This document shows positions 1 through 64,000 of a DNA stretch of 64,000 bases, piece by piece. Below the pieces are notes generated by a model. That model saw only the letters and a list, made by a program, of their open reading frames with translations. It did not search any database and was not told the origin of the DNA. The DNA lies in contig NZ_CP018870.1 in NCBI RefSeq assembly GCF_001941845.1, positions 1,240,001-1,304,000 of the forward strand. Direction: 5' to 3'. This stretch comes from Streptomyces sp. TN58. GTDB taxonomy: Bacteria; Actinomycetota; Actinomycetes; Streptomycetales; Streptomycetaceae. The translations under genes and the position numbers were made by a program. How positions within the stretch are numbered: the first letter of the stretch is position 1; the number at the start of each line of letters is the position of its first letter.

Positions 1-1328
1 GTGCGGCGCTCCATGGTGTCGAGGAGGGTCAGTTGGCGGTGCAGCAGCACCTGGTTGCGGCGGGCCAGGTTGACGAAGACCTCCGAGACGCCGCGGCGCA
101 GGTCGGCCTGCTTGACGGCGGCCTCGACGGCGGCGCGCTGGAGGGTGTTGAGGGCCTGGCCGACCTGGCCGACCTCGTCCTTCTCGTATTCGAGGTGGGG
201 TGCCTCGGTCTCGACGTCGACGTGTTCGCCGGCTGCGAGGCGCCGCATGACGCTGGGGAGGCGGACGCCGGAGGCCTCGTGGGCCTCCTTGCGCAGCCGG
301 GAGAGGTCGCGGACCAGATCGCGGCCGATGCGCACGGAGAGGACCAGGGAGAAGACGAGGGCGAGGAAGCCGAGGACGCCGGCCGCGGCGGCCTGGATCA
401 TGACGTCCGTGGCGACGGGCTCGATGCGCTGCTGGTAGCGGTCGCCGGCTTCGGTGTTCATGGCGGCGAGGTCGTCGAGGACCTTGGCGGAGGCCTCGTC
501 CCACTGGGCGGCGGTGAGGTTGCGCGGCTTGTTGACCGCGCCGCCGGAGATGAAGCGCTCCTCGGCGTCACGCAGCGGCTGGGTCTGGGGGTTCTTCCAG
601 AACTGCTCGAAGCGCTCGCGGTCCTCGGCGGGAAGGGTGACGAGGTTGAACTCGTAGAGCAGGGTGCGGTTGGCGGCGAAGTCGGACACGCGGCGGACGT
701 CGCCGGTGGTGATGTTGCGCGCGGCGAGGGCGGAGGCGATCACGGCGTCCTCGCGGGAGAGCAGTTCGCGGGCGCGGCTGATGCCGACGAGCGCGCGGCC
801 CTCCTTGTCGACCTCGACGTTGTCGAGGCCGTGGAGGTTCATGAGGAAGTCGTAGCAGGGGTCGACGAGCCGGTTGTAGAGGTCCAGGGCCTGGCCGGGG
901 TCGAGGGCGTTCTGGTCGACGGAGCGGCGCATGGAGCCGATGCCGTGGAAGGCGTCGACGATCGAGCGCAGGCGCTCGGCGCTCTGCGGGCTGAGCTCGT
1001 CGACGACCTTGGGGTCGCGGGCGCTCACGCTGATCTTCTCGACGGCCTGGTCGGTCTCGGCGCGGCGCTTGGCGAGTTCGGCGGTCGCGGTGGCGGCCCG
1101 GGGGTCTCCGAGGACGACCAGGGTCTGGCGCCGCTCCTTCTGGATGACGCGGGCGACGTCCTCGACGGGGTAGCCGACCTTGTCGATGACGTAGGCCACG
1201 TCGAAGAGCTGAAGGGCCTCGCGGCCCGTGATGACCGTGGCGAAGCCCCAGAGGGCGGTCAGGGAGACGAGCGGCACAAGGAGCAACGCCACGATCTTCC
1301 GGCGGATGGACTTCCCGCGAAAGCGCAT
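1..1328 (-). CDS. Nitrate/nitrite-sensing type sensor histidine kinase, N-terminal part (runs off left edge)
   Basis: Start is the ATG at 1326-1328, preceded by GGGGAGG about 9 nt upstream. The visible 442 or so residues have a short basic N-terminus, a first membrane helix (about 13-33), a long extracytoplasmic helical region with the layout of NIT-type nitrate/nitrite sensor domains, a second membrane helix (about 309-333) and a following HAMP-like stretch. It ends inside VNLARRNQVLLHRQL, a segment typical of the large Streptomyces kinases of conservon (cvnA) operons. The kinase core lies outside the window. In conservons, roadblock, DUF742 and GTPase genes follow; none can be seen here, so conservon membership is inference. 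The ligand is unknown despite the domain name. Confidence 0.85.
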   Translation of the reverse strand, partial: MRFRGKSIRRKIVALLLVPLVSLTALWGFATVITGREALQLFDVAYVIDKVGYPVEDVARVIQKERRQTLVVLGDPRAATATAELAKRRAETDQAVEKISVSARDPKVVDELSPQSAERLRSIVDAFHGIGSMRRSVDQNALDPGQALDLYNRLVDPCYDFLMNLHGLDNVEVDKEGRALVGISRARELLSREDAVIASALAARNITTGDVRRVSDFAANRTLLYEFNLVTLPAEDRERFEQFWKNPQTQPLRDAEERFISGGAVNKPRNLTAAQWDEASAKVLDDLAAMNTEAGDRYQQRIEPVATDVMIQAAAAGVLGFLALVFSLVLSVRIGRDLVRDLSRLRKEAHEASGVRLPSVMRRLAAGEHVDVETEAPHLEYEKDEVGQVGQALNTLQRAAVEAAVKQADLRRGVSEVFVNLARRNQVLLHRQLTLLDTMERR

Positions 1329-1711
1329 GGCCTCCCCAGCCTCCCCCAGATCAACCCCGTTGCCGGGGGTCGGTGTTCCGTCATTTAAACGGCGTGAGCC
1401 TACTACTGCTGGGGAGTAGGTTCGAAGGCGTGTCCGGACGTTTTCGGCCTGACCCCCTGAGGAAGATCGCCAGTTGTCCGACACTTCCGGTCAAGTGCGG
1501 CCCGATATGTGGCAGATGACACTTGGTGAGGTGTCAGTTCGCGCTGCCTGATGGATGGCTGGAATTATTCGTTCCGCGATCTTCCGGGCCTGGGGAGGCA
1601 TCCCGGTTTCCGGGAATCTACCGGCGCCGCCGGACGTCTGTCTCTATGAGGGACATGTCGGGGTAGACGTGTTGGGGTAGGTGTACGGACCGCGTGGGGA
1701 GTGGGCGGACC
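1329..1711. other. Intergenic region with divergent promoters and small inverted repeats
   Basis: This stretch of about 380 bases separates the leftward kinase from the rightward small membrane protein, so it should hold both promoters. It is less GC-rich than its surroundings. A perfect 6-bp inverted repeat TGACAC/GTGTCA with an 8-nt spacer lies at 1517-1536, and a 6-bp hairpin CCTACT/AGTAGG at 1399-1420. Neither matches an operator I can name. No coding sequence is convincing here. Confidence 0.4.
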
Positions 1712-2146
1712 ATGAGCAGTGACGAGGGCGGCGGCGCCGGTGGGTCGCGGCGCGGCCTGTGGGTGGAGGAGCCGGCGCGCCGGCGGCGGATGCCGGACCC
1801 GGTGCGGGCTTCGGCGGTGCGGTCGGTGCTGGTGGTCGCCGTGACGCTGACCCAGGCGACGATCGCGTTCTTCCTGAGCCTGACCGGCTCCTGGCTGGCC
1901 TTCCCGATGGTGCTCGGCGCGGTCGCCGCGACCGTCGTGGCCACCTGGGCCGTGCTGGACGTGTGGATCACACGGCAGACGTGGAACCAGCGCCACGGGG
2001 TCGTCTCGGAACCGAGCAGCACGGCGCGGCTGCGCCGCCGCGAGGCCCGCCGGGCGGCCAAGGCCGCGCGGGTGGCGAGCAGGCGCGCCGGGCCGGTCCG
2101 AATAGCCCGCGAGGACGGGCCCCTCGCCGGCTTCGGCCGCCGCTGA
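1712..2146 (+). CDS. Small two-helix membrane protein of unknown function
   Basis: This 144-residue protein starts at the ATG at 1712. An in-frame GTG 18 nt upstream is possible, but GGGGAG at about 1697 fits the ATG better. It has a Gly/Arg-rich cytoplasmic N-terminus, two adjacent membrane segments (about 33-55 and 60-83) separated by a short Ser/Trp turn, and a strongly basic Arg/Ala-rich C-terminal tail. Small proteins of this shape are common in Streptomyces but I recognise no named family. It is transcribed away from the kinase and converges on the SMC-like operon, so no functional link to either is shown. Confidence 0.7.
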   Translation: MSSDEGGGAGGSRRGLWVEEPARRRRMPDPVRASAVRSVLVVAVTLTQATIAFFLSLTGSWLAFPMVLGAVAATVVATWAVLDVWITRQTWNQRHGVVSEPSSTARLRRREARRAAKAARVASRRAGPVRIAREDGPLAGFGRR

Positions 2147-2253
2147 GCGTCCCGCCGCGCGGCAGGGCCCGGCCGGGACGGAGGGCGGGCCCCCGGCGGC
2201 CGGAGGGCGGCCCCCGGCGGCCGGACGCGCGCGGGGGTGCGTGTACGGCCCTG

Positions 2254-5200
2254 TCAGGCGGTCGGCGCGGCGCTGCGGCGGAACATCCGGGTGGCCGTGA
2301 TCTCGCCGTGGATGGCCTCGCCCTCCGGGGACTGCTGCGGCAGGCCGGGGCGCAGGTGCTCCTCGACGCTGATGTACTTCAGGCCCGCCCGCAGGTCCGC
2401 GTCGTTGCGCAGGCGGATCACCAGCGGGAACTCCGCCAGGGCGGTCGTGTCGAACAGTCCGGTGGTGTAGAGCAGCTGGACGCCGAGCGCGTCGGACACG
2501 GCCCGCTGGAGCTCCAGCAGGTAGGTGGCGTTGGCGCGGCCGATCGGGTTGTCGAGGAACAGCGTGCCCGCGTGCCGGTGCTTGTCCCGGCCCCGGTCGT
2601 TGCTGCGCAGGGCCGCCATCGTGCAGTAGAGGGCGATGGCGGCGGTCAGCAGCTGCCCACCGGAGAACACGTCGCCCATCTGCCCCACCGGCACCCGTTC
2701 GGCGCGCAGCACGGCGTCCGGCTTGAGGATCTCCACGGAGATGCCCTTGGGCTCCAGGGCCGCCTGCACGCCCCGCAGCAGCAGGGACATGCCGTCGCGG
2801 CGGCCCTCGCCGAAGGCGGCGGCGCCGTTCTTCTTCACGGCCGTGCGCGTGGCCTCGTCGATGACCTCGCCGAGCCGCTCGGTGAGGGTGGCCTGGTCCG
2901 GTTCCTCGAAGCGGATCCGCAGGAACTCCTGCCCCGACCATTCTCCGAGGCCTTCGGGGAGCTGGGACAGGCGCTGTGCGGAGCGGAGCGTGGCGAGGGC
3001 GGATTCGACCAGGCCGCGCAGCCGGTCGACGATGCTGTCGCGGTTGCGCTCCAGCTGCGCCAGCTCGTCGGTCAGGACACGCAGCCGGGGGGCGAAGGCC
3101 GCCGCCCAGGCCGCCGCGTGCTCGGGCAGGGCGGATGCGGGCAGTTCCCGGATCTGCTGGCGCGCGGGGGTGCGTACCTGCTCGTAGCGAGTGGCGTTGG
3201 CGTGCCGGACCAGTACGTCGCTCGCCTCGCGCACCGCGGACTCCGCGGCCGACAGGTCGGCGGAGCAGCCGCGCAGGGAGCGGCGGGCCTCGGTGGCCGA
3301 CTGGCGGGCCTCCTCCAGCGTGCCGGGGTACGCCGCCGGCTCCTGCTCCTCGTCGTGATGGGTGTGGTCGCGCAGCAGGTCCCGCAGGAGCGCCGCGGTC
3401 TCGTCGAAGCCCCCGGCGCCGTCCTCGGCGGTGCGGTGGGCCCGCAGGAGGTCCGCGTGGGCGGCGCGGGCGCCCTCCACAGCCGCGGTGTGGGCGGCGA
3501 GCTGGGCGGTGGCGGTCCGCAGCAGGGCCTGCGCCTGGTCGACGTCCGCGGGGACCAGTTCCTCGGGCAGGTCGGTGTGCGCCTCGCCCTCGGCGGGGGC
3601 GTGCCGCTCGGCTTCGCCGCGCAGGCGGCCGAGCTGCTCGCTGGCGGCCGACGCCCGGGTCTCCAGCATCTGTACGAGGGCTTCGGCGCGGGCGGCCGCG
3701 GCCTGGCGGGAGGGGCCGTCGGCGCCGTCGGTGCCCTCCAGGAGCTGGGCGGCGCGGGTGCGGACCTTGTTGGTGAGGCGGTCGAGTTCGGCGAGGGCGG
3801 CGCTCTCGTCGCTCTCGGCGCGGGCCTGTTCAGCGCGCAGGTCGGCGCCGACGCCGACCTTCTCGTAGAGCCGGGAGGCGGCGCGGTAGGCCTCGCGGAG
3901 GTCGGGAAGCGGCACACGCGGGCCGTCGGCGGCGTCGGGCAGCTGGTCGGGGGCGCCGGCGATCTCGGCGCGTTCGGCGCGCAGCGCCCGGGCGGTGCGG
4001 CGGGCGTCGTCGGCGGCCCGCTGGGCGGCGCGGCGGTCCTCGTCGGCGGCGCGGGCTCGGTCGAGGCAGGCCTCGGCGCGGGCCTCGGACTCGGCGGCCT
4101 CGTCGGCGAGTTCGCGTACGCGGGCCTGCCAGCCGGCGCGCTCGCGCAGGCGGAAGGCGAGGCCCGCGAGGGCGTCGGCGGCGCGGCGGGCGCGCTGGGC
4201 GGTGTCCTGGCGCTCGTCGCGGACGCGCGCGGCGTCGGCGGCGGCCTCGTCGGCCTCGGCGCGGACGGTACGGGCTTCCGCGAGCTCGGCGTCGGTCTCC
4301 TCGGCGAACATGCGGGCGGCGGCGGCCGCCTGCGCGAGCTCGCCGAGCCGGCCGGGCGGGCAGCCGGTGCGCCAGGAGGCGAGCCGGGCGGAGAGCTCGC
4401 GGTCGCCGGCGAGGCGGGCGGCCAGGTCGCGGATCTCGGTGTCGCGGGCCGCGGCGCGGGCGCGCAGGGCCTGGCGCTCCTCGTCGGCGGCGTGCTCGTC
4501 GTGCATGGCCGGGTTCGGCGGCACGAGAAAGACGGCGGTGTCCTCCCCTTCGGGGCCCGGCGGGGGTACGGGTGCGAGCAGGGCTGCGGCCGTGCCCACG
4601 GCGACGGTGGAGCGGGGCAGCAGGGCGGCGCCGGAGAGGACCTCGCGGGCCCTGCTGTGGGTGTCGGGGTCGGTGATGACGACGCCGTCGACGAGCTCGG
4701 GGCGGGCCGCGAGGACGGCGGCGTGGTCGGCGGGGTCGACGGCCTGTGCGAGGTAGCGCCAGCCGGGGAGCGCGGGGATGCCGTGTTCGCCGAGGTACTC
4801 GACGGTGGCGAGGACGTCCGGGCCGGGCGGGAGCAGGCCGCCGTCGCCGAGCGCGCCGAGGATGCGGGAGTCGTCGGCCGCGGCGGTGCGCAGCTCGAAC
4901 AGCTGGCGCTCGGCCGAGGCGACACCGTCGGCGAGCAGTTCGCGCAGGTCGTCGGCGTTGCGGTCGAGGTCTTCGGCGGTGAGCAGGCCGACGGCGGTGG
5001 CCACCGCGGAGCGGCCGGTCCCCTGTGCCTCGCCGAGCGGGCCGCCGCCGGACGCGCCGGTGGACGCGCCCGTGGATCCGTCGCCCGTGCGGGGCGCGGG
5101 GACGGACACGTCGGCGGGGTCCGCGGCCGAGGGCAGCCCGAGGAGTTCGGCCAGGCGCGGGGAAGCGGCGAGCGAGGCGGCGGCGCGGTGCTCGGCGTCG

Positions 5201-6972
5201 TGGGCGGCCTCGGCGGCTTCGGCGGCGTCCGCGGCGCGGGCGGCGGTCAGCTCGGCACGGGATTCCGTCGCGCCGGCCTCACGGGCGGCTTCGGTGGCGG
5301 CACGGGCGGCCTCGCGGGCCTCGTCCCAGGCGGCCACGGCGGCCTTCTCCGCGTCGGCGGCGGCCAGGGCGGCGCGAGCGGGGTCGGCGTCGGGGGCGGA
5401 GTCGTCGAGCCAGCCGGCGCGGACGGCCTCGGCGGTCTCCTGCTGGACCTCGCTGAGCCTGGCCCTGAGGTGTTCGGCCTCGCTGCGGGCCCGCTGGGCG
5501 GCCGTGGCCGCGGCGGTGGCGTCGCGGTGGGAGTCCTCGCCGACGGCCTGGAGGGCGGCGGAGCGCTCCTCCTCCTCGTTGGCGAGCCGCTCGCCCTCCT
5601 CGGCGGCGGTGTGCAGGGCCCGTACGAGTTCGCCCGCGGCCGTGGCACGCGCGGCCAGGGCCGGGGCGGCGTCGCGCTCGGCCTCCAGGATCGCGGCGGC
5701 GACGCGGGCGGAGCGGTCGGCGGCCGCCCGGTGGCGCAGCACGGTCTCGGCGGCCTGCCAGGCGGAGTGCAGGGTGCGGGCTTCGAGGAGTTCGCGGCGC
5801 TGTGCGGCGGCTGCCTTGTCGGCGACGGTCAGGGCCAGGGAGGCGTGCCGGTAGGCGAGTTCGGCGGAGACGGCCGCGCTGCGGGTACGGGCGGCCTCGG
5901 CGGTGGTGACGTCGTGGGCGGCGGCGGTGACGCGCTGGGCGAGGTCGGCGGCTCGGCCGCGCTCCTCGGCGGCGCGGGCGGACAGCCGGTGGGCGAGGGT
6001 GCGTGTGCGGCGTTCGGCGCCCGCGTGGACGTCGCGCAGCCGGGAGCGGGTCGCGGCGGCTTCGACGATCCTGGTGAGGAGGTCCACCGAGCCGGCGGTG
6101 AAGTCGCGTTCGGCCATGAGCTCGGCGCGGCGGCCGAGCTTGTTGCCGAAGCCGTGGACGAGGTCGGCGAGGCCGTCCGTGTCGCGGGTGTCGGTGACGG
6201 CGCGCAGCAGGAGGTCGGTGAAGTCGGAGTCCTTCTTGACCGCGAAGAGGCCGGCCGCCTCGCCCTCGTCGGCGTTCATCTCGCGCTGGTAGCGGAAGAG
6301 TTCCGGGTCCAGGCCCAGCTCGGTGAGGTGCTCGTTCCAGCGGTCGTGGATCTCCTCGAAGCAGACCTCCAGGTGCGGGTACGCCTTGCCCGCGTCGGTG
6401 AGCGCGTCGCGGAAGCCCTTCATCGTGCGGCGGCGGCCCTGGGCGCCGGAGGCGCCTTCGACGGGCGGGCGCACGGCGGTCGACTCGGCGACGGGCAGGC
6501 TGTCGAGACTCAGGCCCGGGCCGGGCCGGAAGGAGTACCAGGCCTCGGCGAACTTGCGGGGGTCGTTGGAGACCTGGCGGCCGCGCCATTCGCTGACCTT
6601 GCCGACGACCACGCACTCGCCGGTCTGGGTGTGCTGCCACTCCAGGGCGACGTGGCCGCAGTCGTCGGCGAGCAGGAACTTGCGCAGGACGCCGGAGCTG
6701 GCGCCGCCGAGGGTGTTGCGGTGGCCGGGGAGCATCACCGAGAAGATCAGCTTGAGGAGGACGGACTTGCCGCCGCCGTTCTCCAGGAAGAGCACGCCGG
6801 CGGGCGCGGGGCGGCGCGGTGGCCCGGCCGGCTCCTCCTCGAAGAACTCCGCCTGGGTCGGCGCCGGGTGGGGCACCGGCTCGCCGACTCCGCGCAGGTC
6901 GAGCACGGTGTCGGCGTAGCGCGCGCCGGCGGGCCCGATGGAGTAGAGGCGGATCCGGGACAGCTCGTACAT
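2254..6972 (-). CDS. SMC-like coiled-coil ATPase (MukB/JetC-like), third gene of a three-gene operon
   Basis: The 1572-residue protein has the plan of a bacterial SMC/MukB ATPase. A P-loop with ENGGGKS lies at residues 64-70 (Lys69) near the N-terminus. Two long Ala/Glu/Arg-rich coiled-coil blocks, roughly 310-660 and 830-1250, flank a more globular, Pro/Gly-rich middle that would be the hinge. The ABC signature FSGGQ is at 1436-1440 and a Walker B strand at about 1470-1475. That strand reads LFLDNPIGRAN, with Asn where most SMC proteins have the catalytic Glu. The start begins MYELSRIRLY and lies 52 nt downstream of the partner gene's stop. The two upstream genes on the same strand match the kleisin and KITE subunits of MukBEF/MksBEF/Wadjet complexes by order and size. 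No JetD/MksG-type nuclease gene adjoins. Role is inferred: ATP-dependent DNA loop extrusion for chromosome organisation or plasmid exclusion. Confidence 0.75.
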   Translation of the reverse strand: MYELSRIRLYSIGPAGARYADTVLDLRGVGEPVPHPAPTQAEFFEEEPAGPPRRPAPAGVLFLENGGGKSVLLKLIFSVMLPGHRNTLGGASSGVLRKFLLADDCGHVALEWQHTQTGECVVVGKVSEWRGRQVSNDPRKFAEAWYSFRPGPGLSLDSLPVAESTAVRPPVEGASGAQGRRRTMKGFRDALTDAGKAYPHLEVCFEEIHDRWNEHLTELGLDPELFRYQREMNADEGEAAGLFAVKKDSDFTDLLLRAVTDTRDTDGLADLVHGFGNKLGRRAELMAERDFTAGSVDLLTRIVEAAATRSRLRDVHAGAERRTRTLAHRLSARAAEERGRAADLAQRVTAAAHDVTTAEAARTRSAAVSAELAYRHASLALTVADKAAAAQRRELLEARTLHSAWQAAETVLRHRAAADRSARVAAAILEAERDAAPALAARATAAGELVRALHTAAEEGERLANEEEERSAALQAVGEDSHRDATAAATAAQRARSEAEHLRARLSEVQQETAEAVRAGWLDDSAPDADPARAALAAADAEKAAVAAWDEAREAARAATEAAREAGATESRAELTAARAADAAEAAEAAHDAEHRAAASLAASPRLAELLGLPSAADPADVSVPAPRTGDGSTGASTGASGGGPLGEAQGTGRSAVATAVGLLTAEDLDRNADDLRELLADGVASAERQLFELRTAAADDSRILGALGDGGLLPPGPDVLATVEYLGEHGIPALPGWRYLAQAVDPADHAAVLAARPELVDGVVITDPDTHSRAREVLSGAALLPRSTVAVGTAAALLAPVPPPGPEGEDTAVFLVPPNPAMHDEHAADEERQALRARAAARDTEIRDLAARLAGDRELSARLASWRTGCPPGRLGELAQAAAAARMFAEETDAELAEARTVRAEADEAAADAARVRDERQDTAQRARRAADALAGLAFRLRERAGWQARVRELADEAAESEARAEACLDRARAADEDRRAAQRAADDARRTARALRAERAEIAGAPDQLPDAADGPRVPLPDLREAYRAASRLYEKVGVGADLRAEQARAESDESAALAELDRLTNKVRTRAAQLLEGTDGADGPSRQAAAARAEALVQMLETRASAASEQLGRLRGEAERHAPAEGEAHTDLPEELVPADVDQAQALLRTATAQLAAHTAAVEGARAAHADLLRAHRTAEDGAGGFDETAALLRDLLRDHTHHDEEQEPAAYPGTLEEARQSATEARRSLRGCSADLSAAESAVREASDVLVRHANATRYEQVRTPARQQIRELPASALPEHAAAWAAAFAPRLRVLTDELAQLERNRDSIVDRLRGLVESALATLRSAQRLSQLPEGLGEWSGQEFLRIRFEEPDQATLTERLGEVIDEATRTAVKKNGAAAFGEGRRDGMSLLLRGVQAALEPKGISVEILKPDAVLRAERVPVGQMGDVFSGGQLLTAAIALYCTMAALRSNDRGRDKHRHAGTLFLDNPIGRANATYLLELQRAVSDALGVQLLYTTGLFDTTALAEFPLVIRLRNDADLRAGLKYISVEEHLRPGLPQQSPEGEAIHGEITATRMFRRSAAPTA

Positions 6973-7024
6973 GGCGGCGGACTCTCGTGGTGTCTGGGTG
7001 AGGCGGGTGTACGGGGATCGGGAC

Positions 7025-7927
7025 TCAGGCGTGGAAGGGCAGCCCGGCGTCGGCGGCCAGCTCCAGGTCGTCGCCCTCGGGCGGCGGCAGGAGGGTGGCG
7101 GAGCCGTCGCTGACGGGGACCACGCCGAGTTCCAGGAGTTCGGCCATGGCCGAGCTGCCCGCCATGTCGCGGACCTGGAGCTGGTAGCGGGGGGTGGTGC
7201 GGTAGGTGCCGCCGGCCTCGTCCCCGGTGCGCTGGAGGAAGCCGGAGTCGGTGAGGAAGGCGGCGGCCTTGCCGACGATGCCGGTGGTGGATCCGGCGAG
7301 GCGGCGGGCGTCCTTGGTGGCGCCGGTCGCGCTGCGGCGGGCGTAGACGCGCCAGGCGGCCTCCAGTCCGGGGGCGTCGGAGGCCGGGTCGGTGTTCTCG
7401 CCTAGCTCCTCGGCGCGCTCCTCCAGGCGGCGGCATGTCTGTCGGACGAAGGCGTCGACGCCGTTGACGGTGACGCGGCCGATGTAGCCGTCGTCGGCGA
7501 GGTCCTCGGGGCGCGGGAAGGCGAGGGCGGCGACGGCGAGGTGGGCGAGCCCGTGCAGGAACCGGTCGGCGGAGTCCGCGGCGGTGCGGCGGGCGTAGTC
7601 GCCCATCCGGACGGCGAAGACGGAGTCCTCGTCGGCGGCCACGGCCATGCCCGCGCGCGCGGAGACCTCCAGGACAACGAGGCCCAGTCCGGTCGCCACG
7701 GCGTCGGCGAGACGGCCGAAGGCGGGCTCCTCGCGGTAGCGGCGCAGCAGTTCGGCGTACTCGGCGTCACGGGCGGGTGCCAGCTTGGGCTGGAGCCCGA
7801 AGGCGACGAGCCGGGCCGCGTCGGCGGCGTCGGCGGGCGTCACGGACCCTCCGGTGGCGGGCGCGACGGGAGCCGACGGGGTGTCTGGCTCGCTCCACGC
7901 GGGGTGCTCGGCGTGGTGGTCGCTCAC
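7025..7927 (-). CDS. Winged-helix KITE-like partner (MukE/JetB-like), second gene of the SMC operon
   Basis: This 300-residue soluble protein starts at the ATG at 7925-7927. After a Pro/Ala-rich tail (about 1-35) it is mainly helical. Near the C-terminus a region resembling a winged helix (GIVGKAAAFLTDSGFLQR, then a basic YRTTPRYQLQVRD strand pair) precedes a hydrophobic end. The assignment to the MukE/JetB family rests on operon position between a MukF-like and an SMC-like gene, on length and on this architecture, not on a motif I can name. In such complexes the KITE dimer bridges the kleisin to the SMC heads. The gene is separated from the upstream subunit gene by 289 bases holding a dispersed palindromic repeat. 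Confidence 0.55.
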   Translation of the reverse strand: MSDHHAEHPAWSEPDTPSAPVAPATGGSVTPADAADAARLVAFGLQPKLAPARDAEYAELLRRYREEPAFGRLADAVATGLGLVVLEVSARAGMAVAADEDSVFAVRMGDYARRTAADSADRFLHGLAHLAVAALAFPRPEDLADDGYIGRVTVNGVDAFVRQTCRRLEERAEELGENTDPASDAPGLEAAWRVYARRSATGATKDARRLAGSTTGIVGKAAAFLTDSGFLQRTGDEAGGTYRTTPRYQLQVRDMAGSSAMAELLELGVVPVSDGSATLLPPPEGDDLELAADAGLPFHA

Positions 7928-8056
7928 GGGCGGGTCTCCTCGGCGGTACGGGTCGCTCGGGGCGTACGGGGGATGCGGTCGGGTTGCGTGGGCGTACGCT
8001 TCGGCTGCGCCGCGCGGTGGAAGCCGGGCGCGGCCGGATGCCCGGCGGAGCCGGGG

Positions 8057-8108
8057 TTCCCGGGGCTCCGCCCCGGACCCCGCGCCTCAAGCGCCGGCGG
8101 GGCTGTGC
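8057..8108. repeat. Dispersed Streptomyces-type GC-rich palindromic repeat inside the SMC operon
   Basis: The 289-base gap between the first and second genes of the SMC-like operon contains GGGGCTCCGCCCCGGACCCC followed by the segment CCTCAAGCGCCGGCGGGGCTG in shortened form. I recognise this arrangement from memory as a repeat present in many intergenic spots of Streptomyces genomes. It can fold into GC-rich hairpins and could lower read-through from the kleisin-like gene to its partners. Confidence 0.55.
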
Positions 8109-8216
8109 GGGGTACCGCCAGGGACGGATTCAGCACGGGCCGAGCCGGGTTCGCCGCGGCCGGGGCGGCGGCCGCCGCACGTCCGGCCGGGGTGAGGACA
8201 CGGCAGTCGCGGCGGG

Positions 8217-9725
8217 TCACGAGGCCTCCGCGCGGTCGGCGGCCATGCCGGCGGCGTCGAGGAGGGCGGTGCCGACGATGAGGTCGGCGCCGCCGAACTC
8301 GGGGTCGTCGAGCTGCGTGCCGTCGTCCACGGCGAAGAGCAGGCGCTCCTCGCCCTGGCGGTACGCGGTGCCCACGGCCGGGCTCGCGGCGTGCACGGCC
8401 AGCAGCGCCACCAGGTACGGCAGGTCGGGATCGCTGCGGCGGGCCTCCGCGAGCAGCCCGGACAGCCGGCGCGGCGCGTCGTGCGGCAGGTCCAGCAGCC
8501 CCGTCGCGGCGGCGAGCTGCTCCTCGGTGAAGCGGCTGTCGTCCGGGGTGGCGATCAGGTCCGGCTCCGGCATCTCCGCGCCGAGGTGCTCGCGCTCCAC
8601 CGGCGGGGTGAGCAGGATCTCGACGAGGTCGGCCACCCGCACCGAGACGGGCGTGCGCAGCCCCGTTCCGGCGGCGAAGAAGGCGTCGGTCACCCGGCGC
8701 GCCTGCTCCACGGGCAGGGGCAGCAGCGGCGCGACGAGCTGGCCGTACAGGTCGATGCCGGTGCGCGGCGCGGGGGCGGCGAAGGCCTGCCGGTCCTGCT
8801 CGGCACGGAAGAGCGGGCCGGCGTCCAGCAGACGGGACTGCAGCTGGGTGTGGCGGCGGATGCAGTCCTTGACGATGTCGACGAGCTCGGCGGCGCGGCG
8901 CTTGTTCTCCGGTTCCTCGGCCTCGTCGCGCGCCTTGCGGATGTTGGTGAGGATCGCGTTCTCGTGGCGGTAGCGGTCGGCGACGTGGTCGAGGGCCTCG
9001 GCGATCATGTCGGGGACGGCCTGGAGCCAGTCCACCGCGCGGACGTTGCGCCGGGTCGCGTCGAGGGTGCGGCGCAGTGTCTCGGCGTACTGGACGGTGC
9101 GGTAGCGGGCCTGCTCGGCGGCCAGCTGGGCGTCCGCCAGCCGTCCGCGGCTGATCAGCACCTCCAGCTTGACCTCGGCGGCGATCTGGGCGCTGGTGAC
9201 GTCGGTGTCGAGGGCGCCGACCAGGACGTTGACCGCCTCGTCGGTGGTGCGCAGGTAGACCGCGCCGCCGTAGGGGACCTCTTCGATCAGTTTGAAGTCG
9301 TAGTCGCGGCGCACGTAGACGCCGTCCGGGCCGAAGGTGCCGTAGATCGCGCGGAAGCCGCGGTCCACGCTGCCGACGTTGATCAGGTTCTCCAGCACCC
9401 AGCGGGCCACCCGCTCGTGCTCGGCTGCCGGGCGGGAGGGTGCCTGGGCCGCGACGCGCGGCAGCAGCCTGGCCACTATCTGCTCGTGGTCGGCGCCCGT
9501 GTCGAAGTCCATGTTGAGCGTGACCAGGTCGATCGCGGCGAGCGCGACCTCCGCCATGGCGTAGATCCCGTACTCGCCCGCCAGATTGGCCTTGCGTACG
9601 TCGAGGTCGTGCAGCGGGGCGGTGCAGGCGAGCGCGCGCAGCCGCCGGGCCAGGCCCTCGTCGGCGGCCGGGCCCGGCGCCGGGGAGGGAAGGGTCTTCG
9701 CCGGGGCTGGGAAAGTCACGGACAA
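8217..9725 (-). CDS. Kleisin-like protein (MukF/JetA-like), first gene of the SMC operon
   Basis: The 502-residue protein begins at the ATG at 9723-9725 and leads the leftward operon. The N-terminal 150 residues (for example EYGIYAMAEVALAAIDLVTL and the FGPDGVYVRRDYDFKLIEEV block) look like a helical and winged-helix dimerisation region. The middle (about 165-290) is long amphipathic helices (RTTDEAVNVLVGALD, AEVKLEVLISRGR, EQARYRTVQYAETLRR) expected of a MukF/JetA four-helix bundle. The C-terminus is acidic, including a DDPEFGGAD patch. Order kleisin, KITE, SMC is that of jetABC and mksFEB. Family membership is inferred from architecture and context. A profile search against JetA/MukF models would decide it. 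Confidence 0.55.
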   Translation of the reverse strand: MSVTFPAPAKTLPSPAPGPAADEGLARRLRALACTAPLHDLDVRKANLAGEYGIYAMAEVALAAIDLVTLNMDFDTGADHEQIVARLLPRVAAQAPSRPAAEHERVARWVLENLINVGSVDRGFRAIYGTFGPDGVYVRRDYDFKLIEEVPYGGAVYLRTTDEAVNVLVGALDTDVTSAQIAAEVKLEVLISRGRLADAQLAAEQARYRTVQYAETLRRTLDATRRNVRAVDWLQAVPDMIAEALDHVADRYRHENAILTNIRKARDEAEEPENKRRAAELVDIVKDCIRRHTQLQSRLLDAGPLFRAEQDRQAFAAPAPRTGIDLYGQLVAPLLPLPVEQARRVTDAFFAAGTGLRTPVSVRVADLVEILLTPPVEREHLGAEMPEPDLIATPDDSRFTEEQLAAATGLLDLPHDAPRRLSGLLAEARRSDPDLPYLVALLAVHAASPAVGTAYRQGEERLLFAVDDGTQLDDPEFGGADLIVGTALLDAAGMAADRAEAS

Positions 9726-9889
9726 AGACTAGGCGCTGACACGGACAACATCCCAAACGGCATGGTTCGGCCGGATCGTCCCCGCATCCGCACCCGTATC
9801 CGGACCGGCATCCGGACCGGCGTGCGCACGGCGGCCGTACGGGCTTCCGCCGCCGCACCCGGTCCCGTCGCCTGCTCTACGCTCGGCGC

Positions 9890-10684
9890 ATGGATTCCAT
9901 GATCGCATCGACTGCGGTGATCGACCTCAACGCCGATCTCGGCGAGGGATTCGGGCGCTGGACGCTCACCGACGACGAGGCCCTGCTCTCCGTCGTCACG
10001 AGCGCCAACGTCGCCTGCGGCTTCCACGCCGGGGACCCGTCCATCATGCGCCGGGTCTGCGAGCTGGCCGCCGAGCGGGGCGTACGGATCGGCGCGCAGG
10101 TCTCCTACCGCGATCTGGCCGGCTTCGGCCGGCGCTCCATGGATGTGCCGCCGGGCGAGCTCGCCGACGAGGTGGCCTATCAGATCGGTGCGTTGGAGGT
10201 CTTCGCGCGGGCGGCCGGCTCCCGGGTGTCCTACGTGAAACCGCACGGCGCGCTCTACAACCGGACCGTGCACGACGCCGGCCAGGCCGCCGCCGTCGTC
10301 GCGGGCGTCCGGCTGGCGGCCGGCGCCGGGGCGACCGGCGGCCTGCCCGTCCTGGGGCTGCCCGGCTCGCTCCTGCTCTCCGCCGCCGCCGACGCCGGGC
10401 TGGCTCCCGTACCGGAGGCGTTCGCCGACCGCGCCTACACCCCGGCCGGGACGCTGGTGCCGCGCGCCGAACCGGGAGCCGTCGTGCACGACCCGGACGC
10501 CGTGGTCGCGCGGGCCGTCGGCATGGCCGCCGGCGGCACGGTGACGGCCGCCGACGGCTCGGCCGTCACCGTGGCCGCGCGGTCGCTGTGCCTGCACGGG
10601 GACACCCCCGGGGCGGCCGGGCTCGCGCTGCGCGTCCGGGAGGCGCTGGGCGCCGCCGGGGTGCGGGTGGAGGCCTTCACGTGA
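9890..10684 (+). CDS. pxpA: 5-oxoprolinase subunit A (LamB/YcsF family)
   Basis: PxpA, with PxpB and PxpC, hydrolyses 5-oxoproline (pyroglutamate) to glutamate using ATP, clearing a damage product of glutamine and glutathione-like compounds in the cytoplasm. The 264-residue protein has the family opening IDLNADLGEGFGRW, the CGFHAGDP motif at about 44-51 and VKPHGALYN at about 116-124. The start may be the ATG at 9890 or the one at 9899. Its stop overlaps the GTG start of pxpB, so the three genes form a translationally coupled operon. It diverges from the SMC-like operon across about 165 bases containing short repeats of the type CCGGACCGGCATCCGGACCGG. Confidence 0.93.
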   Translation: MDSMIASTAVIDLNADLGEGFGRWTLTDDEALLSVVTSANVACGFHAGDPSIMRRVCELAAERGVRIGAQVSYRDLAGFGRRSMDVPPGELADEVAYQIGALEVFARAAGSRVSYVKPHGALYNRTVHDAGQAAAVVAGVRLAAGAGATGGLPVLGLPGSLLLSAAADAGLAPVPEAFADRAYTPAGTLVPRAEPGAVVHDPDAVVARAVGMAAGGTVTAADGSAVTVAARSLCLHGDTPGAAGLALRVREALGAAGVRVEAFT

Positions 10685-11301
10685 GGGCGCTGGTGGTCGG
10701 GTCGCAGGCGCTGCTGATCGAAGTGGACTCGGCGGACGAGGTCGCCGCGCTCCACGCCGAGCTGCTGCGCCGCCGGGCAGCGGGCGCGCTCGGGCCCGTA
10801 CGGGACCTGGTGCCCGCGGCGCGGACCGTACTGCTGGACGGCGTACGGGATCCGGCCGCGCTCGGTGCCCGGATCGCCGGCTGGGAGGTGCCGCCGCTCG
10901 CGGCCGCCGAGGGACCGCTGGTCTGCGTCCCGGTGCGGTACGACGGGCCGGACCTGGCGGAGGTGGCCCGGCTGTGGGGGGTGGACCCGGGTGAGGTGGC
11001 GGGCATCCTCGGCGCCACCGCCTTCCGGGTGGCCTTCTGCGGGTTCGCGCCGGGCTTCGGCTATCTGACCGGGCTGCCGGAGCGGCTTCACGTACCGCGC
11101 CGGGACACGCCGCGCACGGCCGTCCCCGCGGGCTCGCTCGCGCTGGCCGGCGAGTACGCGGGGGTGTACCCGCGCTCCTCCCCCGGCGGCTGGCAGCTGA
11201 TCGGCTCCACCGACGCGGTGCTCTTCGACCCCGCGCGGGAGCCGGCGGCGCTGTTCTCCCCCGGCGTCCGCGTGCGGTTCACGGAGGCCGGCCGTGACTG
11301 A
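10681..11301 (+). CDS. pxpB: 5-oxoprolinase subunit B (KipI/allophanate hydrolase subunit 1 family)
   Basis: PxpB and PxpC form the part of 5-oxoprolinase thought to phosphorylate oxoproline with ATP. The protein of 206 residues starts at the GTG at 10681, overlapping the last bases of pxpA. Family motifs are visible: VCVPVRYDGPDLAEVA, the FCGFAPGFGYL segment and the run from VPRRDTPRTAVPAGS through GGWQLIG, typical of KipI/AHS1 proteins. Length is slightly below the usual 220-230. The 3-prime end overlaps pxpC by 8 bases. The family also includes KipI-type kinase inhibitors, but the complete pxpABC set favours oxoprolinase. Confidence 0.92.
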   Translation: MRALVVGSQALLIEVDSADEVAALHAELLRRRAAGALGPVRDLVPAARTVLLDGVRDPAALGARIAGWEVPPLAAAEGPLVCVPVRYDGPDLAEVARLWGVDPGEVAGILGATAFRVAFCGFAPGFGYLTGLPERLHVPRRDTPRTAVPAGSLALAGEYAGVYPRSSPGGWQLIGSTDAVLFDPAREPAALFSPGVRVRFTEAGRD

Positions 11302-12160
11302 GCTGCTGGTGGTACGGCCGGGGGCGCTGACCACGGTTCAGGACCTGGGCCGCCCGGGCCACGCGCACCTGGGGGTCCCCCGCTCGGGAGCGCTGGACAT
11401 GGCGGCGTACGGGCTGGCGAACCGCCTGCTCGGCAATCCGCCGGACGCCGCCGTGCTGGAGACGACCCTCGACGGGGTGTCGCTGCGCACGGCGGCCCCG
11501 GTGGTCGTGGCGGTCACGGGCGCGCCCTGTCCCGTACGGGTCTCCGGGCGCCCCGCGGCCTGGGGGGCGCCGGTCCGGCTGCCGGCCGGGGCGGAGCTGG
11601 AGGTGGGCCGGGCGGAGTCGGGGCTGCGCAGCTATGTCGCGGTGCGGGGAGGTCTCGCCGTACCGCCGGTCCTGGGCAGTCGCTCCACGGACCTGCTGTC
11701 GGGCCTGGGGCCGCCGGTCATGTCGGCCGGGACGGCGCTGCCGGTGAGCCCTCCCGGGCCGGGCCCGGTGGCCGGGGCGGACGCGTACGGGCTGCCCGGT
11801 GCGCCGTCGGAGCTGGTGCTGCCGCTGCGGCTCGGGCCGCGGGCGCAGTGGTTCTCGGCGGCGTCCCTGGCCGGCCTGTGGCGCTCGGTGTTCCGGGTCT
11901 CGCCCCGTTCCAACCGGATCGGGCTGCGTACGGAGGGCGGCCGCGCGCTGGTCCGCGCGCGGGCCGGGGAGCTGGCGAGCGAGGGCATGGTGCTGGGCGC
12001 GGTCCAGGTGCCGCCGGACGGACTGCCGGTGGTGTTCCTGGCCGACCATCCGGTGACCGGTGGCTATCCGGTGGTCGGCGTGGTCGAACCGGGCCCGGCC
12101 CTGGACGCGGCGGCGCAGGCCCGGCCGGGCACTCCGGTCAGGTTCGTGCGGGCCCGGTGA
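11294..12160 (+). CDS. pxpC: 5-oxoprolinase subunit C (allophanate hydrolase subunit 2 family)
   Basis: PxpC pairs with PxpB in the ATP-dependent hydrolysis of 5-oxoproline. The 288-residue protein starts at the GTG at 11294 inside the end of pxpB. Family landmarks are the N-terminal TTVQDLGRPGHAHLGVPRSG, the AYGLANRLLGNPPDAAVLE block, and the later segments FRVSPRSNRIGLR and LADHPVTGGYPVVGVV. It closes the operon and is followed by a strong hairpin at 12277-12313. Confidence 0.92.
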   Translation: MTELLVVRPGALTTVQDLGRPGHAHLGVPRSGALDMAAYGLANRLLGNPPDAAVLETTLDGVSLRTAAPVVVAVTGAPCPVRVSGRPAAWGAPVRLPAGAELEVGRAESGLRSYVAVRGGLAVPPVLGSRSTDLLSGLGPPVMSAGTALPVSPPGPGPVAGADAYGLPGAPSELVLPLRLGPRAQWFSAASLAGLWRSVFRVSPRSNRIGLRTEGGRALVRARAGELASEGMVLGAVQVPPDGLPVVFLADHPVTGGYPVVGVVEPGPALDAAAQARPGTPVRFVRAR

Positions 12161-12276
12161 AACGCTTTCGGGGGCTGCGGCCACGTACGGGGTGAGGGGC
12201 CGCCGGGGCCCCTGCGCAGGGGAGGAGCCGGGTGCACAGCTCAGGACACGGGACCGGACCGCCGGATCTCACAGCG

Positions 12277-12313
12277 CTCGGCCCGGCCCCTCTGGTCGAG
12301 GGGCCGGGCCGAG
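12277..12313. terminator. Bidirectional rho-independent-type terminator between pxpC and the HEAT-repeat gene
   Basis: A perfect stem CTCGGCCCGGCCCCT/AGGGGCCGGGCCGAG with a short loop lies between two convergent genes, 117 bases past the pxpC stop and about 50 bases past the HEAT-protein stop. As in most Streptomyces terminators it lacks a long T-tract. Confidence 0.7.
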
Positions 12314-12364
12314 TGGTGCCGGTAGGGCGCTACCGGGTGTCCGCCCCTGATCCGCCGGACATCC

Positions 12365-13762
12365 CTACACCGCCGACTCCGGTGCGATGCGGCTGCGGAC
12401 GGCGGACTGGACGTCCTCCTCCTCGGCCGGGTCGGCGGCCAGGCGGCGCAGGCGCGGGGCGACGCGGGCGTCGGCCGTCTCGGCGTGGCGGGCGGCCACC
12501 TCGCGGGTCGTCTCCTCGCAGTCCCAGAGACATTCGACCGCGAAGCCGGCCGCGAAGGAGGGGTCGGTGCTGGCGAGGGCCCGCGCGGCCCGGCCGCGCA
12601 GGTGGGACGAGGACGTCTCGCGGTAGATGTGGCGCAGCACGGGCGCCGCGCAGCCGATGGCGAGCCGGCCGGCTCCGTCGACCAGGGCGAACAGCCTCGG
12701 GGTGTCGGGGCCCGAGCCGCGCACGGTGGAGCGCAGGGCGCTCAGGACCAGGGGGGCGTCCTCGGCGCCACCGCGGGCCGCCAGGGTGGCCGCGGCGGCC
12801 TCGCCGAGGGCGTCGGGCCGGTGGACCCAGCGCCGGGCGCGTTCGACGGCGTCGGGGCCGCACATGCGCTCGTACGCGGCCACGGCGGGCTCGTCGCCGG
12901 CGGCCTCGATGAGGTCCAGCACGGCCGGGTTGTCCGGTTCGGCGAGGACCAGGTGGTGCAGGGCGGTGGCCCGGGCGGCCTCGCCGTCGGCGCCGGCGGC
13001 GGCCGCGAGGATGGCGGAGCGGTCCTCGGGCTGGGCCACGGCGGCGAGGCAGCGGGCGGCGGGCACGTGCAGGGGGGTGCCGCGGCGCAGGCCGTCGGCG
13101 GCCCAGTCGAAGACGGCCTGGACGCCCCAGCCGGGCTGGGGGCCGCTCGGGGTCAGCTGGCGCTGCCAGCGGTCGAAGGAGCCCTGCCGGCGGGCGGCGC
13201 TCAGGCGCTCCCCGTACAGCGGCGACTCCTCCCACAGGCACCAGGGCCGGGGCTCGTAGGCGTCGCGGACGGCGGCGGCCAGCCGCGCCTCGCCCTCGGC
13301 GGTGGCGGGGAAGCGGGCGAGGACGGGTGCGGCCAGTGACCGCAGTCCCTCGTCGTCGTCGCGCAGGGCGAGCTCGTCGAGGGCCCAGGCCCAGTTCGCC
13401 CCGGAGGCGGCGTAGCGGCGCAGCAGCATGAGCGCGTCGTCGCGGCCGTACGAGGCCAGGTGGCCCAGGACGGACAGGGCGAGGCCCGTGCGGTGGTCCG
13501 TGTCGTCGACGGGGTCGTCGGCGCTGAAGAGGTGGCTATCGATCTCGCCGAGGGGGCCGTCGAGGTCGAGGTAGAGCCTGGCGTAGTACAGCGAGCGGTT
13601 CTCGACCTGCCAGTCCTGGCGCGGATCGCGGATTACGCACTGGTTGAGGGCCGCGAGGGCCTCCGCCCTGGGCGCCGCGAGTGCGTGCAGCGTGCCGTCG
13701 CCACGGCCCCGCTGGAGGAGGCCGAGCAGGGTACCGCTCGGCGCTATGACTGGTTCGAACAT
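12365..13762 (-). CDS. HEAT-repeat protein of unknown function
   Basis: The 465-residue soluble protein starts at the ATG at 13760-13762. Its sequence is a series of paired helices with Ala/Leu/Asp/Arg composition (for example AILAAAAGADGEAARATALHHLVLAEPDNPAVLDLI and later EDAPLVLSALRS, considered in segments), the pattern of HEAT or PBS-lyase type repeats, from about 85 to the end. It likely acts as a protein-binding scaffold. No catalytic motif was seen. It lies leftward and alone; the ankyrin gene upstream on the same strand is 320 bases away. I do not know the partner. Confidence 0.7.
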   Translation of the reverse strand: MFEPVIAPSGTLLGLLQRGRGDGTLHALAAPRAEALAALNQCVIRDPRQDWQVENRSLYYARLYLDLDGPLGEIDSHLFSADDPVDDTDHRTGLALSVLGHLASYGRDDALMLLRRYAASGANWAWALDELALRDDDEGLRSLAAPVLARFPATAEGEARLAAAVRDAYEPRPWCLWEESPLYGERLSAARRQGSFDRWQRQLTPSGPQPGWGVQAVFDWAADGLRRGTPLHVPAARCLAAVAQPEDRSAILAAAAGADGEAARATALHHLVLAEPDNPAVLDLIEAAGDEPAVAAYERMCGPDAVERARRWVHRPDALGEAAAATLAARGGAEDAPLVLSALRSTVRGSGPDTPRLFALVDGAGRLAIGCAAPVLRHIYRETSSSHLRGRAARALASTDPSFAAGFAVECLWDCEETTREVAARHAETADARVAPRLRRLAADPAEEEDVQSAVRSRIAPESAV

Positions 13763-14082
13763 GGGAATGGCCTCAAATCAAGCTGGGGACGCAACCGGGA
13801 ATCGGGATTCACAGGGCCGCGTAACAGCATGTGAGGACGTCCGCCGTCTTGTTCCGCTCGATGTAGACCATTGCCTTCTCACTCTCGTCGGTGGTTCGTG
13901 ACCAGGGTTGGCCGGACCGGGCCGGGACACCCTTCGTGTCCTGGCCGTCTGCCCGTCCCCCGTGCTCGCGAATCGAATCCGACGCCATGATGGCCCAGCC
14001 GGTTTGTGCACCGCGACCACATTTACGGCCGCCGTGATCAACCTGTGAGGTCTGTACCGGTCTCCGCCCGGAAAAAAGCGGA
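13763..14082. other. Intergenic region between ankyrin and HEAT genes, with hairpin at 13920-13946
   Basis: These 320 bases hold the probable promoter of the HEAT-repeat gene at the left and, at 13920-13946, a stem formed by GGCC plus GGACAC pairing with GTGTCC plus GGCC around CCTTC. The hairpin is on the downstream side of the leftward ankyrin gene and may terminate it. I see no further gene. Confidence 0.4.
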
Positions 14083-14499
14083 CTACTTGGCTCCGAAGAG
14101 TTCCAGCAGGTCGGCCTTGGCGAACATGCGCGCCGTGTCCACGGCGGAGGGGGTTCCGGCGTTCGGGTCGGCCCCTCCGGCGAGCAGCGCGCGGATGACC
14201 GCCTCCTCCCCCTTGAAGACCGCCCCGGCGAGTGGGGTCTGGCCGCGGTCGTTGGCGCGGTCGGCCTCGGCGCCGCGGGCCAGCAGGGCCGTGACGGTGT
14301 CGGCGTGGCCGTGGTAGGCAGCGAGCATGACGAGGGTGTCGCCGCGGTCGTTGGTGAGGTTCGCCGGGACCCCGGCGTCGAGGTACGCGGCGAGCCGGGC
14401 GCTCTCGCCCTGTCGGGCGAGGTCGAAGATCTTGGTCGCCAGTTCGACGACGTCCGCGTCGGGGGCTTCCGGGGAGGCGCCTTCGGGGTGCTCGCTCAT
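14083..14499 (-). CDS. Ankyrin-repeat protein
   Basis: The 138-residue protein is almost entirely ankyrin repeats. Four units are visible: the ARQGESARLAAYLDAGVPANL unit (shortened), NDRGDTLVMLAAYHGHADTV, NDRGQTPLAGAVFKGEEAVI and the final AGADPNAGTPSAVDTARMFA. The acidic N-terminus (about 1-25) comes before the first repeat. It has no signal peptide or enzyme domain, so it is probably a small cytoplasmic protein-interaction module. Bacterial ankyrin proteins of this size are common in Streptomyces and their targets are mostly unknown. Confidence 0.85.
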   Translation of the reverse strand: MSEHPEGASPEAPDADVVELATKIFDLARQGESARLAAYLDAGVPANLTNDRGDTLVMLAAYHGHADTVTALLARGAEADRANDRGQTPLAGAVFKGEEAVIRALLAGGADPNAGTPSAVDTARMFAKADLLELFGAK

Positions 14500-14803
14500 C
14501 GTGCGTACCGCCTTTCACTCGCTGCTGGCATCAAGCTTCCCCAGGCCGTGCGGGGCAGGGGGGCGCACGGCGCTGCGTCCGTACGGGTGAATCGCCAGAG
14601 TAGCGCCCTGGCCTGGGCATGTCCGGGTCGGGCCGAGGCGGGGACCACCCCATGACCGCTGCGGGGCGGCCGCGCCAGCCGGGCTGAGCCGGTCAAGTGA
14701 AAAACTGCCGGATTCACCCGTATGCACCTTTTTTCGCATTGATACTTCCTGTGAGCCTGGAACAACTGATGGTGACTGTCCCCACCAACCAGGAGAAGCA
14801 CTC
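14500..14803. other. Promoter region upstream of smeA
   Basis: These 304 bases lie between the divergent ankyrin gene and smeA-sffA. The last 110 bases are relatively AT-rich for this genome (TTTTTTCGCATTGATACTTC and similar), as expected of a developmental promoter. An AGGAG ribosome-binding site lies just before the smeA ATG. I cannot assign the sigma factor from the sequence alone. Confidence 0.4.
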
Positions 14804-14998
14804 ATGGTCCTGTCCATCTCAGGCGTGGTCCTGCTCGGCATCATCTGCTTCCTGTTCTTCAAGAAGGACGGGATGAAGCTGACGCACGCGTTCGTCTGCT
14901 CGCTCTTCGGCTTCTTCCTCGCCGGCTCGGCCATCGCCCCCAGCATCACGGCGAGCACCGCGAGCCTTGCGAGCCTGCTCGGCGGGATCAAGCTCTAG
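14804..14998 (+). CDS. smeA: Small sporulation membrane protein SmeA
   Basis: The 64-residue protein has two hydrophobic segments (about 2-19 and 28-50) joined by a basic KKDGMKLTH loop and ends with a Ser/Thr/Leu stretch. Size, sequence and position directly before the FtsK-like gene match SmeA of S. coelicolor, a sporulation protein known to bring SffA to division septa. The RBS AGGAGAAG sits about 7 nt before the ATG. The pair is separated by 69 bases and presumably cotranscribed. Identification rests on recall of the published pair and on synteny with the neighbouring MocR, phosphodiesterase, MFS and rbpA genes. Confidence 0.85.
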   Translation: MVLSISGVVLLGIICFLFFKKDGMKLTHAFVCSLFGFFLAGSAIAPSITASTASLASLLGGIKL

Positions 14999-15067
14999 CG
15001 GCCGCCGAGCAGGAATCACGAGCCCCACCCGGAACAACGCTCACGACCACAACTCCAGGAGACGCCC

Positions 15068-16669
15068 GTGGCCCGGCGCCCACTCCCCCGCATCCTCAGC
15101 AGCGGCACCACGTCGCTGGCCCGGGGCCGCGACCTCGCTCGCACGGCCGCCGACAGCGCCACGGACGTACTCCATCCGCTCCTCGTCATCGGCCGCGGCC
15201 TGCGCATCCTGGCCGCGGCCGGGCGGCGCAGATGGTCCGAGACGCCCAAGGACAAGCGCGGTCCCGCCCTGTTCCTCGGAGCGGCCTGCGTCCTCGTGGT
15301 CGCACTCCTCCCCTACGGCCCGCTCCTCGCCCTGGTCACCCTCATGGCGGCGGCCGCCTGGCGGGGGCGCGACCGCACCCCGGTGAAGACGGGACCCAGC
15401 GATGCCGAGTCCGAACGGCTCGGCGCCCTCTACGAAGCCCTCGTGCCGTACTTCTCCATCCCGGAGGACCCCAGTCCGCTCTTCGCCCACGGCGGGGAGT
15501 GGGACAAGGCCTTCAGCGGCTACGAGTTCGACGAAGCGGGCCGGCTCACCAGGCTCCACATCCGCTACCCGGCGTACTTCACCGACGGCGAAGCCGCCTC
15601 ACGGGCCCGGATCGAGGCTCTGCTGCACGCCAAGTCCGGGCGTGGACGGGAATACCTCTTCGACTGGGACGAGGAGGGCAACCAGCTCGACCTGAGCGTC
15701 CTGACGGCGCTGCCGACGGGCATCGCCGCCCAGCCGTTCGTCACCTCCCCCGGCGAGAGCGTGCTCGGCTTCACCGACTCCGCGAGCGTGCAGCGCACCC
15801 TGCCCGTGCTGGACGGCGAGCAGCCCCGCGACGTCCCGCCGGTCATCTGGCGCACCGGGCCCCGCTCCACCGAACCCCACCTGCTCGCCGTGGGCCAGCC
15901 CGGCAGCGGCACCTCGACCCTGCTGCGTTCCCTCGCCCTGCAGGCCCTGCGGCACGGCGCCGACGTACTGGTCGTCGACGGCGGCGGCAGCGGCGAGTAC
16001 GCCTGTCTGACCGGCCGGGCCGGCGTCCTCGCCGTGGAGTGCGGGCCGGTCGGCGCGGTGGCCACGCTGGAATGGGCGGCGCAGGAGACCGAGCGGCGGC
16101 TCATCGCCGTCCACCGGGCGCGTGAGGCCGGCCGGCCCGCCCCGGAGGACACCCGGCGCCCGCTGTGGATCCTGCTGGACCAGCCCAGCGTGCTCGCCCA
16201 CCTCGCGGTCGCGGAGGGCGGGCCCGACCCCATGGCCCACCTCCAGGTGGCGCTGCGGCACGGGCGGCCCGCGCACATCACGGTGGTCGTCGCCGAGCAG
16301 TTCGACCACCTGGAGATGCTCCACGACGCCGTGTGGCAGCACACCCGGGCGCGGATCGTGCTCGGGCCCGCCGCGATCCAGCAGATCACCGACGTCCTCG
16401 GGCTGCCGCCGCACACCACGCCGACGAGCCAGGTGCCGCCGGGGCGCGGGTACGCGCGGCTCGGCACCGGGCCGGTGCACCGCCTCCAGGTGCCGGCCAC
16501 GCCGGACCCGTACGACGAGGCGGCGCATCCGGCGTACCGGCAGGCGGTGCTCGACCTCCTGCCGGAGCGGCAGCAGGGGCCCGCGCCGGGGGCGGCGCTG
16601 GCCAAGGCGTTCCAGGGGCAGCCGGCCGCCCCGGCGGTGGCGGCGGCTGTGGAGGCGCCGGAGGCGTAG
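15068..16669 (+). CDS. sffA: SpoIIIE/FtsK-like septal protein SffA with degenerate nucleotide-binding motifs
   Basis: The 533-residue protein has an N-terminal basic region, membrane segments at about 64-98 and a C-terminal RecA-like domain of the FtsK/SpoIIIE type. In S. coelicolor SffA localises with SmeA to sporulation septa and is linked to spore chromosome handling. The start is the ATG at 15068 with CAGGAG upstream. The expected P-loop at 276-284 reads GQPGSGTST, with Thr282 where the Walker A Lys should be, and the Walker B strand LWILLDQ (371-372) has Gln for the usual Glu. ATP hydrolysis may therefore be weak or absent. It shares its operon with smeA. Confidence 0.85.
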   Translation: MARRPLPRILSSGTTSLARGRDLARTAADSATDVLHPLLVIGRGLRILAAAGRRRWSETPKDKRGPALFLGAACVLVVALLPYGPLLALVTLMAAAAWRGRDRTPVKTGPSDAESERLGALYEALVPYFSIPEDPSPLFAHGGEWDKAFSGYEFDEAGRLTRLHIRYPAYFTDGEAASRARIEALLHAKSGRGREYLFDWDEEGNQLDLSVLTALPTGIAAQPFVTSPGESVLGFTDSASVQRTLPVLDGEQPRDVPPVIWRTGPRSTEPHLLAVGQPGSGTSTLLRSLALQALRHGADVLVVDGGGSGEYACLTGRAGVLAVECGPVGAVATLEWAAQETERRLIAVHRAREAGRPAPEDTRRPLWILLDQPSVLAHLAVAEGGPDPMAHLQVALRHGRPAHITVVVAEQFDHLEMLHDAVWQHTRARIVLGPAAIQQITDVLGLPPHTTPTSQVPPGRGYARLGTGPVHRLQVPATPDPYDEAAHPAYRQAVLDLLPERQQGPAPGAALAKAFQGQPAAPAVAAAVEAPEA

Positions 16670-16960
16670 CCGTTGCCCTCCCGGGCGGGGGGCGGGGTGC
16701 CTCTGCCCTGGCCGGGCCTTGCTCTGGCGGCCAGCGCTTGACCTGGCCGGGCCGGGGGCCTGCCGGGCGGAGGGGCGGGCCGGGGACGGGGCGGGGCGCC
16801 GTCCTGGACCCATGATTTATGGCGCCCTGACCGGGGCTTCGGGGGTGGGGAGTGGTTGCGCGCCACAAATCACGTTGCACGTCCCGGACAGCACCCCTCC
16901 CCGTCCCCGGCCCCTGGGGCACCTGTCGCGATGCGGTCGGCCCCCTGGGCATCCGACGCG

Positions 16961-18463
16961 TTATGCGACGAACGTGCGGGGCGGTTCCGTGCCGCTGTCG
17001 CCCGCACCGCTGCCCACGAGGCGGGCTGCCGCCGCCAGGCGGGTGGCGGCCTCCTCGGCCACCGGTCCGCCCACCGTGAACGGCAGCCGGACGTAGCCCT
17101 CGAAGGCTCCGTCCACACCGAACCTCGGACCGGAGGGCACCCGTACGCCCACGCGCTCGCCCACTTCGGCCAGGCGGGAGCCGGAGAGTCCGCCGGCTCG
17201 GGCCCACAGCGTCAGACCCCCTGCGGGGACCTCGAACTCCCAGTCGGGGAGCTCCCGCCGGACCGCCGAGACCAGCGCGTCGCGGTTCTCGCGGGCCTGC
17301 TGCCTGCGGATCTCCACCGCCTCCTGCCAGCCGCCGGTCCGCATCAGCCAGTTCACGGCCAGCTGTTCCAGCACCGGGGTGCCCAGGTCGGCGTAGGCGC
17401 GGGCCGCGACCAGGCTGCGGATCACGTCGGGGGCCGCCCGGACCCAGCCGATCCGCATGCCCGCCCAGAAGGCCTTGCTCGCGGAGCCCACGGTGATCAC
17501 CGTGCTGCCGGCCGGGTCGAAGGAGCAGACGGGGCGGGGCATCTCCAGCTCCGGCTCCAGCTGGAGTTCGAGCATGGTCTCGTCGGCGACGAGGACGGTT
17601 CCCGCGGAGCGGGCCGCCTCGACCATCGCGCGGCGCTGGTCCTCGGAGGCGAGGGCTCCGGTGGGGTTGTGGAAGTCGGCGACGACGTAGGCGAGGCGCG
17701 GTGCGGAGTCCCGCAGGACCTGCCGCCAGACGTCCATGTCCCATCCGGCCAGCCCGTCGGCCATGGCGACCGGTACGAGCCGGACCCCGGCGGCGCGCAT
17801 CAGCTGGAGGATGTTGGCGTAGGAGGGGGACTCGACGGCGATGCGCTCGCCGCGTCCGGCGAACAGGCTGCAGATGGCGTCGATGGCGCCCATCGCCCCG
17901 GTGGTCACCATGATCTGCTCGGGCATGGTGGGGATGCCCTGCTCGGTGTAGCGGTCGGCGAGCATCCGGCGCAGCGCCGGCAGGCCCGCCGGGTAGTCCC
18001 CGTGGGTGTGCGCGTACGGCGGCAGTTCCTCCAGGGCCCCTTGGACGGCTCTGGTCAGCCACGGTTCGGGCGCGGGCAGCGCGGCGCAGCCGAGGTCGAT
18101 CATGGAGCCGAGGGACTCGGGCGGCAGCGGTTCCAGGCCCCGGGCGGGCAGCGGGTTCCCGGCGGGGACGGAGGTCCAGCTGCCGGCGCCCCGGCGGGAT
18201 TCCAGGAAGCCCTCCCCGCGCAGTGCCTCGTAGGCGGCGGCGACGGTGGTGCGGCTGAGCGACAGTGCGACGGCGAGCTCCCGCTCGGCGGGCAGTCGGG
18301 CGGCGACCGGGACGCGGCCTTCGAGGACGAGCAGCCGGATGCCGTCGGCGAGGGTGCGGTAGGCGGGCGGCTTGCGGGCGCCGGGCACGGCAATCCGCTC
18401 CTGCTGCGAGGTGACGAGCCGGGCGAGCTGTGCGGCACCGACCGCTGAGGTCCATTCGGCCAT
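16961..18463 (-). CDS. MocR-type regulator: GntR helix-turn-helix fused to PLP-dependent aminotransferase fold
   Basis: The start is the ATG at 18461-18463 (MAEWTSAVG), giving 500 residues. The N-terminal GntR winged helix spans about 35-100 (LPAERELAVALSLSRTTVAAAY). It is followed by a fold-type I aminotransferase domain with the PLP-lysine motif GSASKAFWAGMRIGW and the FHNPTGA segment. Proteins of this family usually sense a PLP-linked amine or vitamin B6 and regulate a neighbouring gene. The divergent neighbour here is the phosphodiesterase at 18635, with a shared 171-base intergenic region. The actual target is unknown. The family also contains genuine aminotransferases. Confidence 0.88.
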   Translation of the reverse strand: MAEWTSAVGAAQLARLVTSQQERIAVPGARKPPAYRTLADGIRLLVLEGRVPVAARLPAERELAVALSLSRTTVAAAYEALRGEGFLESRRGAGSWTSVPAGNPLPARGLEPLPPESLGSMIDLGCAALPAPEPWLTRAVQGALEELPPYAHTHGDYPAGLPALRRMLADRYTEQGIPTMPEQIMVTTGAMGAIDAICSLFAGRGERIAVESPSYANILQLMRAAGVRLVPVAMADGLAGWDMDVWRQVLRDSAPRLAYVVADFHNPTGALASEDQRRAMVEAARSAGTVLVADETMLELQLEPELEMPRPVCSFDPAGSTVITVGSASKAFWAGMRIGWVRAAPDVIRSLVAARAYADLGTPVLEQLAVNWLMRTGGWQEAVEIRRQQARENRDALVSAVRRELPDWEFEVPAGGLTLWARAGGLSGSRLAEVGERVGVRVPSGPRFGVDGAFEGYVRLPFTVGGPVAEEAATRLAAAARLVGSGAGDSGTEPPRTFVA

Positions 18464-18634
18464 GGCGTCGGTCCACTTTCGTCCGATTGGCCTCGAAGGA
18501 GGCCTGGATTGGATTGTTCTCCGGGGCACAGCGTGCCACGAGTCAGTCCACCCGCACCAGGGGCGTAGGCGCTCCTCCCGTATTCCGTTCCCCGCGTACC
18601 GCCGGTCCGTGGTGCCAGGGGGGATACTGCCGCC

Positions 18635-19405
18635 GTGACGCACGTACGCCTTCGCCATCCGTATCTGGACCACCCGGCCCCCATCCCCTTCGCGCACCGG
18701 GGAGGTGCCGCGGACGGGCTGGAGAACACCGCTGCGGCGTTCCGCCGGGCCGCCGAAGCGGGCTACCGGTACTTCGAGACCGATGTGCACGCCACGGCCG
18801 ACGGCAGGCTCGTCGCCTTCCACGACCCGACACTGGACCGGGTCACCGACGGCCGGGGGCGGATCGCCGAGCTGCCCTGGGAGCGGGTCCGCGAGGCCCG
18901 GGTGGGCGGCACCGAGCCCCTGCCGCTCTTCGAGGAGCTGCTGGAGGAGTTCCCGGACGCCCGGTGGAACATCGACGTCAAGGCCGAGGCGGCGCTGTAC
19001 CCGCTGGTCGACCTGATCTCGCGCACGGGGATCTGGGACCGGGTCTGCGTGGGCTCCTTCTCGGAGGGCCGGGTGGCCCGCGCCCAGCGGATCGCCGGAC
19101 CGCGGCTGGCGACCTCGTACGGTGTGCGCGGGGTGGTGGGGCTGCGACTGCGCTCGTACGCGATCCCGGCGGCGCTGCGCGTCGGCGCGGTGGCGGCCCA
19201 GGTGCCGGAGACCCAGGCGGGCATCCGGGTGGTCGACCGGCGCTTCGTCCGGACGGCGCACGAGCGGGGCCTCCAGGTCCACGTGTGGACCGTGAACGAA
19301 CCGGAACGCATGGAGGCTCTCCTCGACCTGGGGGTCGATGGCATCATGACCGACCACATCGACTTGTTGCGCACGGTGCTGGACCGGCGCGGCGCCTGGG
19401 CCTGA
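18635..19405 (+). CDS. Glycerophosphodiester phosphodiesterase
   Basis: This enzyme hydrolyses glycerophosphodiesters from phospholipid turnover to glycerol-3-phosphate and an alcohol. The 256-residue protein shows the GDPD motifs FAHRGGAADGLENT (His-Arg and Glu), ETDVHATADGRLVAFHDPTL and the late VHVWTVNEPERM and GVDGIMTDH segments. It lacks a signal peptide, so it is likely cytoplasmic. The start is the GTG at 18635. It is 67 bases upstream of an MFS gene on the same strand and may be cotranscribed. Confidence 0.92.
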   Translation: MTHVRLRHPYLDHPAPIPFAHRGGAADGLENTAAAFRRAAEAGYRYFETDVHATADGRLVAFHDPTLDRVTDGRGRIAELPWERVREARVGGTEPLPLFEELLEEFPDARWNIDVKAEAALYPLVDLISRTGIWDRVCVGSFSEGRVARAQRIAGPRLATSYGVRGVVGLRLRSYAIPAALRVGAVAAQVPETQAGIRVVDRRFVRTAHERGLQVHVWTVNEPERMEALLDLGVDGIMTDHIDLLRTVLDRRGAWA

Positions 19406-19472
19406 CCCGCTCCCGGCCGCCGCGGCGGACACGGCGGCCGGTGCGGTACGGGACCACCTAGGGGGACGACGA

Positions 19473-20885
19473 GTGAGCGTGGACAAGAGCAGCCGGGCCG
19501 AGGAAGCGGAACCGGGGGCGGAGGACGGCAGATCCGCGGCGGCCGGGAAGGGCCCGGCGGCTGCCTCGGCCGCCGAGCGCAAGCGCGAGCAGCGCGGCTG
19601 GTATTTCTACGACTTCGCCGTGTCGGTGTACTCGGCGAGCGTGCTGACGGTGTTCCTCGGGCCGTACCTCACCTCGGTGGCCAAGGCCGCGGCGGACGCC
19701 GAGGGCTTCGTGCACCCGCTGGGGATACCCGTGCGGGCCGGGTCCTTCTTCGCCTACTCGGTTTCGGCCTCGGTGATCCTGGCGGTCCTGCTGATGCCGA
19801 TCGCGGGTGCGGTCGCGGACCGGACGGGCCGCAAGAAGCCGCTGCTGGCGGTGGCCGCGTACACGGGGGCCGCGGCGACGACCGCCATGTTCCTCCTGGG
19901 CGGCGAGCGCTATCTGCTGGGCGGGTTCCTGCTGGTCGTGGCGAACGCCTCGCTGTCGGTGTCGATGGTGCTCTACAACGCCTATCTGCCGCAGATCTCC
20001 ACCCCCGACGAGCGGGACAGCGTGTCCTCGCGCGGCTGGGCCTTCGGCTACACCGCCGGTTCGCTGATGCTCGTCATGAACCTGGCCCTCTACCTGGGCC
20101 ACGACGCCTTCGGCGTCTCCGAGGGCATGGCCGTCCGCATCTGCCTGGCCTCGGCGGGCCTGTGGTGGGGCGCGTTCGCCCTGATCCCGCTGCGCCGCCT
20201 GCGGGACCGGGCCGTGGTCCGGGAGCCGGGGGCGGCGCCGGCCGTCAGCGGCTGGAGGCAGCTGGTCGCGACCTTCAAGGACATGCGGCGCTACCCGCTG
20301 ACCCTGTCGTTCCTGCTGGCGTACCTGATCTACAACGACGGCGTGCAGACGGTGATCTCCCAGGCCTCGATCTACGGCTCGGAGGAGCTGGAGCTGGAAC
20401 AGGGCACCCTCATCGGGGCCGTGCTGCTGGTGCAGGTCCTCGCGGTCGGCGGGGCGCTGGGGATGGGCCGGCTGGCCCGGATCTACGGCGCGAAGCGGAC
20501 GATCCTGGGTTCGCTGGCCGCGTGGGCGGTGACCCTGGGGGTCGGCTACTTCCTGCCCGCCCGGACGCCGGTGTGGTTCTTCGCCCTCGCCGCGATGATC
20601 GGCCTGGTGCTGGGCGGCAGCCAGGCGCTGTCGCGCTCGCTGTTCTCGCACCTGGTGCCCGCGGGCAAGGAGGCCGAGTACTTCTCGGCGTACGAGATGA
20701 GCGACCGCGGTCTGAGCTGGGTGGGGCCGCTCGTCTTCGGCCTGACCTACCAGGTGACGGGAAGCTACCGGGACGCGATCATCTCGCTCGTGGCCTTCTT
20801 CGCACTGGGGTTCCTGCTGCTCGCCCGAGTGCCGGTGCGGCGGGCGGTGGAGGCGGCGGGCAATCCTGTACCGGAGCGGATCTGA
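19473..20885 (+). CDS. MFS transporter, UMF1 (Atg22-like) family
   Basis: The 470-residue protein starts at the GTG at 19473 after GGGGACGACG. A charged, Ala/Glu-rich N-terminal tail of about 45 residues precedes WYFYDFAVSVYSASVLTVFLGPYL, the typical opening of UMF1/Atg22-like permeases. About twelve membrane helices follow, with the cytoplasmic loop VADRTGRKKPLL between helices 2 and 3. In fungi Atg22 exports amino acids from the vacuole; the bacterial substrate is not known. It follows the phosphodiesterase gene. Confidence 0.85.
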   Translation: MSVDKSSRAEEAEPGAEDGRSAAAGKGPAAASAAERKREQRGWYFYDFAVSVYSASVLTVFLGPYLTSVAKAAADAEGFVHPLGIPVRAGSFFAYSVSASVILAVLLMPIAGAVADRTGRKKPLLAVAAYTGAAATTAMFLLGGERYLLGGFLLVVANASLSVSMVLYNAYLPQISTPDERDSVSSRGWAFGYTAGSLMLVMNLALYLGHDAFGVSEGMAVRICLASAGLWWGAFALIPLRRLRDRAVVREPGAAPAVSGWRQLVATFKDMRRYPLTLSFLLAYLIYNDGVQTVISQASIYGSEELELEQGTLIGAVLLVQVLAVGGALGMGRLARIYGAKRTILGSLAAWAVTLGVGYFLPARTPVWFFALAAMIGLVLGGSQALSRSLFSHLVPAGKEAEYFSAYEMSDRGLSWVGPLVFGLTYQVTGSYRDAIISLVAFFALGFLLLARVPVRRAVEAAGNPVPERI

Positions 20886-21198
20886 GACGGGGTGCACACC
20901 CGCTTCCGGTCCGGATCCACGAACGAATTCCGAACGGATTTAGACGTTGCGGCGAAGGGCCGGTAGTGTACGCCTTTGGCCTGCCAGGCGGACCGTTACT
21001 GCGCGCTAAAGAAGTCTAGACGTTGGGTGACATCTGCTGCCAGATGTGACAAAACGGGCACTGGTGGGTACAACAAGGGGCGGTACGACGGGCGACGCAT
21101 CACCCGGAGCGGGAATCTATACCGCCGACCGGACGTTGACCGGATGACGACGACAGCGACACCTGTCCTGTGGGCGACAAGCCCGGGAGGCACGATTC
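20886..21198. promoter_or_regulatory. rbpA upstream region, with palindrome at 21028-21045
   Basis: The 313 bases before rbpA contain more than one likely promoter element. A sigma-R site at 21112-21138 is listed separately. Upstream, a perfect interrupted palindrome ACATCTG-CTGC-CAGATGT occupies 21028-21045, and TTAGAC with TAGTGT 18 bases downstream near 20940-20970 resembles a housekeeping promoter. The role of the palindrome is unknown. Confidence 0.45.
21112..21138 (+). promoter_or_regulatory. Sigma-R-type promoter of rbpA
   Basis: GGAAT at 21112-21116 and GTTG at 21135-21138 are separated by exactly 18 bases, matching the sigma-R consensus GGAAT-N18-GTT of Streptomyces thiol-oxidative stress promoters. 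It lies about 60 bases upstream of the rbpA start. In S. coelicolor rbpA is a known member of the sigma-R regulon, which supports the call. Confidence 0.8.
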
Positions 21199-21573
21199 AT
21201 GAGTGAGCGAGCTCTCCGCGGTACGCGCCTCGTGGTTACCAGCTACGAGACGGACCGCGGCATCGATCTGGCCCCGCGCCAGGCGGTGGAGTACGCATGC
21301 CAGAACGGACATCGATTTGAGATGCCGTTCTCGGTTGAGGCAGAGATTCCGCCGGAGTGGGAGTGCAAGGCGTGCGGCGCCATGGCACTCCTGGTTGACG
21401 GGGACGGGCCCGAAGAGAAGAAGGGCAAGCCTGCGCGAACGCACTGGGACATGCTCATGGAGCGACGCACTCGCGAGGAGCTGGAGGAAGTGCTGGCCGA
21501 GAGGCTGGCGGTCCTGCGCTCCGGCGCCATGAACATTGCCGTGCATCCGCGGGACAGCCGCAAGTCCGCCTGA
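21199..21573 (+). CDS. rbpA: RNA polymerase-binding protein RbpA
   Basis: RbpA binds the primary sigma factor and RNA polymerase, stabilises the holoenzyme and promotes open-complex formation in Actinobacteria. The 124-residue protein begins MSERALRGTRLVVTSYETD. The core domain has the zinc-site pattern CQNGH ... CKAC (Cys34, His38, Cys56, Cys59), and the C-terminal basic linker and sigma-interacting helix (RTHWDMLMERRTREELEEVL) are present. Full length for Streptomyces. A GGGAGG ribosome-binding site lies just upstream of the ATG and a strong terminator follows. Confidence 0.97.
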   Translation: MSERALRGTRLVVTSYETDRGIDLAPRQAVEYACQNGHRFEMPFSVEAEIPPEWECKACGAMALLVDGDGPEEKKGKPARTHWDMLMERRTREELEEVLAERLAVLRSGAMNIAVHPRDSRKSA

Positions 21574-21592
21574 CAGCCGGACGAACGCACAG

Positions 21593-21633
21593 CCGAGGGG
21601 CCCCGCCACACATCGTGTGGCGGGGCCCCTCGG
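21593..21633. terminator. Strong terminator after rbpA, shared with convergent fxsA
   Basis: A near-perfect 18-bp stem (CCGAGGGGCCCCGCCACA and its complement) with a 5-nt loop sits 20 bases after the rbpA stop and about 38 bases from the end of the convergent fxsA. It can act in both directions. Confidence 0.85.
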
Positions 21634-21670
21634 CATGCTCCCCGCGGCTCTGCGCGACCCGCGCCGCCGC

Positions 21671-22258
21671 CTACGGCGCCAGGGGCGGGCGATACGCGGT
21701 GTCCGGGCCGGACTGCGGTCCGGGACGGTCCTCCCGGATGACCTCGCCCTGGACGACCTTGCCGTCGGGGCGGTGGATACGGGCCTGCTGGAAGGCGTCG
21801 CCGAAGCCGCCGGCGGAGGCCATCTTCCGCTCCAGGGAGCGGGACACCCTACGGCCGACCAGGGCCCGGACGGGCGGCAGCAGCAGGAGCAGGCCGGCCA
21901 CGTCGGAGAGCAGGCCCGGCAGCATCAGGAGGAGCCCGGCCAGCATGGTCAGGCCGTTGCCCTGGCCCGGCTGCTGCGGGGTGGGCGTCACGCCCTGCTG
22001 CGCCTGCTGGAAGGTGTCCGTCAGGTTCTTGAAGGCGCGGCGCCCGGCGCGCTTGATGACCACCGCGCCCAGCACCAGGCCGCCGGCGATCAGCGCGGCC
22101 ACGGCCAGCCCGCCGGCCGCGTCGGCGACCGTGCCGAGCAGCCAGATCTCCAGGATCAGCCAGGCGGCGATGGCCAGGGGGAGGAAGGTTCGGGCGGGCG
22201 AGCGCCGACGGGTAGCCGTCGGGGTGCCCGTTCGCAGGGATCCAGTGCCGGTCGTCAT
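21671..22258 (-). CDS. fxsA: FxsA-family membrane protein
   Basis: The 195-residue protein has four hydrophobic segments between about 25 and 130, with the FxsA-type blocks FLPLAIAAWLILEIWLLG and LTMLAGLLLMLPGLLSDVAGLLLLLPPVR (read in parts), then a polar C-terminal tail. In E. coli FxsA overproduction relieves F-plasmid exclusion of phage T7; the normal role is unclear. Streptomyces members sit next to rbpA, as here. The stop codon faces the rbpA terminator. Confidence 0.9.
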   Translation of the reverse strand: MTTGTGSLRTGTPTATRRRSPARTFLPLAIAAWLILEIWLLGTVADAAGGLAVAALIAGGLVLGAVVIKRAGRRAFKNLTDTFQQAQQGVTPTPQQPGQGNGLTMLAGLLLMLPGLLSDVAGLLLLLPPVRALVGRRVSRSLERKMASAGGFGDAFQQARIHRPDGKVVQGEVIREDRPGPQSGPDTAYRPPLAP

Positions 22259-22507
22259 GACACCCAGTGTGCCTGGGGCCGGATAAAAGTGTCCTCAGCC
22301 GGAGGTACGGGACGGCCCCTAGGGCCTCTATCGAGTTGCCCGTGGAGCAAGGAGCGGCGTTCGGTGCGTGCCCTCGGTGTGCGGGACGAATATCCTCGTA
22401 GCGGAGCTACCAGGGCATTCGGCTCGTGCGCCGAGGGTGCGTGCCGGGCGTCGCGACGCCGCGGGGCAACTCGATACAGGCCCCAAGGGCTGGCTGTCCG
22501 GGCGCGC

Positions 22508-23293
22508 TCAGGCCGCGCCGCCCCGCTTGCCGGTGTCCTTGCCGAGGAGCTTGGCCGCCTGGGTCTTGAGGCCCCACTGGGTGACCCGCCACAGGGCCTC
22601 CACGACGATGTCCTTGCTCATCTTGCTGTCGCCGAACTCACGCTCGACGAACGTGATGGGGACCTCCACCACGCGGAAACCCTTCCGCACGGCCCGCCGG
22701 GCCAGGTCGACCTGGAAGCAGTACCCCGCGGAGGCCACCTCCTCCAGGCCCAGGCCCTCCAGCGTCTCGCGCCGGAAGGCACGGTAGCCGCCGGTCACGT
22801 CCCGGATCGGGACGTCGAGCATCAGCCGGGAGTACGTGGACCCGCCGCGCGAGAGGAACTCCCGCGTCTTGGGCCAGTTGACGACACGGCCGCCCGGCAC
22901 CCAGCGGGAGCCCAGGACCAGGTCGGCACCGGCCAGCGCGGTCAGCAGACGGGGCAGCTCCTCGGGCTGGTGCGAGCCGTCGGCGTCCATCTCGACGATG
23001 ACGCCGTAACCCTCCTGAAGACCCCACACGAAGCCCGCCAGGTAGGCGGCGCCCAGCCCCTCCTTGCCCTTGCGGTGCAGGACGTGGACGTGGTCGTCGC
23101 CGGCCGCGAGCTCGTCGGCGAGCTTGCCGGTGCCGTCGGGGCTGTTGTCGTCGGCGACCAGGATGTGGGCCTCGGGCACGGCCGCCCGGACACGGCCGAC
23201 GATCAGCCCGATGTTCTCCGCCTCGTTGTAGGTCGGAATGATCACCAAGGCTGTACCGAGCGGCCCGAAGGTCCGCTGTCCGCCGTCGCTCAC
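22508..23293 (-). CDS. ppm1: Polyprenol monophosphomannose synthase (GT2)
   Basis: The enzyme transfers mannose from GDP-mannose to polyprenyl phosphate at the cytoplasmic membrane face, supplying the donor for protein O-mannosylation by Pmt. The 261-residue GT2 domain shows IIPTYNEAENIGLIV, VADDNSPDGTG and the metal-binding VEMDADGSHQPEELP; the RWVPGGRVVNWPK and REFGDSKM segments are typical of dolichol-phosphate mannose synthase-like enzymes. It has no N-acyltransferase or membrane domain fused to it, as expected for the Streptomyces type. In S. coelicolor the homologue is needed for phage phiC31 infection and antibiotic resistance. The start is the ATG at 23291-23293. Confidence 0.9.
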   Translation of the reverse strand: MSDGGQRTFGPLGTALVIIPTYNEAENIGLIVGRVRAAVPEAHILVADDNSPDGTGKLADELAAGDDHVHVLHRKGKEGLGAAYLAGFVWGLQEGYGVIVEMDADGSHQPEELPRLLTALAGADLVLGSRWVPGGRVVNWPKTREFLSRGGSTYSRLMLDVPIRDVTGGYRAFRRETLEGLGLEEVASAGYCFQVDLARRAVRKGFRVVEVPITFVEREFGDSKMSKDIVVEALWRVTQWGLKTQAAKLLGKDTGKRGGAA

Positions 23294-23657
23294 TGAGTCC
23301 CCTTTTGTGCTCTCTGCACGTCCTGTACATCTGGTCGCAGGATGACTCTAGAACATCGGCCGCGACCCGCCCCGGCGGTGCGGTACCGGTGGGCCTCCCC
23401 GGCGGGACCCGGCCGGGCGATCGGGGCCCGCGGTCCTTCGGGCCGATCGGACTCCCGCTGGCTGCGGGCCGCCCCGACCGTTGTCTACTGGACCGCCGGA
23501 CCCCGACCCGGGGCCACCCGCCGCCCGGCGAAACCTTCCCTCGCCCCCGAGGCGCGGGCGCGCTGAGCAGACGGATCCGTCCGGCACGACGTCCTGTGGT
23601 GGACCCGGCCGAACCTATCCGGGTCCGAGCGCCCGCACCGAACCGAGGCCGACCGGA
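23294..23657. other. Intergenic region with terminator hairpin at 23601-23626
   Basis: These 364 bases separate the leftward amidohydrolase gene from the leftward ppm1 gene. A perfect 8-bp stem GGACCCGG/CCGGGTCC with a 10-nt loop at 23601-23626, just past the amidohydrolase stop, is a likely terminator. The part near ppm1 should contain its promoter. I find no credible gene. Confidence 0.5.
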
Positions 23658-25286
23658 TCACCCCTGTGGGCGTACGAATACCTCCCGCCCGCCGACGACG
23701 GTGGCGAGGCACACCGGCAGCTCGGTGCCGGGCGTCAGATCGGGCAGTCCGGGCGTGCCCGAGCGGGGATCGGTGGACCAGCGGGCCACCCGGTCGTCCG
23801 GTGCCTGGACGACCAGTTCACCGGTCTGCCAGACCGCGTAGTCGGCCGGGGCGCCAGGGACGAGGACCCCCGCGTCGTCGCGGCCCAGCGCCCGCCACCC
23901 GCCCCGGGTGTGGGCGGTGAACGCGGCCCGCACCGACACCCGGTGCTCCGCGGTCCGGTGGAAGGCGGCCGCACGGACGGTGCCCCACGGGTCGAGCGGA
24001 GTCACCGGCGCGTCCGAACCGAAGGCCAGCGGCACCCCCGCCCTCAGCATCGCCGCGTACGGGTTGAGGGTACGGGCGCGTTCGGCCCCGAGCCGGTCGG
24101 CGTACATCCCGTCCTCCCCACCCCACGCCGCGTCGAACGCGGGCTGCACCGAGGCGGTCAGCCCCAGCTCCGCGAAGGCGGCGATGGCGGCCGGAGTCAT
24201 CATCTCGGCGTGCTCGACACGGTGCCGGGCCGCGCGGACCCGGGCCAGACCGACCTTCTCGGCGGCCGCCCGGACCCCCTCGACCACCGCGGTGATCGCC
24301 GCGTCGCCGATGGCGTGGAAGCCCGCCTGGAGCCCGTCCTCGGTGCAGGCCGTCACGTGCTCGGCGACGGCCACCGCGTCCAGGTACTCCGTACCCGTGT
24401 GCGAGGCGTCGGCGTACGGGGCGTGCAGGCAGGCGGTGTGCGAGCCCAGGGCGCCGTCCACGAACAGGTCGCCCGCGGCCCCGACGGCCCCCAGCTCCCT
24501 GGCCAGCTCAAGGTCCCGGTCGGCCCAGTACCCGAACACCCGCGGCCCGGGGCGCTCCGCCGCCAGGGCGAGCAGACCCGTGAAGTCCTCCGCGGAGGAG
24601 ATGTCGGGCCCGCCGCACTCGTGCACGGAACCGATACCGAGGGAGGCCGCCCGGTCCAGCGCGGCCCGCTGCGCCTCGGCGCGCTGGGCGGGGGTGACCG
24701 CGGCGAGCGCGGCCCGCCGTACGGCGTGGTGGTCGTCGGCGGTCAGCGGCCGGTCCCCGTCGGGGCGCACCCCGGGCACCAGGTCGAGCAGAGCGGTGGT
24801 GACCACGGCCGAGTGGACGTCGACGCGGCTGAGGTAGAGAGGACGGCCGCCGGCGGCCTCGTCGAGCTCGGCGCGGCGCGGGGCGCGGCGCTCGGGCCAG
24901 CGGGCGGCGTCCCAGCCGTGCCCGAGCAGCACCCGGTCGCCGGGCCGGCTCGCGGCGTACGCCCGGACCAGCTCCAGCGCGGCGGCCAGCGACGCCGCTC
25001 CGGTGAGGTCCAGCCCGGTCAGGGCCAGACCCGCGGAGGTCGTGTGGACGTGGGCGTCGGTGAAGGCGGGCGTGACGAGCGCGCCGCCGAGATCGACGAC
25101 CTCGTCGACGCCCTGCGCGAAGGCGTCGGCCGCGCCTTCGGAGCCGACCCAGGCGATGTGCCCGCGTTCGACGACCATCGCCGTGGCGAAGGGGTCGGCG
25201 GGGCTGTGTACCTCGCCCCCGCGGAGGAGGACGGTCCTGGTCGGTGCTCCGGCGGCTTCGGCGGAGTGGGCGGTGCGGTCAGTCAT
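23658..25286 (-). CDS. Metal-dependent amidohydrolase, YtcJ-like
   Basis: The 542-residue protein starts at the ATG at 25284-25286 (MTDRTAHSAEA). It has the composite beta-sandwich and TIM-barrel layout of the amidohydrolase superfamily: the DAHVHTTSAG metal motif near 80, a central GFHAIGDAAI His motif, a late FGSDAPVTPLDPW Asp motif, and a C-terminal PGAPADYAVW strand. YtcJ-type members act on amides or related C-N bonds, but the natural substrate is unknown. The divergently oriented Lrp regulator is not immediately linked: both genes run leftward, with the Lrp gene 69 bases upstream, so they could share a transcript. Confidence 0.85.
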   Translation of the reverse strand: MTDRTAHSAEAAGAPTRTVLLRGGEVHSPADPFATAMVVERGHIAWVGSEGAADAFAQGVDEVVDLGGALVTPAFTDAHVHTTSAGLALTGLDLTGAASLAAALELVRAYAASRPGDRVLLGHGWDAARWPERRAPRRAELDEAAGGRPLYLSRVDVHSAVVTTALLDLVPGVRPDGDRPLTADDHHAVRRAALAAVTPAQRAEAQRAALDRAASLGIGSVHECGGPDISSAEDFTGLLALAAERPGPRVFGYWADRDLELARELGAVGAAGDLFVDGALGSHTACLHAPYADASHTGTEYLDAVAVAEHVTACTEDGLQAGFHAIGDAAITAVVEGVRAAAEKVGLARVRAARHRVEHAEMMTPAAIAAFAELGLTASVQPAFDAAWGGEDGMYADRLGAERARTLNPYAAMLRAGVPLAFGSDAPVTPLDPWGTVRAAAFHRTAEHRVSVRAAFTAHTRGGWRALGRDDAGVLVPGAPADYAVWQTGELVVQAPDDRVARWSTDPRSGTPGLPDLTPGTELPVCLATVVGGREVFVRPQG

Positions 25287-25355
25287 GCCGACCAGTGTCC
25301 CGCGTCGCCGCACCCCTGATGACCGCCGGGTGCCCACAGGGCTCCCCCTTCGCGA

Positions 25356-25805
25356 TCACACGCGGGGCGGGCGCGCCTCGTAGGGGGTGGACAGGACCAC
25401 GGTCGTCCGGGTCGCCACATGGGCGAGGGCGCGCAGCCGGCCCAGCAGGTCCTCCAGCTCCAGGGGGGTGGCGACGCGGACCTTCAGGATGTAGTTCTCG
25501 TCGCCCGCGACGCTGTGGCAGGCCTCGATCTCGGGTACTCCGGCCAGCCGGTCGGCGATGTCGTCCGGGGCGCTCGGGTCGAAGGGCTTGACCGAGATGA
25601 ATGCGGTCAGCGGCAGGCCGACGGCCTCCGGGTCGACCACGGCCGCGTAGCCGCGGATCACTCCGCGCTGCTCCAGACGGCGTACCCGCTGATGGACCGC
25701 CGACGTGGACAGTCCCGTGGCCTTGCCCAGATCCGTGTAGCTCATCCGCCCGTCCCGCACGAGCAGATCCACGATCTGGCGGTCCAGCTCCTCCATTGCG
25801 CTCAT
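25356..25805 (-). CDS. Lrp/AsnC family transcriptional regulator
   Basis: The 149-residue protein has an N-terminal AsnC-type helix-turn-helix (EELDRQIVDLLVRDGRMSY, then GLSTSAVHQRVRRLEQRGVI, about 4-52) and a C-terminal RAM/ligand domain ending in LSTPYEARPP. Such proteins sense amino acids and form octamers. It is divergent from the acidic small protein at 26013 and directly upstream of the amidohydrolase, either of which could be regulated. Start codons at 25805 or 25796 are both possible. Confidence 0.92.
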   Translation of the reverse strand: MSAMEELDRQIVDLLVRDGRMSYTDLGKATGLSTSAVHQRVRRLEQRGVIRGYAAVVDPEAVGLPLTAFISVKPFDPSAPDDIADRLAGVPEIEACHSVAGDENYILKVRVATPLELEDLLGRLRALAHVATRTTVVLSTPYEARPPRV

Positions 25806-26012
25806 AGCCGCTCAACTTACGGCCAAAGGCACTCCAGGCCCAGTGCTGTCCGCCCACTGGAGGCATCTGCGCCAGGCATGTGACCAAGGCCACAGGGGTA
25901 TGCCGGGGGAGGCCGGTCTCTTGTGATTACGCGTGACGCGCGGCGGGAATTGGTTGCTGTGGCCGAGGCCGTAGCACCAGCCCGCCCGGCCCACCCAAGG
26001 GGGAGTACATCC

Positions 26013-26483
26013 ATGCCGAACACCCAGCGCGCCGGTCGCACCGAACCGGAGCCTCTCGAACAGCTCGATCCCGGGGACGACGCCTACCCCGAGGACGGCG
26101 AATACCCCGACGACAACGGGGGGTTCGAGATCCACCACGCGATCTGCCCCGACTGCGGCCAGTCGATCGCCCTCGTCGCGGACGAGGAGTACCTGCCGCA
26201 GCACGCTCTCTGCCTGACCCCCTGGAACCCCTTCGGGCTCACCGTGTGCGCCGGCACGGGCCGGCCCGCCACCGACGCCCTCGCCACCGTCGGCACGCCC
26301 CAGCCGGCCGAAGCGCAGGAGCTCGACACCGTCGCCCTGTCCGCCCTGCCCCAGGGCCTGGACTGGCGTACGCAGCCGTTCTCGCACGTCGGCGGGCCGG
26401 GCTCGCGCCCGATCCGCGTCGTACGCCCGGTCCTGCCGCAGCCGCCGGCGCAGACGCGCCAGCAGCACGCCCAGGCGGCCTGA
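26013..26483 (+). CDS. Acidic protein with a CPDC-type putative zinc site, unknown function
   Basis: The 156-residue protein starts at the ATG at 26013 with an AAGGGGGAG ribosome-binding site. An Asp/Glu-rich N-terminal part (DPGDDAYPEDGEYPDD) is followed by IHHAICPDCGQSIALVADEE and a later HALC, suggesting a small metal-binding or redox knuckle (Cys-x2-Cys with His/Cys). The C-terminus is Pro/Gln-rich. I do not recognise a named family. It has no signal peptide or membrane segment. It converges on the phosphotransferase gene. Confidence 0.65.
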   Translation: MPNTQRAGRTEPEPLEQLDPGDDAYPEDGEYPDDNGGFEIHHAICPDCGQSIALVADEEYLPQHALCLTPWNPFGLTVCAGTGRPATDALATVGTPQPAEAQELDTVALSALPQGLDWRTQPFSHVGGPGSRPIRVVRPVLPQPPAQTRQQHAQAA

Positions 26484-26542
26484 GCACCGGAACCGCCCGA
26501 GGCGGGGCCGGTCCCTCGCCCGCTCCCCTGCCGGTGCGTTCC

Positions 26543-27640
26543 CTACCAGTACGTTCCCTGCACCATGGCGGCGAGGCCGGCGTGGTGCAGGATCAGGCCG
26601 TCCGGATCCGCCGGGACGTCGACCTCTCCGAAGTGGGCCTGCCGATAGGCGATGCGCAGCATCACGATCGCGTGCCGCAGAGCGGCGTAGAGGGTGTGGA
26701 ACTCCATGTCACGGGGGACGTGGCCGGTCAGCTCGGCGTAGCGGCGCTCCAGGTCGTCGCGGCGCAGGAAGTGCGGAAGCCCGGGCTGGCCGAAACTCAC
26801 GGTGAGGTCCTGGAAGAACCGGTGCAGGTAGACGCTCCAGCCGAGGTCCACCTCGCGCGGGGCGTACGCCGCCATCTCCCAGTCCAGGACCGCCACCGGT
26901 GTGAAGCCGTCGTAGACGACGTTGCCGATGCGGGCGTCGCCCCAGTTCAGGACGGCGGGGCCCTCGTCGGCCGGCCACAGCTCCTCCAGGCGGGCGAAGG
27001 CCCGCTCGATCAGCGGGGACGGCGCGAGCCCGTCCACCACCCAGGCGTAGTAGGCGCGTTGGGCGTCCACGTGCCGGCGCAGCGGGCTGCCTTCCCCTGC
27101 GGGCAGAAGGAACTCGGCCTTCCTGGCGGGGAACTGGTCGTGCAGCCGGGCCAGCAGCGAGATGCTCGCTTCCTGCAGCGCGGCGCGCTCGGCGTCCGTC
27201 GCCGCGTGCAGCCAGTTGCCCTCGTAGGTGTACGGCATGACGTCGGGCGGGACCCGGCCCTCCGCGCGGGCCATCACGAAGAACGGCGCCCCCAGCGGCC
27301 CGGGGTCCTCCTCCAGCCACTGCACGCGCGGCACGGGCAGGTCCGTGTTCTCGGCGACCAGGCGCATCACGCGGTGCTGGCGCGGCATGTCGTACGTAGG
27401 GAAGACGGTGTAGGCCGCCGGGTCGGCGGCGAGCCGCAGCGCGCAGGCGCGCATCGGGGTGTCCGGGTGCTCTATGTCGAAGAGCAGGGTCTCGCTGGAC
27501 ATCCCGTTCGAGCCGGGGACGCGGACGTTGGCGACCTTCGCCCCGGGCAGCCGTTGCCTGGTGTGGAGCCATGCGGCCAGGCGGCGGCCGAGTTCTTCGG
27601 GCTCTCGGGTGGAGGTGCGCGGACGTGGTGCGGTTGCCAT
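26543..27640 (-). CDS. Phosphotransferase of the APH/choline kinase-like fold
   Basis: The 365-residue protein has the kinase-like fold of aminoglycoside phosphotransferase family enzymes. The N-lobe begins near PGAKVANVRVPGSNGMSSETLL; the catalytic loop LNWGDARIGNVVYDG (Asp in the HxD position, His replaced by Asn-Trp-Gly) and the metal-binding VLDWEMA follow around 230-255. Proteins like this in Actinobacteria often act on metabolites related to acyl-CoA or lipids rather than antibiotics, which is inference. It lies 81 bases downstream of the unknown gene at 27722 on the same strand, likely one operon. Confidence 0.82.
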   Translation of the reverse strand: MATAPRPRTSTREPEELGRRLAAWLHTRQRLPGAKVANVRVPGSNGMSSETLLFDIEHPDTPMRACALRLAADPAAYTVFPTYDMPRQHRVMRLVAENTDLPVPRVQWLEEDPGPLGAPFFVMARAEGRVPPDVMPYTYEGNWLHAATDAERAALQEASISLLARLHDQFPARKAEFLLPAGEGSPLRRHVDAQRAYYAWVVDGLAPSPLIERAFARLEELWPADEGPAVLNWGDARIGNVVYDGFTPVAVLDWEMAAYAPREVDLGWSVYLHRFFQDLTVSFGQPGLPHFLRRDDLERRYAELTGHVPRDMEFHTLYAALRHAIVMLRIAYRQAHFGEVDVPADPDGLILHHAGLAAMVQGTYW

Positions 27641-27721
27641 GGATACCCCTTCGCTCGGACCTGGACCTGCCTGGGGAACTGCTCTGCGGGGACGGGCCTG
27701 CGGGGACGGGCCTGCGGGGCG

Positions 27722-28855
27722 TTACGGGGCGACGGAGGAGTGGTCGGCGAACCCGCTCGGGTCGTGGCGGCCGAAGCTGCCGTGCTCGAAGATGCCGTGC
27801 CCGGTCTGCCCGTCGAACGTGAAGCGGGCCGAGTGGTCGGTGACCCCGAAGGCGGCCATGGGGTGGGCGGCGGGGTGGGAGAGGTCGTAGACGCGCCGGT
27901 CGCTCCAGCCGCGGCCCTGCCAGGTGCCGTGCTGCCAGTCGCCGGCGGGCGGGTAGCCGGCGCCGACGGCGAGGGGGGAGGAGTTCAGTATCTCCACGCC
28001 CAGTTCGAGGGGTTTGCGGGACGGGTCGGTGAGGTGGACGACGGCGCTCTCGGGGTGCCGGCTGCCGGGGCGGTAGCGGATCTCGGTGTGCGGCCAGCCG
28101 AGTTGGACGTCCGCGCGACCGCTGTGCTCGGGGAAGACCTGCACGGCCTCGTTCAGCGTGCGGTGGCCGTCGGCGTCCTCCTGGGCGACGACCATGACGA
28201 AGCGGTCGGCGAACCGGACCGGGATCCAGAGCCAGTGGAAGCCCTCGGGGCGGTGCTCCTCGGCCGCCCGGCCGCCTTCCTCTCCGGGGATCGGCCGTAC
28301 GCCCCAACTCCGGTCCCGCGTACCCGTCCACTCCCCCGCCGTCAGGGTGAACTCCTCGCCCTTGGCACGGATCGTGCCGGTGACGCCACCGGCCTGGACG
28401 AAGCGGCGCCCTTCCAGCATGAGGCGGTCACCGCGCCGCTGGATGTGGTGGGGCTCCCACACCGCGGGGAACTCCGCGGTCCAGGTGATGTCGTACGAGA
28501 GCCCGTGCGGGTCGCCGGAGTCGGGGGCGCAGCGCAGCGTGAGCTGCTTGAGCGGCACGTCGACGACGATGGAGAGAGGGCCGACCGAGAGGTTCATCCG
28601 GTCGTCGGTGAGAGCGTCGGAGGCCCGGACCGCGAGGATTTCGTCGCCGATGCGGAGGGTGGCGTAGGCGTCGATGACACCGGCGTTCGGGTAGACGCCC
28701 AGGCCGAGGATCAGGACCGCACGCCCTGCGTGGTCGAAGACGTGGAAGATGCACCGGTCGTAGGCGTTCCGGTCGCCGCTGACGAGGTGCTTCATCGACA
28801 GGGGAGCCTGGTGGATGGGGTACTCGTCGAGTGCGACGGGCCGGTCTACGGCCAT
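27722..28855 (-). CDS. Beta-rich protein of unknown function paired with the phosphotransferase
   Basis: The start is the ATG at 28853-28855 (MAVDRPVALDEYP), giving 377 residues. The sequence alternates short hydrophobic strands with charged turns and carries GTRDRSWGVRPI and FHWLWIPVRF, which remind me of AttH/hydroxyneurosporene-synthase-like double lipocalin proteins. That fold guess is inference. There is no signal peptide. The following gene on the same strand is the phosphotransferase, and I have the impression that such pairs recur in Actinobacteria. The upstream region is a GC-rich minisatellite. Confidence 0.65.
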   Translation of the reverse strand: MAVDRPVALDEYPIHQAPLSMKHLVSGDRNAYDRCIFHVFDHAGRAVLILGLGVYPNAGVIDAYATLRIGDEILAVRASDALTDDRMNLSVGPLSIVVDVPLKQLTLRCAPDSGDPHGLSYDITWTAEFPAVWEPHHIQRRGDRLMLEGRRFVQAGGVTGTIRAKGEEFTLTAGEWTGTRDRSWGVRPIPGEEGGRAAEEHRPEGFHWLWIPVRFADRFVMVVAQEDADGHRTLNEAVQVFPEHSGRADVQLGWPHTEIRYRPGSRHPESAVVHLTDPSRKPLELGVEILNSSPLAVGAGYPPAGDWQHGTWQGRGWSDRRVYDLSHPAAHPMAAFGVTDHSARFTFDGQTGHGIFEHGSFGRHDPSGFADHSSVAP

Positions 28856-28866
28856 GGCGGACCTCC

Positions 28867-28950
28867 GGGGCGGCGGGCTTGGGGGCGGCGGACTTGGGGC
28901 GGCGGACTTGGGGGCGGCGGACTTGGGGCGGCGAGCTTGGGGCGGCGAGC
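28867..28950. repeat. GC minisatellite, 15-16 bp unit
   Basis: About five and a half copies of GGGGCGGCGGACTTG (with G/A and one-G length variants) lie directly in front of the gene starting at 28855. The array lies in the presumed promoter/leader of that gene. Variation in copy number by slippage is likely. Confidence 0.85.
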
Positions 28951-29030
28951 GGTGGATATGACGGTACGTCAGAAAGTGCCGTACGGACCACCCTTCCGGC
29001 ACGCCCTGCCAGAGCGGCACGCAGTGGCGT

Positions 29031-29078
29031 GGGCTTCGGGGGGCGGGGGCTTCGGGGGGCGGGGGCTTCGGGGGGCGG
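29031..29078. repeat. GC minisatellite, three perfect 16-bp copies
   Basis: GGGCTTCGGGGGGCGG is repeated three times without change at 29031-29046, 29047-29062 and 29063-29078, about 80 bases outside the left end of the palindromic repeat element. The unit differs from the one at 28.9 kb. Confidence 0.9.
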
Positions 29079-29156
29079 GCCCGCCAGGGCGGGGCTGAGG
29101 TGAGAGGCGCGGGGTGGCTTCGGCGGCGGGAGACGCGCGGGCGGGATTGATATGTC

Positions 29157-29845
29157 CTGGGGGTTTCCCGTCAGTCCAATCGTCTCTCCGCGTCGGGCCG
29201 GTCCCTCAATGGCGCTCCCTCCGGTCGCGTCGCTTCGCGATGTCGCTGCGCTCCACCATTGACCGACCGCCCCGCCACGGAAATCCGAAAGACTGCCGGG
29301 AAGCCCCCAGAGGAACGGGCCGGCCATCAAGACACCCCTCGGGCAGGTCGGCGCCGCGCACCCGGATCCAGGAGCGCCCCAAATCGCTACGCGCTCCTGA
29401 AGGACGGCGTCCCCCCGTCTCTTGGGCTGGTCACAAGCCGCCCCAGATCGCTACGCGCTCCCCGATCAGGCGTCCGCAAGCCTCTCGGGCTGGACATAGG
29501 CCGCCACCAATCGCTACACGCTCCTCGACGACCGCGCCCGCCCCTTGTTCGGGGCTGGGAGGGGCGAAATCGAGGGCCGGGAAGGCGATTCCTCGGCTCA
29601 GCCGAACTCAATCCCCATCAAGACCACGGCGAGAACCCATCCGTGAGTACAGACGGGGCTATCGGGGCGAACTGAAGCTTCGCGGCGCACACCTTCACCC
29701 AGACATGGATTGGCATCGCTCCAGCCGTCAGCCGACGCTTTTCCACCTCACCCAGGGGCCGGATGCCGTCCAAGAGGAGCGCGGAAAGCTTTCTGCGGTT
29801 GCACCCAAGCCCAAACTCACCGCGGACGCGTGACCGAGATGCGGG
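29157..29845 (+). repeat. Truncated copy of the palindromic repeat element (copy 1)
   Basis: This non-coding copy has the terminal module A at 29157-29310 (arms CTGGGGGTTTCCCGTCAGTC and GACTGCCGGGAAGCCCCCAG), a spacer, a first unit with the hairpin AGGAGCGC/GCGCTCCT (29370-29398), two more units of about 63 bp, and the conserved core ending near GGAAAGCTTTCTGCGG at about 29800. It then fades out near 29845, where Tn3 transposase sequence begins. The second half of the element (inverted units and inverted module A), present in the copy at 55.3-56.5 kb, is missing. Reading frames across it are probably fortuitous. Confidence 0.85.
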
Positions 29846-29881
29846 CAGACGGCGGCGGGCCCACATCGCTGCGCGTGCCGT

Positions 29882-30712
29882 AAGGGCGAGCCCTGGATCA
29901 CCGTGCCGAAGCTGGAGCCGCTGGCCGAGCCCACCGGCCTGGCGGCCCTCAAGGAGGAGGTCGTACGCGGCTGGGGCGTCCTGGACCTCCTGGATGTGCT
30001 GAAGAACGCCGACTTCCTGACGGGCTTCACCGCCAGCGTGGTCGGCTTCGCCTTCACCGAGCTTCCGGCCGCTGCCGAGGCTGAAGAGCATCGGCAGCAG
30101 CCGCCTGTACCGCCCGGACGACACCCCTCCCGGCTGGCCCGTGCTCGGCGCCTCGCTGACCCGCCCCATCCGATGGGAGCTGATCGAGCAGCAGTACGAC
30201 CAGTTGGTGAGTATGCCACCGCGCTCCGGCTGGGGACCGCGGAGGCCGAGCAGGTGCTGCGGCGTTTCACCTGCGGCGGACCCAAGCACCCCACCTACGC
30301 CGCGCTCGAAGAACTCGGCCGCGCCGTACACACGATCTTTGCCTGCGACTACCTCGCCAGCCCCGGTCTGCGCCGCGAGATCCACGGCGGACTGCAGGTC
30401 GTGGAGAACTGGAACAGCGCGAACACCGTGCTCCACTAGGCAAGGACGGCGCCCTGACCGGCCCGGACAAGGAGCACGCCGAGACCTCCATGCTCGCCCT
30501 GCACCTGCCGCAGTCCGCGCTCGTGCACGTCGACACCCCGCTGGTCCAGCAGATCCTCGCCGAACCCGCGTGGGCGAAGAAGCTGACGGAGGAGGACCGG
30601 CGCGGCCTGACCGCCTTGTTCTGGTCGAACGTCAACCCGTACGGCACCTTCCGTCTGGACATGGACAAGTGCCTCGACCTGGGCTCCTCGGTAATGGTGC
30701 CCGGGCAGTGGC
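29882..30712 (+). pseudogene. Decayed Tn3-family transposase, C-terminal part
   Basis: In pieces this matches the catalytic C-terminal region of Tn3-family transposases: [20 protein letters not shown], then [15 protein letters not shown], then [38 protein letters not shown], the catalytic-region [12 protein letters not shown] and, after a break, LTALFWSNVNPYGTFRLDMD. At least three frame changes are needed: near 30080, near 30209 and at 30436, where loss of one base turns the expected Phe-Tyr-Gly-Lys into a stop. The N-terminal two thirds of the transposase is absent. No resolvase or terminal inverted repeats were identified. It is a non-functional remnant. Confidence 0.88.
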
Positions 30713-30764
30713 GGGCCGCAGCGCACAACCGGATGCGGTCAAGGTCGGCAATCGACCCGTGACC

Positions 30765-31649
30765 TCAGACCGGCAGAACGTCCTCAAGTTCCACGAGTTC
30801 CTGCGTGTTCAGCGTGAGTTCCATGGCCCTGGCGGAGTCGGTGATGGAGGCCGGGCGGCTGGCTCCCGGTACCGGGATCACTGCCGGGGAACGGGCGAGC
30901 AGCCAGGCCAGGGCGATCTGCTGTGGGCTGACGCCGCGTTCGTCGGCGATGCGGTGGAAGGCGGTGCCGATGGAGGTGGGGCCGGAGGGGCCGTCGAGGG
31001 AACTGCGGGAGATTCCGCCGAGTGGACTCCAGGGCAGGAAGGCGAGCCCCAGCTGTTCACTCAGCCGCAGCTCGGGCTCGCTGTCGCGGACGGCGGGCGA
31101 GTACTGGTTCTGTACGGAGACGAGCCCGTCGCCGAGGATCTGATGTGCCTGGCGGATCTGGGCGGTGGTGACGTTGGAGATGCCGGCGGCGCGGATGGTG
31201 CCGGCGTCGAGAAGCTCGCGCAGTGCGCCGACGGATTCCGCCCAGGGCACGGCCGGGTCCGGCTTGTGCAGCTGGTAGAGGCCGATCGCGTCGACGCCCA
31301 GGCGCTTGGCGGAGGCTTCGGCGGCTTGCTTGAGGTGCGCGGGGGTGGCGGTGACGGTCCAGCTGCCGTCGCCGGGGCGGCCGCGGCCGCCCTTGGTGGC
31401 CACCAGGACATGGGAGGTGTCGCCGCCGTAGCGGGCCAGGGCGCGGGCGATCAGCAGCTCGTTGTGGCCCGCCTCGCCGGCGTGCCAGTGGTAGCTGTCG
31501 GCGGTGTCGACAAGGGTGACGCCGGCGTCGAGGGCGGCGTGGATGGTGGCGATGGCCCGCGTCTCGTCCGGGCGGTGCTCGATGGACAGCGGCATGGCGC
31601 CCAGGCCGATGGCGCTGACGGTGGTGTGGGCGAGGGTGCGGTACTGCAT
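30765..31649 (-). CDS. Aldo/keto reductase
   Basis: The start is the ATG at 31647-31649 (MQYRTLAHTTVSAIGLGAM), giving 294 residues. AKR landmarks are present: GVTLVDTADSYHWHAGEAGHNELLIARAL (Asp and Tyr of the tetrad, read in parts), VATKGGRG (Lys), LYQLHKPD (His), GISNVTTAQI, VQNQYSP and the NADPH-binding IPVPGASRPASI. Such enzymes reduce carbonyls with NADPH in the cytoplasm; the substrate is unknown. It lies 14 bases downstream of the epimerase-like gene on the same strand, as one operon divergent from a LysR regulator, in the segment that carries Tn3 debris. Confidence 0.92.
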   Translation of the reverse strand: MQYRTLAHTTVSAIGLGAMPLSIEHRPDETRAIATIHAALDAGVTLVDTADSYHWHAGEAGHNELLIARALARYGGDTSHVLVATKGGRGRPGDGSWTVTATPAHLKQAAEASAKRLGVDAIGLYQLHKPDPAVPWAESVGALRELLDAGTIRAAGISNVTTAQIRQAHQILGDGLVSVQNQYSPAVRDSEPELRLSEQLGLAFLPWSPLGGISRSSLDGPSGPTSIGTAFHRIADERGVSPQQIALAWLLARSPAVIPVPGASRPASITDSARAMELTLNTQELVELEDVLPV

Positions 31650-31663
31650 GGTGGCCTTGTTCC

Positions 31664-32602
31664 TTACGCGGTGGGAACGGCGGATATGGCGAGGGCTTCG
31701 GCGACGGCGCCGGGCAGCCAGTCGGTGGTGCGGGAGAAGGAGAAGCCCAGCGCCTTCGCGCGGGCGTTGCTCATGGCGTAGTGGCGGTCGAAGGAGAACG
31801 GCGAAGCCTCCTCGCCCGCCGGGACGGTCCGGTAGACGGGCTCCCGGTCGGCCTGCGTGGCGACGATCTCCGCGAGTTCGTGTACATCGAGCGGGCCGTC
31901 GGAGCAGGCGTTGAACGGGCCGGTGAAGTCGGCTGTGGTCGCCCACAGCAGCAGGTCCACCAGCTCCTCGTAGTGGATGAAGACCGTGGGCAGCGCCTTC
32001 ACGTGCACAGTGATCTCTTCGCCCTGGGTGATGCGCCCGGCATAGTGCGCCAGCCTGCCGGTGAACTCCTGCGCGCCACCGCCGAGCACATGGGCGCTGC
32101 GGACAGCGGCGAAGGCGAAGAGGCCGGAGTGGGCGAAGACGGCCTCGGCCTGCCGCTTGCCCTCGGCGTAGTGCGCCTCCAGGTAGGCGTCGTCGTGCCA
32201 GGGCAGGTCCATGGCCACCTGCCAGGTGGCCGGGTCCACGGTCTCCTCCGACACGGGCGTCCCCGCGGGCACGGCCGGCAGCGCGGCGGTGGCGGGGTCG
32301 TAGACCTCGATCGTGGAGGTCATGACGTAGCGCCGGGTGCGGCCGGCAAAGGCGCGGGCGGCGATGGCGGCCTGCACCGGGGTGTAGCAGACCTGGTCCA
32401 CCACGACATCGAAGGTGCGGTCGTCGAACGCGGCCGTCAGGGCTGCCTCGTCGTGGCGGTCGACGACCAGGTGATCGACGCCGGCAGGCGGCGGAGTGGA
32501 GCCGCGGTTGATCAAGGTGACCTGGTGGCCCGCCGCCCGTAGGCGCTCTACCAGAAGCTTTCCGAAGTACCGGCTTCCGCCGATGACGCAGATCTTTTGC
32601 AT
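31664..32602 (-). CDS. NAD-dependent epimerase/reductase-like Rossmann protein
   Basis: I place the start at the ATG at 32600-32602 (MQKICVIGGSRYFGKLL), giving 312 residues; an in-frame ATG 27 nt upstream exists. The Gly-rich Rossmann motif CVIGGSRYFGK is at 4-14, followed by VVDRHDEAALTAAF and, later, a YAEGKRQAE segment in place of the usual YxxxK catalytic pair. It resembles the NAD-dependent epimerase and mRNA-binding-protein-like (CSP41) branch of extended SDRs. It precedes the aldo/keto reductase in an operon, and the LysR gene is divergent across 70 bases, the most likely regulator. Confidence 0.85.
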   Translation of the reverse strand: MQKICVIGGSRYFGKLLVERLRAAGHQVTLINRGSTPPPAGVDHLVVDRHDEAALTAAFDDRTFDVVVDQVCYTPVQAAIAARAFAGRTRRYVMTSTIEVYDPATAALPAVPAGTPVSEETVDPATWQVAMDLPWHDDAYLEAHYAEGKRQAEAVFAHSGLFAFAAVRSAHVLGGGAQEFTGRLAHYAGRITQGEEITVHVKALPTVFIHYEELVDLLLWATTADFTGPFNACSDGPLDVHELAEIVATQADREPVYRTVPAGEEASPFSFDRHYAMSNARAKALGFSFSRTTDWLPGAVAEALAISAVPTA

Positions 32603-32672
32603 GCCGCCATCCTGGAGACCTATCGTCATCAGCAGAAGTCCTGACTTACTGGATGCACATTAAGGAAAACTG

Positions 32673-33581
32673 TTGATTGATGTGCAGCGACTCCGCGTCC
32701 TGCGGACGGTGGCGGAGCACGGCAGCTTCAACCGGGCGGCTGCGGCTCTCCGCCTCACCCCCTCGGCCGTCTCCCAGCAGGTGGCTGCCCTGGAACGCAG
32801 CCTCGGTGCCCAGGTCGTCGCGCGCAGCACCCGAGGCGTCACCCTCACACAGGCCGGCCAGATCATGGTCGGCGCCGCCGAATCCGTCGCCGCGGAGCTC
32901 GAACATGCACAAAAGCAGATCGCCGAGCTCAGCACTGGCCGCACCCAGCTCACCATCGCCACCTTCACCAGCGGCGGCAGGCTCCTGCTGCCCGCCGCCC
33001 TCACCCAGTTCATGGCAGCCCATCCCCGCACCGCGCTCCACGTCAGGGAGGGCGAACCCGAGGACACCCTTCCACTCGTCCGTCAAGGCGCCGTGGACCT
33101 CGCCCTCGCCTACCACTTCGACGGCCCGCTCCCCTTCGGTCCGGCCCTCAGCCCCAGCCTGGAGTGGACGCCGCTCCTGGAAGACGCCCTTCACGTCGTC
33201 CTACCGCCAGGGCACCGACTCGCCAACCACGACGCCCTCGACCTCGCCGAACTGGCCGCAGATCCCTGGGTGCTCGGCTGCCTGAAGACCGAGGCATACC
33301 TGCGCCGCTACGCCGAGCACGCCGGCTTCGATCCGGAAATCCGCGGGACTACCACCGACTACTTCTTCGCCCGCTCCCTCGTCGCGGCAGGCATGGGAAT
33401 CTCCTTGATTCCCTCCGTCGCGCTCACCCCCGAGGTCCCCGGCTTGAGCGCCGTCCCGATCAAGCCGCCAGGCCCGATCCGGCACATCGGCGTCGCCACG
33501 ATCGGCGGCCGTGCCCGGCCTCACGTCAGGACGCTCATCCGTGCCCTTCGCGAGCAGGCAATGCAGCACAACGGGCTTTGA
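32673..33581 (+). CDS. LysR-family transcriptional regulator
   Basis: A TTG at 32673 is the best start: AAGGA lies 6 bases upstream and gives MIDVQRLRVLRTVAEHGSFN, the usual LysR opening. The winged helix-turn-helix (RAAAALRLTPSAVSQQVAALE) spans about 16-40, and the effector-binding domain of periplasmic-protein type covers about 90-295. It is divergent from the epimerase/AKR operon and likely controls it from the shared 70-base region. No ligand is indicated. It is 302 residues, normal for the family. Confidence 0.92.
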   Translation: MIDVQRLRVLRTVAEHGSFNRAAAALRLTPSAVSQQVAALERSLGAQVVARSTRGVTLTQAGQIMVGAAESVAAELEHAQKQIAELSTGRTQLTIATFTSGGRLLLPAALTQFMAAHPRTALHVREGEPEDTLPLVRQGAVDLALAYHFDGPLPFGPALSPSLEWTPLLEDALHVVLPPGHRLANHDALDLAELAADPWVLGCLKTEAYLRRYAEHAGFDPEIRGTTTDYFFARSLVAAGMGISLIPSVALTPEVPGLSAVPIKPPGPIRHIGVATIGGRARPHVRTLIRALREQAMQHNGL

Positions 33582-33675
33582 TCCTCCGCAGACCCAGCGA
33601 GCGCCGACGGGTCGATGTTTCATAGGTGTTCGCTCGTGAAACACCCCGCCGTCCGCCCGGCCACCTGCACCGATC

Positions 33676-34275
33676 ATGTTTCATGAGTCGTTGCAAAAGG
33701 CGGTCGTGAGTGACGACTTCAGGCGCGTGGAATCGCACGACTGCCCGATGCCCACCTGTGCTGCCCCCGCAGGCTCCCCGTGCCGGACCGGCAAGAGCAA
33801 GGTGGCCATCCAGTACCACACCGCGCGCTTCCGCCTCGTGCCTCAACTCGCCAAGGCCCTCAGCGTGCCAACCCCCGCCGCGCCGTCCGCCGCCGGCCCG
33901 ACGCATCCCGCCCCCGAAGCCGGCGTCCAGCGCCGCGCGAGGGGGTCCCGGCCCTGGGGACCCCTCGAACGGATACGCGTAGCCGTCGGGCGATTACCCG
34001 TGGCTTCGATCCCGCGTTGGCCGTGCATGAGCACTCTTCAGTCTTCAACGGGCCGAAGGCGCCGTCCGATGCCGCCGCATTTCGGAGAATCGGTTCAGCG
34101 ACCGCTTCAGCGCGAGCCCGCACGCGAGCAGACGGCGCCCGATCCGCCGATCTACCGGGACCTGCTGGCCCGGTGGGCGGACGCGGGGCGGACGCTGCCC
34201 GGGCGCCGGGACCCCGAGTGGTCCCGGCTCACGTCCTCCCCGGTCTGGCCCTCCACCGGCAGCGGGCTGTACTGA
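33676..34275 (+). CDS. Composite zinc-knuckle protein, probably a chimera or remnant
   Basis: The 199-residue frame starts at the ATG at 33676. Residues 19-60 form a zinc-knuckle, CPMPTCAAPAGSPCRTG followed by YHTARFRLVPQLAKAL, a module I associate with actinobacterial recombinases and plasmid/phage proteins. The rest is low-complexity Pro/Arg/Ala sequence until about 155, then PPIYRDLLARWADAGRTLPG, which looks like the end of a different small Streptomyces protein; an in-frame ATG at 34027 could start that part as an 82-residue protein. The junction may mark the right boundary of the inserted segment. Function unknown. Confidence 0.45.
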   Translation: MFHESLQKAVVSDDFRRVESHDCPMPTCAAPAGSPCRTGKSKVAIQYHTARFRLVPQLAKALSVPTPAAPSAAGPTHPAPEAGVQRRARGSRPWGPLERIRVAVGRLPVASIPRWPCMSTLQSSTGRRRRPMPPHFGESVQRPLQREPAREQTAPDPPIYRDLLARWADAGRTLPGRRDPEWSRLTSSPVWPSTGSGLY

Positions 34276-34296
34276 CCCACCCCGCGGCGGACCGCG

Positions 34297-35469
34297 TCAG
34301 CGCGTCTCGGGTCCGGCCAGGTGGCGGGCGATGACCATGCGCTGGATCTGGTTCGTGCCCTCGACGATCTGGAGCACCTTCGCCTCGCGCATCAGGCGCT
34401 CGACGGGGAAGTCCGCGGTGTAGCCGTAGCCGCCGAGGACCTGCACCGCGTCCGTGGTGACGGCCATCGCCGCGTCCGTGCAGAACAGCTTGGCCATGGC
34501 CGCCTGCCGGGAGAACGGCTTGCCCGCGTCCCGCAGCCGCGCCGCCGCGAGGTACAGCGCCCGGCCCGCCTCGATCTTCGTGGCCATGTCGGCGAGCATG
34601 AACCGCAGTCCCTGGAAGTCCGCGATCGGGTGTCCGAACTGCTTGCGGTCCAGTGCGTAGGTGAGCGCCTCGTCCAGTGCCGCCTGGGCGACGCCGATGG
34701 CGCAGGCGGCGATGCCCAGCCGGCCCGCGTCGAGCGCGGCGAGGGCGATGGTGAAGCCCTGTCCCTCCTCGCCGATGCGGCGGGAGTCGGGTACGCGTAC
34801 GCCGTCGAAGTGGAGCTGGGCGGTGGGCGAGCCCTTCATGCCCATCTTCTTCTCGGGTACGGCGGCGGTCAGGCCGGCCGCGTCCCCGGGAACGAGGAAG
34901 GCGGTGATGCCCTTGGGGCCCTCGACGCCGGTGCGGGCGAGGACGGTGTAGAAGTCGGCGACCCCGCCGTGGGTGATCCAGGCCTTGGTGCCGGTGATGA
35001 CCCAGTCGTCGCCGTCGCGGACGGCCTTGGTGGTGAGCGAGGCCGCGTCGGAGCCGGCGGCCGGCTCGGAGAGGCAGTAGGCGCCCAGCAGGCCGCCGCC
35101 GAGCATCGCGGGCAGGTGCGCGGCCTGCTGTTCCTTCGTGCCGTAGCCGGCGAGGCCGTGGCAGGCCAGGGAGTGCACGCTGACGCCGAGGCCGACGGTC
35201 AGGCGGGCCGCGGCCAGCTCTTCCAGGACCTGGAGGTAGACCTCGTACGGCTGCTCCCCGCCGCCGTGCTCCCCGGGGTACGGGAGGCCGAGCAGACCCG
35301 CCTCGGAGAGCAGCGTGAAGACCTCTCGGGGGAACTGTCCGGCGTCCTCCTCCTCGGCGGCGCGGGGACGGATCTCGCGCTGGGCGATCTCGCGTACGAG
35401 GGCGAGGAGGTCGCGGGACTCCTCGGTGGGCAGCTGTCGGTCCACCGGCTGCGGGGCGCGGTCGGTCAT
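34297..35469 (-). CDS. Acyl-CoA dehydrogenase
   Basis: The ATG at 35467-35469 is preceded by GGAGGAGA and gives 390 residues. ACAD motifs are clear: AYCLSEPAAGSDAASLTTKA and WITHGGVADFYTVLARTG for FAD/substrate binding, RKQFGHPIADFQGLRFMLADM, the FAD-contact QVLGGYGYTADFPVERLMREAKV and the catalytic-region IVEGTNQIQRMVIARHL. It oxidises acyl-CoA thioesters with transfer to ETF; chain preference cannot be read from sequence, though short/branched-chain types end similarly. The TetR-like gene upstream on the same strand may once have regulated it. Confidence 0.94.
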   Translation of the reverse strand: MTDRAPQPVDRQLPTEESRDLLALVREIAQREIRPRAAEEEDAGQFPREVFTLLSEAGLLGLPYPGEHGGGEQPYEVYLQVLEELAAARLTVGLGVSVHSLACHGLAGYGTKEQQAAHLPAMLGGGLLGAYCLSEPAAGSDAASLTTKAVRDGDDWVITGTKAWITHGGVADFYTVLARTGVEGPKGITAFLVPGDAAGLTAAVPEKKMGMKGSPTAQLHFDGVRVPDSRRIGEEGQGFTIALAALDAGRLGIAACAIGVAQAALDEALTYALDRKQFGHPIADFQGLRFMLADMATKIEAGRALYLAAARLRDAGKPFSRQAAMAKLFCTDAAMAVTTDAVQVLGGYGYTADFPVERLMREAKVLQIVEGTNQIQRMVIARHLAGPETR

Positions 35470-35615
35470 GGCGGCGCTCTCCTCCATCTCGGGCACGGCA
35501 GCGGCGCGCGAGGTGTGGTGCGCGCCGCCGGGTCTCGGGCTCTGTACAGCCGGTGCTGCCCTCCCGGGTCACGGAAGAGGCTGTTCAGCGGCTGCGGCGG
35601 CTTGAGTATGCCCGA

Positions 35616-36242
35616 TCAGGGGCTTCCCGTCACCGGGGCAAGATCACCCGCCGGTTCGAACGGCTCTTCGGTAGGGGGAGGTGCCGGACACTCCGGGGCG
35701 AACTCCTCGATCACCGCCGATGTCGCGCGCGGCCGGCGTACCAGCAGGGCTCCGAGCCGGGCGCGTCCGGTCCGGTCCGGGGCGCTCGGCCCGCCGATCC
35801 ATTCCAGGGTGGTCCCTTCGACCGCGGAGAGCCAGCCCACGAGGGCGAGGCGGGCGATCGGGGGGAGGTCGCGGCGGCCGTAGGCGCCTTCGGCGATGGC
35901 GGTGACCGGTTCCTCGCGTACGGCGTCGCGGATGGCGAGCACCTCGGCGTCGCAGCCGACGCCTCCGGTGACGATGGTGCGGTAGGCGGCGCGGTGGTGC
36001 TGGGCGTAGTGGAGGTAGCCGTCGACGGTGCGGCGGACCCGTTCGGCTGCCGGGAGGGCGGGCTCGTCGCCGGCGCGGGCGGCAAGGCCGGCGACGCAGT
36101 CCTCGACGACGGCGAGGGCGATGTCGCCCATGGAGAGTGCGCCGTACGAGGTGTCGGCGAACAACTTGCGGCCGGTGGCTAGGAGTTCGGCCTTGCGCAC
36201 CTGTGAACGGCCGGCGGTTTCACGCTGTTGACTGTGGTTCAC
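35616..36242 (-). CDS. TetR-family-like protein lacking the DNA-recognition helices
   Basis: The 208-residue protein begins with the usual first TetR helix (RKAELLATGRKLFADTSYGALSMGDIA) but then jumps directly to LAVVEDCVAGLAARAG, which normally follows the helix-turn-helix. About 20 residues that would hold the turn and recognition helix (the region typically reading like GVAKGLLYYYFGSKRGYY) are absent, in frame. The C-terminal ligand domain, including YLHYAQHHRAAYRTIVTGG, is intact. It therefore probably cannot bind DNA as a normal TetR protein. The deletion is seen directly. Loss of function is inference. Neighbours are an acyl-CoA dehydrogenase gene and a small membrane protein gene. Confidence 0.85.
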   Translation of the reverse strand: MNHSQQRETAGRSQVRKAELLATGRKLFADTSYGALSMGDIALAVVEDCVAGLAARAGDEPALPAAERVRRTVDGYLHYAQHHRAAYRTIVTGGVGCDAEVLAIRDAVREEPVTAIAEGAYGRRDLPPIARLALVGWLSAVEGTTLEWIGGPSAPDRTGRARLGALLVRRPRATSAVIEEFAPECPAPPPTEEPFEPAGDLAPVTGSP

Positions 36243-36341
36243 GTCGTCCGGCCCCAGCCTCGAACTGCCACAGGGTGGCCGCAGTATGACAGACCCGCGT
36301 ACGGCTGCGGCCGGGCGTCCGGTGCGACGACCGGACGGGTG

Positions 36342-36500
36342 TCAGAACCAGCCCACCTGGGTGACGAACATGGCGACGACGACCACGAGGGTCCAGCCGA
36401 GGACGTGCTCCAGCCAGGCGGAGTCCTCCTGGGGGCCACCGGTGCGGGTGAGGCTCCCGGCGGGTGCGGATGCGGTCGGGGCGGCGGTTTCTGCAGTCAT
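36342..36500 (-). CDS. 52-residue single-span membrane protein
   Basis: A short ORF begins with the ATG at 36498-36500 (MTAETAAPTASAPAGS) and ends at the TGA at 36342. It has a Thr/Ala/Pro-rich head, a GGPQEDSAWLEHVLGW segment and one C-terminal membrane helix (WTLVVVVAMFVTQVGWF). The codon usage is typical of Streptomyces. Function unknown; similar tiny proteins appear to be conserved in the genus. Confidence 0.6.
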   Translation of the reverse strand: MTAETAAPTASAPAGSLTRTGGPQEDSAWLEHVLGWTLVVVVAMFVTQVGWF

Positions 36501-36638
36501 GGTGTCCAATGTGCCAGCATTCGCGGTAGACGTGGGTCACTGGTGGCGCACGTCACGCGGCCGGGCCCCGGCCGCTCCGGCGGGTGCGCGGTGCGGTCGG
36601 GGCCCGGCGGCGGTTCCTCTCCGGCGCCGCCTCCGGTG

Positions 36639-37070
36639 TCACCTGCGGGTGTCGCGGTCGCGGCCGGCCATGGCCGCCATCGCGAGGCCGAGGCAGAGCG
36701 CGACGCAGCCGGTGATCACGTTGCTGACCACGGAGCGCGCCACGTCCATCTCGCCGGCGATGGCCCAGGGGGCGATGATCGTCCAGGCGCCCAGGACGAC
36801 CGCCGTCCACGCCATGGCGTGGGTGCGTTCGTAGGCGGATCCCAGACCGCCCATGCACAGACAGAACGCCAGGCCGACGATCAGGTTGTTGATCGCCAGC
36901 GGGGTCAGGACGCTGAATCCGGCGATCCACGGCGAGGCGGCCAGGTACAGGCCGGTTATCAGGGCCAGAGCCTCGACGGCCTGCGCGCGGGGAGTGCTGG
37001 TCACCCGCTCGAACCGGGTGCGCATCTCGGCGAGGTCGGGGTGGTGCTCGATGCTGGGGTGGGTGGTCAT
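36639..37070 (-). CDS. SPW-repeat membrane protein
   Basis: The 143-residue protein has four membrane helices with two SPW-type repeats, visible as LYLAASPWIAGF and WTIIAPWAIAGEMDVARSVVSNVITG. The N-terminus (about 1-28) is cytoplasmic with HHPDLAEMRTRFERVT. The family is common in Streptomyces and has no established function. It stands alone on the minus strand, with the small membrane gene 138 bases downstream. Confidence 0.85.
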   Translation of the reverse strand: MTTHPSIEHHPDLAEMRTRFERVTSTPRAQAVEALALITGLYLAASPWIAGFSVLTPLAINNLIVGLAFCLCMGGLGSAYERTHAMAWTAVVLGAWTIIAPWAIAGEMDVARSVVSNVITGCVALCLGLAMAAMAGRDRDTRR

Positions 37071-37167
37071 GGCGGGCCGCCTCCTATGAGAAGCCTTTAT
37101 GTGCCATTTACCCCATTATGTTCCGCTTATCCGACCCGCCTGGTCAACGGGCAATTTCGCCGCCGGC

Positions 37168-38529
37168 TCACAGCACGCCCACGCTGCGCAGGGCGATGAT
37201 CTGGGCCGGGGCCGGCAGGGCGGGTGCGAAGAGGTAGCAGACCCCGCCGCTGCCGGAGGCGATCTTCCCGGCGGCGGCCGTGCGCTTGGTGCGCAGCCAG
37301 ACGTTCTCCCACTCCGCGCGCTGGTAGACGCGGCGGACGGAGGGGTTGTCGTGCGCGTGGGGGTCGTTGACGACGACGTCGCCTGCGGCGGTGAAGCCGA
37401 CGACGGCCATGAGGTGGCCGGCCGTTCCGTAGCCCGCGCCCGTGAGCTCGTCCGCGCGGAAGGAGGTGGAGGTGATGACGGGGATGCCGGCCCGCACCAC
37501 GGTCTCCAGGTCGGTCATCGAGGCGAGGCGGGTGACGACCGCGGCGAGGCCGCTGTAGGTGGCGGCGTAGGCGGCGTTGAAGGACCAGTTGCCGCAGCCC
37601 TTGTAGGCGGCGTCATAGGTGGCGCGGGCGGCGTGGCAGACCTGCGGGTCGGAGTAGGTCGGGTTCACCCAGGCCAGGGTGGCGGGGTCGGCCTTGCGGC
37701 CGAAGTACTCGATGACCATCTGGGAGGAGGTGGGGCTGCACCAGGCCTCGCCGCCGTTGTCGTATTCGGGGTAGCGCCCGATGTGGATCTGCTGCGAGTA
37801 GCGCGGGACCTTCAGCTCGTGGGCGGTCCCGGAGGGGCGGGAGGCGGGGACGGTGAACCGGTCGGGGACGGCGGAGGCCATCGCGCCCGCGAGCCAGACG
37901 GTGGGGCCCTCGGACGCGCCGGGCCGGCGGTGGAGGGTCAGGCGCAGCTGCCATCCGGTGATCCGCAGGCCGTCGGCGGCGGCGGGCGCGTCGAGCGCGA
38001 GGGTGTCGGTCCAGACGGTGGAGCGGCCGTCGGTCTGTCCGTCCACCGAGGTGCGGCGGATGTCGGCGTCGCCCGAGGCCCAGCGGCCCATCACGTACCA
38101 GGGGGTGGCGGTGCCGTCGGTGTAGGCGGCGCGCAGCTCGGTCTGGATCCAGGTGCCGGCAGGGGTGCGGGCGTTCCAGGAGGCGACGGCCTCGGTGGCG
38201 GCCACCGTGGAGCGGTGCACCGGGGAGGTCCAGGTGGCGTACTCCCAGGTGCTCTTGCGTCCGGTGTGGGGGTCGGCGTACTCGGTGCGGCCGGCGGCGG
38301 TGGCGATCCGCAGGCCGGGGCGGGCGCCGGCGACGGCGGTGGTGCCCTGGTGGGTGCCGGCCGCCCAGTGGCCGTAGGAGTACCAGAAGCGGTTGTCGAC
38401 GGTACGGCCCTGCGCGCGGGGGGCGGCGGCTGCCGGGGCTCCGCCGCCGGGGACGGAGGCGGCGGTGGCCGCGGTGGCGACCGCGAGCGCGGCGACGAGT
38501 ACGGCCCTGCGTGGCGTGGGTGCGGTCAT
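37168..38529 (-). CDS. Secreted C39-like cysteine peptidase
   Basis: I place the start at the ATG at 38527-38529 (MTAPTPRRAVLVAALA), giving 453 residues with a signal peptide ending around AAAAPRAQG. A beta-rich N-terminal region (about 45-255) precedes a papain-like C39-type domain: Cys in GGEAWCSPTSSQMVIEYFG, His in GTAGHLMAVVGF and Asp in VVNDPHAHDN. It is not an ABC-transporter peptidase domain. It is probably exported and active on cell-wall or extracellular proteins or peptides. A bacteriocin link is not supported. It is divergent from the uridine kinase-like gene. Confidence 0.85.
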   Translation of the reverse strand: MTAPTPRRAVLVAALAVATAATAASVPGGGAPAAAAPRAQGRTVDNRFWYSYGHWAAGTHQGTTAVAGARPGLRIATAAGRTEYADPHTGRKSTWEYATWTSPVHRSTVAATEAVASWNARTPAGTWIQTELRAAYTDGTATPWYVMGRWASGDADIRRTSVDGQTDGRSTVWTDTLALDAPAAADGLRITGWQLRLTLHRRPGASEGPTVWLAGAMASAVPDRFTVPASRPSGTAHELKVPRYSQQIHIGRYPEYDNGGEAWCSPTSSQMVIEYFGRKADPATLAWVNPTYSDPQVCHAARATYDAAYKGCGNWSFNAAYAATYSGLAAVVTRLASMTDLETVVRAGIPVITSTSFRADELTGAGYGTAGHLMAVVGFTAAGDVVVNDPHAHDNPSVRRVYQRAEWENVWLRTKRTAAAGKIASGSGGVCYLFAPALPAPAQIIALRSVGVL

Positions 38530-38637
38530 CGCGTGGTCCCCCGGGTGGGTCGGCGCATCGGTGGTGTCACCCTTGCAGGTTCCCGGCGGCCGGGGGCCCA
38601 AGCCATGGGTCGTGTCGGGCTTGTCTACGCTGGTCGG

Positions 38638-39273
38638 GTGGAGCCGCACCGGTCACTGGAGTCCCTTGCGCGGGAGCTCGCCGCCCTGCCCTGTTCCCTC
38701 GGCCCGGTGCGCCTGATCGGGATCGACGGGCACGCCGGTTCCGGGAAGAGCACCTTCGCGGGGCGGCTCGCCGAGGCGCTGGGCGGGGCACCGGTGCTGC
38801 ATCTCGACGACGTGGCCAGTCACGAGGAGCTGTTCGGCTGGGAGGAGCGGCTGCGTGCCCAGGTGCTGGAGCCCCTGGCCGCCGGGCGGCCCGCGCGCTG
38901 GACCCCGTACGACTGGGTGGAGCGCCGCTTCGGGCCGGAGCGGGTGCTGGAGCCCGCGCCGGTGCTCCTGCTGGAGGGGGTCGGGGCCGGGCGGCGGGCG
39001 CTGCGCCCGCATCTGGCCCGGCTGCTGTGGATGGAGACGCCGCGGGCCCGGTCCTGGGCTCGGGGCCGGAACCGGGACGGGCATGCGCTGTCCGACTTCT
39101 GGGACGGGTGGGAGCGCGCGGAGCGCGCGCACTTCTCCAGTGATCCTTCGCGCCCCTTCGCCGACACCCTGGTACGCCAGAGCAGTACGGGATACGAGTG
39201 GTCTTCCGGGGCCGGAGCGACGGCTGGAACCTCCCCTTCCATCACTGACGGTGACGGACTCCCCCGGGCCTGA
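38638..39273 (+). CDS. P-loop kinase of the uridine kinase type
   Basis: From the GTG at 38638 the protein has 211 residues; an upstream in-frame ATG at 38605 would add 11. The P-loop is IGIDGHAGSGKSTFAGRLAEAL near 25-46 (read in parts), then LHLDDVASHEELFGWEERL and PAPVLLLEGVGAGRRAL, the order seen in uridine/cytidine kinase-like phosphotransferases. It likely phosphorylates a nucleoside or similar small molecule; the substrate cannot be fixed. The C-terminal 25 residues are low-complexity. It is divergent from the C39-like gene and followed by a terminator. Confidence 0.85.
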   Translation: MEPHRSLESLARELAALPCSLGPVRLIGIDGHAGSGKSTFAGRLAEALGGAPVLHLDDVASHEELFGWEERLRAQVLEPLAAGRPARWTPYDWVERRFGPERVLEPAPVLLLEGVGAGRRALRPHLARLLWMETPRARSWARGRNRDGHALSDFWDGWERAERAHFSSDPSRPFADTLVRQSSTGYEWSSGAGATAGTSPSITDGDGLPRA

Positions 39274-39663
39274 AACGGCTCCGGAACCCCGCCGCGGCGG
39301 GCCTGCGCCGACCCGCTTGACCCGGGCGCCGCAGCGGCCTTACGTTCTGAATGCGGCGCCTTTACCGGCCGCCGCGCACGCGAAGCCCCCGGTTGTTCCC
39401 CCGTGATCGGGGGCTTCGTCGTGCCCGCGACCCCCGCCGGAGAGGTGCGTGCGCGGTTCAGGCGGCCCCCCGACGTTCACTCTGTGTCATCACAGGGGCC
39501 GGTGGTGCCCGCTCGAACCGTACCCGCCGCACCCTACGTAAGGTGCGAAAGCGCAGGTACGATGCAGCCCTGAATTCAGCGACGCCAGGCGGGGGCACCG
39601 GACAACTCGCGCGCTCGGAGCGGGGGTTGCCGCGCACCACGGGGCAGGCTTGTGGGGGACGTG
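39274..39663. other. Intergenic region with terminator hairpin at 39381-39418
   Basis: These 390 bases contain a strong hairpin CGAAGCCCCCG/CGGGGGCTTCG at 39381-39418, a likely terminator for the uridine kinase-like gene. The remaining 245 bases, including the stretch ending in GTACGATGCAGCCCTG near 39570, probably carry the promoter of the AAA gene. No further gene is evident. Confidence 0.55.
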
Positions 39664-41595
39664 ATGGATTTCGGCACGCCGGGCAGCATGCACGCCCCGG
39701 CCGAACTCGCCTGGCTGCGAGGGGTCGACGCCTGCACCATGGGCGCGTACCCGCAGGCCGAGGAGGAGTTCCGGACGGCCGTGCGGCTCGACCCCTCGAT
39801 GGCCGACGCGTGGCTGGGCCTGCACGCGCTCCGGGTCGACACGGGCAATGCCCTGTTACGCATGTACGCGCACCGGGACCGCTTCGGCGAGCAGCGCAGC
39901 CGGCACCGCCGGACGCTGAACTCCTGGTACTGGCTGGGCTGGTGGGTGCAGCCGGTGCTGGAGAGCCGGCGCGACCTGCTGCTCGCCCACGCCTCGCACT
40001 GGCTGGACGGCCGGCACGTTCCGGAGCTGGACCAGGCCCTGGCGGCGCTGCCGCCGGTGGACACCGATCCGCAGGTGCGGTTCCTGCACGCCTGCCGGTC
40101 CTATCTGGTCAAGGACTGGGAGCAGTTGGTCCGGCACACCGAGCCGCTGGTGAACGATCCGCTGCTGGGGATCGAGGCCGGGCTGTTCGGCGGGATGGCG
40201 CGGGTCCGGCTGGAGATGTACGGGCAGGCCGAGCCGATGCTGTCGGCGGCGCTGATGCGCTGCCGCAGCGAGCAGCCGCAGCGCAAGGAGCTGCGCTACT
40301 GGCTGGCCCGGGCACACGAGGGGACGGGGCGCAGTGCGGCGGCGCTGCCGCTGTACCGGGCGGTGCACCGGGTGGATCCCTCGTTCATGGACACCGCGGC
40401 GCGGCTGACGGCCATCGAGGACGGCGACGACACGGACGGCATGGCCGATCTGGCGGGCCTGGCGGGGTGTTCCGGGTACGGCGGCTACGCGGGGTACGGC
40501 CCGTCGCCGGTCGGCGGGGACTTCGCGGCGGTCGCCCTGGGCGGGGGGCCGCTGGGCGGCGGGCCGGTGCAGGACATCGCCCCGGACGGCCAGGCGGGTG
40601 CCGACCCGCTGGGTCCGGTGCCCGTGCCGCCGGGCCGGATGGAGGGGGTACGGCGCAAGGCGACCGTCCCGCCTCAGGGCTCGGCGGAGGGGCTGCCGGC
40701 CGGGCCGTCCGATCCGGCGGCGCTGGCCGAGGCGCTGGCGGAGCTGGAGCGGATGGTGGGCCTTGAGCCGGTCAAGCGGCAGGTGAAGGCCCTCTCGGCG
40801 CAGCTGCACATGGCGCGGCTGCGGGCCGGGCAGGGACTGCCGGTGCAGCCTCCGAAGCGGCACTTCGTGTTCTCCGGGCCCTCGGGGACGGGCAAGACGA
40901 CGGTGGCCCGGATCCTGGGCCGGGTCTTCTACGCGCTGGGGCTGCTCGGCGGGGATCATCTGGTCGAGGCCCAGCGGGCCGACCTGGTGGGCGAGTTCCT
41001 GGGCCAGACGGCGGTGAAGGCCAACGAGCTGATCGATTCGGCGATCGGCGGGGTGCTGTTCGTGGACGAGGCGTACTCGCTGTCGAACACGGGCTACAGC
41101 AAGGGCGACGCGTACGGCGACGAGGCGCTGCAGGTGCTGCTGAAGCGGGCCGAGGACAACCGCGACCACCTGGTGGTGATCCTGGCGGGCTATCCGGCCG
41201 GGATGGACCGGCTGCTGGCGGCGAATCCGGGGCTGTCCTCCCGGTTCACCACGCGGGTGGACTTCCCCAGCTACCGGCCGGCGGAGCTGACCGCGATCGG
41301 CGGTGTGCTGGCCGACGCGAACGGGGACCAGTGGGACGAGGAGGCCCTGGAGGAGCTGCGCAGCATCAGCGGGCACGTGGTGGAGCAGGGCTGGATCGAC
41401 GAGCTGGGCAACGGCCGCTTCCTGCGGACCCTGTACGAGAAGAGCTGCGCGTACCGGGACCTCCGGCTGGCGGGCTTCGCGGGTGAGCCGTCGCGGGACG
41501 ACCTGGCCACCCTCCGGCTGCCGGACCTGATGCAGGCGTACGGGGAGGTCCTGTCGGGCCGCGGGCCGCAGGAGCGGCCGGAGCCGCCTCTGTGA
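39664..41595 (+). CDS. TPR plus AAA ATPase of the CbxX/CfqX (EccA-like) family
   Basis: With the ATG at 39664 (GGGGA upstream) the protein has 643 residues; GTG codons 3 and 12 nt earlier are alternatives. An N-terminal TPR-like domain (about 5-260) is followed by a Gly/Pro-rich linker and a CbxX-type AAA domain: Walker A GPSGTGKTT at 405-413, Walker B LFVDEAYSL near 465-473, sensor ILAGYPAGMDRLL and Arg-finger region GLSSRFTTRVDFPSY. EccA proteins act with type VII (ESX) secretion, and the N-terminal TPR matches them. No ESX genes are adjacent, so a secretion role is only possible. Confidence 0.88.
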   Translation: MDFGTPGSMHAPAELAWLRGVDACTMGAYPQAEEEFRTAVRLDPSMADAWLGLHALRVDTGNALLRMYAHRDRFGEQRSRHRRTLNSWYWLGWWVQPVLESRRDLLLAHASHWLDGRHVPELDQALAALPPVDTDPQVRFLHACRSYLVKDWEQLVRHTEPLVNDPLLGIEAGLFGGMARVRLEMYGQAEPMLSAALMRCRSEQPQRKELRYWLARAHEGTGRSAAALPLYRAVHRVDPSFMDTAARLTAIEDGDDTDGMADLAGLAGCSGYGGYAGYGPSPVGGDFAAVALGGGPLGGGPVQDIAPDGQAGADPLGPVPVPPGRMEGVRRKATVPPQGSAEGLPAGPSDPAALAEALAELERMVGLEPVKRQVKALSAQLHMARLRAGQGLPVQPPKRHFVFSGPSGTGKTTVARILGRVFYALGLLGGDHLVEAQRADLVGEFLGQTAVKANELIDSAIGGVLFVDEAYSLSNTGYSKGDAYGDEALQVLLKRAEDNRDHLVVILAGYPAGMDRLLAANPGLSSRFTTRVDFPSYRPAELTAIGGVLADANGDQWDEEALEELRSISGHVVEQGWIDELGNGRFLRTLYEKSCAYRDLRLAGFAGEPSRDDLATLRLPDLMQAYGEVLSGRGPQERPEPPL

Positions 41596-41601
41596 GCCGG
41601 C

Positions 41602-41642
41602 GGGGCCGGGCGTGCCGCCGCTGCGGCGGTACGCCCGGCCCC
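41602..41642. terminator. Bidirectional terminator between the AAA gene and the CNNM genes
   Basis: A long hairpin (GGGGCCGGGCGT and CCGCCG arm with its near-perfect complement, T/G mismatch) sits 7 bases after the AAA stop and 6 bases from the stop of the convergent CNNM gene. Confidence 0.8.
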
Positions 41643-41647
41643 CTCGG

Positions 41648-42691
41648 CTATGTACGGCCGGCCGGGATCCGGTGGGCCGGGTCGCGGACTTCGCCCACCA
41701 GCATCTCCAGGACGTCTTCCAGGGTGACCAGGCCGAGGACCCGGCCGCTCTGGTCGGCGACCTGCGCCAGGTGGGTGGCGTCGCGGCGCATGACGCCGAG
41801 GGCGTCGTCCAGGGGGACGGTCGCGCACAGGGTGGTCATACGGCGCCACACCCGCTGGGGTACGGCCCGTTCCCGGTCCTCCAGGTCCAGTACGTCCTTG
41901 ACGTGCAGGTAGCCCATGAAGGCGCCGCTGTCGGAGCGGACGGGGAACCGGGAGTAGCCGGTACGCACGGTCAGCTGTTCGATCTGGCGGGGGGTGACGG
42001 CCGGGCCGACGGTGACGAGGCGGTCGCGGTCGAGGAGGACGTCGGTGACGGGGCGGCTGCCCAGTTCCAGTGCGTCCTCCAGCCGCTCCTGCTCGACCGG
42101 CTCCAGGAGCCCGGCCTGCCGGGAGTCCTTGAGGAGCCGGCCCAGCTGGGTGGAGGTGTAGGCGGCTTCGACCTCGTCCTTGGGCTCGACCTTGAACAGC
42201 TTCAGGACGAGCTTTGCGCAGGCTCCGAGCGCGGTGGTGACCGGCCCGCAGAGGCGGGCGAAGGCGACCAGGCCGGGGCTGAACCACAGGGCGGTCTTCT
42301 CGGGTGCGGCCATGGCGAGGTTCTTGGGCACCATCTCGCCGATGACCAGGTGCAGGAATACCACGGCGGCGAGCGCGAGGGCGTAGCCGAGGGGGTGGAT
42401 CAGGCCCTGCGGTACGTGGACGGCGTGGAAGACGGGCTCCAGCAGCCGGGCCACGGTCGGCTCGGCGACCGCGCCGAGGGTGAGGGAGCAGACGGTGATG
42501 CCGAACTGCGCCGCGGCCATCATGCGGGGCAGGTTCTCCAGGCCGTGGAGTACCTGGCGGGCCCGCTTGGACTCGGCCGCGAGGGGTTCGATCTGGCTGC
42601 GCCGTACGGAGACGAGTGCGAACTCGGCGCCGACGAAGAAGCCGTTGGCGAGGACGAGGAGCAGTGCGAACAGGAGTTGGAGCGCGTTCAC
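41648..42691 (-). CDS. CNNM/CorC-type membrane protein with CBS domains (second of a pair)
   Basis: The GTG at 42689-42691 (MNALQLLFALLLVLANGFFV) overlaps the stop of the upstream gene by 4 bases, so the two are translationally coupled; the longer upstream frame is read-through of the neighbouring gene. The 347-residue protein has a DUF21 membrane domain (about 1-190, with GEMVPKNLA) and a CBS pair in the C-terminal half (RDRLVTVGPAVTPRQIE and VLGLVTLEDVLEMLVGEVRD). The CorC-type acidic C-terminal domain is absent. The family takes part in Mg2+ or Co2+ handling, in general inference. Confidence 0.9.
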   Translation of the reverse strand: MNALQLLFALLLVLANGFFVGAEFALVSVRRSQIEPLAAESKRARQVLHGLENLPRMMAAAQFGITVCSLTLGAVAEPTVARLLEPVFHAVHVPQGLIHPLGYALALAAVVFLHLVIGEMVPKNLAMAAPEKTALWFSPGLVAFARLCGPVTTALGACAKLVLKLFKVEPKDEVEAAYTSTQLGRLLKDSRQAGLLEPVEQERLEDALELGSRPVTDVLLDRDRLVTVGPAVTPRQIEQLTVRTGYSRFPVRSDSGAFMGYLHVKDVLDLEDRERAVPQRVWRRMTTLCATVPLDDALGVMRRDATHLAQVADQSGRVLGLVTLEDVLEMLVGEVRDPAHRIPAGRT

Positions 42692-44118
42692 CGGGCGGCG
42701 CCTTCCAGCGCGGCCCGCTGGGGGGCGGCTTCGCCGTGGCGGGCGGAGCCGGGCACCGGGGCGCCGGCGGGAGCCGCGGGGTGCCGGTGCGCGCCGGCGG
42801 CGGGTACGGCCGTCAGGCGGACCAGGCGGACGCGTTCCGCACGGTTGCGGCCGACCCTGCGGACGGACAGCTTCCATCCGGGGAGGTCCGCGCGGTCCCC
42901 GGGTGCGGGGATCCGGCCGAGCAGGTCGGCGACGAGGCCGGCGACGGTCTCGTAGGGGCCCTCGGGCACCTCCAGGCCTATCCGGCGCAGCGTCTGCACG
43001 CGGCAGCTGCCGTCGGCATCCCAGGAGGGGCGGCCGTCCTCGGCGGGTACGGCGGCCAGCTCGGGGGTCTCGTCCTCGGCGAGGTCGTGCTCGTCGCGGA
43101 CCTCGCCGACGAGTTCCTCCACGATGTCCTCCAGGGTGACGACGCCGGCGGTGCCGCCGTACTCGTCGACGACCACGGCCATGGGCTGCTCGCTGCGCAG
43201 CCGCTCCAGCAGCGGCTGCACCGGGAGGGAGCCGGGGACCAGCAGCGGCGCGACGCAGATCCGGCCGACGGTGGTGCGGTCGCGTTCGGCCTCGGGCACG
43301 GCGAGGGCGTCCTTGAGGTGGACGACGCCGGTGATCTCGTCGATGCGTTCGCGGTAGACCGGGAAGCGGGACAGGCCGGTGGCGCGGGTCAGGTTCAGCA
43401 CGTCGGCCGCGGTGGCCGTGTGCTGGAGGGCGCTGACCTTCACGCGGGGGGTCATGACGTGCTGGGCGGTGAGCTCGCCCAGCGACAGGGTCCGTACGAA
43501 GAGGTCGGCGGTGTCCTGTTCGAGGGCGCCTGCCTGGGCCGAATGGCGGACCAGGGAGACCAGTTCGCCCGGGGTGCGGGCGGAGGCCATCTCCTCGGTG
43601 GGCTCCACGCCGAGCGCCCGTACGAGCCGGTTGGCGACGGCGTTCAGGCCGGCGATGACCGGCCGGAAGAGGCGGGAGAAGGCGTTCTGCGGGCCGGCGA
43701 CGAAGCGGGCCACCTGGAGGGGCCGGGAGACCGCCCAGTTCTTCGGGACGAGTTCACCCACGACCATCTGGACGGCGGAGGCGAGCAGCATGCCGATGAC
43801 GACGGCGACGCCGGAGACGGCTCCCTTCGGCAGGCCGGTCGCGGTGAGCGGCCCGGCCAGCAGCGCGGCGAGGGCGGGCTCGGCGAGCATGCCGACCACG
43901 AGGGAGGTGATGGTGATGCCCAGCTGGGTGCCGGAGAGCTGGAAGGACAGCTCCCGCAGGGCCTTGACGACCGTGCGGGCGCGGCGGTCTCCGTCGGCTG
44001 CGGCGCGCTCCGCCTCGGGGCGTTCCACCGTGACGAGGCCGAACTCGGCCGCCACGAAGAATCCGTTGGCGAGGATCAGGGCGAACGCCGCCGCGAGCAG
44101 GAGTAGCGGGATGGTCAT
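42688..44118 (-). CDS. CNNM/CorC-type membrane protein with CBS and transporter-associated domains (first of a pair)
   Basis: The 476-residue protein starts at the ATG at 44116-44118. It has the DUF21 domain (MTIPLLLLAAAFALILANGF, GELVPKNWAVSRP), a CBS pair (HVMTPRVKVSALQHTATAAD and AVVVDEYGGTAGVVTLEDIVEEL) and a C-terminal CorC_HlyC-like beta domain (RVQTLRRIGLEVPEGPYETVAGLV). Known members contribute to magnesium homeostasis or efflux; the often used name haemolysin is historical. The two tandem genes probably form a heteromeric unit, which is inference. Confidence 0.92.
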   Translation of the reverse strand: MTIPLLLLAAAFALILANGFFVAAEFGLVTVERPEAERAAADGDRRARTVVKALRELSFQLSGTQLGITITSLVVGMLAEPALAALLAGPLTATGLPKGAVSGVAVVIGMLLASAVQMVVGELVPKNWAVSRPLQVARFVAGPQNAFSRLFRPVIAGLNAVANRLVRALGVEPTEEMASARTPGELVSLVRHSAQAGALEQDTADLFVRTLSLGELTAQHVMTPRVKVSALQHTATAADVLNLTRATGLSRFPVYRERIDEITGVVHLKDALAVPEAERDRTTVGRICVAPLLVPGSLPVQPLLERLRSEQPMAVVVDEYGGTAGVVTLEDIVEELVGEVRDEHDLAEDETPELAAVPAEDGRPSWDADGSCRVQTLRRIGLEVPEGPYETVAGLVADLLGRIPAPGDRADLPGWKLSVRRVGRNRAERVRLVRLTAVPAAGAHRHPAAPAGAPVPGSARHGEAAPQRAALEGAAR

Positions 44119-44318
44119 GCCGCCGCCTCCGGAGGGAGGGCGGCGCGGGTATTACCGGACGATCCGTCCATTGCTGGAGGGAGTCACTCCTTGAGTAGCA
44201 GGTGCCCGCGGGCCTCGGGGTCCCGGGGCCGGTGGGAGGGCGCACGGCTGCGCCCCGCCACCAGGTTAGTCATTGAGATCGCGGCCGCAACGGTACGCGG
44301 CTGCGGGCGTCGGCGGGG

Positions 44319-44783
44319 TCACTGGTCGTTTGTGCCGGTTCCATGTGTTTCGACGAGGGCGCGCAGGGCGCGCGCGTCGCTGATGGCCTGCTGCCTGGCC
44401 ACGCCCGGCTGGATGCCGAGCGCGGGCAGGCTGGTGCCGTCACTGAGGTCCAGGAACACCCACGGGTCGCCGGGGCGGAGGTTGACCCGGAGGATCTCCG
44501 CCCAGGCCAGACGGCGGACGTTGGTGAGGTTGACGACGGTGACGCCGTCCTCGTCCGCGGTCACCTTGGGGCGGCTGAGCAGGACGAGTACGGAGCTCAG
44601 CAGGACGGCGGTGAAGACGAAGCTGATCCGCTCGCCGGGGCTGAGGTTCTCCAGCAGCACGGCGATGGCCGTGATGGTGGCGAACATGGCGAGCCCGACG
44701 CCCAGCAGGACGGCCCGGGTGCGGGTCGGCCGGAAGGTGACCGGCAGGGCGGGCGGTACGGGCGGGGCGGCGGACTCGGCCAT
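44319..44783 (-). CDS. PH-like domain membrane protein
   Basis: The 154-residue protein has two membrane helices (about 24-43 and 53-70) followed by a short beta-rich PH-like domain (VTADEDGVTVVNLTNVRRLAWAEILRVNL, in parts). This arrangement is usual for the actinobacterial bacterial-PH proteins that sit next to hisG. Function is unknown. It is on the same strand as hisG and 63 bases downstream of its stop, so it may be cotranscribed. Confidence 0.8.
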   Translation of the reverse strand: MAESAAPPVPPALPVTFRPTRTRAVLLGVGLAMFATITAIAVLLENLSPGERISFVFTAVLLSSVLVLLSRPKVTADEDGVTVVNLTNVRRLAWAEILRVNLRPGDPWVFLDLSDGTSLPALGIQPGVARQQAISDARALRALVETHGTGTNDQ

Positions 44784-44846
44784 GGTGCGTTGCCTTCTGG
44801 GTGGCGTACGGGCGAGGGGGCGGCGTGCCGGTGGGCACGCGGGTCC

Positions 44847-45695
44847 TCAGAGGCGGCAGGCGTGGATCGAGGTGGTGAGGATCGCGCGGGCGCCGAGCTC
44901 GTACAGGTCGTCCATGATGCGCTGGGCCTCCTTGGCGGGGACCATGGCGCGGACCGCGACCCAGCCCTCGTTGTGGAGCGGGGAGACGGTCGGCGACTCC
45001 AGGCCCGGGGTGAGGGCGACCGCGCGCTCCAGGTGCTCGGCGCGGCAGTCGTAGTCCATCATCACGTAGCTGCGGGCCACGAGGACGCCCTGCAGGCGGC
45101 GCAGGAACTGCTGGACCTGCGGGTCGTCGGCGTCGGCGGCGTTGCCGCGGATGACGACGGCCTCGGAGGTGAGGATGGGCTCGCCGATGACCTCCAGGCC
45201 GGCGTTGCGCAGGCTGGTGCCGGTCTCGACGACATCGGCGATGATCTGGGCGACGCCGAGCTGGATGGCGGTCTCGACGGCGCCGTCGAGGTGTACGACG
45301 GAGGCGTCGATGCCCTGGTCGGCGAGGTGCTTGGCGACGATTCCCTCGTACGAGGTCGCGATGGTCATCCCGGTGAAGTCCTCGGGGCCCTTCGCGGTGC
45401 CGGGTGTGGTGGCGTAGCGGAAGGTGGAGCGCCCGAAGTTCAGCGGGAGGATCTCCTCGGCGCTGGCGCCGGAGTCGAGCAGCAGGTCGCGGCCGGTGAT
45501 GCCGATGTCGAGCTTGCCGGAGGAGACGTAGATCGCGATGTCCTTGGGGCGGAGGTAGAAGAACTCCACCTCGTTCTCGGGGTCGACGACCACGAGTTCC
45601 TTGGACTCCTTGCGCATCCGGTAGCCGGCCTCATGGAGCATCGCCGACGCCGGTCCGGAGAGTGAACCCTTGTTGGGGACGGCGATGCGCAGCAT
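44847..45695 (-). CDS. hisG: ATP phosphoribosyltransferase, long form
   Basis: HisG condenses ATP and PRPP, the first and feedback-controlled step of histidine synthesis. The 282-residue long form begins MLRIAVPNKGSLSGPASAML. It has the catalytic domains with a DVVETGTSLRNAGLEVIGEPI PRPP-type loop (about 155-175, in parts) and a C-terminal ACT-like regulatory domain (PTVSPLHNEGWVAVRAMV). It follows hisE with a 72-base gap, the standard actinobacterial pair, and the riboflavin genes run in the same direction upstream. Confidence 0.96.
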   Translation of the reverse strand: MLRIAVPNKGSLSGPASAMLHEAGYRMRKESKELVVVDPENEVEFFYLRPKDIAIYVSSGKLDIGITGRDLLLDSGASAEEILPLNFGRSTFRYATTPGTAKGPEDFTGMTIATSYEGIVAKHLADQGIDASVVHLDGAVETAIQLGVAQIIADVVETGTSLRNAGLEVIGEPILTSEAVVIRGNAADADDPQVQQFLRRLQGVLVARSYVMMDYDCRAEHLERAVALTPGLESPTVSPLHNEGWVAVRAMVPAKEAQRIMDDLYELGARAILTTSIHACRL

Positions 45696-45767
45696 GGGGC
45701 TTCCTTTGATGCGTGGTGTGCGTGGTTTGCGTGGGTGCGGACGGGCGGGTGCGGACCCGGCCCGGGC

Positions 45768-46049
45768 TCAGAGGTGCGCGTAGACGTCGTCGAGGGAGAT
45801 CCCGCGCGCGACCATCATCACCTGGACGTGGTAGAGCAGCTGGGAGATCTCCTCGGCGGCGGCTTCCTTGCCCTCGTACTCGGCGGCCATCCAGACCTCG
45901 GCGGCCTCCTCGACGACCTTCTTGCCGATGGCATGGACGCCCTTGTGGACGAGCTCGGCGGTGCGGGAGGTGCTGGGGTCGCCTTCGACGGCCTTGTGCT
46001 GGAGCTCGGTGAAGAGCTCTTCGAAGGTCTTGGAGGGTTTGTTCGCCAT
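45768..46049 (-). CDS. hisE: Phosphoribosyl-ATP pyrophosphatase
   Basis: HisE hydrolyses phosphoribosyl-ATP to phosphoribosyl-AMP, the second step of histidine synthesis. The ATG at 46047-46049 gives 93 residues ([16 protein letters not shown]). The all-alpha MazG-like motif [16 protein letters not shown] and [16 protein letters not shown] carries the metal-binding acidic residues. It is located between ribH and hisG, with 61 bases to ribH. Confidence 0.95.
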
Positions 46050-46110
46050 GATGTCCCTAGAGTAGAGGCTCACCCGGGTGCCCCGGTGCCGGGGTTCACT
46101 CCTCGGACAC

Positions 46111-46596
46111 TCAGCGCCAGGGTTCACTGACGGTGCGCAGGGTCATGGCGGTGGAGACGGCGGCGGTGACCGCTTCGTGGCCCTTGTCCTCGTTCGATCC
46201 TTCGAGTCCGGCGCGGTCCAGTGCCTGCTCGTCGTTGTCGCAGGTCAGTACGCCGAAGCCGACGGGAACCCCGGTGTCGATGGACACCTGGACCAGGCCC
46301 TGGGTGACGCCCTGGCAGACGTAGTCGAAGTGGGGGGTGCCTCCGCGGATGACGACGCCGAGGGCGACGATGGCGTCGTAGCCGCGCCCGGCGAGGACCT
46401 TCGCCACGACCGGGAGCTCGAAGCTGCCGGGGACGCGGAGCAGGGTGGGCTCGTCGATGCCCAGCTCGTGCAGGGCCCGCAGGGCGCCGTCGACCAGTCC
46501 GTCCATGACCTTCTCGTGCCACTGGGCCGCGATCACGGCGACTCGCAGGTCTCCGCAGTTCTTCACGCTCAGTTCGGGTGCGCCCTTGCCGCTCAC
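46111..46596 (-). CDS. ribH: 6,7-dimethyl-8-ribityllumazine synthase
   Basis: RibH condenses 5-amino-6-ribitylaminouracil with 3,4-dihydroxy-2-butanone-4-phosphate. The 161-residue protein has the family motifs [33 protein letters not shown] and the phosphate-binding [11 protein letters not shown] with its catalytic His. It is the last rib gene in the operon, 51 bases from ribBA. Confidence 0.97.
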
Positions 46597-46647
46597 AGCT
46601 CTGCTCCTCGGTGGTCGGTGGATGTACGTACGGGTGGTGGTGCTTGC

Positions 46648-47937
46648 TTACTGGTTGCCGCAGGCGGACGTGGTCACGGCCCCGTCCAGCCAGGGCAGGT
46701 CGTGGCCCATCCGGTCCCGCTTGGTGCGCAGGTACCGCAGGTTGTGCTCGCCCGCCTCGACCGGCATGGCCTCCCGGCTGGTGACCGTGATGCCGTGCCG
46801 TTCCAGGGCGGCGGACTTGTCGGGGTTGTTGGTCAGCAGGCGGACGCCGTGGACGCCGAGGTCGGCGAGGATCTGCGCGCCGGCGGCGTAGTCGCGGGCG
46901 TCGGCGGGCAGGCCCAGTTCCAGGTTGGCGTCGAGGGTGTCGCGGCCGCGTTCCTGGAGTTCGTAGGCGCGCAGCTTGGACAGCAGTCCGATGCCGCGGC
47001 CCTCGTGGCCGCGCAGGTAGACGACGACGCCGCGGCCCTCGGTCTTGATGCGTTCCATGGAGGCGTGCAGCTGGGGGCCGCAGTCGCAGCGCTGGGAGGC
47101 GAAGATGTCGCCGGTCAGGCACTCGGAGTGCATGCGGACCAGGATGTCGGAGCCGTCGCCGATGTCGCCGTGGACGAGTGCGACGTGTTCGACGCCGTCG
47201 ACGGTGGAGCGGTAGCCGTGGGCGGTGAAGTCGCCGAACGCGGTCGGCAGGTTGACCTCGGCCTCGCGGCGGACGGTGGGTTCGGCGGAGCGGCGGTAGG
47301 CGATCAGGTCCTCGATGGAGGTGATCGTCAGGCCGTGCTTGCGGGCGAAGGGGATCAGCTCGGGCAGGCGCAGCATGACGCCGTCCTCGCCGGCGATCTC
47401 CACGATGGCGCCGGCCGGGCGCAGGCCGGCGAGGCGGGCGAGGTCGACGGCGGCCTCGGTGTGGCCGTTGCGGACGAGGACGCCGCCGGGCTTGGCGCGC
47501 AGGGGGAAGACGTGGCCGGGGCGGACGAAGTCGCCGGGGCCGCTGACGCCGTCGGCGAGGAGGCGCAGGGTGGTGGCGCGGTCGGCGGCGGAGATGCCGG
47601 TGGTGACGCCGTGGGCGGCACTCGCGTCGACGGAGACGGTGAAGGCGGTCTTCATCGACTCGGTGTTGTTCTGGACCATCTGCGGGAGTTCGAGGCGGTC
47701 GAGCTCCGGGCCCTCCATGGGGGCGCAGATCAGGCCGCGGCACTCGCTCATCATGAAGGCGACGATCTCGGGGGTGGCCTTCTCGGCGGCGATGACGAGG
47801 TCGCCCTCGTTCTCGCGGTCCTCGTCGTCGACGACGACGACGGGCCGGCCGGCCGCGATGTCGCGGATCGCCTGTTCGACGGGGTCGAGGCGGAAGGTCT
47901 CTTCGGGGATGTCGGGCACGGGCTTGAGGGTGGTCAT
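46648..47937 (-). CDS. ribBA: Bifunctional DHBP synthase and GTP cyclohydrolase II
   Basis: The N-terminal half (about 1-210) is Rib[17 protein letters not shown] and the RPGHVFPL and [14 protein letters not shown] motifs. The C-terminal half (about 215-429) is RibA with the zinc ligands in [20 protein letters not shown] and the GRGIGL region. Together they make dihydroxybutanone phosphate and the pyrimidine precursor of riboflavin. The start is the ATG at 47935-47937, overlapping the stop of ribM by an ATGA. The protein has 429 residues. Confidence 0.96.
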
Positions 47938-48587
47938 GCCGCTGCTCCTTCGAGGGCCGGGGCGGGGGTGGTGCGGGAGCGCTGGTACCAGTCGTAGGCG
48001 CCCCACACCACGAGGGCGAAGTAGACGACGTAGACCAGGCCGGAGAAGGCCAGTCCGCCGGTGAAGGCGAGGGGGACGCCGACGAGGTCCACGAGGAGCC
48101 AGGCGAACCAGAACTCGACGAGGCCGCGGGCCTGGGCGACCATCGCGACGATGGTGCCGACGAAGATGTAGGCGTCGGCCCAGGGGCTCCAGGACAGCGT
48201 CGGGTAGAGCGTGAAGAGGCCGCCGACGGCGAGGGTGCCGAGGGCCGCGCCGCCGAGGAGCAGTGCGCGTTCGGTCCAGGTGGCGGTGCGTACGGCGATG
48301 GAGCCGTCCTGGGCCTGCTGCCTGCCGCGGTGCCAGGCGGTCCAGCCGAAGACGGCGACGCCGATGACGAGGAGCTGCTTGCCGACGCCGCCGGCGAGGT
48401 GCGCGGAGGCGTAGGCGGCGATGAGGATCAGTCCGGAGAGCAGCTGGGCGGGCCAGGTCCATATGGAGCGGCGCCAGCCGAGGGCGAGTGCGGCCAGGCC
48501 CATCAGGTTGCCGATCATGTCGGACCAGATGACCTTCTGGCCGAAGACGGTGAAGGCTTCCGCGTTGAGCCAGTTCAGGGCGGTCAC
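47934..48587 (-). CDS. ribM: PnuC-type transporter, probable riboflavin transporter RibM
   Basis: The GTG at 48585-48587 overlaps the ribE stop and gives [21 protein letters not shown], 217 residues with about seven membrane helices and the family segment [19 protein letters not shown]. PnuC proteins move nicotinamide riboside or related vitamins. In Streptomyces davaonensis the same gene between ribE and ribA (RibM) transports riboflavin and roseoflavin. The position in this operon and the shared FMN riboswitch favour riboflavin, which is inference. Confidence 0.85.
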
Positions 48588-49213
48588 CGGGCTTCTCCCG
48601 CCGGGTCCGCGTGCAGCGGGTCCACGCCGGCGGCGAGGAGGCGTTCGACGTACTTCGCGAGGACGTCGACTTCGAGGTTGACCGGGTCGCCGGGCTGCTT
48701 GAGGCCGAGGGTGGTCAGCGCGAGGGTGGTGGGGATGAGGCTGATGGTGAACCAGTCGGCTGCGGCCTCGACCACGGTGAGGCTGACGCCGTCGACGGTG
48801 ATGGAGCCCTTCTCGACGACGTAGCGGGAGAGGTTGCGCGGGAGGGCGACCTTGACGATCTCCCAGTGCTCGGAGGGGGTGCGGGAGAGGATCTCGCCGG
48901 TGCCGTCGACGTGGCCCTGGACCAGGTGGCCGCCGAGCCGTCCGCCGAGGGCCATAGGGCGCTCCAGGTTGACGCGGGAGCCCTTGGCCAGGGCGCCGAG
49001 GCTGGAGCGGTTGAGGGTCTCCTGCATGACGTCGGCGGTGAACTCGCCGTCGGCGGTCTCGACGACGGTCAGGCAGACGCCGTTGACGGCGATGGAGTCG
49101 CCGTGCTTGGCGTCCTCGGTGACGAGGGGGCCGCGCAGCCGGAAGCGGGAGGCTTCCTGGAGCGGCTCGACGGCGGTGACCTCGCCCAGTTCTTCGACGA
49201 TTCCGGTGAACAC
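48584..49213 (-). CDS. ribE: Riboflavin synthase, alpha chain
   Basis: Riboflavin synthase dismutates two dimethylribityllumazine molecules to riboflavin. The 209-residue protein starts [12 protein letters not shown] and shows the two homologous lumazine-binding repeats ([15 protein letters not shown] and [15 protein letters not shown]). It directly follows ribD, one base apart, and overlaps ribM by 4 bases. Confidence 0.96.
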
Positions 49214-50332
49214 TCAGTGCTCCTTGGGGGCGGTGGCGGGAAGGGCGGTGATGCGCAGGTCGGGGCCCACGCGGACGGCCTCGGTGATGTCGAGGCGCAG
49301 GGCGTGGGAGATGTTCGTGACGCCCGCGTCGGCGAGGGCGGCGGGGCCGGCGCCGAGCAGGGCGGGGGCGAGGTAGCCGACGACGCGGTCGACGGTGCCG
49401 GCTTCGAGGAAGGCGCCCGCGAGGGTGGGGCCGCCTTCGAGGAGGAGGGAGCGCACGCCGCGGGCGTACAGCTCGGCGAGGAGCCGGTCGAGGGGGACGC
49501 GTCCGTCGTGCAGGGGCAGCCGGAGCAGGTCGGCGCCGGGCAGGTGGCGGGTGTCGGCGTCCTCGGCGACGACGAGCAGCGTGGGCGCGGCGTCGTCGAG
49601 GATGCGGGCGGTCGGCCGGAGGCCGGCGCGGGTGTCGAGGGCCACGCGCAGGGGCTGGGTGGCGCCGTCGATGCCGCGGACGGCCAGGTGCGGGTCGTCG
49701 GCGCGCAGGGTGCCGCCGCCGACGAGGACGGCGTCGGCCTCGGCGCGCAGGCGGTGGACGTCCGCGCGGGATTCGGCGGAGCTGATCCAGCGGCTGCTGC
49801 CGTCGGCGGCGGCGCTGCGGCCGTCGAGGGTGGCGGCGTACTTCCAGGTGACATGGGGCCGGCCGAGGCGTACGGAGGTCAGCCAGGCGGTGTTGACGGC
49901 CTCGGCCTCGGCCTGGAGCAGGCCGGCCTCGGTGTCGATCCCGGCGGCGCGCAGGGTGGCGGCGCCGCCGCTGGCCTGCGGGTTCGGGTCGGGGACGGCG
50001 TAGACGACGCGGGTGACGCCGGCGTCGGCGAGGGCCCGGGCGCAGGGTCCGGTGCGGCCGGTGTGGTTGCAGGGTTCGAGGGTGACGTAGGCGGTGCCGC
50101 CTCGGGCGGCGGAGCCTGCGGCGCGCAGGGCGTGGACCTCGGCGTGCGGTCCGCCGGCCCGCTGGTGCCAGCCCTCGCCGACGACGGTGCCGCAGGCGTC
50201 GGTGATGACGCAGCCGACGACCGGGTTGGGGCTGGTGGAACCGAGTCCGCGGGCGGCCAGCTCGACGGCTCGTCGCATGGCACGGGTTCCCGCGTCGGGT
50301 GCGGGTGCTGCGTGCGCGGCGTGTGTCGCCAC
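49214..50332 (-). CDS. ribD: Bifunctional riboflavin deaminase/reductase
   Basis: RibD deaminates and then reduces the pyrimidine intermediate. The 372-residue protein has an N-terminal deaminase domain with the zinc motifs GGPHAEVHAL and PCNHTGRTGPC (about 60-95) and a C-terminal reductase domain (WKYAATLDGRSAA, VLVGGGTLRADDP, LLLEGGPTLAGAFL). It is the first gene of the riboflavin operon, with the FMN riboswitch upstream. Confidence 0.95.
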   Translation of the reverse strand: MATHAAHAAPAPDAGTRAMRRAVELAARGLGSTSPNPVVGCVITDACGTVVGEGWHQRAGGPHAEVHALRAAGSAARGGTAYVTLEPCNHTGRTGPCARALADAGVTRVVYAVPDPNPQASGGAATLRAAGIDTEAGLLQAEAEAVNTAWLTSVRLGRPHVTWKYAATLDGRSAAADGSSRWISSAESRADVHRLRAEADAVLVGGGTLRADDPHLAVRGIDGATQPLRVALDTRAGLRPTARILDDAAPTLLVVAEDADTRHLPGADLLRLPLHDGRVPLDRLLAELYARGVRSLLLEGGPTLAGAFLEAGTVDRVVGYLAPALLGAGPAALADAGVTNISHALRLDITEAVRVGPDLRITALPATAPKEH

Positions 50333-50503
50333 CGGGTCCTCCTGCCTCGTCGGGCACGGACTCCGGGGCCTGTCGGGATACGACAGATGAAGCGGAACAG
50401 CTCACGTGGGGACGCCGAGGCCGGTGAAACGGTTCGACCGGGCGCATCCGACAGGGATGCGCCGATGAACCGCCGACGGCGGCGTACCGGTGACTGGCCC
50501 GCC

Positions 50504-50628
50504 GCGCACTGCCTCCCATCCGGACTTTAACCGTCGGTCCAGGAATTTCACCTGGTCAACCGGCCGCTGGCTGCGGACGGGTCGCGGACTATACCGCCGG
50601 TTCGGAATTACACCGACCCCGGAGTGCG
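50504..50628 (-). ncRNA. FMN riboswitch (RFN element)
   Basis: Read on the minus strand the region has the conserved RFN blocks: CTCCGGGGTCGG, GTAATTCCGAACCGGCGGT, ATAGTCCGCGACCC, CCGGTTGACC, AGGTGAAATTCCTGGACCG, ACGGTTAAAGTCCGG and ATGGGAG. It lies about 170 bases upstream of ribD, so FMN is expected to switch off ribD-ribE-ribM-ribBA-ribH, most likely through translation or termination. Confidence 0.97.
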
Positions 50629-50837
50629 CTGCTACTGGTACTCCAGCCAGTTTGCCACGGCCGATCGCCCGCCATGCGGGTGATGTGGTGTGGCCTGGCT
50701 CACAGAGGGTGACTCGGGGGCTACGCCGGGGCGGGCCGGGTCTGGATCCGGGGGTGGGGCGGGCGCGGATCTGCGGCGAGGCCCGAGAACCGGTCGGGGC
50801 ACACCCGACCTCGGGTCCGGGCGAGGAGAAAGCGCTT

Positions 50838-50879
50838 TGGTCCAGACCTATTGACGGGTTGGTCTAGTCCTCTTAACGT
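50838..50879 (+). promoter_or_regulatory. Chitinase promoter with paired 12-bp direct repeats
   Basis: TGGTCCAGACCT at 50838-50849 and TGGTCTAGTCCT at 50860-50871 are the direct repeats typical of Streptomyces chitinase promoters. They flank and overlap TTGACG (50851-50856) and TAACGT (50874-50879), spaced 17 bases. The first repeat also resembles the palindromic core of a DasR site, so N-acetylglucosamine control is plausible. Confidence 0.75.
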
Positions 50880-51007
50880 TCCCTTCAACTTCCCGGGAAC
50901 GCCCGTCAGATGTGCGCACGTCACGGGCCAACACGCTTGCACACCCATCACGTTGTTCCACGCTGTGTCCACCCGTCACCTGCATCCTCCCCTCCCCAGG
51001 AGGCACA

Positions 51008-53365
51008 ATGCCGTCCCCCACACGCACGAGAGCGATGCTCCTGGCATCCGGCGCCGCAATCGCCGGACTGCTGGTCGGCGGACTCTCGGCGGGCGTATCG
51101 CACGCTGCCGACCACGAGAGCTGCCGCCCCGACGGCCTCTACAAGACCGCCGGCGTCGACGTGCCCTACTGCTCGGTCTACGACTCCGAAGGCCGCGAGA
51201 AGATGGGCGCCGACCACCAGCGCCGCGTCATCGGATACTTCACCGGCTGGCGCACGGGCAAGGACGGCACCCCCGCCTACCTGGCCAACGACATCCCGTG
51301 GTCCAAGGTCACCCATTTGAACTACGCCTTCGCCCACGTGGGCGCCGACAACAAGATCTCGGTCGGCACCGACAACGCGAACAACGCCGCCACCGGAATG
51401 ACCTGGCCGGGCGTCGCGGGAGCCGAGATGGACCCGGCGCTCCCCTACAAGGGCCACTTCAACCTGCTGAACAAATTCAAGAAGCAGTACCCCGACGTCA
51501 AGACGCTCATCTCGGTCGGCGGCTGGGCCGAGACCGGCGGATACTTCGGCGACGACGGCAACCGGGTCGCCTCCGGCGGCTTCTACTCGATGGCCACCAA
51601 CGCCGACGGATCCGTCAACCAGGCCGGCATCGACACCTTCGCCCAGTCCTCGGTCGACTTCATCCGCGCGTACGGGTTCAACGGCGTCGACATCGACTAC
51701 GAGTACCCGACCACGATGAAGGACGCGGGCAACCCGCTCGACTGGCAGCTGTCCAATGCCCGCCGCGCCGGCCTGGTCCAGGGCTACGCGGCCCTGATGA
51801 AGTCCCTGCGCGAGAAGCTCGACCGCGCCGGCGCCGCCGACGGCAAGCACTACCTGCTCACCGTCGCCGCCCCTTCCTCCGGCTACCTGCTGCGCGGCAT
51901 GGAGACGTACCAGGTCCAGAAGTACCTGGACTACGTCAACATCATGTCCTACGACCTGCACGGCGCCTGGAACGAGTACGTCGGGCCCAACGCCTCGCTC
52001 TTCGACGACGGCAAGGACGCCGAACTGGCCGCCGCGGGCGTCTACTCCACCTCCCAGTACGGCGGCATCGGCTACCTGAACACCGACTGGGCCTACCACT
52101 ACTTCCGCGGCTCGATGCCCGGCGGCCGCATCAACATCGGCCTGCCCTACTACACCCGCGGCTTCAAGAACGTGCAGGGCGGCACCGACGGCCTGTGGGG
52201 CAAGGCCCCCTCGACCACCTGCCCGGCCGGCGCGGGCCTGACCAAGTGCGGTGACGGCGCGGTCGGCATCGACAACCTGTGGCACGACAAGGACACCAAC
52301 GGGGCCGAGTCCCCGGCCGGCTCCAACCCGATGTGGCACGCCAAGAACCTGGAGAAGGGGGTCGTCGGCGACTACGTCACCAGGTACGGCTTCCCGGCGA
52401 ACACCACCCTGACCGGCACCTACGCCCGCAGGTACGACTCCACCCTGGTGGCGCCGTGGCTGTGGAACGCGCAGAAGAAGGTCTTCCTGTCCACCGAGGA
52501 CGAGCAGTCGGTGGCCGCCAAGGCCGACTACGTGGTGGACAAGGGCATCGGCGGCACGATGGTCTGGGAGCTCGCCGGCGACTACTCGTACAACGCGGCC
52601 AAGGGCCAGTACGAGATGGGTGACACGCTCACCGACACGATGTACCAGAAGTTCAAGTCGGCCTCCCCGTACGGCGCGAAGAAGGCGGGCTCGACCGCCC
52701 TGCCGACCCAGGCCGTGGACATCAGGACGGAGTTCACCGAGTTCAAGCTCGGCGACTCCAACTACCCGCTGACGCCGAAGCTGAAGATCACCAACAACAC
52801 CGGTTCCACGCTTCCCGGCGGCACCGAGTTCCAGTTCGACTACGGCACTTCGGCCCCGAACAACGCCTCCGACCAGTCCGGCTTCGGCACCGCCGTGATC
52901 AGCAGCGGCCACACCGGCCCCAACGTCGGCGGCCTCAAGGGCGACTTCCAGCGGGTCTCCCTGAAGCTCCCCGCCTGGCAGACCCTCGCCCCAGGCGCCT
53001 CCGTCGACCTCGCGTTCAACTACTACCTGCCGGTGTCCACCCCCTCCAACTGGACGGTGAACATCTCCGGCGCCACCTATGCCCTCGCCGGGGACCTGGC
53101 CCGCGGTACGACCCTGGTCCAGCCCGGCGGCGGCACCCAGCCCCCGACCACTCCGCCGACCACTCCCCCCACGACACCGCCGACCACGCCGCCGCCCACC
53201 GGCGGGACCTGCACCAACCCGGCGTACGTCGCGGGCACGGTCTACAACAGCGGCAACGTCGTCTCGCACAAGGGCCGCAACTGGAAGGCCCAGTGGTGGA
53301 CGCAGAACGAGGAACCCGGCACCACGGGTGACTGGGGCGTCTGGAAGGACCAGGGCGCCTGCTGA
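51008..53365 (+). CDS. Secreted family 18 chitinase with chitin-binding domain
   Basis: The ATG at 51008 has AGGAGG 5-6 bases upstream. The protein of 785 residues has a signal peptide (cleavage after about residue 33, SHA), a GH18 catalytic domain with the DxxDxDxE-type motif GVDIDYEYP at 226-234 (Glu232 as acid), and the ISVGGW strand near 168. A beta domain (about 590-700, beginning [20 protein letters not shown]) follows, then a Pro/Thr linker and a C-terminal CBM5/12-type domain (about 735-785). It hydrolyses extracellular chitin. From synteny it corresponds to the S. coelicolor chitinase next to the rib genes, though I would not insist on the chiI name. Confidence 0.93.
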
Positions 53366-53380
53366 CAACGTGAGGACCCT

Positions 53381-53414
53381 GAGGACCCGGTGGCCCGGCG
53401 GCCACCGGGTCCTC
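53381..53414. terminator. Terminator after the chitinase
   Basis: A perfect stem GAGGACCCGGTGGCC/GGCCACCGGGTCCTC lies 15 bases beyond the chitinase stop and ahead of the sigma-factor gene. Confidence 0.85.
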
Positions 53415-53451
53415 GCCCGTTCCCCCCTGCCCGCCCTCGTAGGCTGGCCCG

Positions 53452-54351
53452 GTGAGCACACATGTCACCGCGCACGCAGCGGACTTCGAGGAACACCGGC
53501 CCCGGATGTTCGGCATCGCCTACCGCATGCTCGGTTCCGCCGCGGAGGCCGAGGACATCGTGCAGGACGCCTACCTGCGCTGGGACTCGGCGGACCGCGC
53601 CGCCATCGAGCAGCCGGGAGCCTGGCTCGCCAAGGTCGTCACCAACCTCTGCCTCAACAGCCTCACCTCGGCGCGCGCCCGGCGCGAACAGTACGTCGGC
53701 CCCTGGCTCCCGGAGCCCGTCCTCACCGGGGACGGCACCCTGGGCCCGCTGGAGTCGGCGGAGCAGCGCGACAGCGTCTCCATGGCCCTGCTCCTGCTGC
53801 TGGAGCAGCTCACCCCCGTCGAGCGCGCGGTGTACGTGCTGCGCGAGGCCTTCGCCTACAGCCACCGGGAGATCTCCACCCTCCTGGACCTCACCGAGGC
53901 CAACTGCCGCCAGCTCTACCGGCGCGCGGCCGCCCGGGTGGCCGCCGACCGCGCGTCCACGCGGGAGAAGCGGTTCTCCGCCGACCCCGAGCGGTGGCAG
54001 GGACTCCTGGAGAGCTTCCTCACCGCCGCCCGCAGCGGTGACCTCGCCCGCCTGGAGGGCGTGCTGGCGGCCGACGTACGGTACGTGTCCGACGGCGGCG
54101 GCGTGGTCAACGCGGCGCGGCGGCCGATCCTGGGACGGGACAAGGTGGCGCGGTTCGCGATGGGCGCCATGGCGAAGTACGTGGCCGGGGTGCCGGTCAG
54201 CGTCGCGGAGGTCAACGGGGCGCCCGCGGTGCTCTTCGGCGAGGTGGCGGTCCTGCTGGTGGAATTCGAGAATGGCCTGGTCAGCGGCATCAGCACGGTG
54301 GTCAACCCGGAGAAGCTGGAATTCCTCAGGCGGCAGCTGTCACATTCCTGA
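53452..54351 (+). CDS. ECF41-type RNA polymerase sigma factor with C-terminal SnoaL-like domain
   Basis: The GTG at 53452 gives 299 residues. Sigma-70 region 2 (EEHRPRMFGIAYRMLGSAAEAEDIVQDAYLRW, in parts) and region 4 (LTPVERAVYVLREAFAYSHREIS) are followed by an extended C-terminal SnoaL-like domain with the ECF41 hallmarks WLPEP, DGGG in VSDGGGVVNAA and NPEKL. In ECF41 the extension both assists and restrains the sigma factor without a separate anti-sigma. The usual partner is a COE (carboxymuconolactone decarboxylase, oxidoreductase or epimerase) gene, and the next gene here is an epimerase-like SDR. Confidence 0.92.
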   Translation: MSTHVTAHAADFEEHRPRMFGIAYRMLGSAAEAEDIVQDAYLRWDSADRAAIEQPGAWLAKVVTNLCLNSLTSARARREQYVGPWLPEPVLTGDGTLGPLESAEQRDSVSMALLLLLEQLTPVERAVYVLREAFAYSHREISTLLDLTEANCRQLYRRAAARVAADRASTREKRFSADPERWQGLLESFLTAARSGDLARLEGVLAADVRYVSDGGGVVNAARRPILGRDKVARFAMGAMAKYVAGVPVSVAEVNGAPAVLFGEVAVLLVEFENGLVSGISTVVNPEKLEFLRRQLSHS

Positions 54352-54364
54352 GGGCTGTCCGGTC
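54338..54364 (+). promoter_or_regulatory. Candidate ECF41-dependent promoter before the SDR gene
   Basis: TGTCACA at 54338-54344 matches the -35 element known for ECF41 promoters. About 15-16 bases further, CGGTC at 54360-54364 is an imperfect version of the expected CGTC -10 element. The site overlaps the end of the sigma gene and lies about 45 bases before the start of the partner gene. Confidence 0.55.
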
Positions 54365-54408
54365 CCCGCTGGTGAACGCATCCCGACCGCCAGCGAAGGA
54401 CGGACACC

Positions 54409-55158
54409 ATGAGCGCCATCGTCGTCACCGGAGGCACCGGAACCCTCGGCTCGCTCGTCACCGAGCGGCTGAGGGCGGCGGGCCACGAGGTGCGCGTGCT
54501 GAGCCGGCACGCCCCGGACCACCCCGTCGACCTCCGCAACGGTGCCGGGCTGGACGCCGCGCTGGCGGGCGCGGAGGTGGTTGTGCACTGCGCGAGCGAC
54601 GCGCGCGGAGGCGGCAGGGGCGACGTGGCGGCCGCGGGGAACCTGATCGCGGCCGCCCGGCGGGCCGGCACCGTCCGCAACATCGTCTACATCTCGATCG
54701 TCGGTGTGGACGTGGTCCCGCTCGGCTACTACAGGCGCAAGCTCCAGGTGGAGCGGCTGCTGGAGGCGTCCGGTCTGGGCGTGACGATCCTGCGCACGAC
54801 GCAGTTCCACGACCTCGTGGCGATGGTGACGGACGCTCTGGCGAAGCTGCCCGTCGTGCCGATCCCGAAGGGCGTACGGGTACAGCCGATCGCCGTCGGC
54901 GAGGTCGCGGCCCGCATGGCGGAGCTGGCGGTCCCGACCCCGTCGGGCCGGGTCCCGGACATGGGCGGCCCGGAGATCCACGCTCTGCCCGACCTGGCGC
55001 GCACCTACCTGTCGGCGACGGGCCGCTCCCGCCGCGTCCTCCCGGTCCCCTTCCCCGGCAAGGCCTACGCGGGCTTCAGACGGGGCGGCAACCTGACCCC
55101 GTCCCGCGCGGTCGGCAAGGAACGGTTCGCGCACTTCGCGCGCGAGCGGGGACGGTAG
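54409..55158 (+). CDS. NAD(P)-binding epimerase-like protein, ECF41 partner
   Basis: The 249-residue protein has a Rossmann motif VTGGTGTLGSLVTERL at the N-terminus, VVVHCASDARGGGRGD, and YISIVGVDVVPLGYYRRKLQVERLLEASG typical of NmrA/atypical SDRs acting as NAD(P)H-binding epimerase-like proteins. The start is the ATG at 54409 with GAAGGA upstream. It is the typical COE partner gene of an ECF41 sigma factor. The substrate is unknown. Confidence 0.88.
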   Translation: MSAIVVTGGTGTLGSLVTERLRAAGHEVRVLSRHAPDHPVDLRNGAGLDAALAGAEVVVHCASDARGGGRGDVAAAGNLIAAARRAGTVRNIVYISIVGVDVVPLGYYRRKLQVERLLEASGLGVTILRTTQFHDLVAMVTDALAKLPVVPIPKGVRVQPIAVGEVAARMAELAVPTPSGRVPDMGGPEIHALPDLARTYLSATGRSRRVLPVPFPGKAYAGFRRGGNLTPSRAVGKERFAHFARERGR

Positions 55159-55208
55159 GGGGCGGGGTCGGGGGGCGGAGTCCGGCCCGGGCGGGGTCGG
55201 ATGGCGGC

Positions 55209-55299
55209 GGGAGCTCCGGGGAGCGGAATCCGCTCGGGCAGGGTCGGATAGCGCGCCGGGAACTCCGGAGAGCGGAATCCACTCAGGCAGGGTCGGAGA
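55209..55299. repeat. 49-bp direct repeats flanking the palindromic element
   Basis: Two copies start with GGGAGCTCCGG (55209) and GGGAACTCCGG (55258), each followed by GAGCGGAATCC and GGCAGGGTCGG. A degenerate earlier copy is visible before 55209. Confidence 0.8.
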
Positions 55300-55303
55300 T
55301 GTC

Positions 55304-56471
55304 CTGGGGGTTTCCCGTCAGTCCCATCGTCTCTCCGCGTCGGGCCGGTCCGTCAAGGGCGCTCCCTTCGGTCGCGTCACTTCGTGAGGGCCTTCGGCCC
55401 CCCTTGACCGCCCGTCCCGCCACGGAAATCCGAAAGACTGCCGGGAAGCCCCCAGAGGAACGGCCGGCCATCAAGACATCCCTCGTGGCGGTCGGGGCCG
55501 CGTGCCCGGATCCAGGAGCGCCACCAATCGCTACGCGCTCCTGTGAGGCGGCGTCTGCGAGCCTCTTGGGCTGGGAATAGGCCGCCACCAATCGCTACGC
55601 GCTCCTGCGAGACGGCGTCTGCGAGTCTCCGGGGCTGGGCATAAGCCGCCAGCGATCGCGGTGCGCTTATCCATCATGCGTCCGCGAGCCTCTCGGGTTG
55701 GGCATAGGCCGCCATCGATGGCCGCGCGCTCTCGATCACGCGTCCGCAGCTTCTTGGGTTGGGCATAGGCCGCCAGTGGTGGCCGCGCGCTCTCGATCAC
55801 GCGTCCGCAGCTTCTTGGGTTGGGCATAGGCCGCCAGTGGTGGCCGCGCGCTCTCGATCACGCGTCTGCGGTTCGTCTGGGGCTGGGCACAAGCCGCAGA
55901 AAGCTTTCCGCGCCCCTCTTGGACGGCGTCCGGCCCCTGGGTGGGGTGGAAAAGCGTCAGATAACGGCTGGAGCGATGCCAATCCATGTCTGGGAGAGCG
56001 CGCACGGCCGAGAGGATGCCATTCGCCCCAAATACCCCCGTCTGTACCGACGGGTGGGATCTCGTCGTGGGCTTGACGGGGGTTGAGTTCGGCTGAGCCG
56101 AGGAATCGCCTTCCCGGCCCTCGAATTCGCCCCTCCCAGCCCCGAACGAGGGGCGGACGCGGTCGTCGAGGAGCGCGTAGCGATCGATGGCGGCTTATGA
56201 CCAGCCCAAGAGGCTCGCTGACGCCGTACGGCAGGAGCGCGTAGCGATTTGACGCGCTCCTGGATCCGGGCGCGCGGCGCCAACGGCCCGTCTCGGTCTT
56301 GGACACCCGGCCCGTTCCTCTGGGGGCTTCCCGGCAGTCTTTCGGATTTCCGTGGCGGGACGGTCAGTCAAGGGGGGCCGAAGGCCCTCACGAAGTGACG
56401 CGACCAACGGGAGCGCCCTTGACAGACCGGCCCGACGCGGAGAGACGATTGGACTGACGGGAAACCCCCAG
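55304..56471. repeat. Complete palindromic repeat element (copy 2)
   Basis: The 1168-bp element has this order on the plus strand: module A (55304-55455), first unit with the hairpin AGGAGCGC/GCGCTCCT (55514-55542), a tandem array of about 62-bp units to about 55900, a core of about 240 bp, two inverted units with the hairpin (56233-56261), and inverted module A (56320-56471). Modules A at the ends are about 150 bp and each can fold through 20-base arms. The core and right half match copy 1 at 29.2-29.8 kb in reverse. No transposase, reverse transcriptase or nuclease is encoded. I know no name for it. Confidence 0.85.
55518..55898. repeat. Tandem array of about 62-bp units inside copy 2
   Basis: Unit boundaries marked by GCCGCC fall at 55581, 55645, 55708, 55769, 55830 and 55893 (the last is GCCGCA), giving periods of 64, 63, 61, 61 and 63. 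The units at 55708, 55769 and 55830 are almost identical and share GCGCGCTCTCGATCACGCGT. Earlier units instead share ATCGCTACGCGCTCCTG. There are no unique spacers. Confidence 0.88.
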
Positions 56472-56472
56472 A

Positions 56473-56660
56473 ACCTCACCGACACCGCCCGGGTGGCTCC
56501 CGCCTTCGAAACCCCCGCCGCGTCTCCCGGCTCTGCTCGCGTGGCTCCCGCTCCCGAAACCCCCGCCGCGCCTCCCGGCCCCGCCCTAGCGGCCCCCGCC
56601 CCGAAACCCCCGCCGCGCCTCCCGGCCCCGCCCCAGCGGCCCCCGCCCCGAAGCCCCCCC
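56473..56660. repeat. GC-rich tandem repeats, about 48-bp unit, outside the right end of copy 2
   Basis: About three and a half copies of a unit containing GAAACCCCCGCCGCG and CTCCCGGCCCCGCCC lie between the inverted module A and the end of the serine hydrolase gene at 56674. They have no recognisable coding role. Confidence 0.8.
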
Positions 56661-56673
56661 CCGCCCGCCCCCG

Positions 56674-57834
56674 CTACCGGCAGAGGGCTTCGTCCACCGT
56701 GGCGTCGAGGCGTTGCGTCACCGTCTTGTCGGTCGGCTGGGTGGTGACCGCCAGGTGGGCGGCGCGGCGGCCGTGTTCCGTGGCGCCGCCGCGGGTCTCG
56801 TAGCCGGGGAAGCTCCCACCATGGCCCCAGTAGACGCCGCCGCACGACAGGGGCCTGCTCACGAGGCCCAGTCCGTAGCCGGCGCCGCGGCCGAAGTAGT
56901 CGGCGGGGACGGTGGTGCGCATCTGCGCGAGCTGGGCGTCGGGGAGGAGGCGGCCCCGCAGGAGCGCGGAGAAGAAGCGGTTGAGGTCCGAGTTGGTGGA
57001 GACCATCTGGCCGGCCGCCCAGCTCCAGGAGGGGTCCATCTCGGTGATGTCGCGCAGTGGCCCGTCCGCGGATTCCCGGTGGTAGCCGTGGGGGTGCGGC
57101 TCGCGGATGGTCGCGTCGCCAGGGGCGGGGAAGTAGGTGTGGCGCAGGCCGAGGCGCTGGATGATGCGCCGGTCGACCTCCTGGGCGAGGGGCCGGCCGG
57201 TGACCTCTTCGACGATCAGGCCGGCCAGTACGTAGTTGGTGTTGCTGTATCCCCATCTGGCGCCGGGGGCGAAGTCGGCTTCGTGCCGGAGCGCGATGTC
57301 GACGAGATCGCGCGGGGCGTAGGGCCGGGGCTGGAGGTCTTCGTACTTGGTGTAGTTGGGGAGTCCGCTCGTGTGTTGCAGCAGTTGGCGGACGGTGATG
57401 TGACGGCCGTCGATGCCCTCGCCGCGGACGAGGCCGGGGAGGTGGGTGTCGACGGGGTCGTCCAGGCCGATCCTGCCCTCGCCGACCAGTTGGAGGACGA
57501 CCACGGCGGTGAAGGTCTTGGTGTTGCTGCCGATGCGCACCTGACCGTCCCTGGGGACTTTCGATCCGGTGGCCAGGTCGCCCACTCCCGCGACGTAGGC
57601 GCGGGTGCGGCCGTCGCGTGTAGTGACGCTCGCGAGCGCGGCGGGCAGGCCGTCGGCGCTGACGAGCCGGTCGAGGCTCCGCTGGACGGTGTCGGTTCTG
57701 GGCGCGGCCGCGACGGACGGCGCCGTGGCGCTCAGGGCGCTCAGGGCCAGGACCGTGACGGCCGTGACCGCCGCCATCGGACGCAGGCTCTTTCGCGCGT
57801 GTGCGTGTGCGTGCCCATGCTCGTGCTCCCCCAT
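56674..57834 (-). CDS. Exported serine hydrolase of the beta-lactamase/D-Ala-D-Ala carboxypeptidase fold
   Basis: The 386-residue protein has a His-rich N-terminus (GEHEHGHAHAHARK), a signal segment ending about 44, and the motifs of class C-type serine hydrolases: SxxK in GSNTKTF, YxN in GYSNTNYV and HGG in WGHGGSFPGYE. It is likely secreted and may act on peptidoglycan peptides, D-amino peptides or esters. The start may be the ATG at 57834 or an internal one at residue 20. The 3-prime end reaches the repeat-rich region. Confidence 0.9.
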   Translation of the reverse strand: MGEHEHGHAHAHARKSLRPMAAVTAVTVLALSALSATAPSVAAAPRTDTVQRSLDRLVSADGLPAALASVTTRDGRTRAYVAGVGDLATGSKVPRDGQVRIGSNTKTFTAVVVLQLVGEGRIGLDDPVDTHLPGLVRGEGIDGRHITVRQLLQHTSGLPNYTKYEDLQPRPYAPRDLVDIALRHEADFAPGARWGYSNTNYVLAGLIVEEVTGRPLAQEVDRRIIQRLGLRHTYFPAPGDATIREPHPHGYHRESADGPLRDITEMDPSWSWAAGQMVSTNSDLNRFFSALLRGRLLPDAQLAQMRTTVPADYFGRGAGYGLGLVSRPLSCGGVYWGHGGSFPGYETRGGATEHGRRAAHLAVTTQPTDKTVTQRLDATVDEALCR

Positions 57835-57939
57835 GTGTCAACCCCTGTGTGTGTGCTGTTCGGCGGTGGGCGCCGGGGTCAACCCTTCCGGCCGCGGCCG
57901 CCCCGTGCGATCCCGCCACCGCCCGCACCTCGGGTGGGG

Positions 57940-59091
57940 TTAGCCCCCGAAGAGGACGCCCTGGGCCGCTTCGCGGGCGGCGATGCGGGCGCCCGACAGG
58001 ACGGCCGGGTCGCCGAGGGTGGTGGCGCGGATCTCGGTGGGGACGGGGGTCAGCCTGGCCAGGCGGTGGGATACGCGGGCGGCGAGGGCGGGGCCGCCGG
58101 CGCGGCCGAGTTCTCCGGCGAGGACGACGCAGCCGGGGTCGAGGAGGGCGGCGGCGGCTGCCGCGCCGAGGGCGAGGCGTTCGGCGAGGGCTTCGAGGAA
58201 GGGTTCGCCCGCGGCTCCCGTGACGGCCTGTTCGGCGGTGCCGGTGAAGCCGTGCTCGCGTGCCAGGGCGGTCACGGCTTCGCGGCCGACCAGGGCGTGG
58301 AATCCGCCCGCGCAGTCGGCGGCCGAGGGGAGCCCACCGGTGCCGGGTACGGGGAGGAAGCCGATCTCGCCCGCGCCGCCGGAGGCGCCGCGGCGCAGTC
58401 GCCCGTCCAGGACGACGGCAGCGCCCACGCCGGCGCCGAGCCACAGCAGGACGAAGGAGTCCAGGTCCTGGGCGGCGCCGAGGCGCTGCTCGGCGAGGGC
58501 GGCCAGGTTGGTCTCGTTCTCGACGACCACGACGGCGGGCAGGGTCCGCTGCAGCGCCGTGACGAGGTCCCGGTGCCAGGCGGGGAGGCCGATGGTGTCC
58601 CGGAGTTCGCCGGTGGCGGGGGTGACCAGGCCGGGGGCGCCGACGACGACGGTGTGCAGTTCGGCGGCGCCGGCCTCGCGGGCGGTGCGCAGCAGGGCCG
58701 CGACGGCGTCCTCGGGTGCGTCGACGGGGAGGGCGGCTTCGGCGAGGGGGTGGCCGAGCAGGTCGGTGACGACGGCGGTGACCCGGTCGGTGCGGACGTC
58801 GAGGGCGGCCAGGTGGGCGCGGCCGGCGACGATTCCGTAGAGCTTGGCGTTGGGGCCGCGGCGCTGTGCGCCGGATTCGCCGACGACTTCGATGAGGCCG
58901 GCTTCGGTGAGGCGGTCGACGAGGTCGGCGACGGAGGGGCGGGAGAGGCCGGTCAGTGTTTTGAGCTGGGTCGCGGTCAGCGGTCCGGAGTCCTGGAGGA
59001 GTTGCAGGGCGAGGCGGTCGTTGATGGCGCGGGCCGTGCTGGGTGAGGCGGGGGACGGTACGGGGGCGGTCGCTGGGGTCACGGCGCCCAT
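57940..59091 (-). CDS. ROK-family transcriptional regulator
   Basis: The 383-residue protein has an N-terminal winged helix (RLALQLLQDSGPLTATQLKTLTGLSRPSVADLVDRL, in parts) and a ROK sugar-kinase-like domain with VVVENETNLAALAEQR and GVGAAVVLDGRLRRGASGGAGEIGF. The zinc-binding CxCGxxGC of kinases is not present (GLPSAADCAGGFHALV), so it acts as a regulator rather than a glucokinase. It is divergent from the MFS gene and a likely operator lies between them. Confidence 0.92.
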   Translation of the reverse strand: MGAVTPATAPVPSPASPSTARAINDRLALQLLQDSGPLTATQLKTLTGLSRPSVADLVDRLTEAGLIEVVGESGAQRRGPNAKLYGIVAGRAHLAALDVRTDRVTAVVTDLLGHPLAEAALPVDAPEDAVAALLRTAREAGAAELHTVVVGAPGLVTPATGELRDTIGLPAWHRDLVTALQRTLPAVVVVENETNLAALAEQRLGAAQDLDSFVLLWLGAGVGAAVVLDGRLRRGASGGAGEIGFLPVPGTGGLPSAADCAGGFHALVGREAVTALAREHGFTGTAEQAVTGAAGEPFLEALAERLALGAAAAAALLDPGCVVLAGELGRAGGPALAARVSHRLARLTPVPTEIRATTLGDPAVLSGARIAAREAAQGVLFGG

Positions 59092-59113
59092 CCTAGGGAG
59101 TCGGGGCCATTAT

Positions 59114-59136
59114 CTATCAGGCAGGGTCCCTGATAG
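59114..59136. promoter_or_regulatory. Probable ROK regulator operator
   Basis: A perfect inverted repeat CTATCAGG-N7-CCTGATAG lies in the 55-base gap between the divergent ROK and MFS genes. Its position next to both starts and its symmetry make it a probable site for the ROK protein. Confidence 0.65.
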
Positions 59137-59146
59137 TTTATGCGCC

Positions 59147-60385
59147 ATGACCGGGGACACCGACCTCAGCCCTGCGCGCCTGCGCCGTGCCCGTTTCGCC
59201 ATCGCCGCCGTCTTCTGCGCCCACGGCGCCGTCACCGGCTCCTTCGCCACGCGCATCCCATGGATCCAGGACCACGCGCAGCTCGGCGCGGGGACCCTGG
59301 GGCTCGCGCTCGCCTTTCCCGCCCTGGGCGCGGCGCTGGCGATGCCGCTGGCCGGGCGGATCAACCACCGCTTCGGCGCGCGGACCGCGCTGCGCGGGCT
59401 GCTGGCGATGTGGACCCTGTCGCTGATCCTGCCGAGCCTCGCCCCCAACCTGCCGGTCCTGTGCTTGGCGCTCCTGGTGTACGGGGCCACCGCGGGCATG
59501 TCGGACGTGGCGATGAACGCGCTGGGCGTGGAGACCGAGAACCGGCTGGGCCGGTCGATCATGTCCTCCCTGCACGGCATGTGGAGCGTGGGCGCGCTGC
59601 TGGGGTCGGCGGCCGGTACGGTCGCCGCGCACACCGGGACCGATGCCCGGCTGCACCACCTGGTGGCCGCGCTCGTGCTGACCGCGGTCGGGCTGGTCGC
59701 CGTACAGGGCGTGCTGGACCTGCGGAGCGCGGAGGGCGCCGAGGCGCCGCCGCATTTCGCGCTGCCGCCGAGGTCCGCGCTGCTGATCGGCGCGATCGGC
59801 TTCTGCGCGGTGTTCGCCGAGGGTGCGAGCCTGGACTGGTCGGCGGTCTACCTGCGGGACGTCCTGCACACGGACGCGGGTCTCGCGGCCGCCTCCACCA
59901 CCGCCTTCGCCCTCACCATGGCCGTGGCCCGGCTCGTGGGCGACCGGGTGGTGGACCGCTTCGGGCCGGTGCGCACGGTCCGCGCGGGCGGCGTCCTGGC
60001 GACGGCGGGCGGTCTGCTCGTGGTCGGCGTCCGGCACCCGGCCGGGGCGCTGACCGGCTTCGGGTTGCTCGGTCTCGGCATCGCGGTGGTGGTCCCGCTG
60101 GCCTTCGCCGCGGCGGGGCGCAGCGGCCCGGCTCCGGCGCAGGCGATCGCCGGTGTCGCGACGATCACGTACACCTCGGGGCTGATCGCTCCGTCGGCGA
60201 TCGGGGCGGTGGCGGACGCGACCTCGCTGGTGGTGTCGTTCGGGCTGGTGACGGTGTTGGCGTTCGCGCTGGTGGTGGGGGCCTCGGTGCTGCGGCCGAG
60301 GCCTGCGGTGGGGCAGTCTGGGGGCGGGTTCGCCGGGGAGGCCGGTCCGGCCGATCGAGACGAACCCGCCGATATACGGCCGTAA
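59147..60385 (+). CDS. MFS transporter controlled with the ROK regulator
   Basis: The ATG at 59147 gives 412 residues with twelve predicted helices. Features include FCAHGAVTGSFATRIPWIQD at the start and GMSDVAMNALGVETENRLGRSIMSSLHGMWSVGALLG in the middle, which recall the fucose-permease-like or YbjJ-type MFS proteins. Pairing with a ROK regulator suggests a sugar or sugar-like substrate or efflux of such a compound. The substrate is not established. Confidence 0.9.
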   Translation: MTGDTDLSPARLRRARFAIAAVFCAHGAVTGSFATRIPWIQDHAQLGAGTLGLALAFPALGAALAMPLAGRINHRFGARTALRGLLAMWTLSLILPSLAPNLPVLCLALLVYGATAGMSDVAMNALGVETENRLGRSIMSSLHGMWSVGALLGSAAGTVAAHTGTDARLHHLVAALVLTAVGLVAVQGVLDLRSAEGAEAPPHFALPPRSALLIGAIGFCAVFAEGASLDWSAVYLRDVLHTDAGLAAASTTAFALTMAVARLVGDRVVDRFGPVRTVRAGGVLATAGGLLVVGVRHPAGALTGFGLLGLGIAVVVPLAFAAAGRSGPAPAQAIAGVATITYTSGLIAPSAIGAVADATSLVVSFGLVTVLAFALVVGASVLRPRPAVGQSGGGFAGEAGPADRDEPADIRP

Positions 60386-60492
60386 CATGTCGACTGGCCG
60401 CAGCGGCACCCCGTGCGCTGCGGCCTCGATGTGTGCGCGGCGGCGGCCGTGCTCGTCCGGAGACCGGGAGAACCGGGAAAGAGGAGTGGAAC

Positions 60493-61890
60493 ATGGGCCT
60501 CGGCGTGGGCTGGACCCTGCACGGAGACGGGCGTACCCCCGCCCCCGGCGCGGTGGTCCGGCCGGATGAGCGGCTGTCGTGGCCGCGGACCGCCGGGCTG
60601 GGTGCCCAGCACGTCGTGGCGATGTTCGGGGCGAGTTTCGTCGCGCCGGTCCTGATGGGCCTGGATCCGAACCTGGCCATCATGATGTCCGGCATCGCGA
60701 CGGTGGTCTTCCTGCTCGCGACGCGCGGCCGGGTGCCCTCGTACCTGGGCTGTTCGCTGTCCTTCGTGGGTGTGGCGGCGGCGATCCGCGCCTCGGGCGG
60801 GGACAGCGCGGTCGTCACGGGTGCGGTGTTCGTCGTCGGCGTGGCGCTGTTCCTGGCCGGTCTCGCGGTGCGGCGCTTCGGCGCCCGCATCATCCACACG
60901 GCGATGCCGCCGATCGTGACGGGCGCGGTGGTGATGCTGATCGGCTTCAACCTGGCGCCGGTGACGGCGTCGACGTACTGGCCGCAGGACCAGTGGACGG
61001 CACTGCTGACCATGCTGTTCACCGGGTTCGCCGTGGTCTGCCTGCGCGGTTTCTGGTCGCGCATCGCGATCTTCCTGGGGCTGGTCTTCGGGTACGCGCT
61101 CTCCTGGGTCTCCGACCTGCTGTTCGGGAAGATCCACTCGACGGTGGGCGGGGAGGCGGCCGTGGACCACTGGCGCCTGGACCTCTCGGCGGTCGCCAAG
61201 GCCGACTGGATCGGGCTGCCGTCCTTCCACGGGCCGTCCTTCGAGTGGTCGGCGATCCTGATCGCCCTGCCCGTGGTGATCGCGCTGATCGCCGAGAACG
61301 CGGGGCACATCAAGGCCGTCGGGGAGATGACCGGCGACCCCCTCGACGACGAGCTGGGCACGGCCATCGCCGCGGACGGCGCCGCGTCGATGCTGTCCAC
61401 GGCGGTCGGCGGCCCGCCCAACACCACCTACTCCGAGAACATCGGCGTCATGGCGGCCACCCGCGTCTACTCCACGGCGGCCTACTGGGCCGCGGCGGGC
61501 TTCGCGCTGCTCTTCGGCCTGTGCCCCAAGTTCGGCGCGGTCGTCGCCGCCATCCCGGGCGGCGTCCTGGGCGGCATCACCGTCATCCTGTACGGCATGA
61601 TCGGCCTGCTCGGCGCGCAGATCTGGATCAACGGGCGGGTGGACCTGCGCAATCCGCTGAACCTGGTGCCGGCCGCGGCGGGCATCATCATCGGCGTGGG
61701 CGGGGTGAGGCTGCAGATCACCGACAGCTTCGAGCTGGGCGGCATCGCGCTGGGCACGATCGTGGTGATCGGCGGCTACCACGCGCTGCGGCGCTTCGCC
61801 CCCGCGCACCTGAAGCCGCAGGAGCCGCTGCTGGACGCGGGCACGTCCGCCTACGACGACGGCGGGGAGGCGCAGGACAAGCCCCGTTGA
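60493..61890 (+). CDS. Nucleobase:cation symporter-2 (uracil/xanthine permease family)
   Basis: The ATG at 60493 has GAGGAG upstream and gives 465 residues. UraA-like family segments include LGAQHVVAMFGASFVAPVLM near the N-terminus, IAENAGHIKAVGEMTG (catalytic-site Glu) and GGPPNTTYSENIGVMAATRV. About 12-14 helices are predicted. Uracil is the most common substrate for this branch, but a purine cannot be excluded. It follows the MFS gene by 107 bases. Confidence 0.92.
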   Translation: MGLGVGWTLHGDGRTPAPGAVVRPDERLSWPRTAGLGAQHVVAMFGASFVAPVLMGLDPNLAIMMSGIATVVFLLATRGRVPSYLGCSLSFVGVAAAIRASGGDSAVVTGAVFVVGVALFLAGLAVRRFGARIIHTAMPPIVTGAVVMLIGFNLAPVTASTYWPQDQWTALLTMLFTGFAVVCLRGFWSRIAIFLGLVFGYALSWVSDLLFGKIHSTVGGEAAVDHWRLDLSAVAKADWIGLPSFHGPSFEWSAILIALPVVIALIAENAGHIKAVGEMTGDPLDDELGTAIAADGAASMLSTAVGGPPNTTYSENIGVMAATRVYSTAAYWAAAGFALLFGLCPKFGAVVAAIPGGVLGGITVILYGMIGLLGAQIWINGRVDLRNPLNLVPAAAGIIIGVGGVRLQITDSFELGGIALGTIVVIGGYHALRRFAPAHLKPQEPLLDAGTSAYDDGGEAQDKPR

Positions 61891-61966
61891 CGGTGCTTCG
61901 CCCGAACCGGGGAAGCGTACGGCCAAGTTCCCCGGATCCGCGCCGGCGCCTGCGACTCTGCCTCCC

Positions 61967-62608
61967 ATGGAAGCGGTGCTGGCGCGGATGCGCGCCCTGG
62001 AGGAGCGGCTCCCGCCGCAGGACGGTGTCGCCGTCTTCAACCGGGTCTACCTGACGGTGACGGAGACCCTGCACCATCGGATCGCCCACGGGGGCTTCCC
62101 GGCGCCCCGGCGGGCGGCGACCCTGAGCGTCCGGTTCGCGGAGCGGTACCTGACGGCGGTGGAGGCGGACCGGGCCCCGGCCTGCTGGCGGCCGCTGCTG
62201 CAGTACCGCCGCCATCCCGGGATCCGGCCGCTCCAGCACGCGCTGGCCGGGATCAACGCGCACATCGGCCACGACCTGGCGCTCGCGGTCGTCGCGACCT
62301 GCGGTGAACTGGACTGCGAACCGCGGGCCCTGGAGTCGGACTTCGACCGGGTCGGCGACACGCTGGTCTCGCTGGAGGAGCACATCCGGGAGGACCTGAT
62401 GCCGGGCCCGGACCTGCTGGAGATCGCCGACCCGCTGACCCACCTCGTCGGCTCGTGGAGCCTGGAGCGCGCCCGCGCCGGGGCCTGGTCGGCGGCCCGG
62501 CTGCTGTGGACGCTGCGCCGGGCGCCGGACCTGGCCGCGGAGTTCGCGGACTCCCTGGACGCGGGCGTGGGCCTGGTCGGCCGCTGCCTGCTGACCCCCC
62601 GGGGCTGA
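61967..62608 (+). CDS. DUF5995-like protein
   Basis: The 213-residue all-helical protein starts at the ATG at 61967. It carries GVAVFNRVYLTVTETL, AERYLTAVEADRAPACWRPL and the conserved ALAGINAHIGHDLALAVVATC, typical of the DUF5995 family of actinobacteria. Function unknown. The histidines in NAHIGHD could bind a metal. It converges on the FAD oxidase gene. Confidence 0.82.
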   Translation: MEAVLARMRALEERLPPQDGVAVFNRVYLTVTETLHHRIAHGGFPAPRRAATLSVRFAERYLTAVEADRAPACWRPLLQYRRHPGIRPLQHALAGINAHIGHDLALAVVATCGELDCEPRALESDFDRVGDTLVSLEEHIREDLMPGPDLLEIADPLTHLVGSWSLERARAGAWSAARLLWTLRRAPDLAAEFADSLDAGVGLVGRCLLTPRG

Positions 62609-62623
62609 GGTGCGGGCATGGGA

Positions 62624-62668
62624 ACGGGCCGCCGGCCCGCGTGCTGACGGCGCGGGGCGGCGGCCCGT
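62624..62668. terminator. Bidirectional terminator between the DUF5995 and oxidase genes
   Basis: A GC-rich hairpin (ACGGGCCGCC arm, closing with GGCGGCCCGT) lies between the two convergent stops at 62608 and 62702. Confidence 0.65.
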
Positions 62669-62701
62669 GATCGGCGGGCCCCTGGGCAGGGGCCGGGAGG
62701 G

Positions 62702-64000
62702 TCAGTCCTCCGGGAGTTCGACCGGGGCGATCTCGTCGTAGACGTCGCCCGGGCCGGGGTTGGTGGAGTCGGTGGAGCCGCCGAGGTGGTGCATGACGCC
62801 CCACACGGCGTTGAGGGCGGTCTGGACCGCGCCCTCGGCCCAGCCGGCCGTCCAGGAGATGTCGTCGCCCGCGAGGAAGATGCCGCGCTTGTCCTCGGGG
62901 AGGCGGTCCTGCATGAAGTGGGTGAACAGGCGGCGCTGGTAGCGGTAGTGGCCGGGGAGGTTGGCCTTGAACGCGCCCATGAAGTAGGGCTCGTCCTCCC
63001 AGGAGACGGTGACCGGGTTGCCGATGATGTGGCGGCGGATGTCGACCTTGGGGTAGATCTCGCCGAGGGACTTCAGCATGACCTCCATCCGCTCGTTCGC
63101 GGACAGCGGCAGCCACTTCAGGCTGTCGTCGCACCAGGTGTACGACAGGCAGATGACGGCGGGCTTGTCCGGGCCGTCGTCCAGGAGGTAGGTGCCGCGG
63201 GTCATGCGGTCGGTCAGCGTCATCGACATGACGTCGCGGCCGGTCTCCTCGTCCTTGTCCAGCCAGAACGGCCGGTCGACGGGGACGAACAGCTTGGACG
63301 ACTCCATGTAGTGGGTGCGCTCGATCGCCGTCCAGTGGTCGATCGGGAACAGCGTGTCGTCGCACTCGATCTTCGACAGGAGCATCCAGGACTGTGCCGT
63401 GAAGATCGCGGCGCGGTAGGTGCGGATGTCGCCGGAGGAGTCGGTGACGGTGATGCGGTTGCCGGCGGTGCGGTGCAGGCGGGTCACGGCGGGGCGCGGG
63501 GCGCCGTCGTGGAGGGTGGACAGGGAGGTGCCCTGGGCCCAGTGGACGATCTTCTCGGGCTCGCGCTCCCACAGGCGCAGCGGCAGCTGCTGGGAGCCGC
63601 CGACGATGCCGCGGTGGTGGTCGTCGGCCTCGGTGTAGACGACGCGCAGGATCTCCAGGATGGAGTTCGGGAAGTCGGTGTCCCAGCCGCCGGTGCCGAA
63701 TCCGACCTGGCCGAAGATCTCGCGCTTGCGGAAGGACTTGAAGGCCTCCGACTTGCACAGGAAGCCGTAGAAGGTCTCGTCGTCGAGCTTCTCGACGAGC
63801 TTGGCCCAGATCTCGCGGATGCGCGGGACGTCCCGCTCGCGCATCGCGGTGTTCATGTCGGAGAAGTCGGCGCCCTCGTCGAGGCAGGCGTTCCACGCGT
63901 CGGCGACGTCGCGGTAGATCTGCGGGAGGTCGGCGATGGTCTCCGCGTAGTGCGTCTCGCCCTTGAGGTCGACGACCGTGGAGGGGGTGGCCTCGGCGAG
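62702..64000 (-). CDS. FAD-dependent amine oxidase, C-terminal part (runs off right edge)
   Basis: The visible 432 residues form the C-terminal three quarters or so of a flavin amine oxidase. The substrate-domain segment GFGTGGWDTDFPNSILEILR is present, and near the C-terminus GIFLAGDDISWTAGWAEGAVQTALNAV is the FAD-contact motif of the monoamine/tryptophan oxidase family. The N-terminal dinucleotide-binding motif is outside the window. It likely deaminates an amine or amino acid to the aldehyde or imino acid, forming hydrogen peroxide. The substrate is not clear. Confidence 0.85.
   Translation of the reverse strand, partial: LAEATPSTVVDLKGETHYAETIADLPQIYRDVADAWNACLDEGADFSDMNTAMRERDVPRIREIWAKLVEKLDDETFYGFLCKSEAFKSFRKREIFGQVGFGTGGWDTDFPNSILEILRVVYTEADDHHRGIVGGSQQLPLRLWEREPEKIVHWAQGTSLSTLHDGAPRPAVTRLHRTAGNRITVTDSSGDIRTYRAAIFTAQSWMLLSKIECDDTLFPIDHWTAIERTHYMESSKLFVPVDRPFWLDKDEETGRDVMSMTLTDRMTRGTYLLDDGPDKPAVICLSYTWCDDSLKWLPLSANERMEVMLKSLGEIYPKVDIRRHIIGNPVTVSWEDEPYFMGAFKANLPGHYRYQRRLFTHFMQDRLPEDKRGIFLAGDDISWTAGWAEGAVQTALNAVWGVMHHLGGSTDSTNPGPGDVYDEIAPVELPED

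Follow-up and report, generated by a model that had tools for sequence, protein, structure and literature searches.

The palindromic element studied here lies in a 64,000-nucleotide stretch of the Streptomyces sp. TN58 chromosome (the window) and is one member of a dispersed family in which inverted, foldable DNA modules face each other in pairs, enclose varied genes or none, and are present or absent at corresponding sites of related genomes. We think it probable that the members of this family are non-autonomous mobile gene cassettes with structured DNA ends, which would depend on a putative trans-acting enzyme and whose interiors would be swapped by recombination. A sequence-only reading of the window had listed a non-autonomous mobile element among its guesses, and the copies, empty sites, cargo and plasmid copies below support that guess; the exchangeable genes of the family escaped that reading.

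Anatomy of the window element

The palindrome itself is real, with arms of 192 nt (positions 55272-55463 and 56312-56503) that are 92% complementary and, inside them, a second inverted pair of 136 nt (55487-55622 and 56153-56288) that is 82% complementary. From left to right the element consists of an outer array of G-rich ~47-bp units (55178-55303, plus strand); the left module A, a 150-nt imperfect palindrome (55304-55455, plus strand), which contains the hairpin cap TCAAGGG...CCCTTGA (55352-55408, plus strand), the most widespread part of the element; an inner array of 61-64 bp units (55519-55897, plus strand); a core of about 260 bp with no recognised gene (55890-56150); a second inner array, in inverted orientation relative to the first (56153-56288, minus strand); the inverted right module A (56320-56471, minus strand); and a right outer array (56472-56674, minus strand) that extends up to the stop codon of a minus-strand neighbour gene. 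The measured 61-64 nt spacing of the inner units, which are tandem and inverted between the two sides, agrees with the ~62 bp claimed earlier. The limits first given to the element, 55304-56471, are too narrow because the outer arrays, also inverted, are part of it. In comparison with the unoccupied site of the related genome G042 the extra DNA is 55178-56674 (~1.5 kb), so that the left outer array forms its left limit. The outer units are mirror-imaged left versus right of the element, and all 12 genome-wide matches to their pattern (at most one mismatch) fall at or within ~250 bp of an element end; a reversed-pattern control gave one match. Since these arrays are linked to element ends even where the neighbouring genes are codirectional (locus L030), they are an element part and not a gene-end feature. 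At two loci of another lineage (L145 and L148) the element end seemingly lies ~36 bp outside the cap.

The window copy looks like a cargo-less member of the family: its interior is the common core of ~260 bp, and no gene is recognised in it. None of its four ORFs of 102-169 amino acids matches Pfam at E 0.01, in keeping with the earlier statement that no enzyme gene is present. "Non-coding" is thus an apt description of this copy and a wrong one for the family, other copies of which enclose genes. An Rfam scan of the window at the gathering score gave no match in the element, and its sole match is an FMN riboswitch elsewhere (50502-50631, minus strand, 101 bits). The two flanking genes, which are convergent and outside the element, encode an NAD(P)-binding/NmrA-like protein (54409-55158, plus strand) and a PF00144 protein (Pfam name Beta-lactamase; 56674-57834, minus strand). 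The half-length second copy that had been noticed in the window is present at about 29149-29839 (plus strand); it has module A (29158-29310), inner units and core (29544-29798), and its right half is missing.

Copies in the TN58 chromosome

The TN58 chromosome is a single contig of 7,585,034 bases, in which a 192-base query has 26 matches. The 24 strong ones form 11 inverted pairs and two single halves (the window half copy among them), and the remaining two are weak self-palindromic echoes. The pairs are 1.16 to 2.8 kb long, and all 13 loci fall in the interval from 1.27 to 6.94 Mb of the 7.59-Mb chromosome. The cap motif, with up to three mismatches, occurs at 23 sites (the reversed control pattern at none). 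Module identity among the TN58 copies averages 0.924 with a minimum of 0.782 (locus L023 is an outlier, with a paralogue mean of 0.856), while comparison with the orthologous locus in other species gives 0.781-0.865 at three loci, one comparison group (G038lav) being a mixture of two genomes. That modules are more alike within the genome than at orthologous loci suggests spread or conversion of the ends later than the divergence of the species. The solitary half element at 3468287 (L025) has a Y1 transposase domain on its inner side (3466177-3466539), possibly a later insertion.

Folding and covariation of module A

The terminal modules had been described as foldable, and the left module A indeed folds alone into a long irregular stem of 150 nt with a three-hairpin cap. 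Its predicted folding energy is -87.7 kcal/mol as RNA (z -5.4) and -44.7 as DNA (z -5.1), and none of 200 shuffles was as good. In an alignment of the 69 distinct modules that match an end pattern and score at least 38 (others were left out), pairing is retained in 95.9% of cells, and compensatory changes are present at 15 of the 56 pairs, although the modules are related sequences and these changes are not independent events. Two-sided changes occupy 127 cells, compared to 40.1±4.9 in shuffled alignments and no more than 17 for slid versions of the structure, the latter being at a disadvantage in that the counted structure was taken from one aligned sequence. Four of the five covariation measures exceed both controls; the failing one is further pair types (18 versus 21.5 shuffled). 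Only two of the 56 pairs show one-sided changes (27 cells). If selection acted on an RNA, G-U would be expected to be favoured on one strand. Mismatches are of similar number in the two relevant classes, with 39 G-T cells (26 from a single pair) and 32 A-C cells; RNAalifold places one cap hairpin in a different register, with 15 G-U cells. The lack of a clear G-T excess over A-C favours a module A that acts as folded DNA, either a single strand or a cruciform, rather than as RNA, and this covariation pattern weakens, for module A, the early idea of a large structured RNA.

Distribution and pairing of the hairpins

Of 199 Streptomyces genomes 33 have module A at E <= 0.001, 12 of these at over 100 bits. 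Across the order, 30 of 293 genomes have the cap motif (29 of the 273 Streptomyces and one of the 20 others). The sole non-Streptomyces genome with the motif, G211, has 6% contamination. At least 120 cap-motif stretches come from named genomes, and the 80 listed by name include 78 from Streptomyces and two from metagenome assemblies; one motif lies on a 3.9-kb contig labelled as an Acidobacteriaceae MAG (L071), where binning contamination is likely. Phage records gave no match to the element and the exact cap motif is absent from the viral contigs searched; four plasmid records match the cap region, of which one is a good match and three are weak. No described element family was matched in Rfam, Pfam, the phage and plasmid records or the open-licence literature (most subscription journals are outside it), and an excerpt of PMC1590033 mentions Streptomyces in a reference only. 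In the draft genomes G369, G395, G287 and G415 several cap motifs are no more than ~1.4 kb from the contig start; the palindromes may therefore break short-read assemblies, and the cassettes may be under-counted.

The hairpins follow a pairing rule. With strands assigned by an HMM built on 19 modules, the cap-motif stretches together with the TN58 and later loci give 80 distinct neighbouring pairs within 6 kb, of which 79 point inward, one has both members on the plus strand and none points outward (a 20-bit cut removed one pair with both members on the minus strand, one of which scored 19.5 bits, and four duplicates were also removed).

Interiors: core and cargo

Protein genes are enclosed by 25 of the 79 inward pairs according to a crude rule based on GC content by codon position, whose cut-offs differed slightly between two runs. 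(Twenty-seven distinct pairs passed; L042, with 78 amino acids, and L148, with 71, were dropped by eye, and L023, which has a stop-broken YEYVP gene and other ORFs, failed the rule and is outside the 25.) The inner length is 1.1-4.0 kb with cargo and 0.1-1.5 kb in the 54 pairs without recognised cargo. At E <= 0.001, Pfam matches were obtained for 20 of the 25 (for L225, counted among them, only below the cut-off); L041, L089, L122 and L224 have none, and L219 itself was outside the scan. The domains are diverse: winged-helix HTH_34, GNAT, 2OG-Fe(II) oxygenase, DUF3089, aldo/keto reductase, CYTH, glyoxalase, GntR/UTRA, NUDIX, MarR, CMD, YunG, PadR, alpha/beta hydrolase, aminotransferase IV and AraC with GyrI-like/Cass2, as well as PIN and polyketide cyclase below the cut-off. 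A Pfam scan of 36 element proteins found no transposase, integrase or reverse transcriptase domain; 12 of the 36 matched nothing, and an enzyme could hide among these or in the pairs without recognised cargo. A 369-aa ORF in a 4.1-kb element (L156, 4324-5433, minus strand) is TnpB-like by eye only, with no supporting Pfam, NCBIfam or PDB sequence match.

The ~260-bp core of the window element is common to nine other TN58 loci (L021, L022, L024 and L027-L032) in either orientation, though only partly present in L022, L024 and L027, and it is also found in loci of G042 and G039; L032 has two tandem copies (2495-2738 and 2794-3054). The short TN58 element L027 retains a fragment of a YEYVP gene, so some cores may be decayed cargo.

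YEYVP, an 84-aa protein, is a recurrent passenger. It has 355 homologues, and among the 120 listed every name shown is Streptomyces; at least eight of the listed clusters are on the chromosome contig of strain NBC_00158. In the genomes searched, 10 of 11 distinct places with this gene are enclosed by an element or adjoin a lone hairpin on its inner side, and the three TN58 matches, each with an internal stop, are at three element loci. Its structure model is a small beta barrel (pLDDT 84) with no significant fold match. One homologue from S. racemochromogenes (P0025, 84 amino acids) is named "Transposase" in UniRef and hypothetical in NCBI; we found no evidence for transposase activity beyond the UniRef name.

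Gain, loss and exchange at individual sites

Twenty-two joined flank pieces were compared with five relatives of TN58 (G042, G054, G039, G173 and G038). At the window site, whose two flanks are held together only by G042 among the five, the two flank genes of G042 are adjacent, with ~40 bp where TN58 has 1,497; this site may be empty through loss. The L030 site is empty without visible remnant in G054, G039, G173 and G038, and in G042 the right flank has a pair next to it at the end of a contig, and the left flank stands at the start of a different one, a pattern that fits gain in the lineage of TN58 and G042. The L022 site is empty in G054 and G038, has an array-like remnant (by eye) in G039 and is split by contigs in G042; its cargo is HTH_34 and an unmatched 150-aa protein in TN58, and GntR and YEYVP in G173. 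At L031, G042 has inverted outer arrays joined without modules, by eye a remnant of loss, and the L023 site is empty in G173 and G054 and has a half element in G042. The L028 interior is a core in TN58, GntR and YEYVP in G173, and PadR and an alpha/beta hydrolase in G038; the parallel locus in G054 (L217) has GntR and YEYVP genes with no hairpin detected, the cargo apparently having been left behind. These mixed histories indicate that both gain and loss occur, and several sites are common to different species, which suggests that movement is slow. No target-site duplication is readable, because the intergenic DNA of the empty sites is too diverged to align at the junction.

A ~3.3-kb cassette with genes for GNAT, pterin dehydratase, a third protein and YEYVP is present, between different neighbours, in plasmids of Streptomyces sp. 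NBC_00158 and W1SF4 (L246 5900-9226 and L247 1039-4208). The W1SF4 copy lacks the left module, with ~148 bp near-exactly lost (L247 1164-1173 versus L246 6028-6176), as expected for palindrome deletion; a right module was not detected in either cassette.

How the cassettes might move

In the mechanism that we favour, module A would be the cis-acting end that is recognised, either as a folded single strand of DNA or as a cruciform, and the mobilising enzyme, recognised in none of the copies read, would be supplied in trans. Recombination between the near-identical arms of scattered copies could then homogenise the ends within a genome and would also swap interiors.

It is possible, though we consider it unlikely, that there is no transposition, and that old intergenic palindromes serve as homology arms between which cargo moves by homologous recombination and conjugative exchange. 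The different cargo at one locus, the greater likeness of modules within a genome than at orthologous loci and the loci common to several species are all what such arms would give. However, new sites require a non-homologous step, and arms of this kind do not readily account for the traceless absence of L030 from four of five relatives or for one cassette between different neighbours in two plasmids.

A host-function site, such as a bidirectional terminator or a nucleoid or replication site (the latter also suggested by the sequence-only reading), is much less credible. Among 68 classified sites (by crude ORF calls, with a neighbour up to 1.8 kb away) 31 are convergent, 30 codirectional and only seven divergent, and the TN58 loci are confined to the chromosomal interval given above, both as such a site might have it. 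Against this, the presence of the cap motif is patchy within the order, and the elements carry genes, occur on plasmids and differ between close species.

Movement of a REPIN-like element by a RAYT (Y1 HUH) transposase seems very improbable even though the layout, an intergenic inverted palindrome pair with no internal enzyme recognised, is what it predicts: eight of the 12 genomes with module A at over 100 bits lack Y1_Tnp at E <= 0.001, and none of the 36 element proteins scanned has a Y1 domain. The Pfam domain is found in 67 of 199 genomes (among the 12 only in G000, G012, G038 and G054; TN58 has two matches), and this distribution largely refutes Y1_Tnp as the partner enzyme; a diverged HUH enzyme could still fill that role. 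Parvovirus inverted terminal repeats and Streptomyces telomeres are comparable to the two inverted, multiply capped stems that flank each interior, yet descent from a small linear replicon with hairpin termini is scarcely plausible, given a cargo with no recognised replication gene, the negative phage and viral searches, and the absence of a module from the 3 kb at either TN58 end as assembled (the true ends are possibly missing).

If the cassette interpretation is true, these elements are an added gene-capture vehicle for Streptomyces, whose accessory genes matter for antibiotics, and a concrete system in which structured DNA ends that lack a known enzyme can be tested.

Comparison with known systems

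In behaviour the family comes closest to mobile insertion cassettes or integron cassettes; its layout resembles a giant REPIN. The minimal mobile elements of Neisseria also have different genes at one site in different lineages, but the Streptomyces site is itself a repeated hairpin structure of variable occupancy. Unlike an insertion sequence, the family has no transposase of its own that Pfam recognises in the four window ORFs or the 36 element proteins (12 of them matchless). REPINs are much shorter than the Streptomyces element. According to an excerpt of PMC3116915 they are inverted palindrome pairs, intergenic and without an internal enzyme, and the Streptomyces elements are likewise multi-copy intergenic doublets of imperfect palindromes in inverted orientation; they differ in having arrays and cargo and in that Y1 transposase is not co-distributed with them.

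Terminal inverted repeats without a transposase, the hallmark of mobile insertion cassettes and MITEs, are found here, and no autonomous relative with the same ends was recognised in the sample of 79 distinct pairs. The cassette MIC231A1, as described in an excerpt of PMC3913671, carries a passenger gene enclosed by inverted ends, lacks a transposase and is mobilised in trans by IS231A. The Streptomyces elements share the passenger genes, the inverted ends and the lack of a recognised transposase, and differ in that each end is a capped DNA hairpin of 150 nt, flanked on either side by repeat arrays, and that the cargo at one locus is varied.

The integron attC recombination site is folded single-stranded DNA (PMC2727003, in excerpt). 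Small interchangeable genes are common to both systems, and one Streptomyces passenger has a Pfam Cass2 domain ("integron-associated effector binding protein"). In contrast to the direct orientation of integron sites, the Streptomyces sites are paired head to head (79 of 80 inverted), with no cassette array and no integrase recognised in the cargo scanned. We offer only as a tentative, somewhat doubtful extension of the cassette interpretation that the family is an actinobacterial counterpart of integron cassettes, in which two facing DNA hairpins under structural selection would bound each gene cassette and be recognised as a folded single strand by a putative enzyme, and cargo would be exchanged among dispersed sites on chromosomes and plasmids alike.
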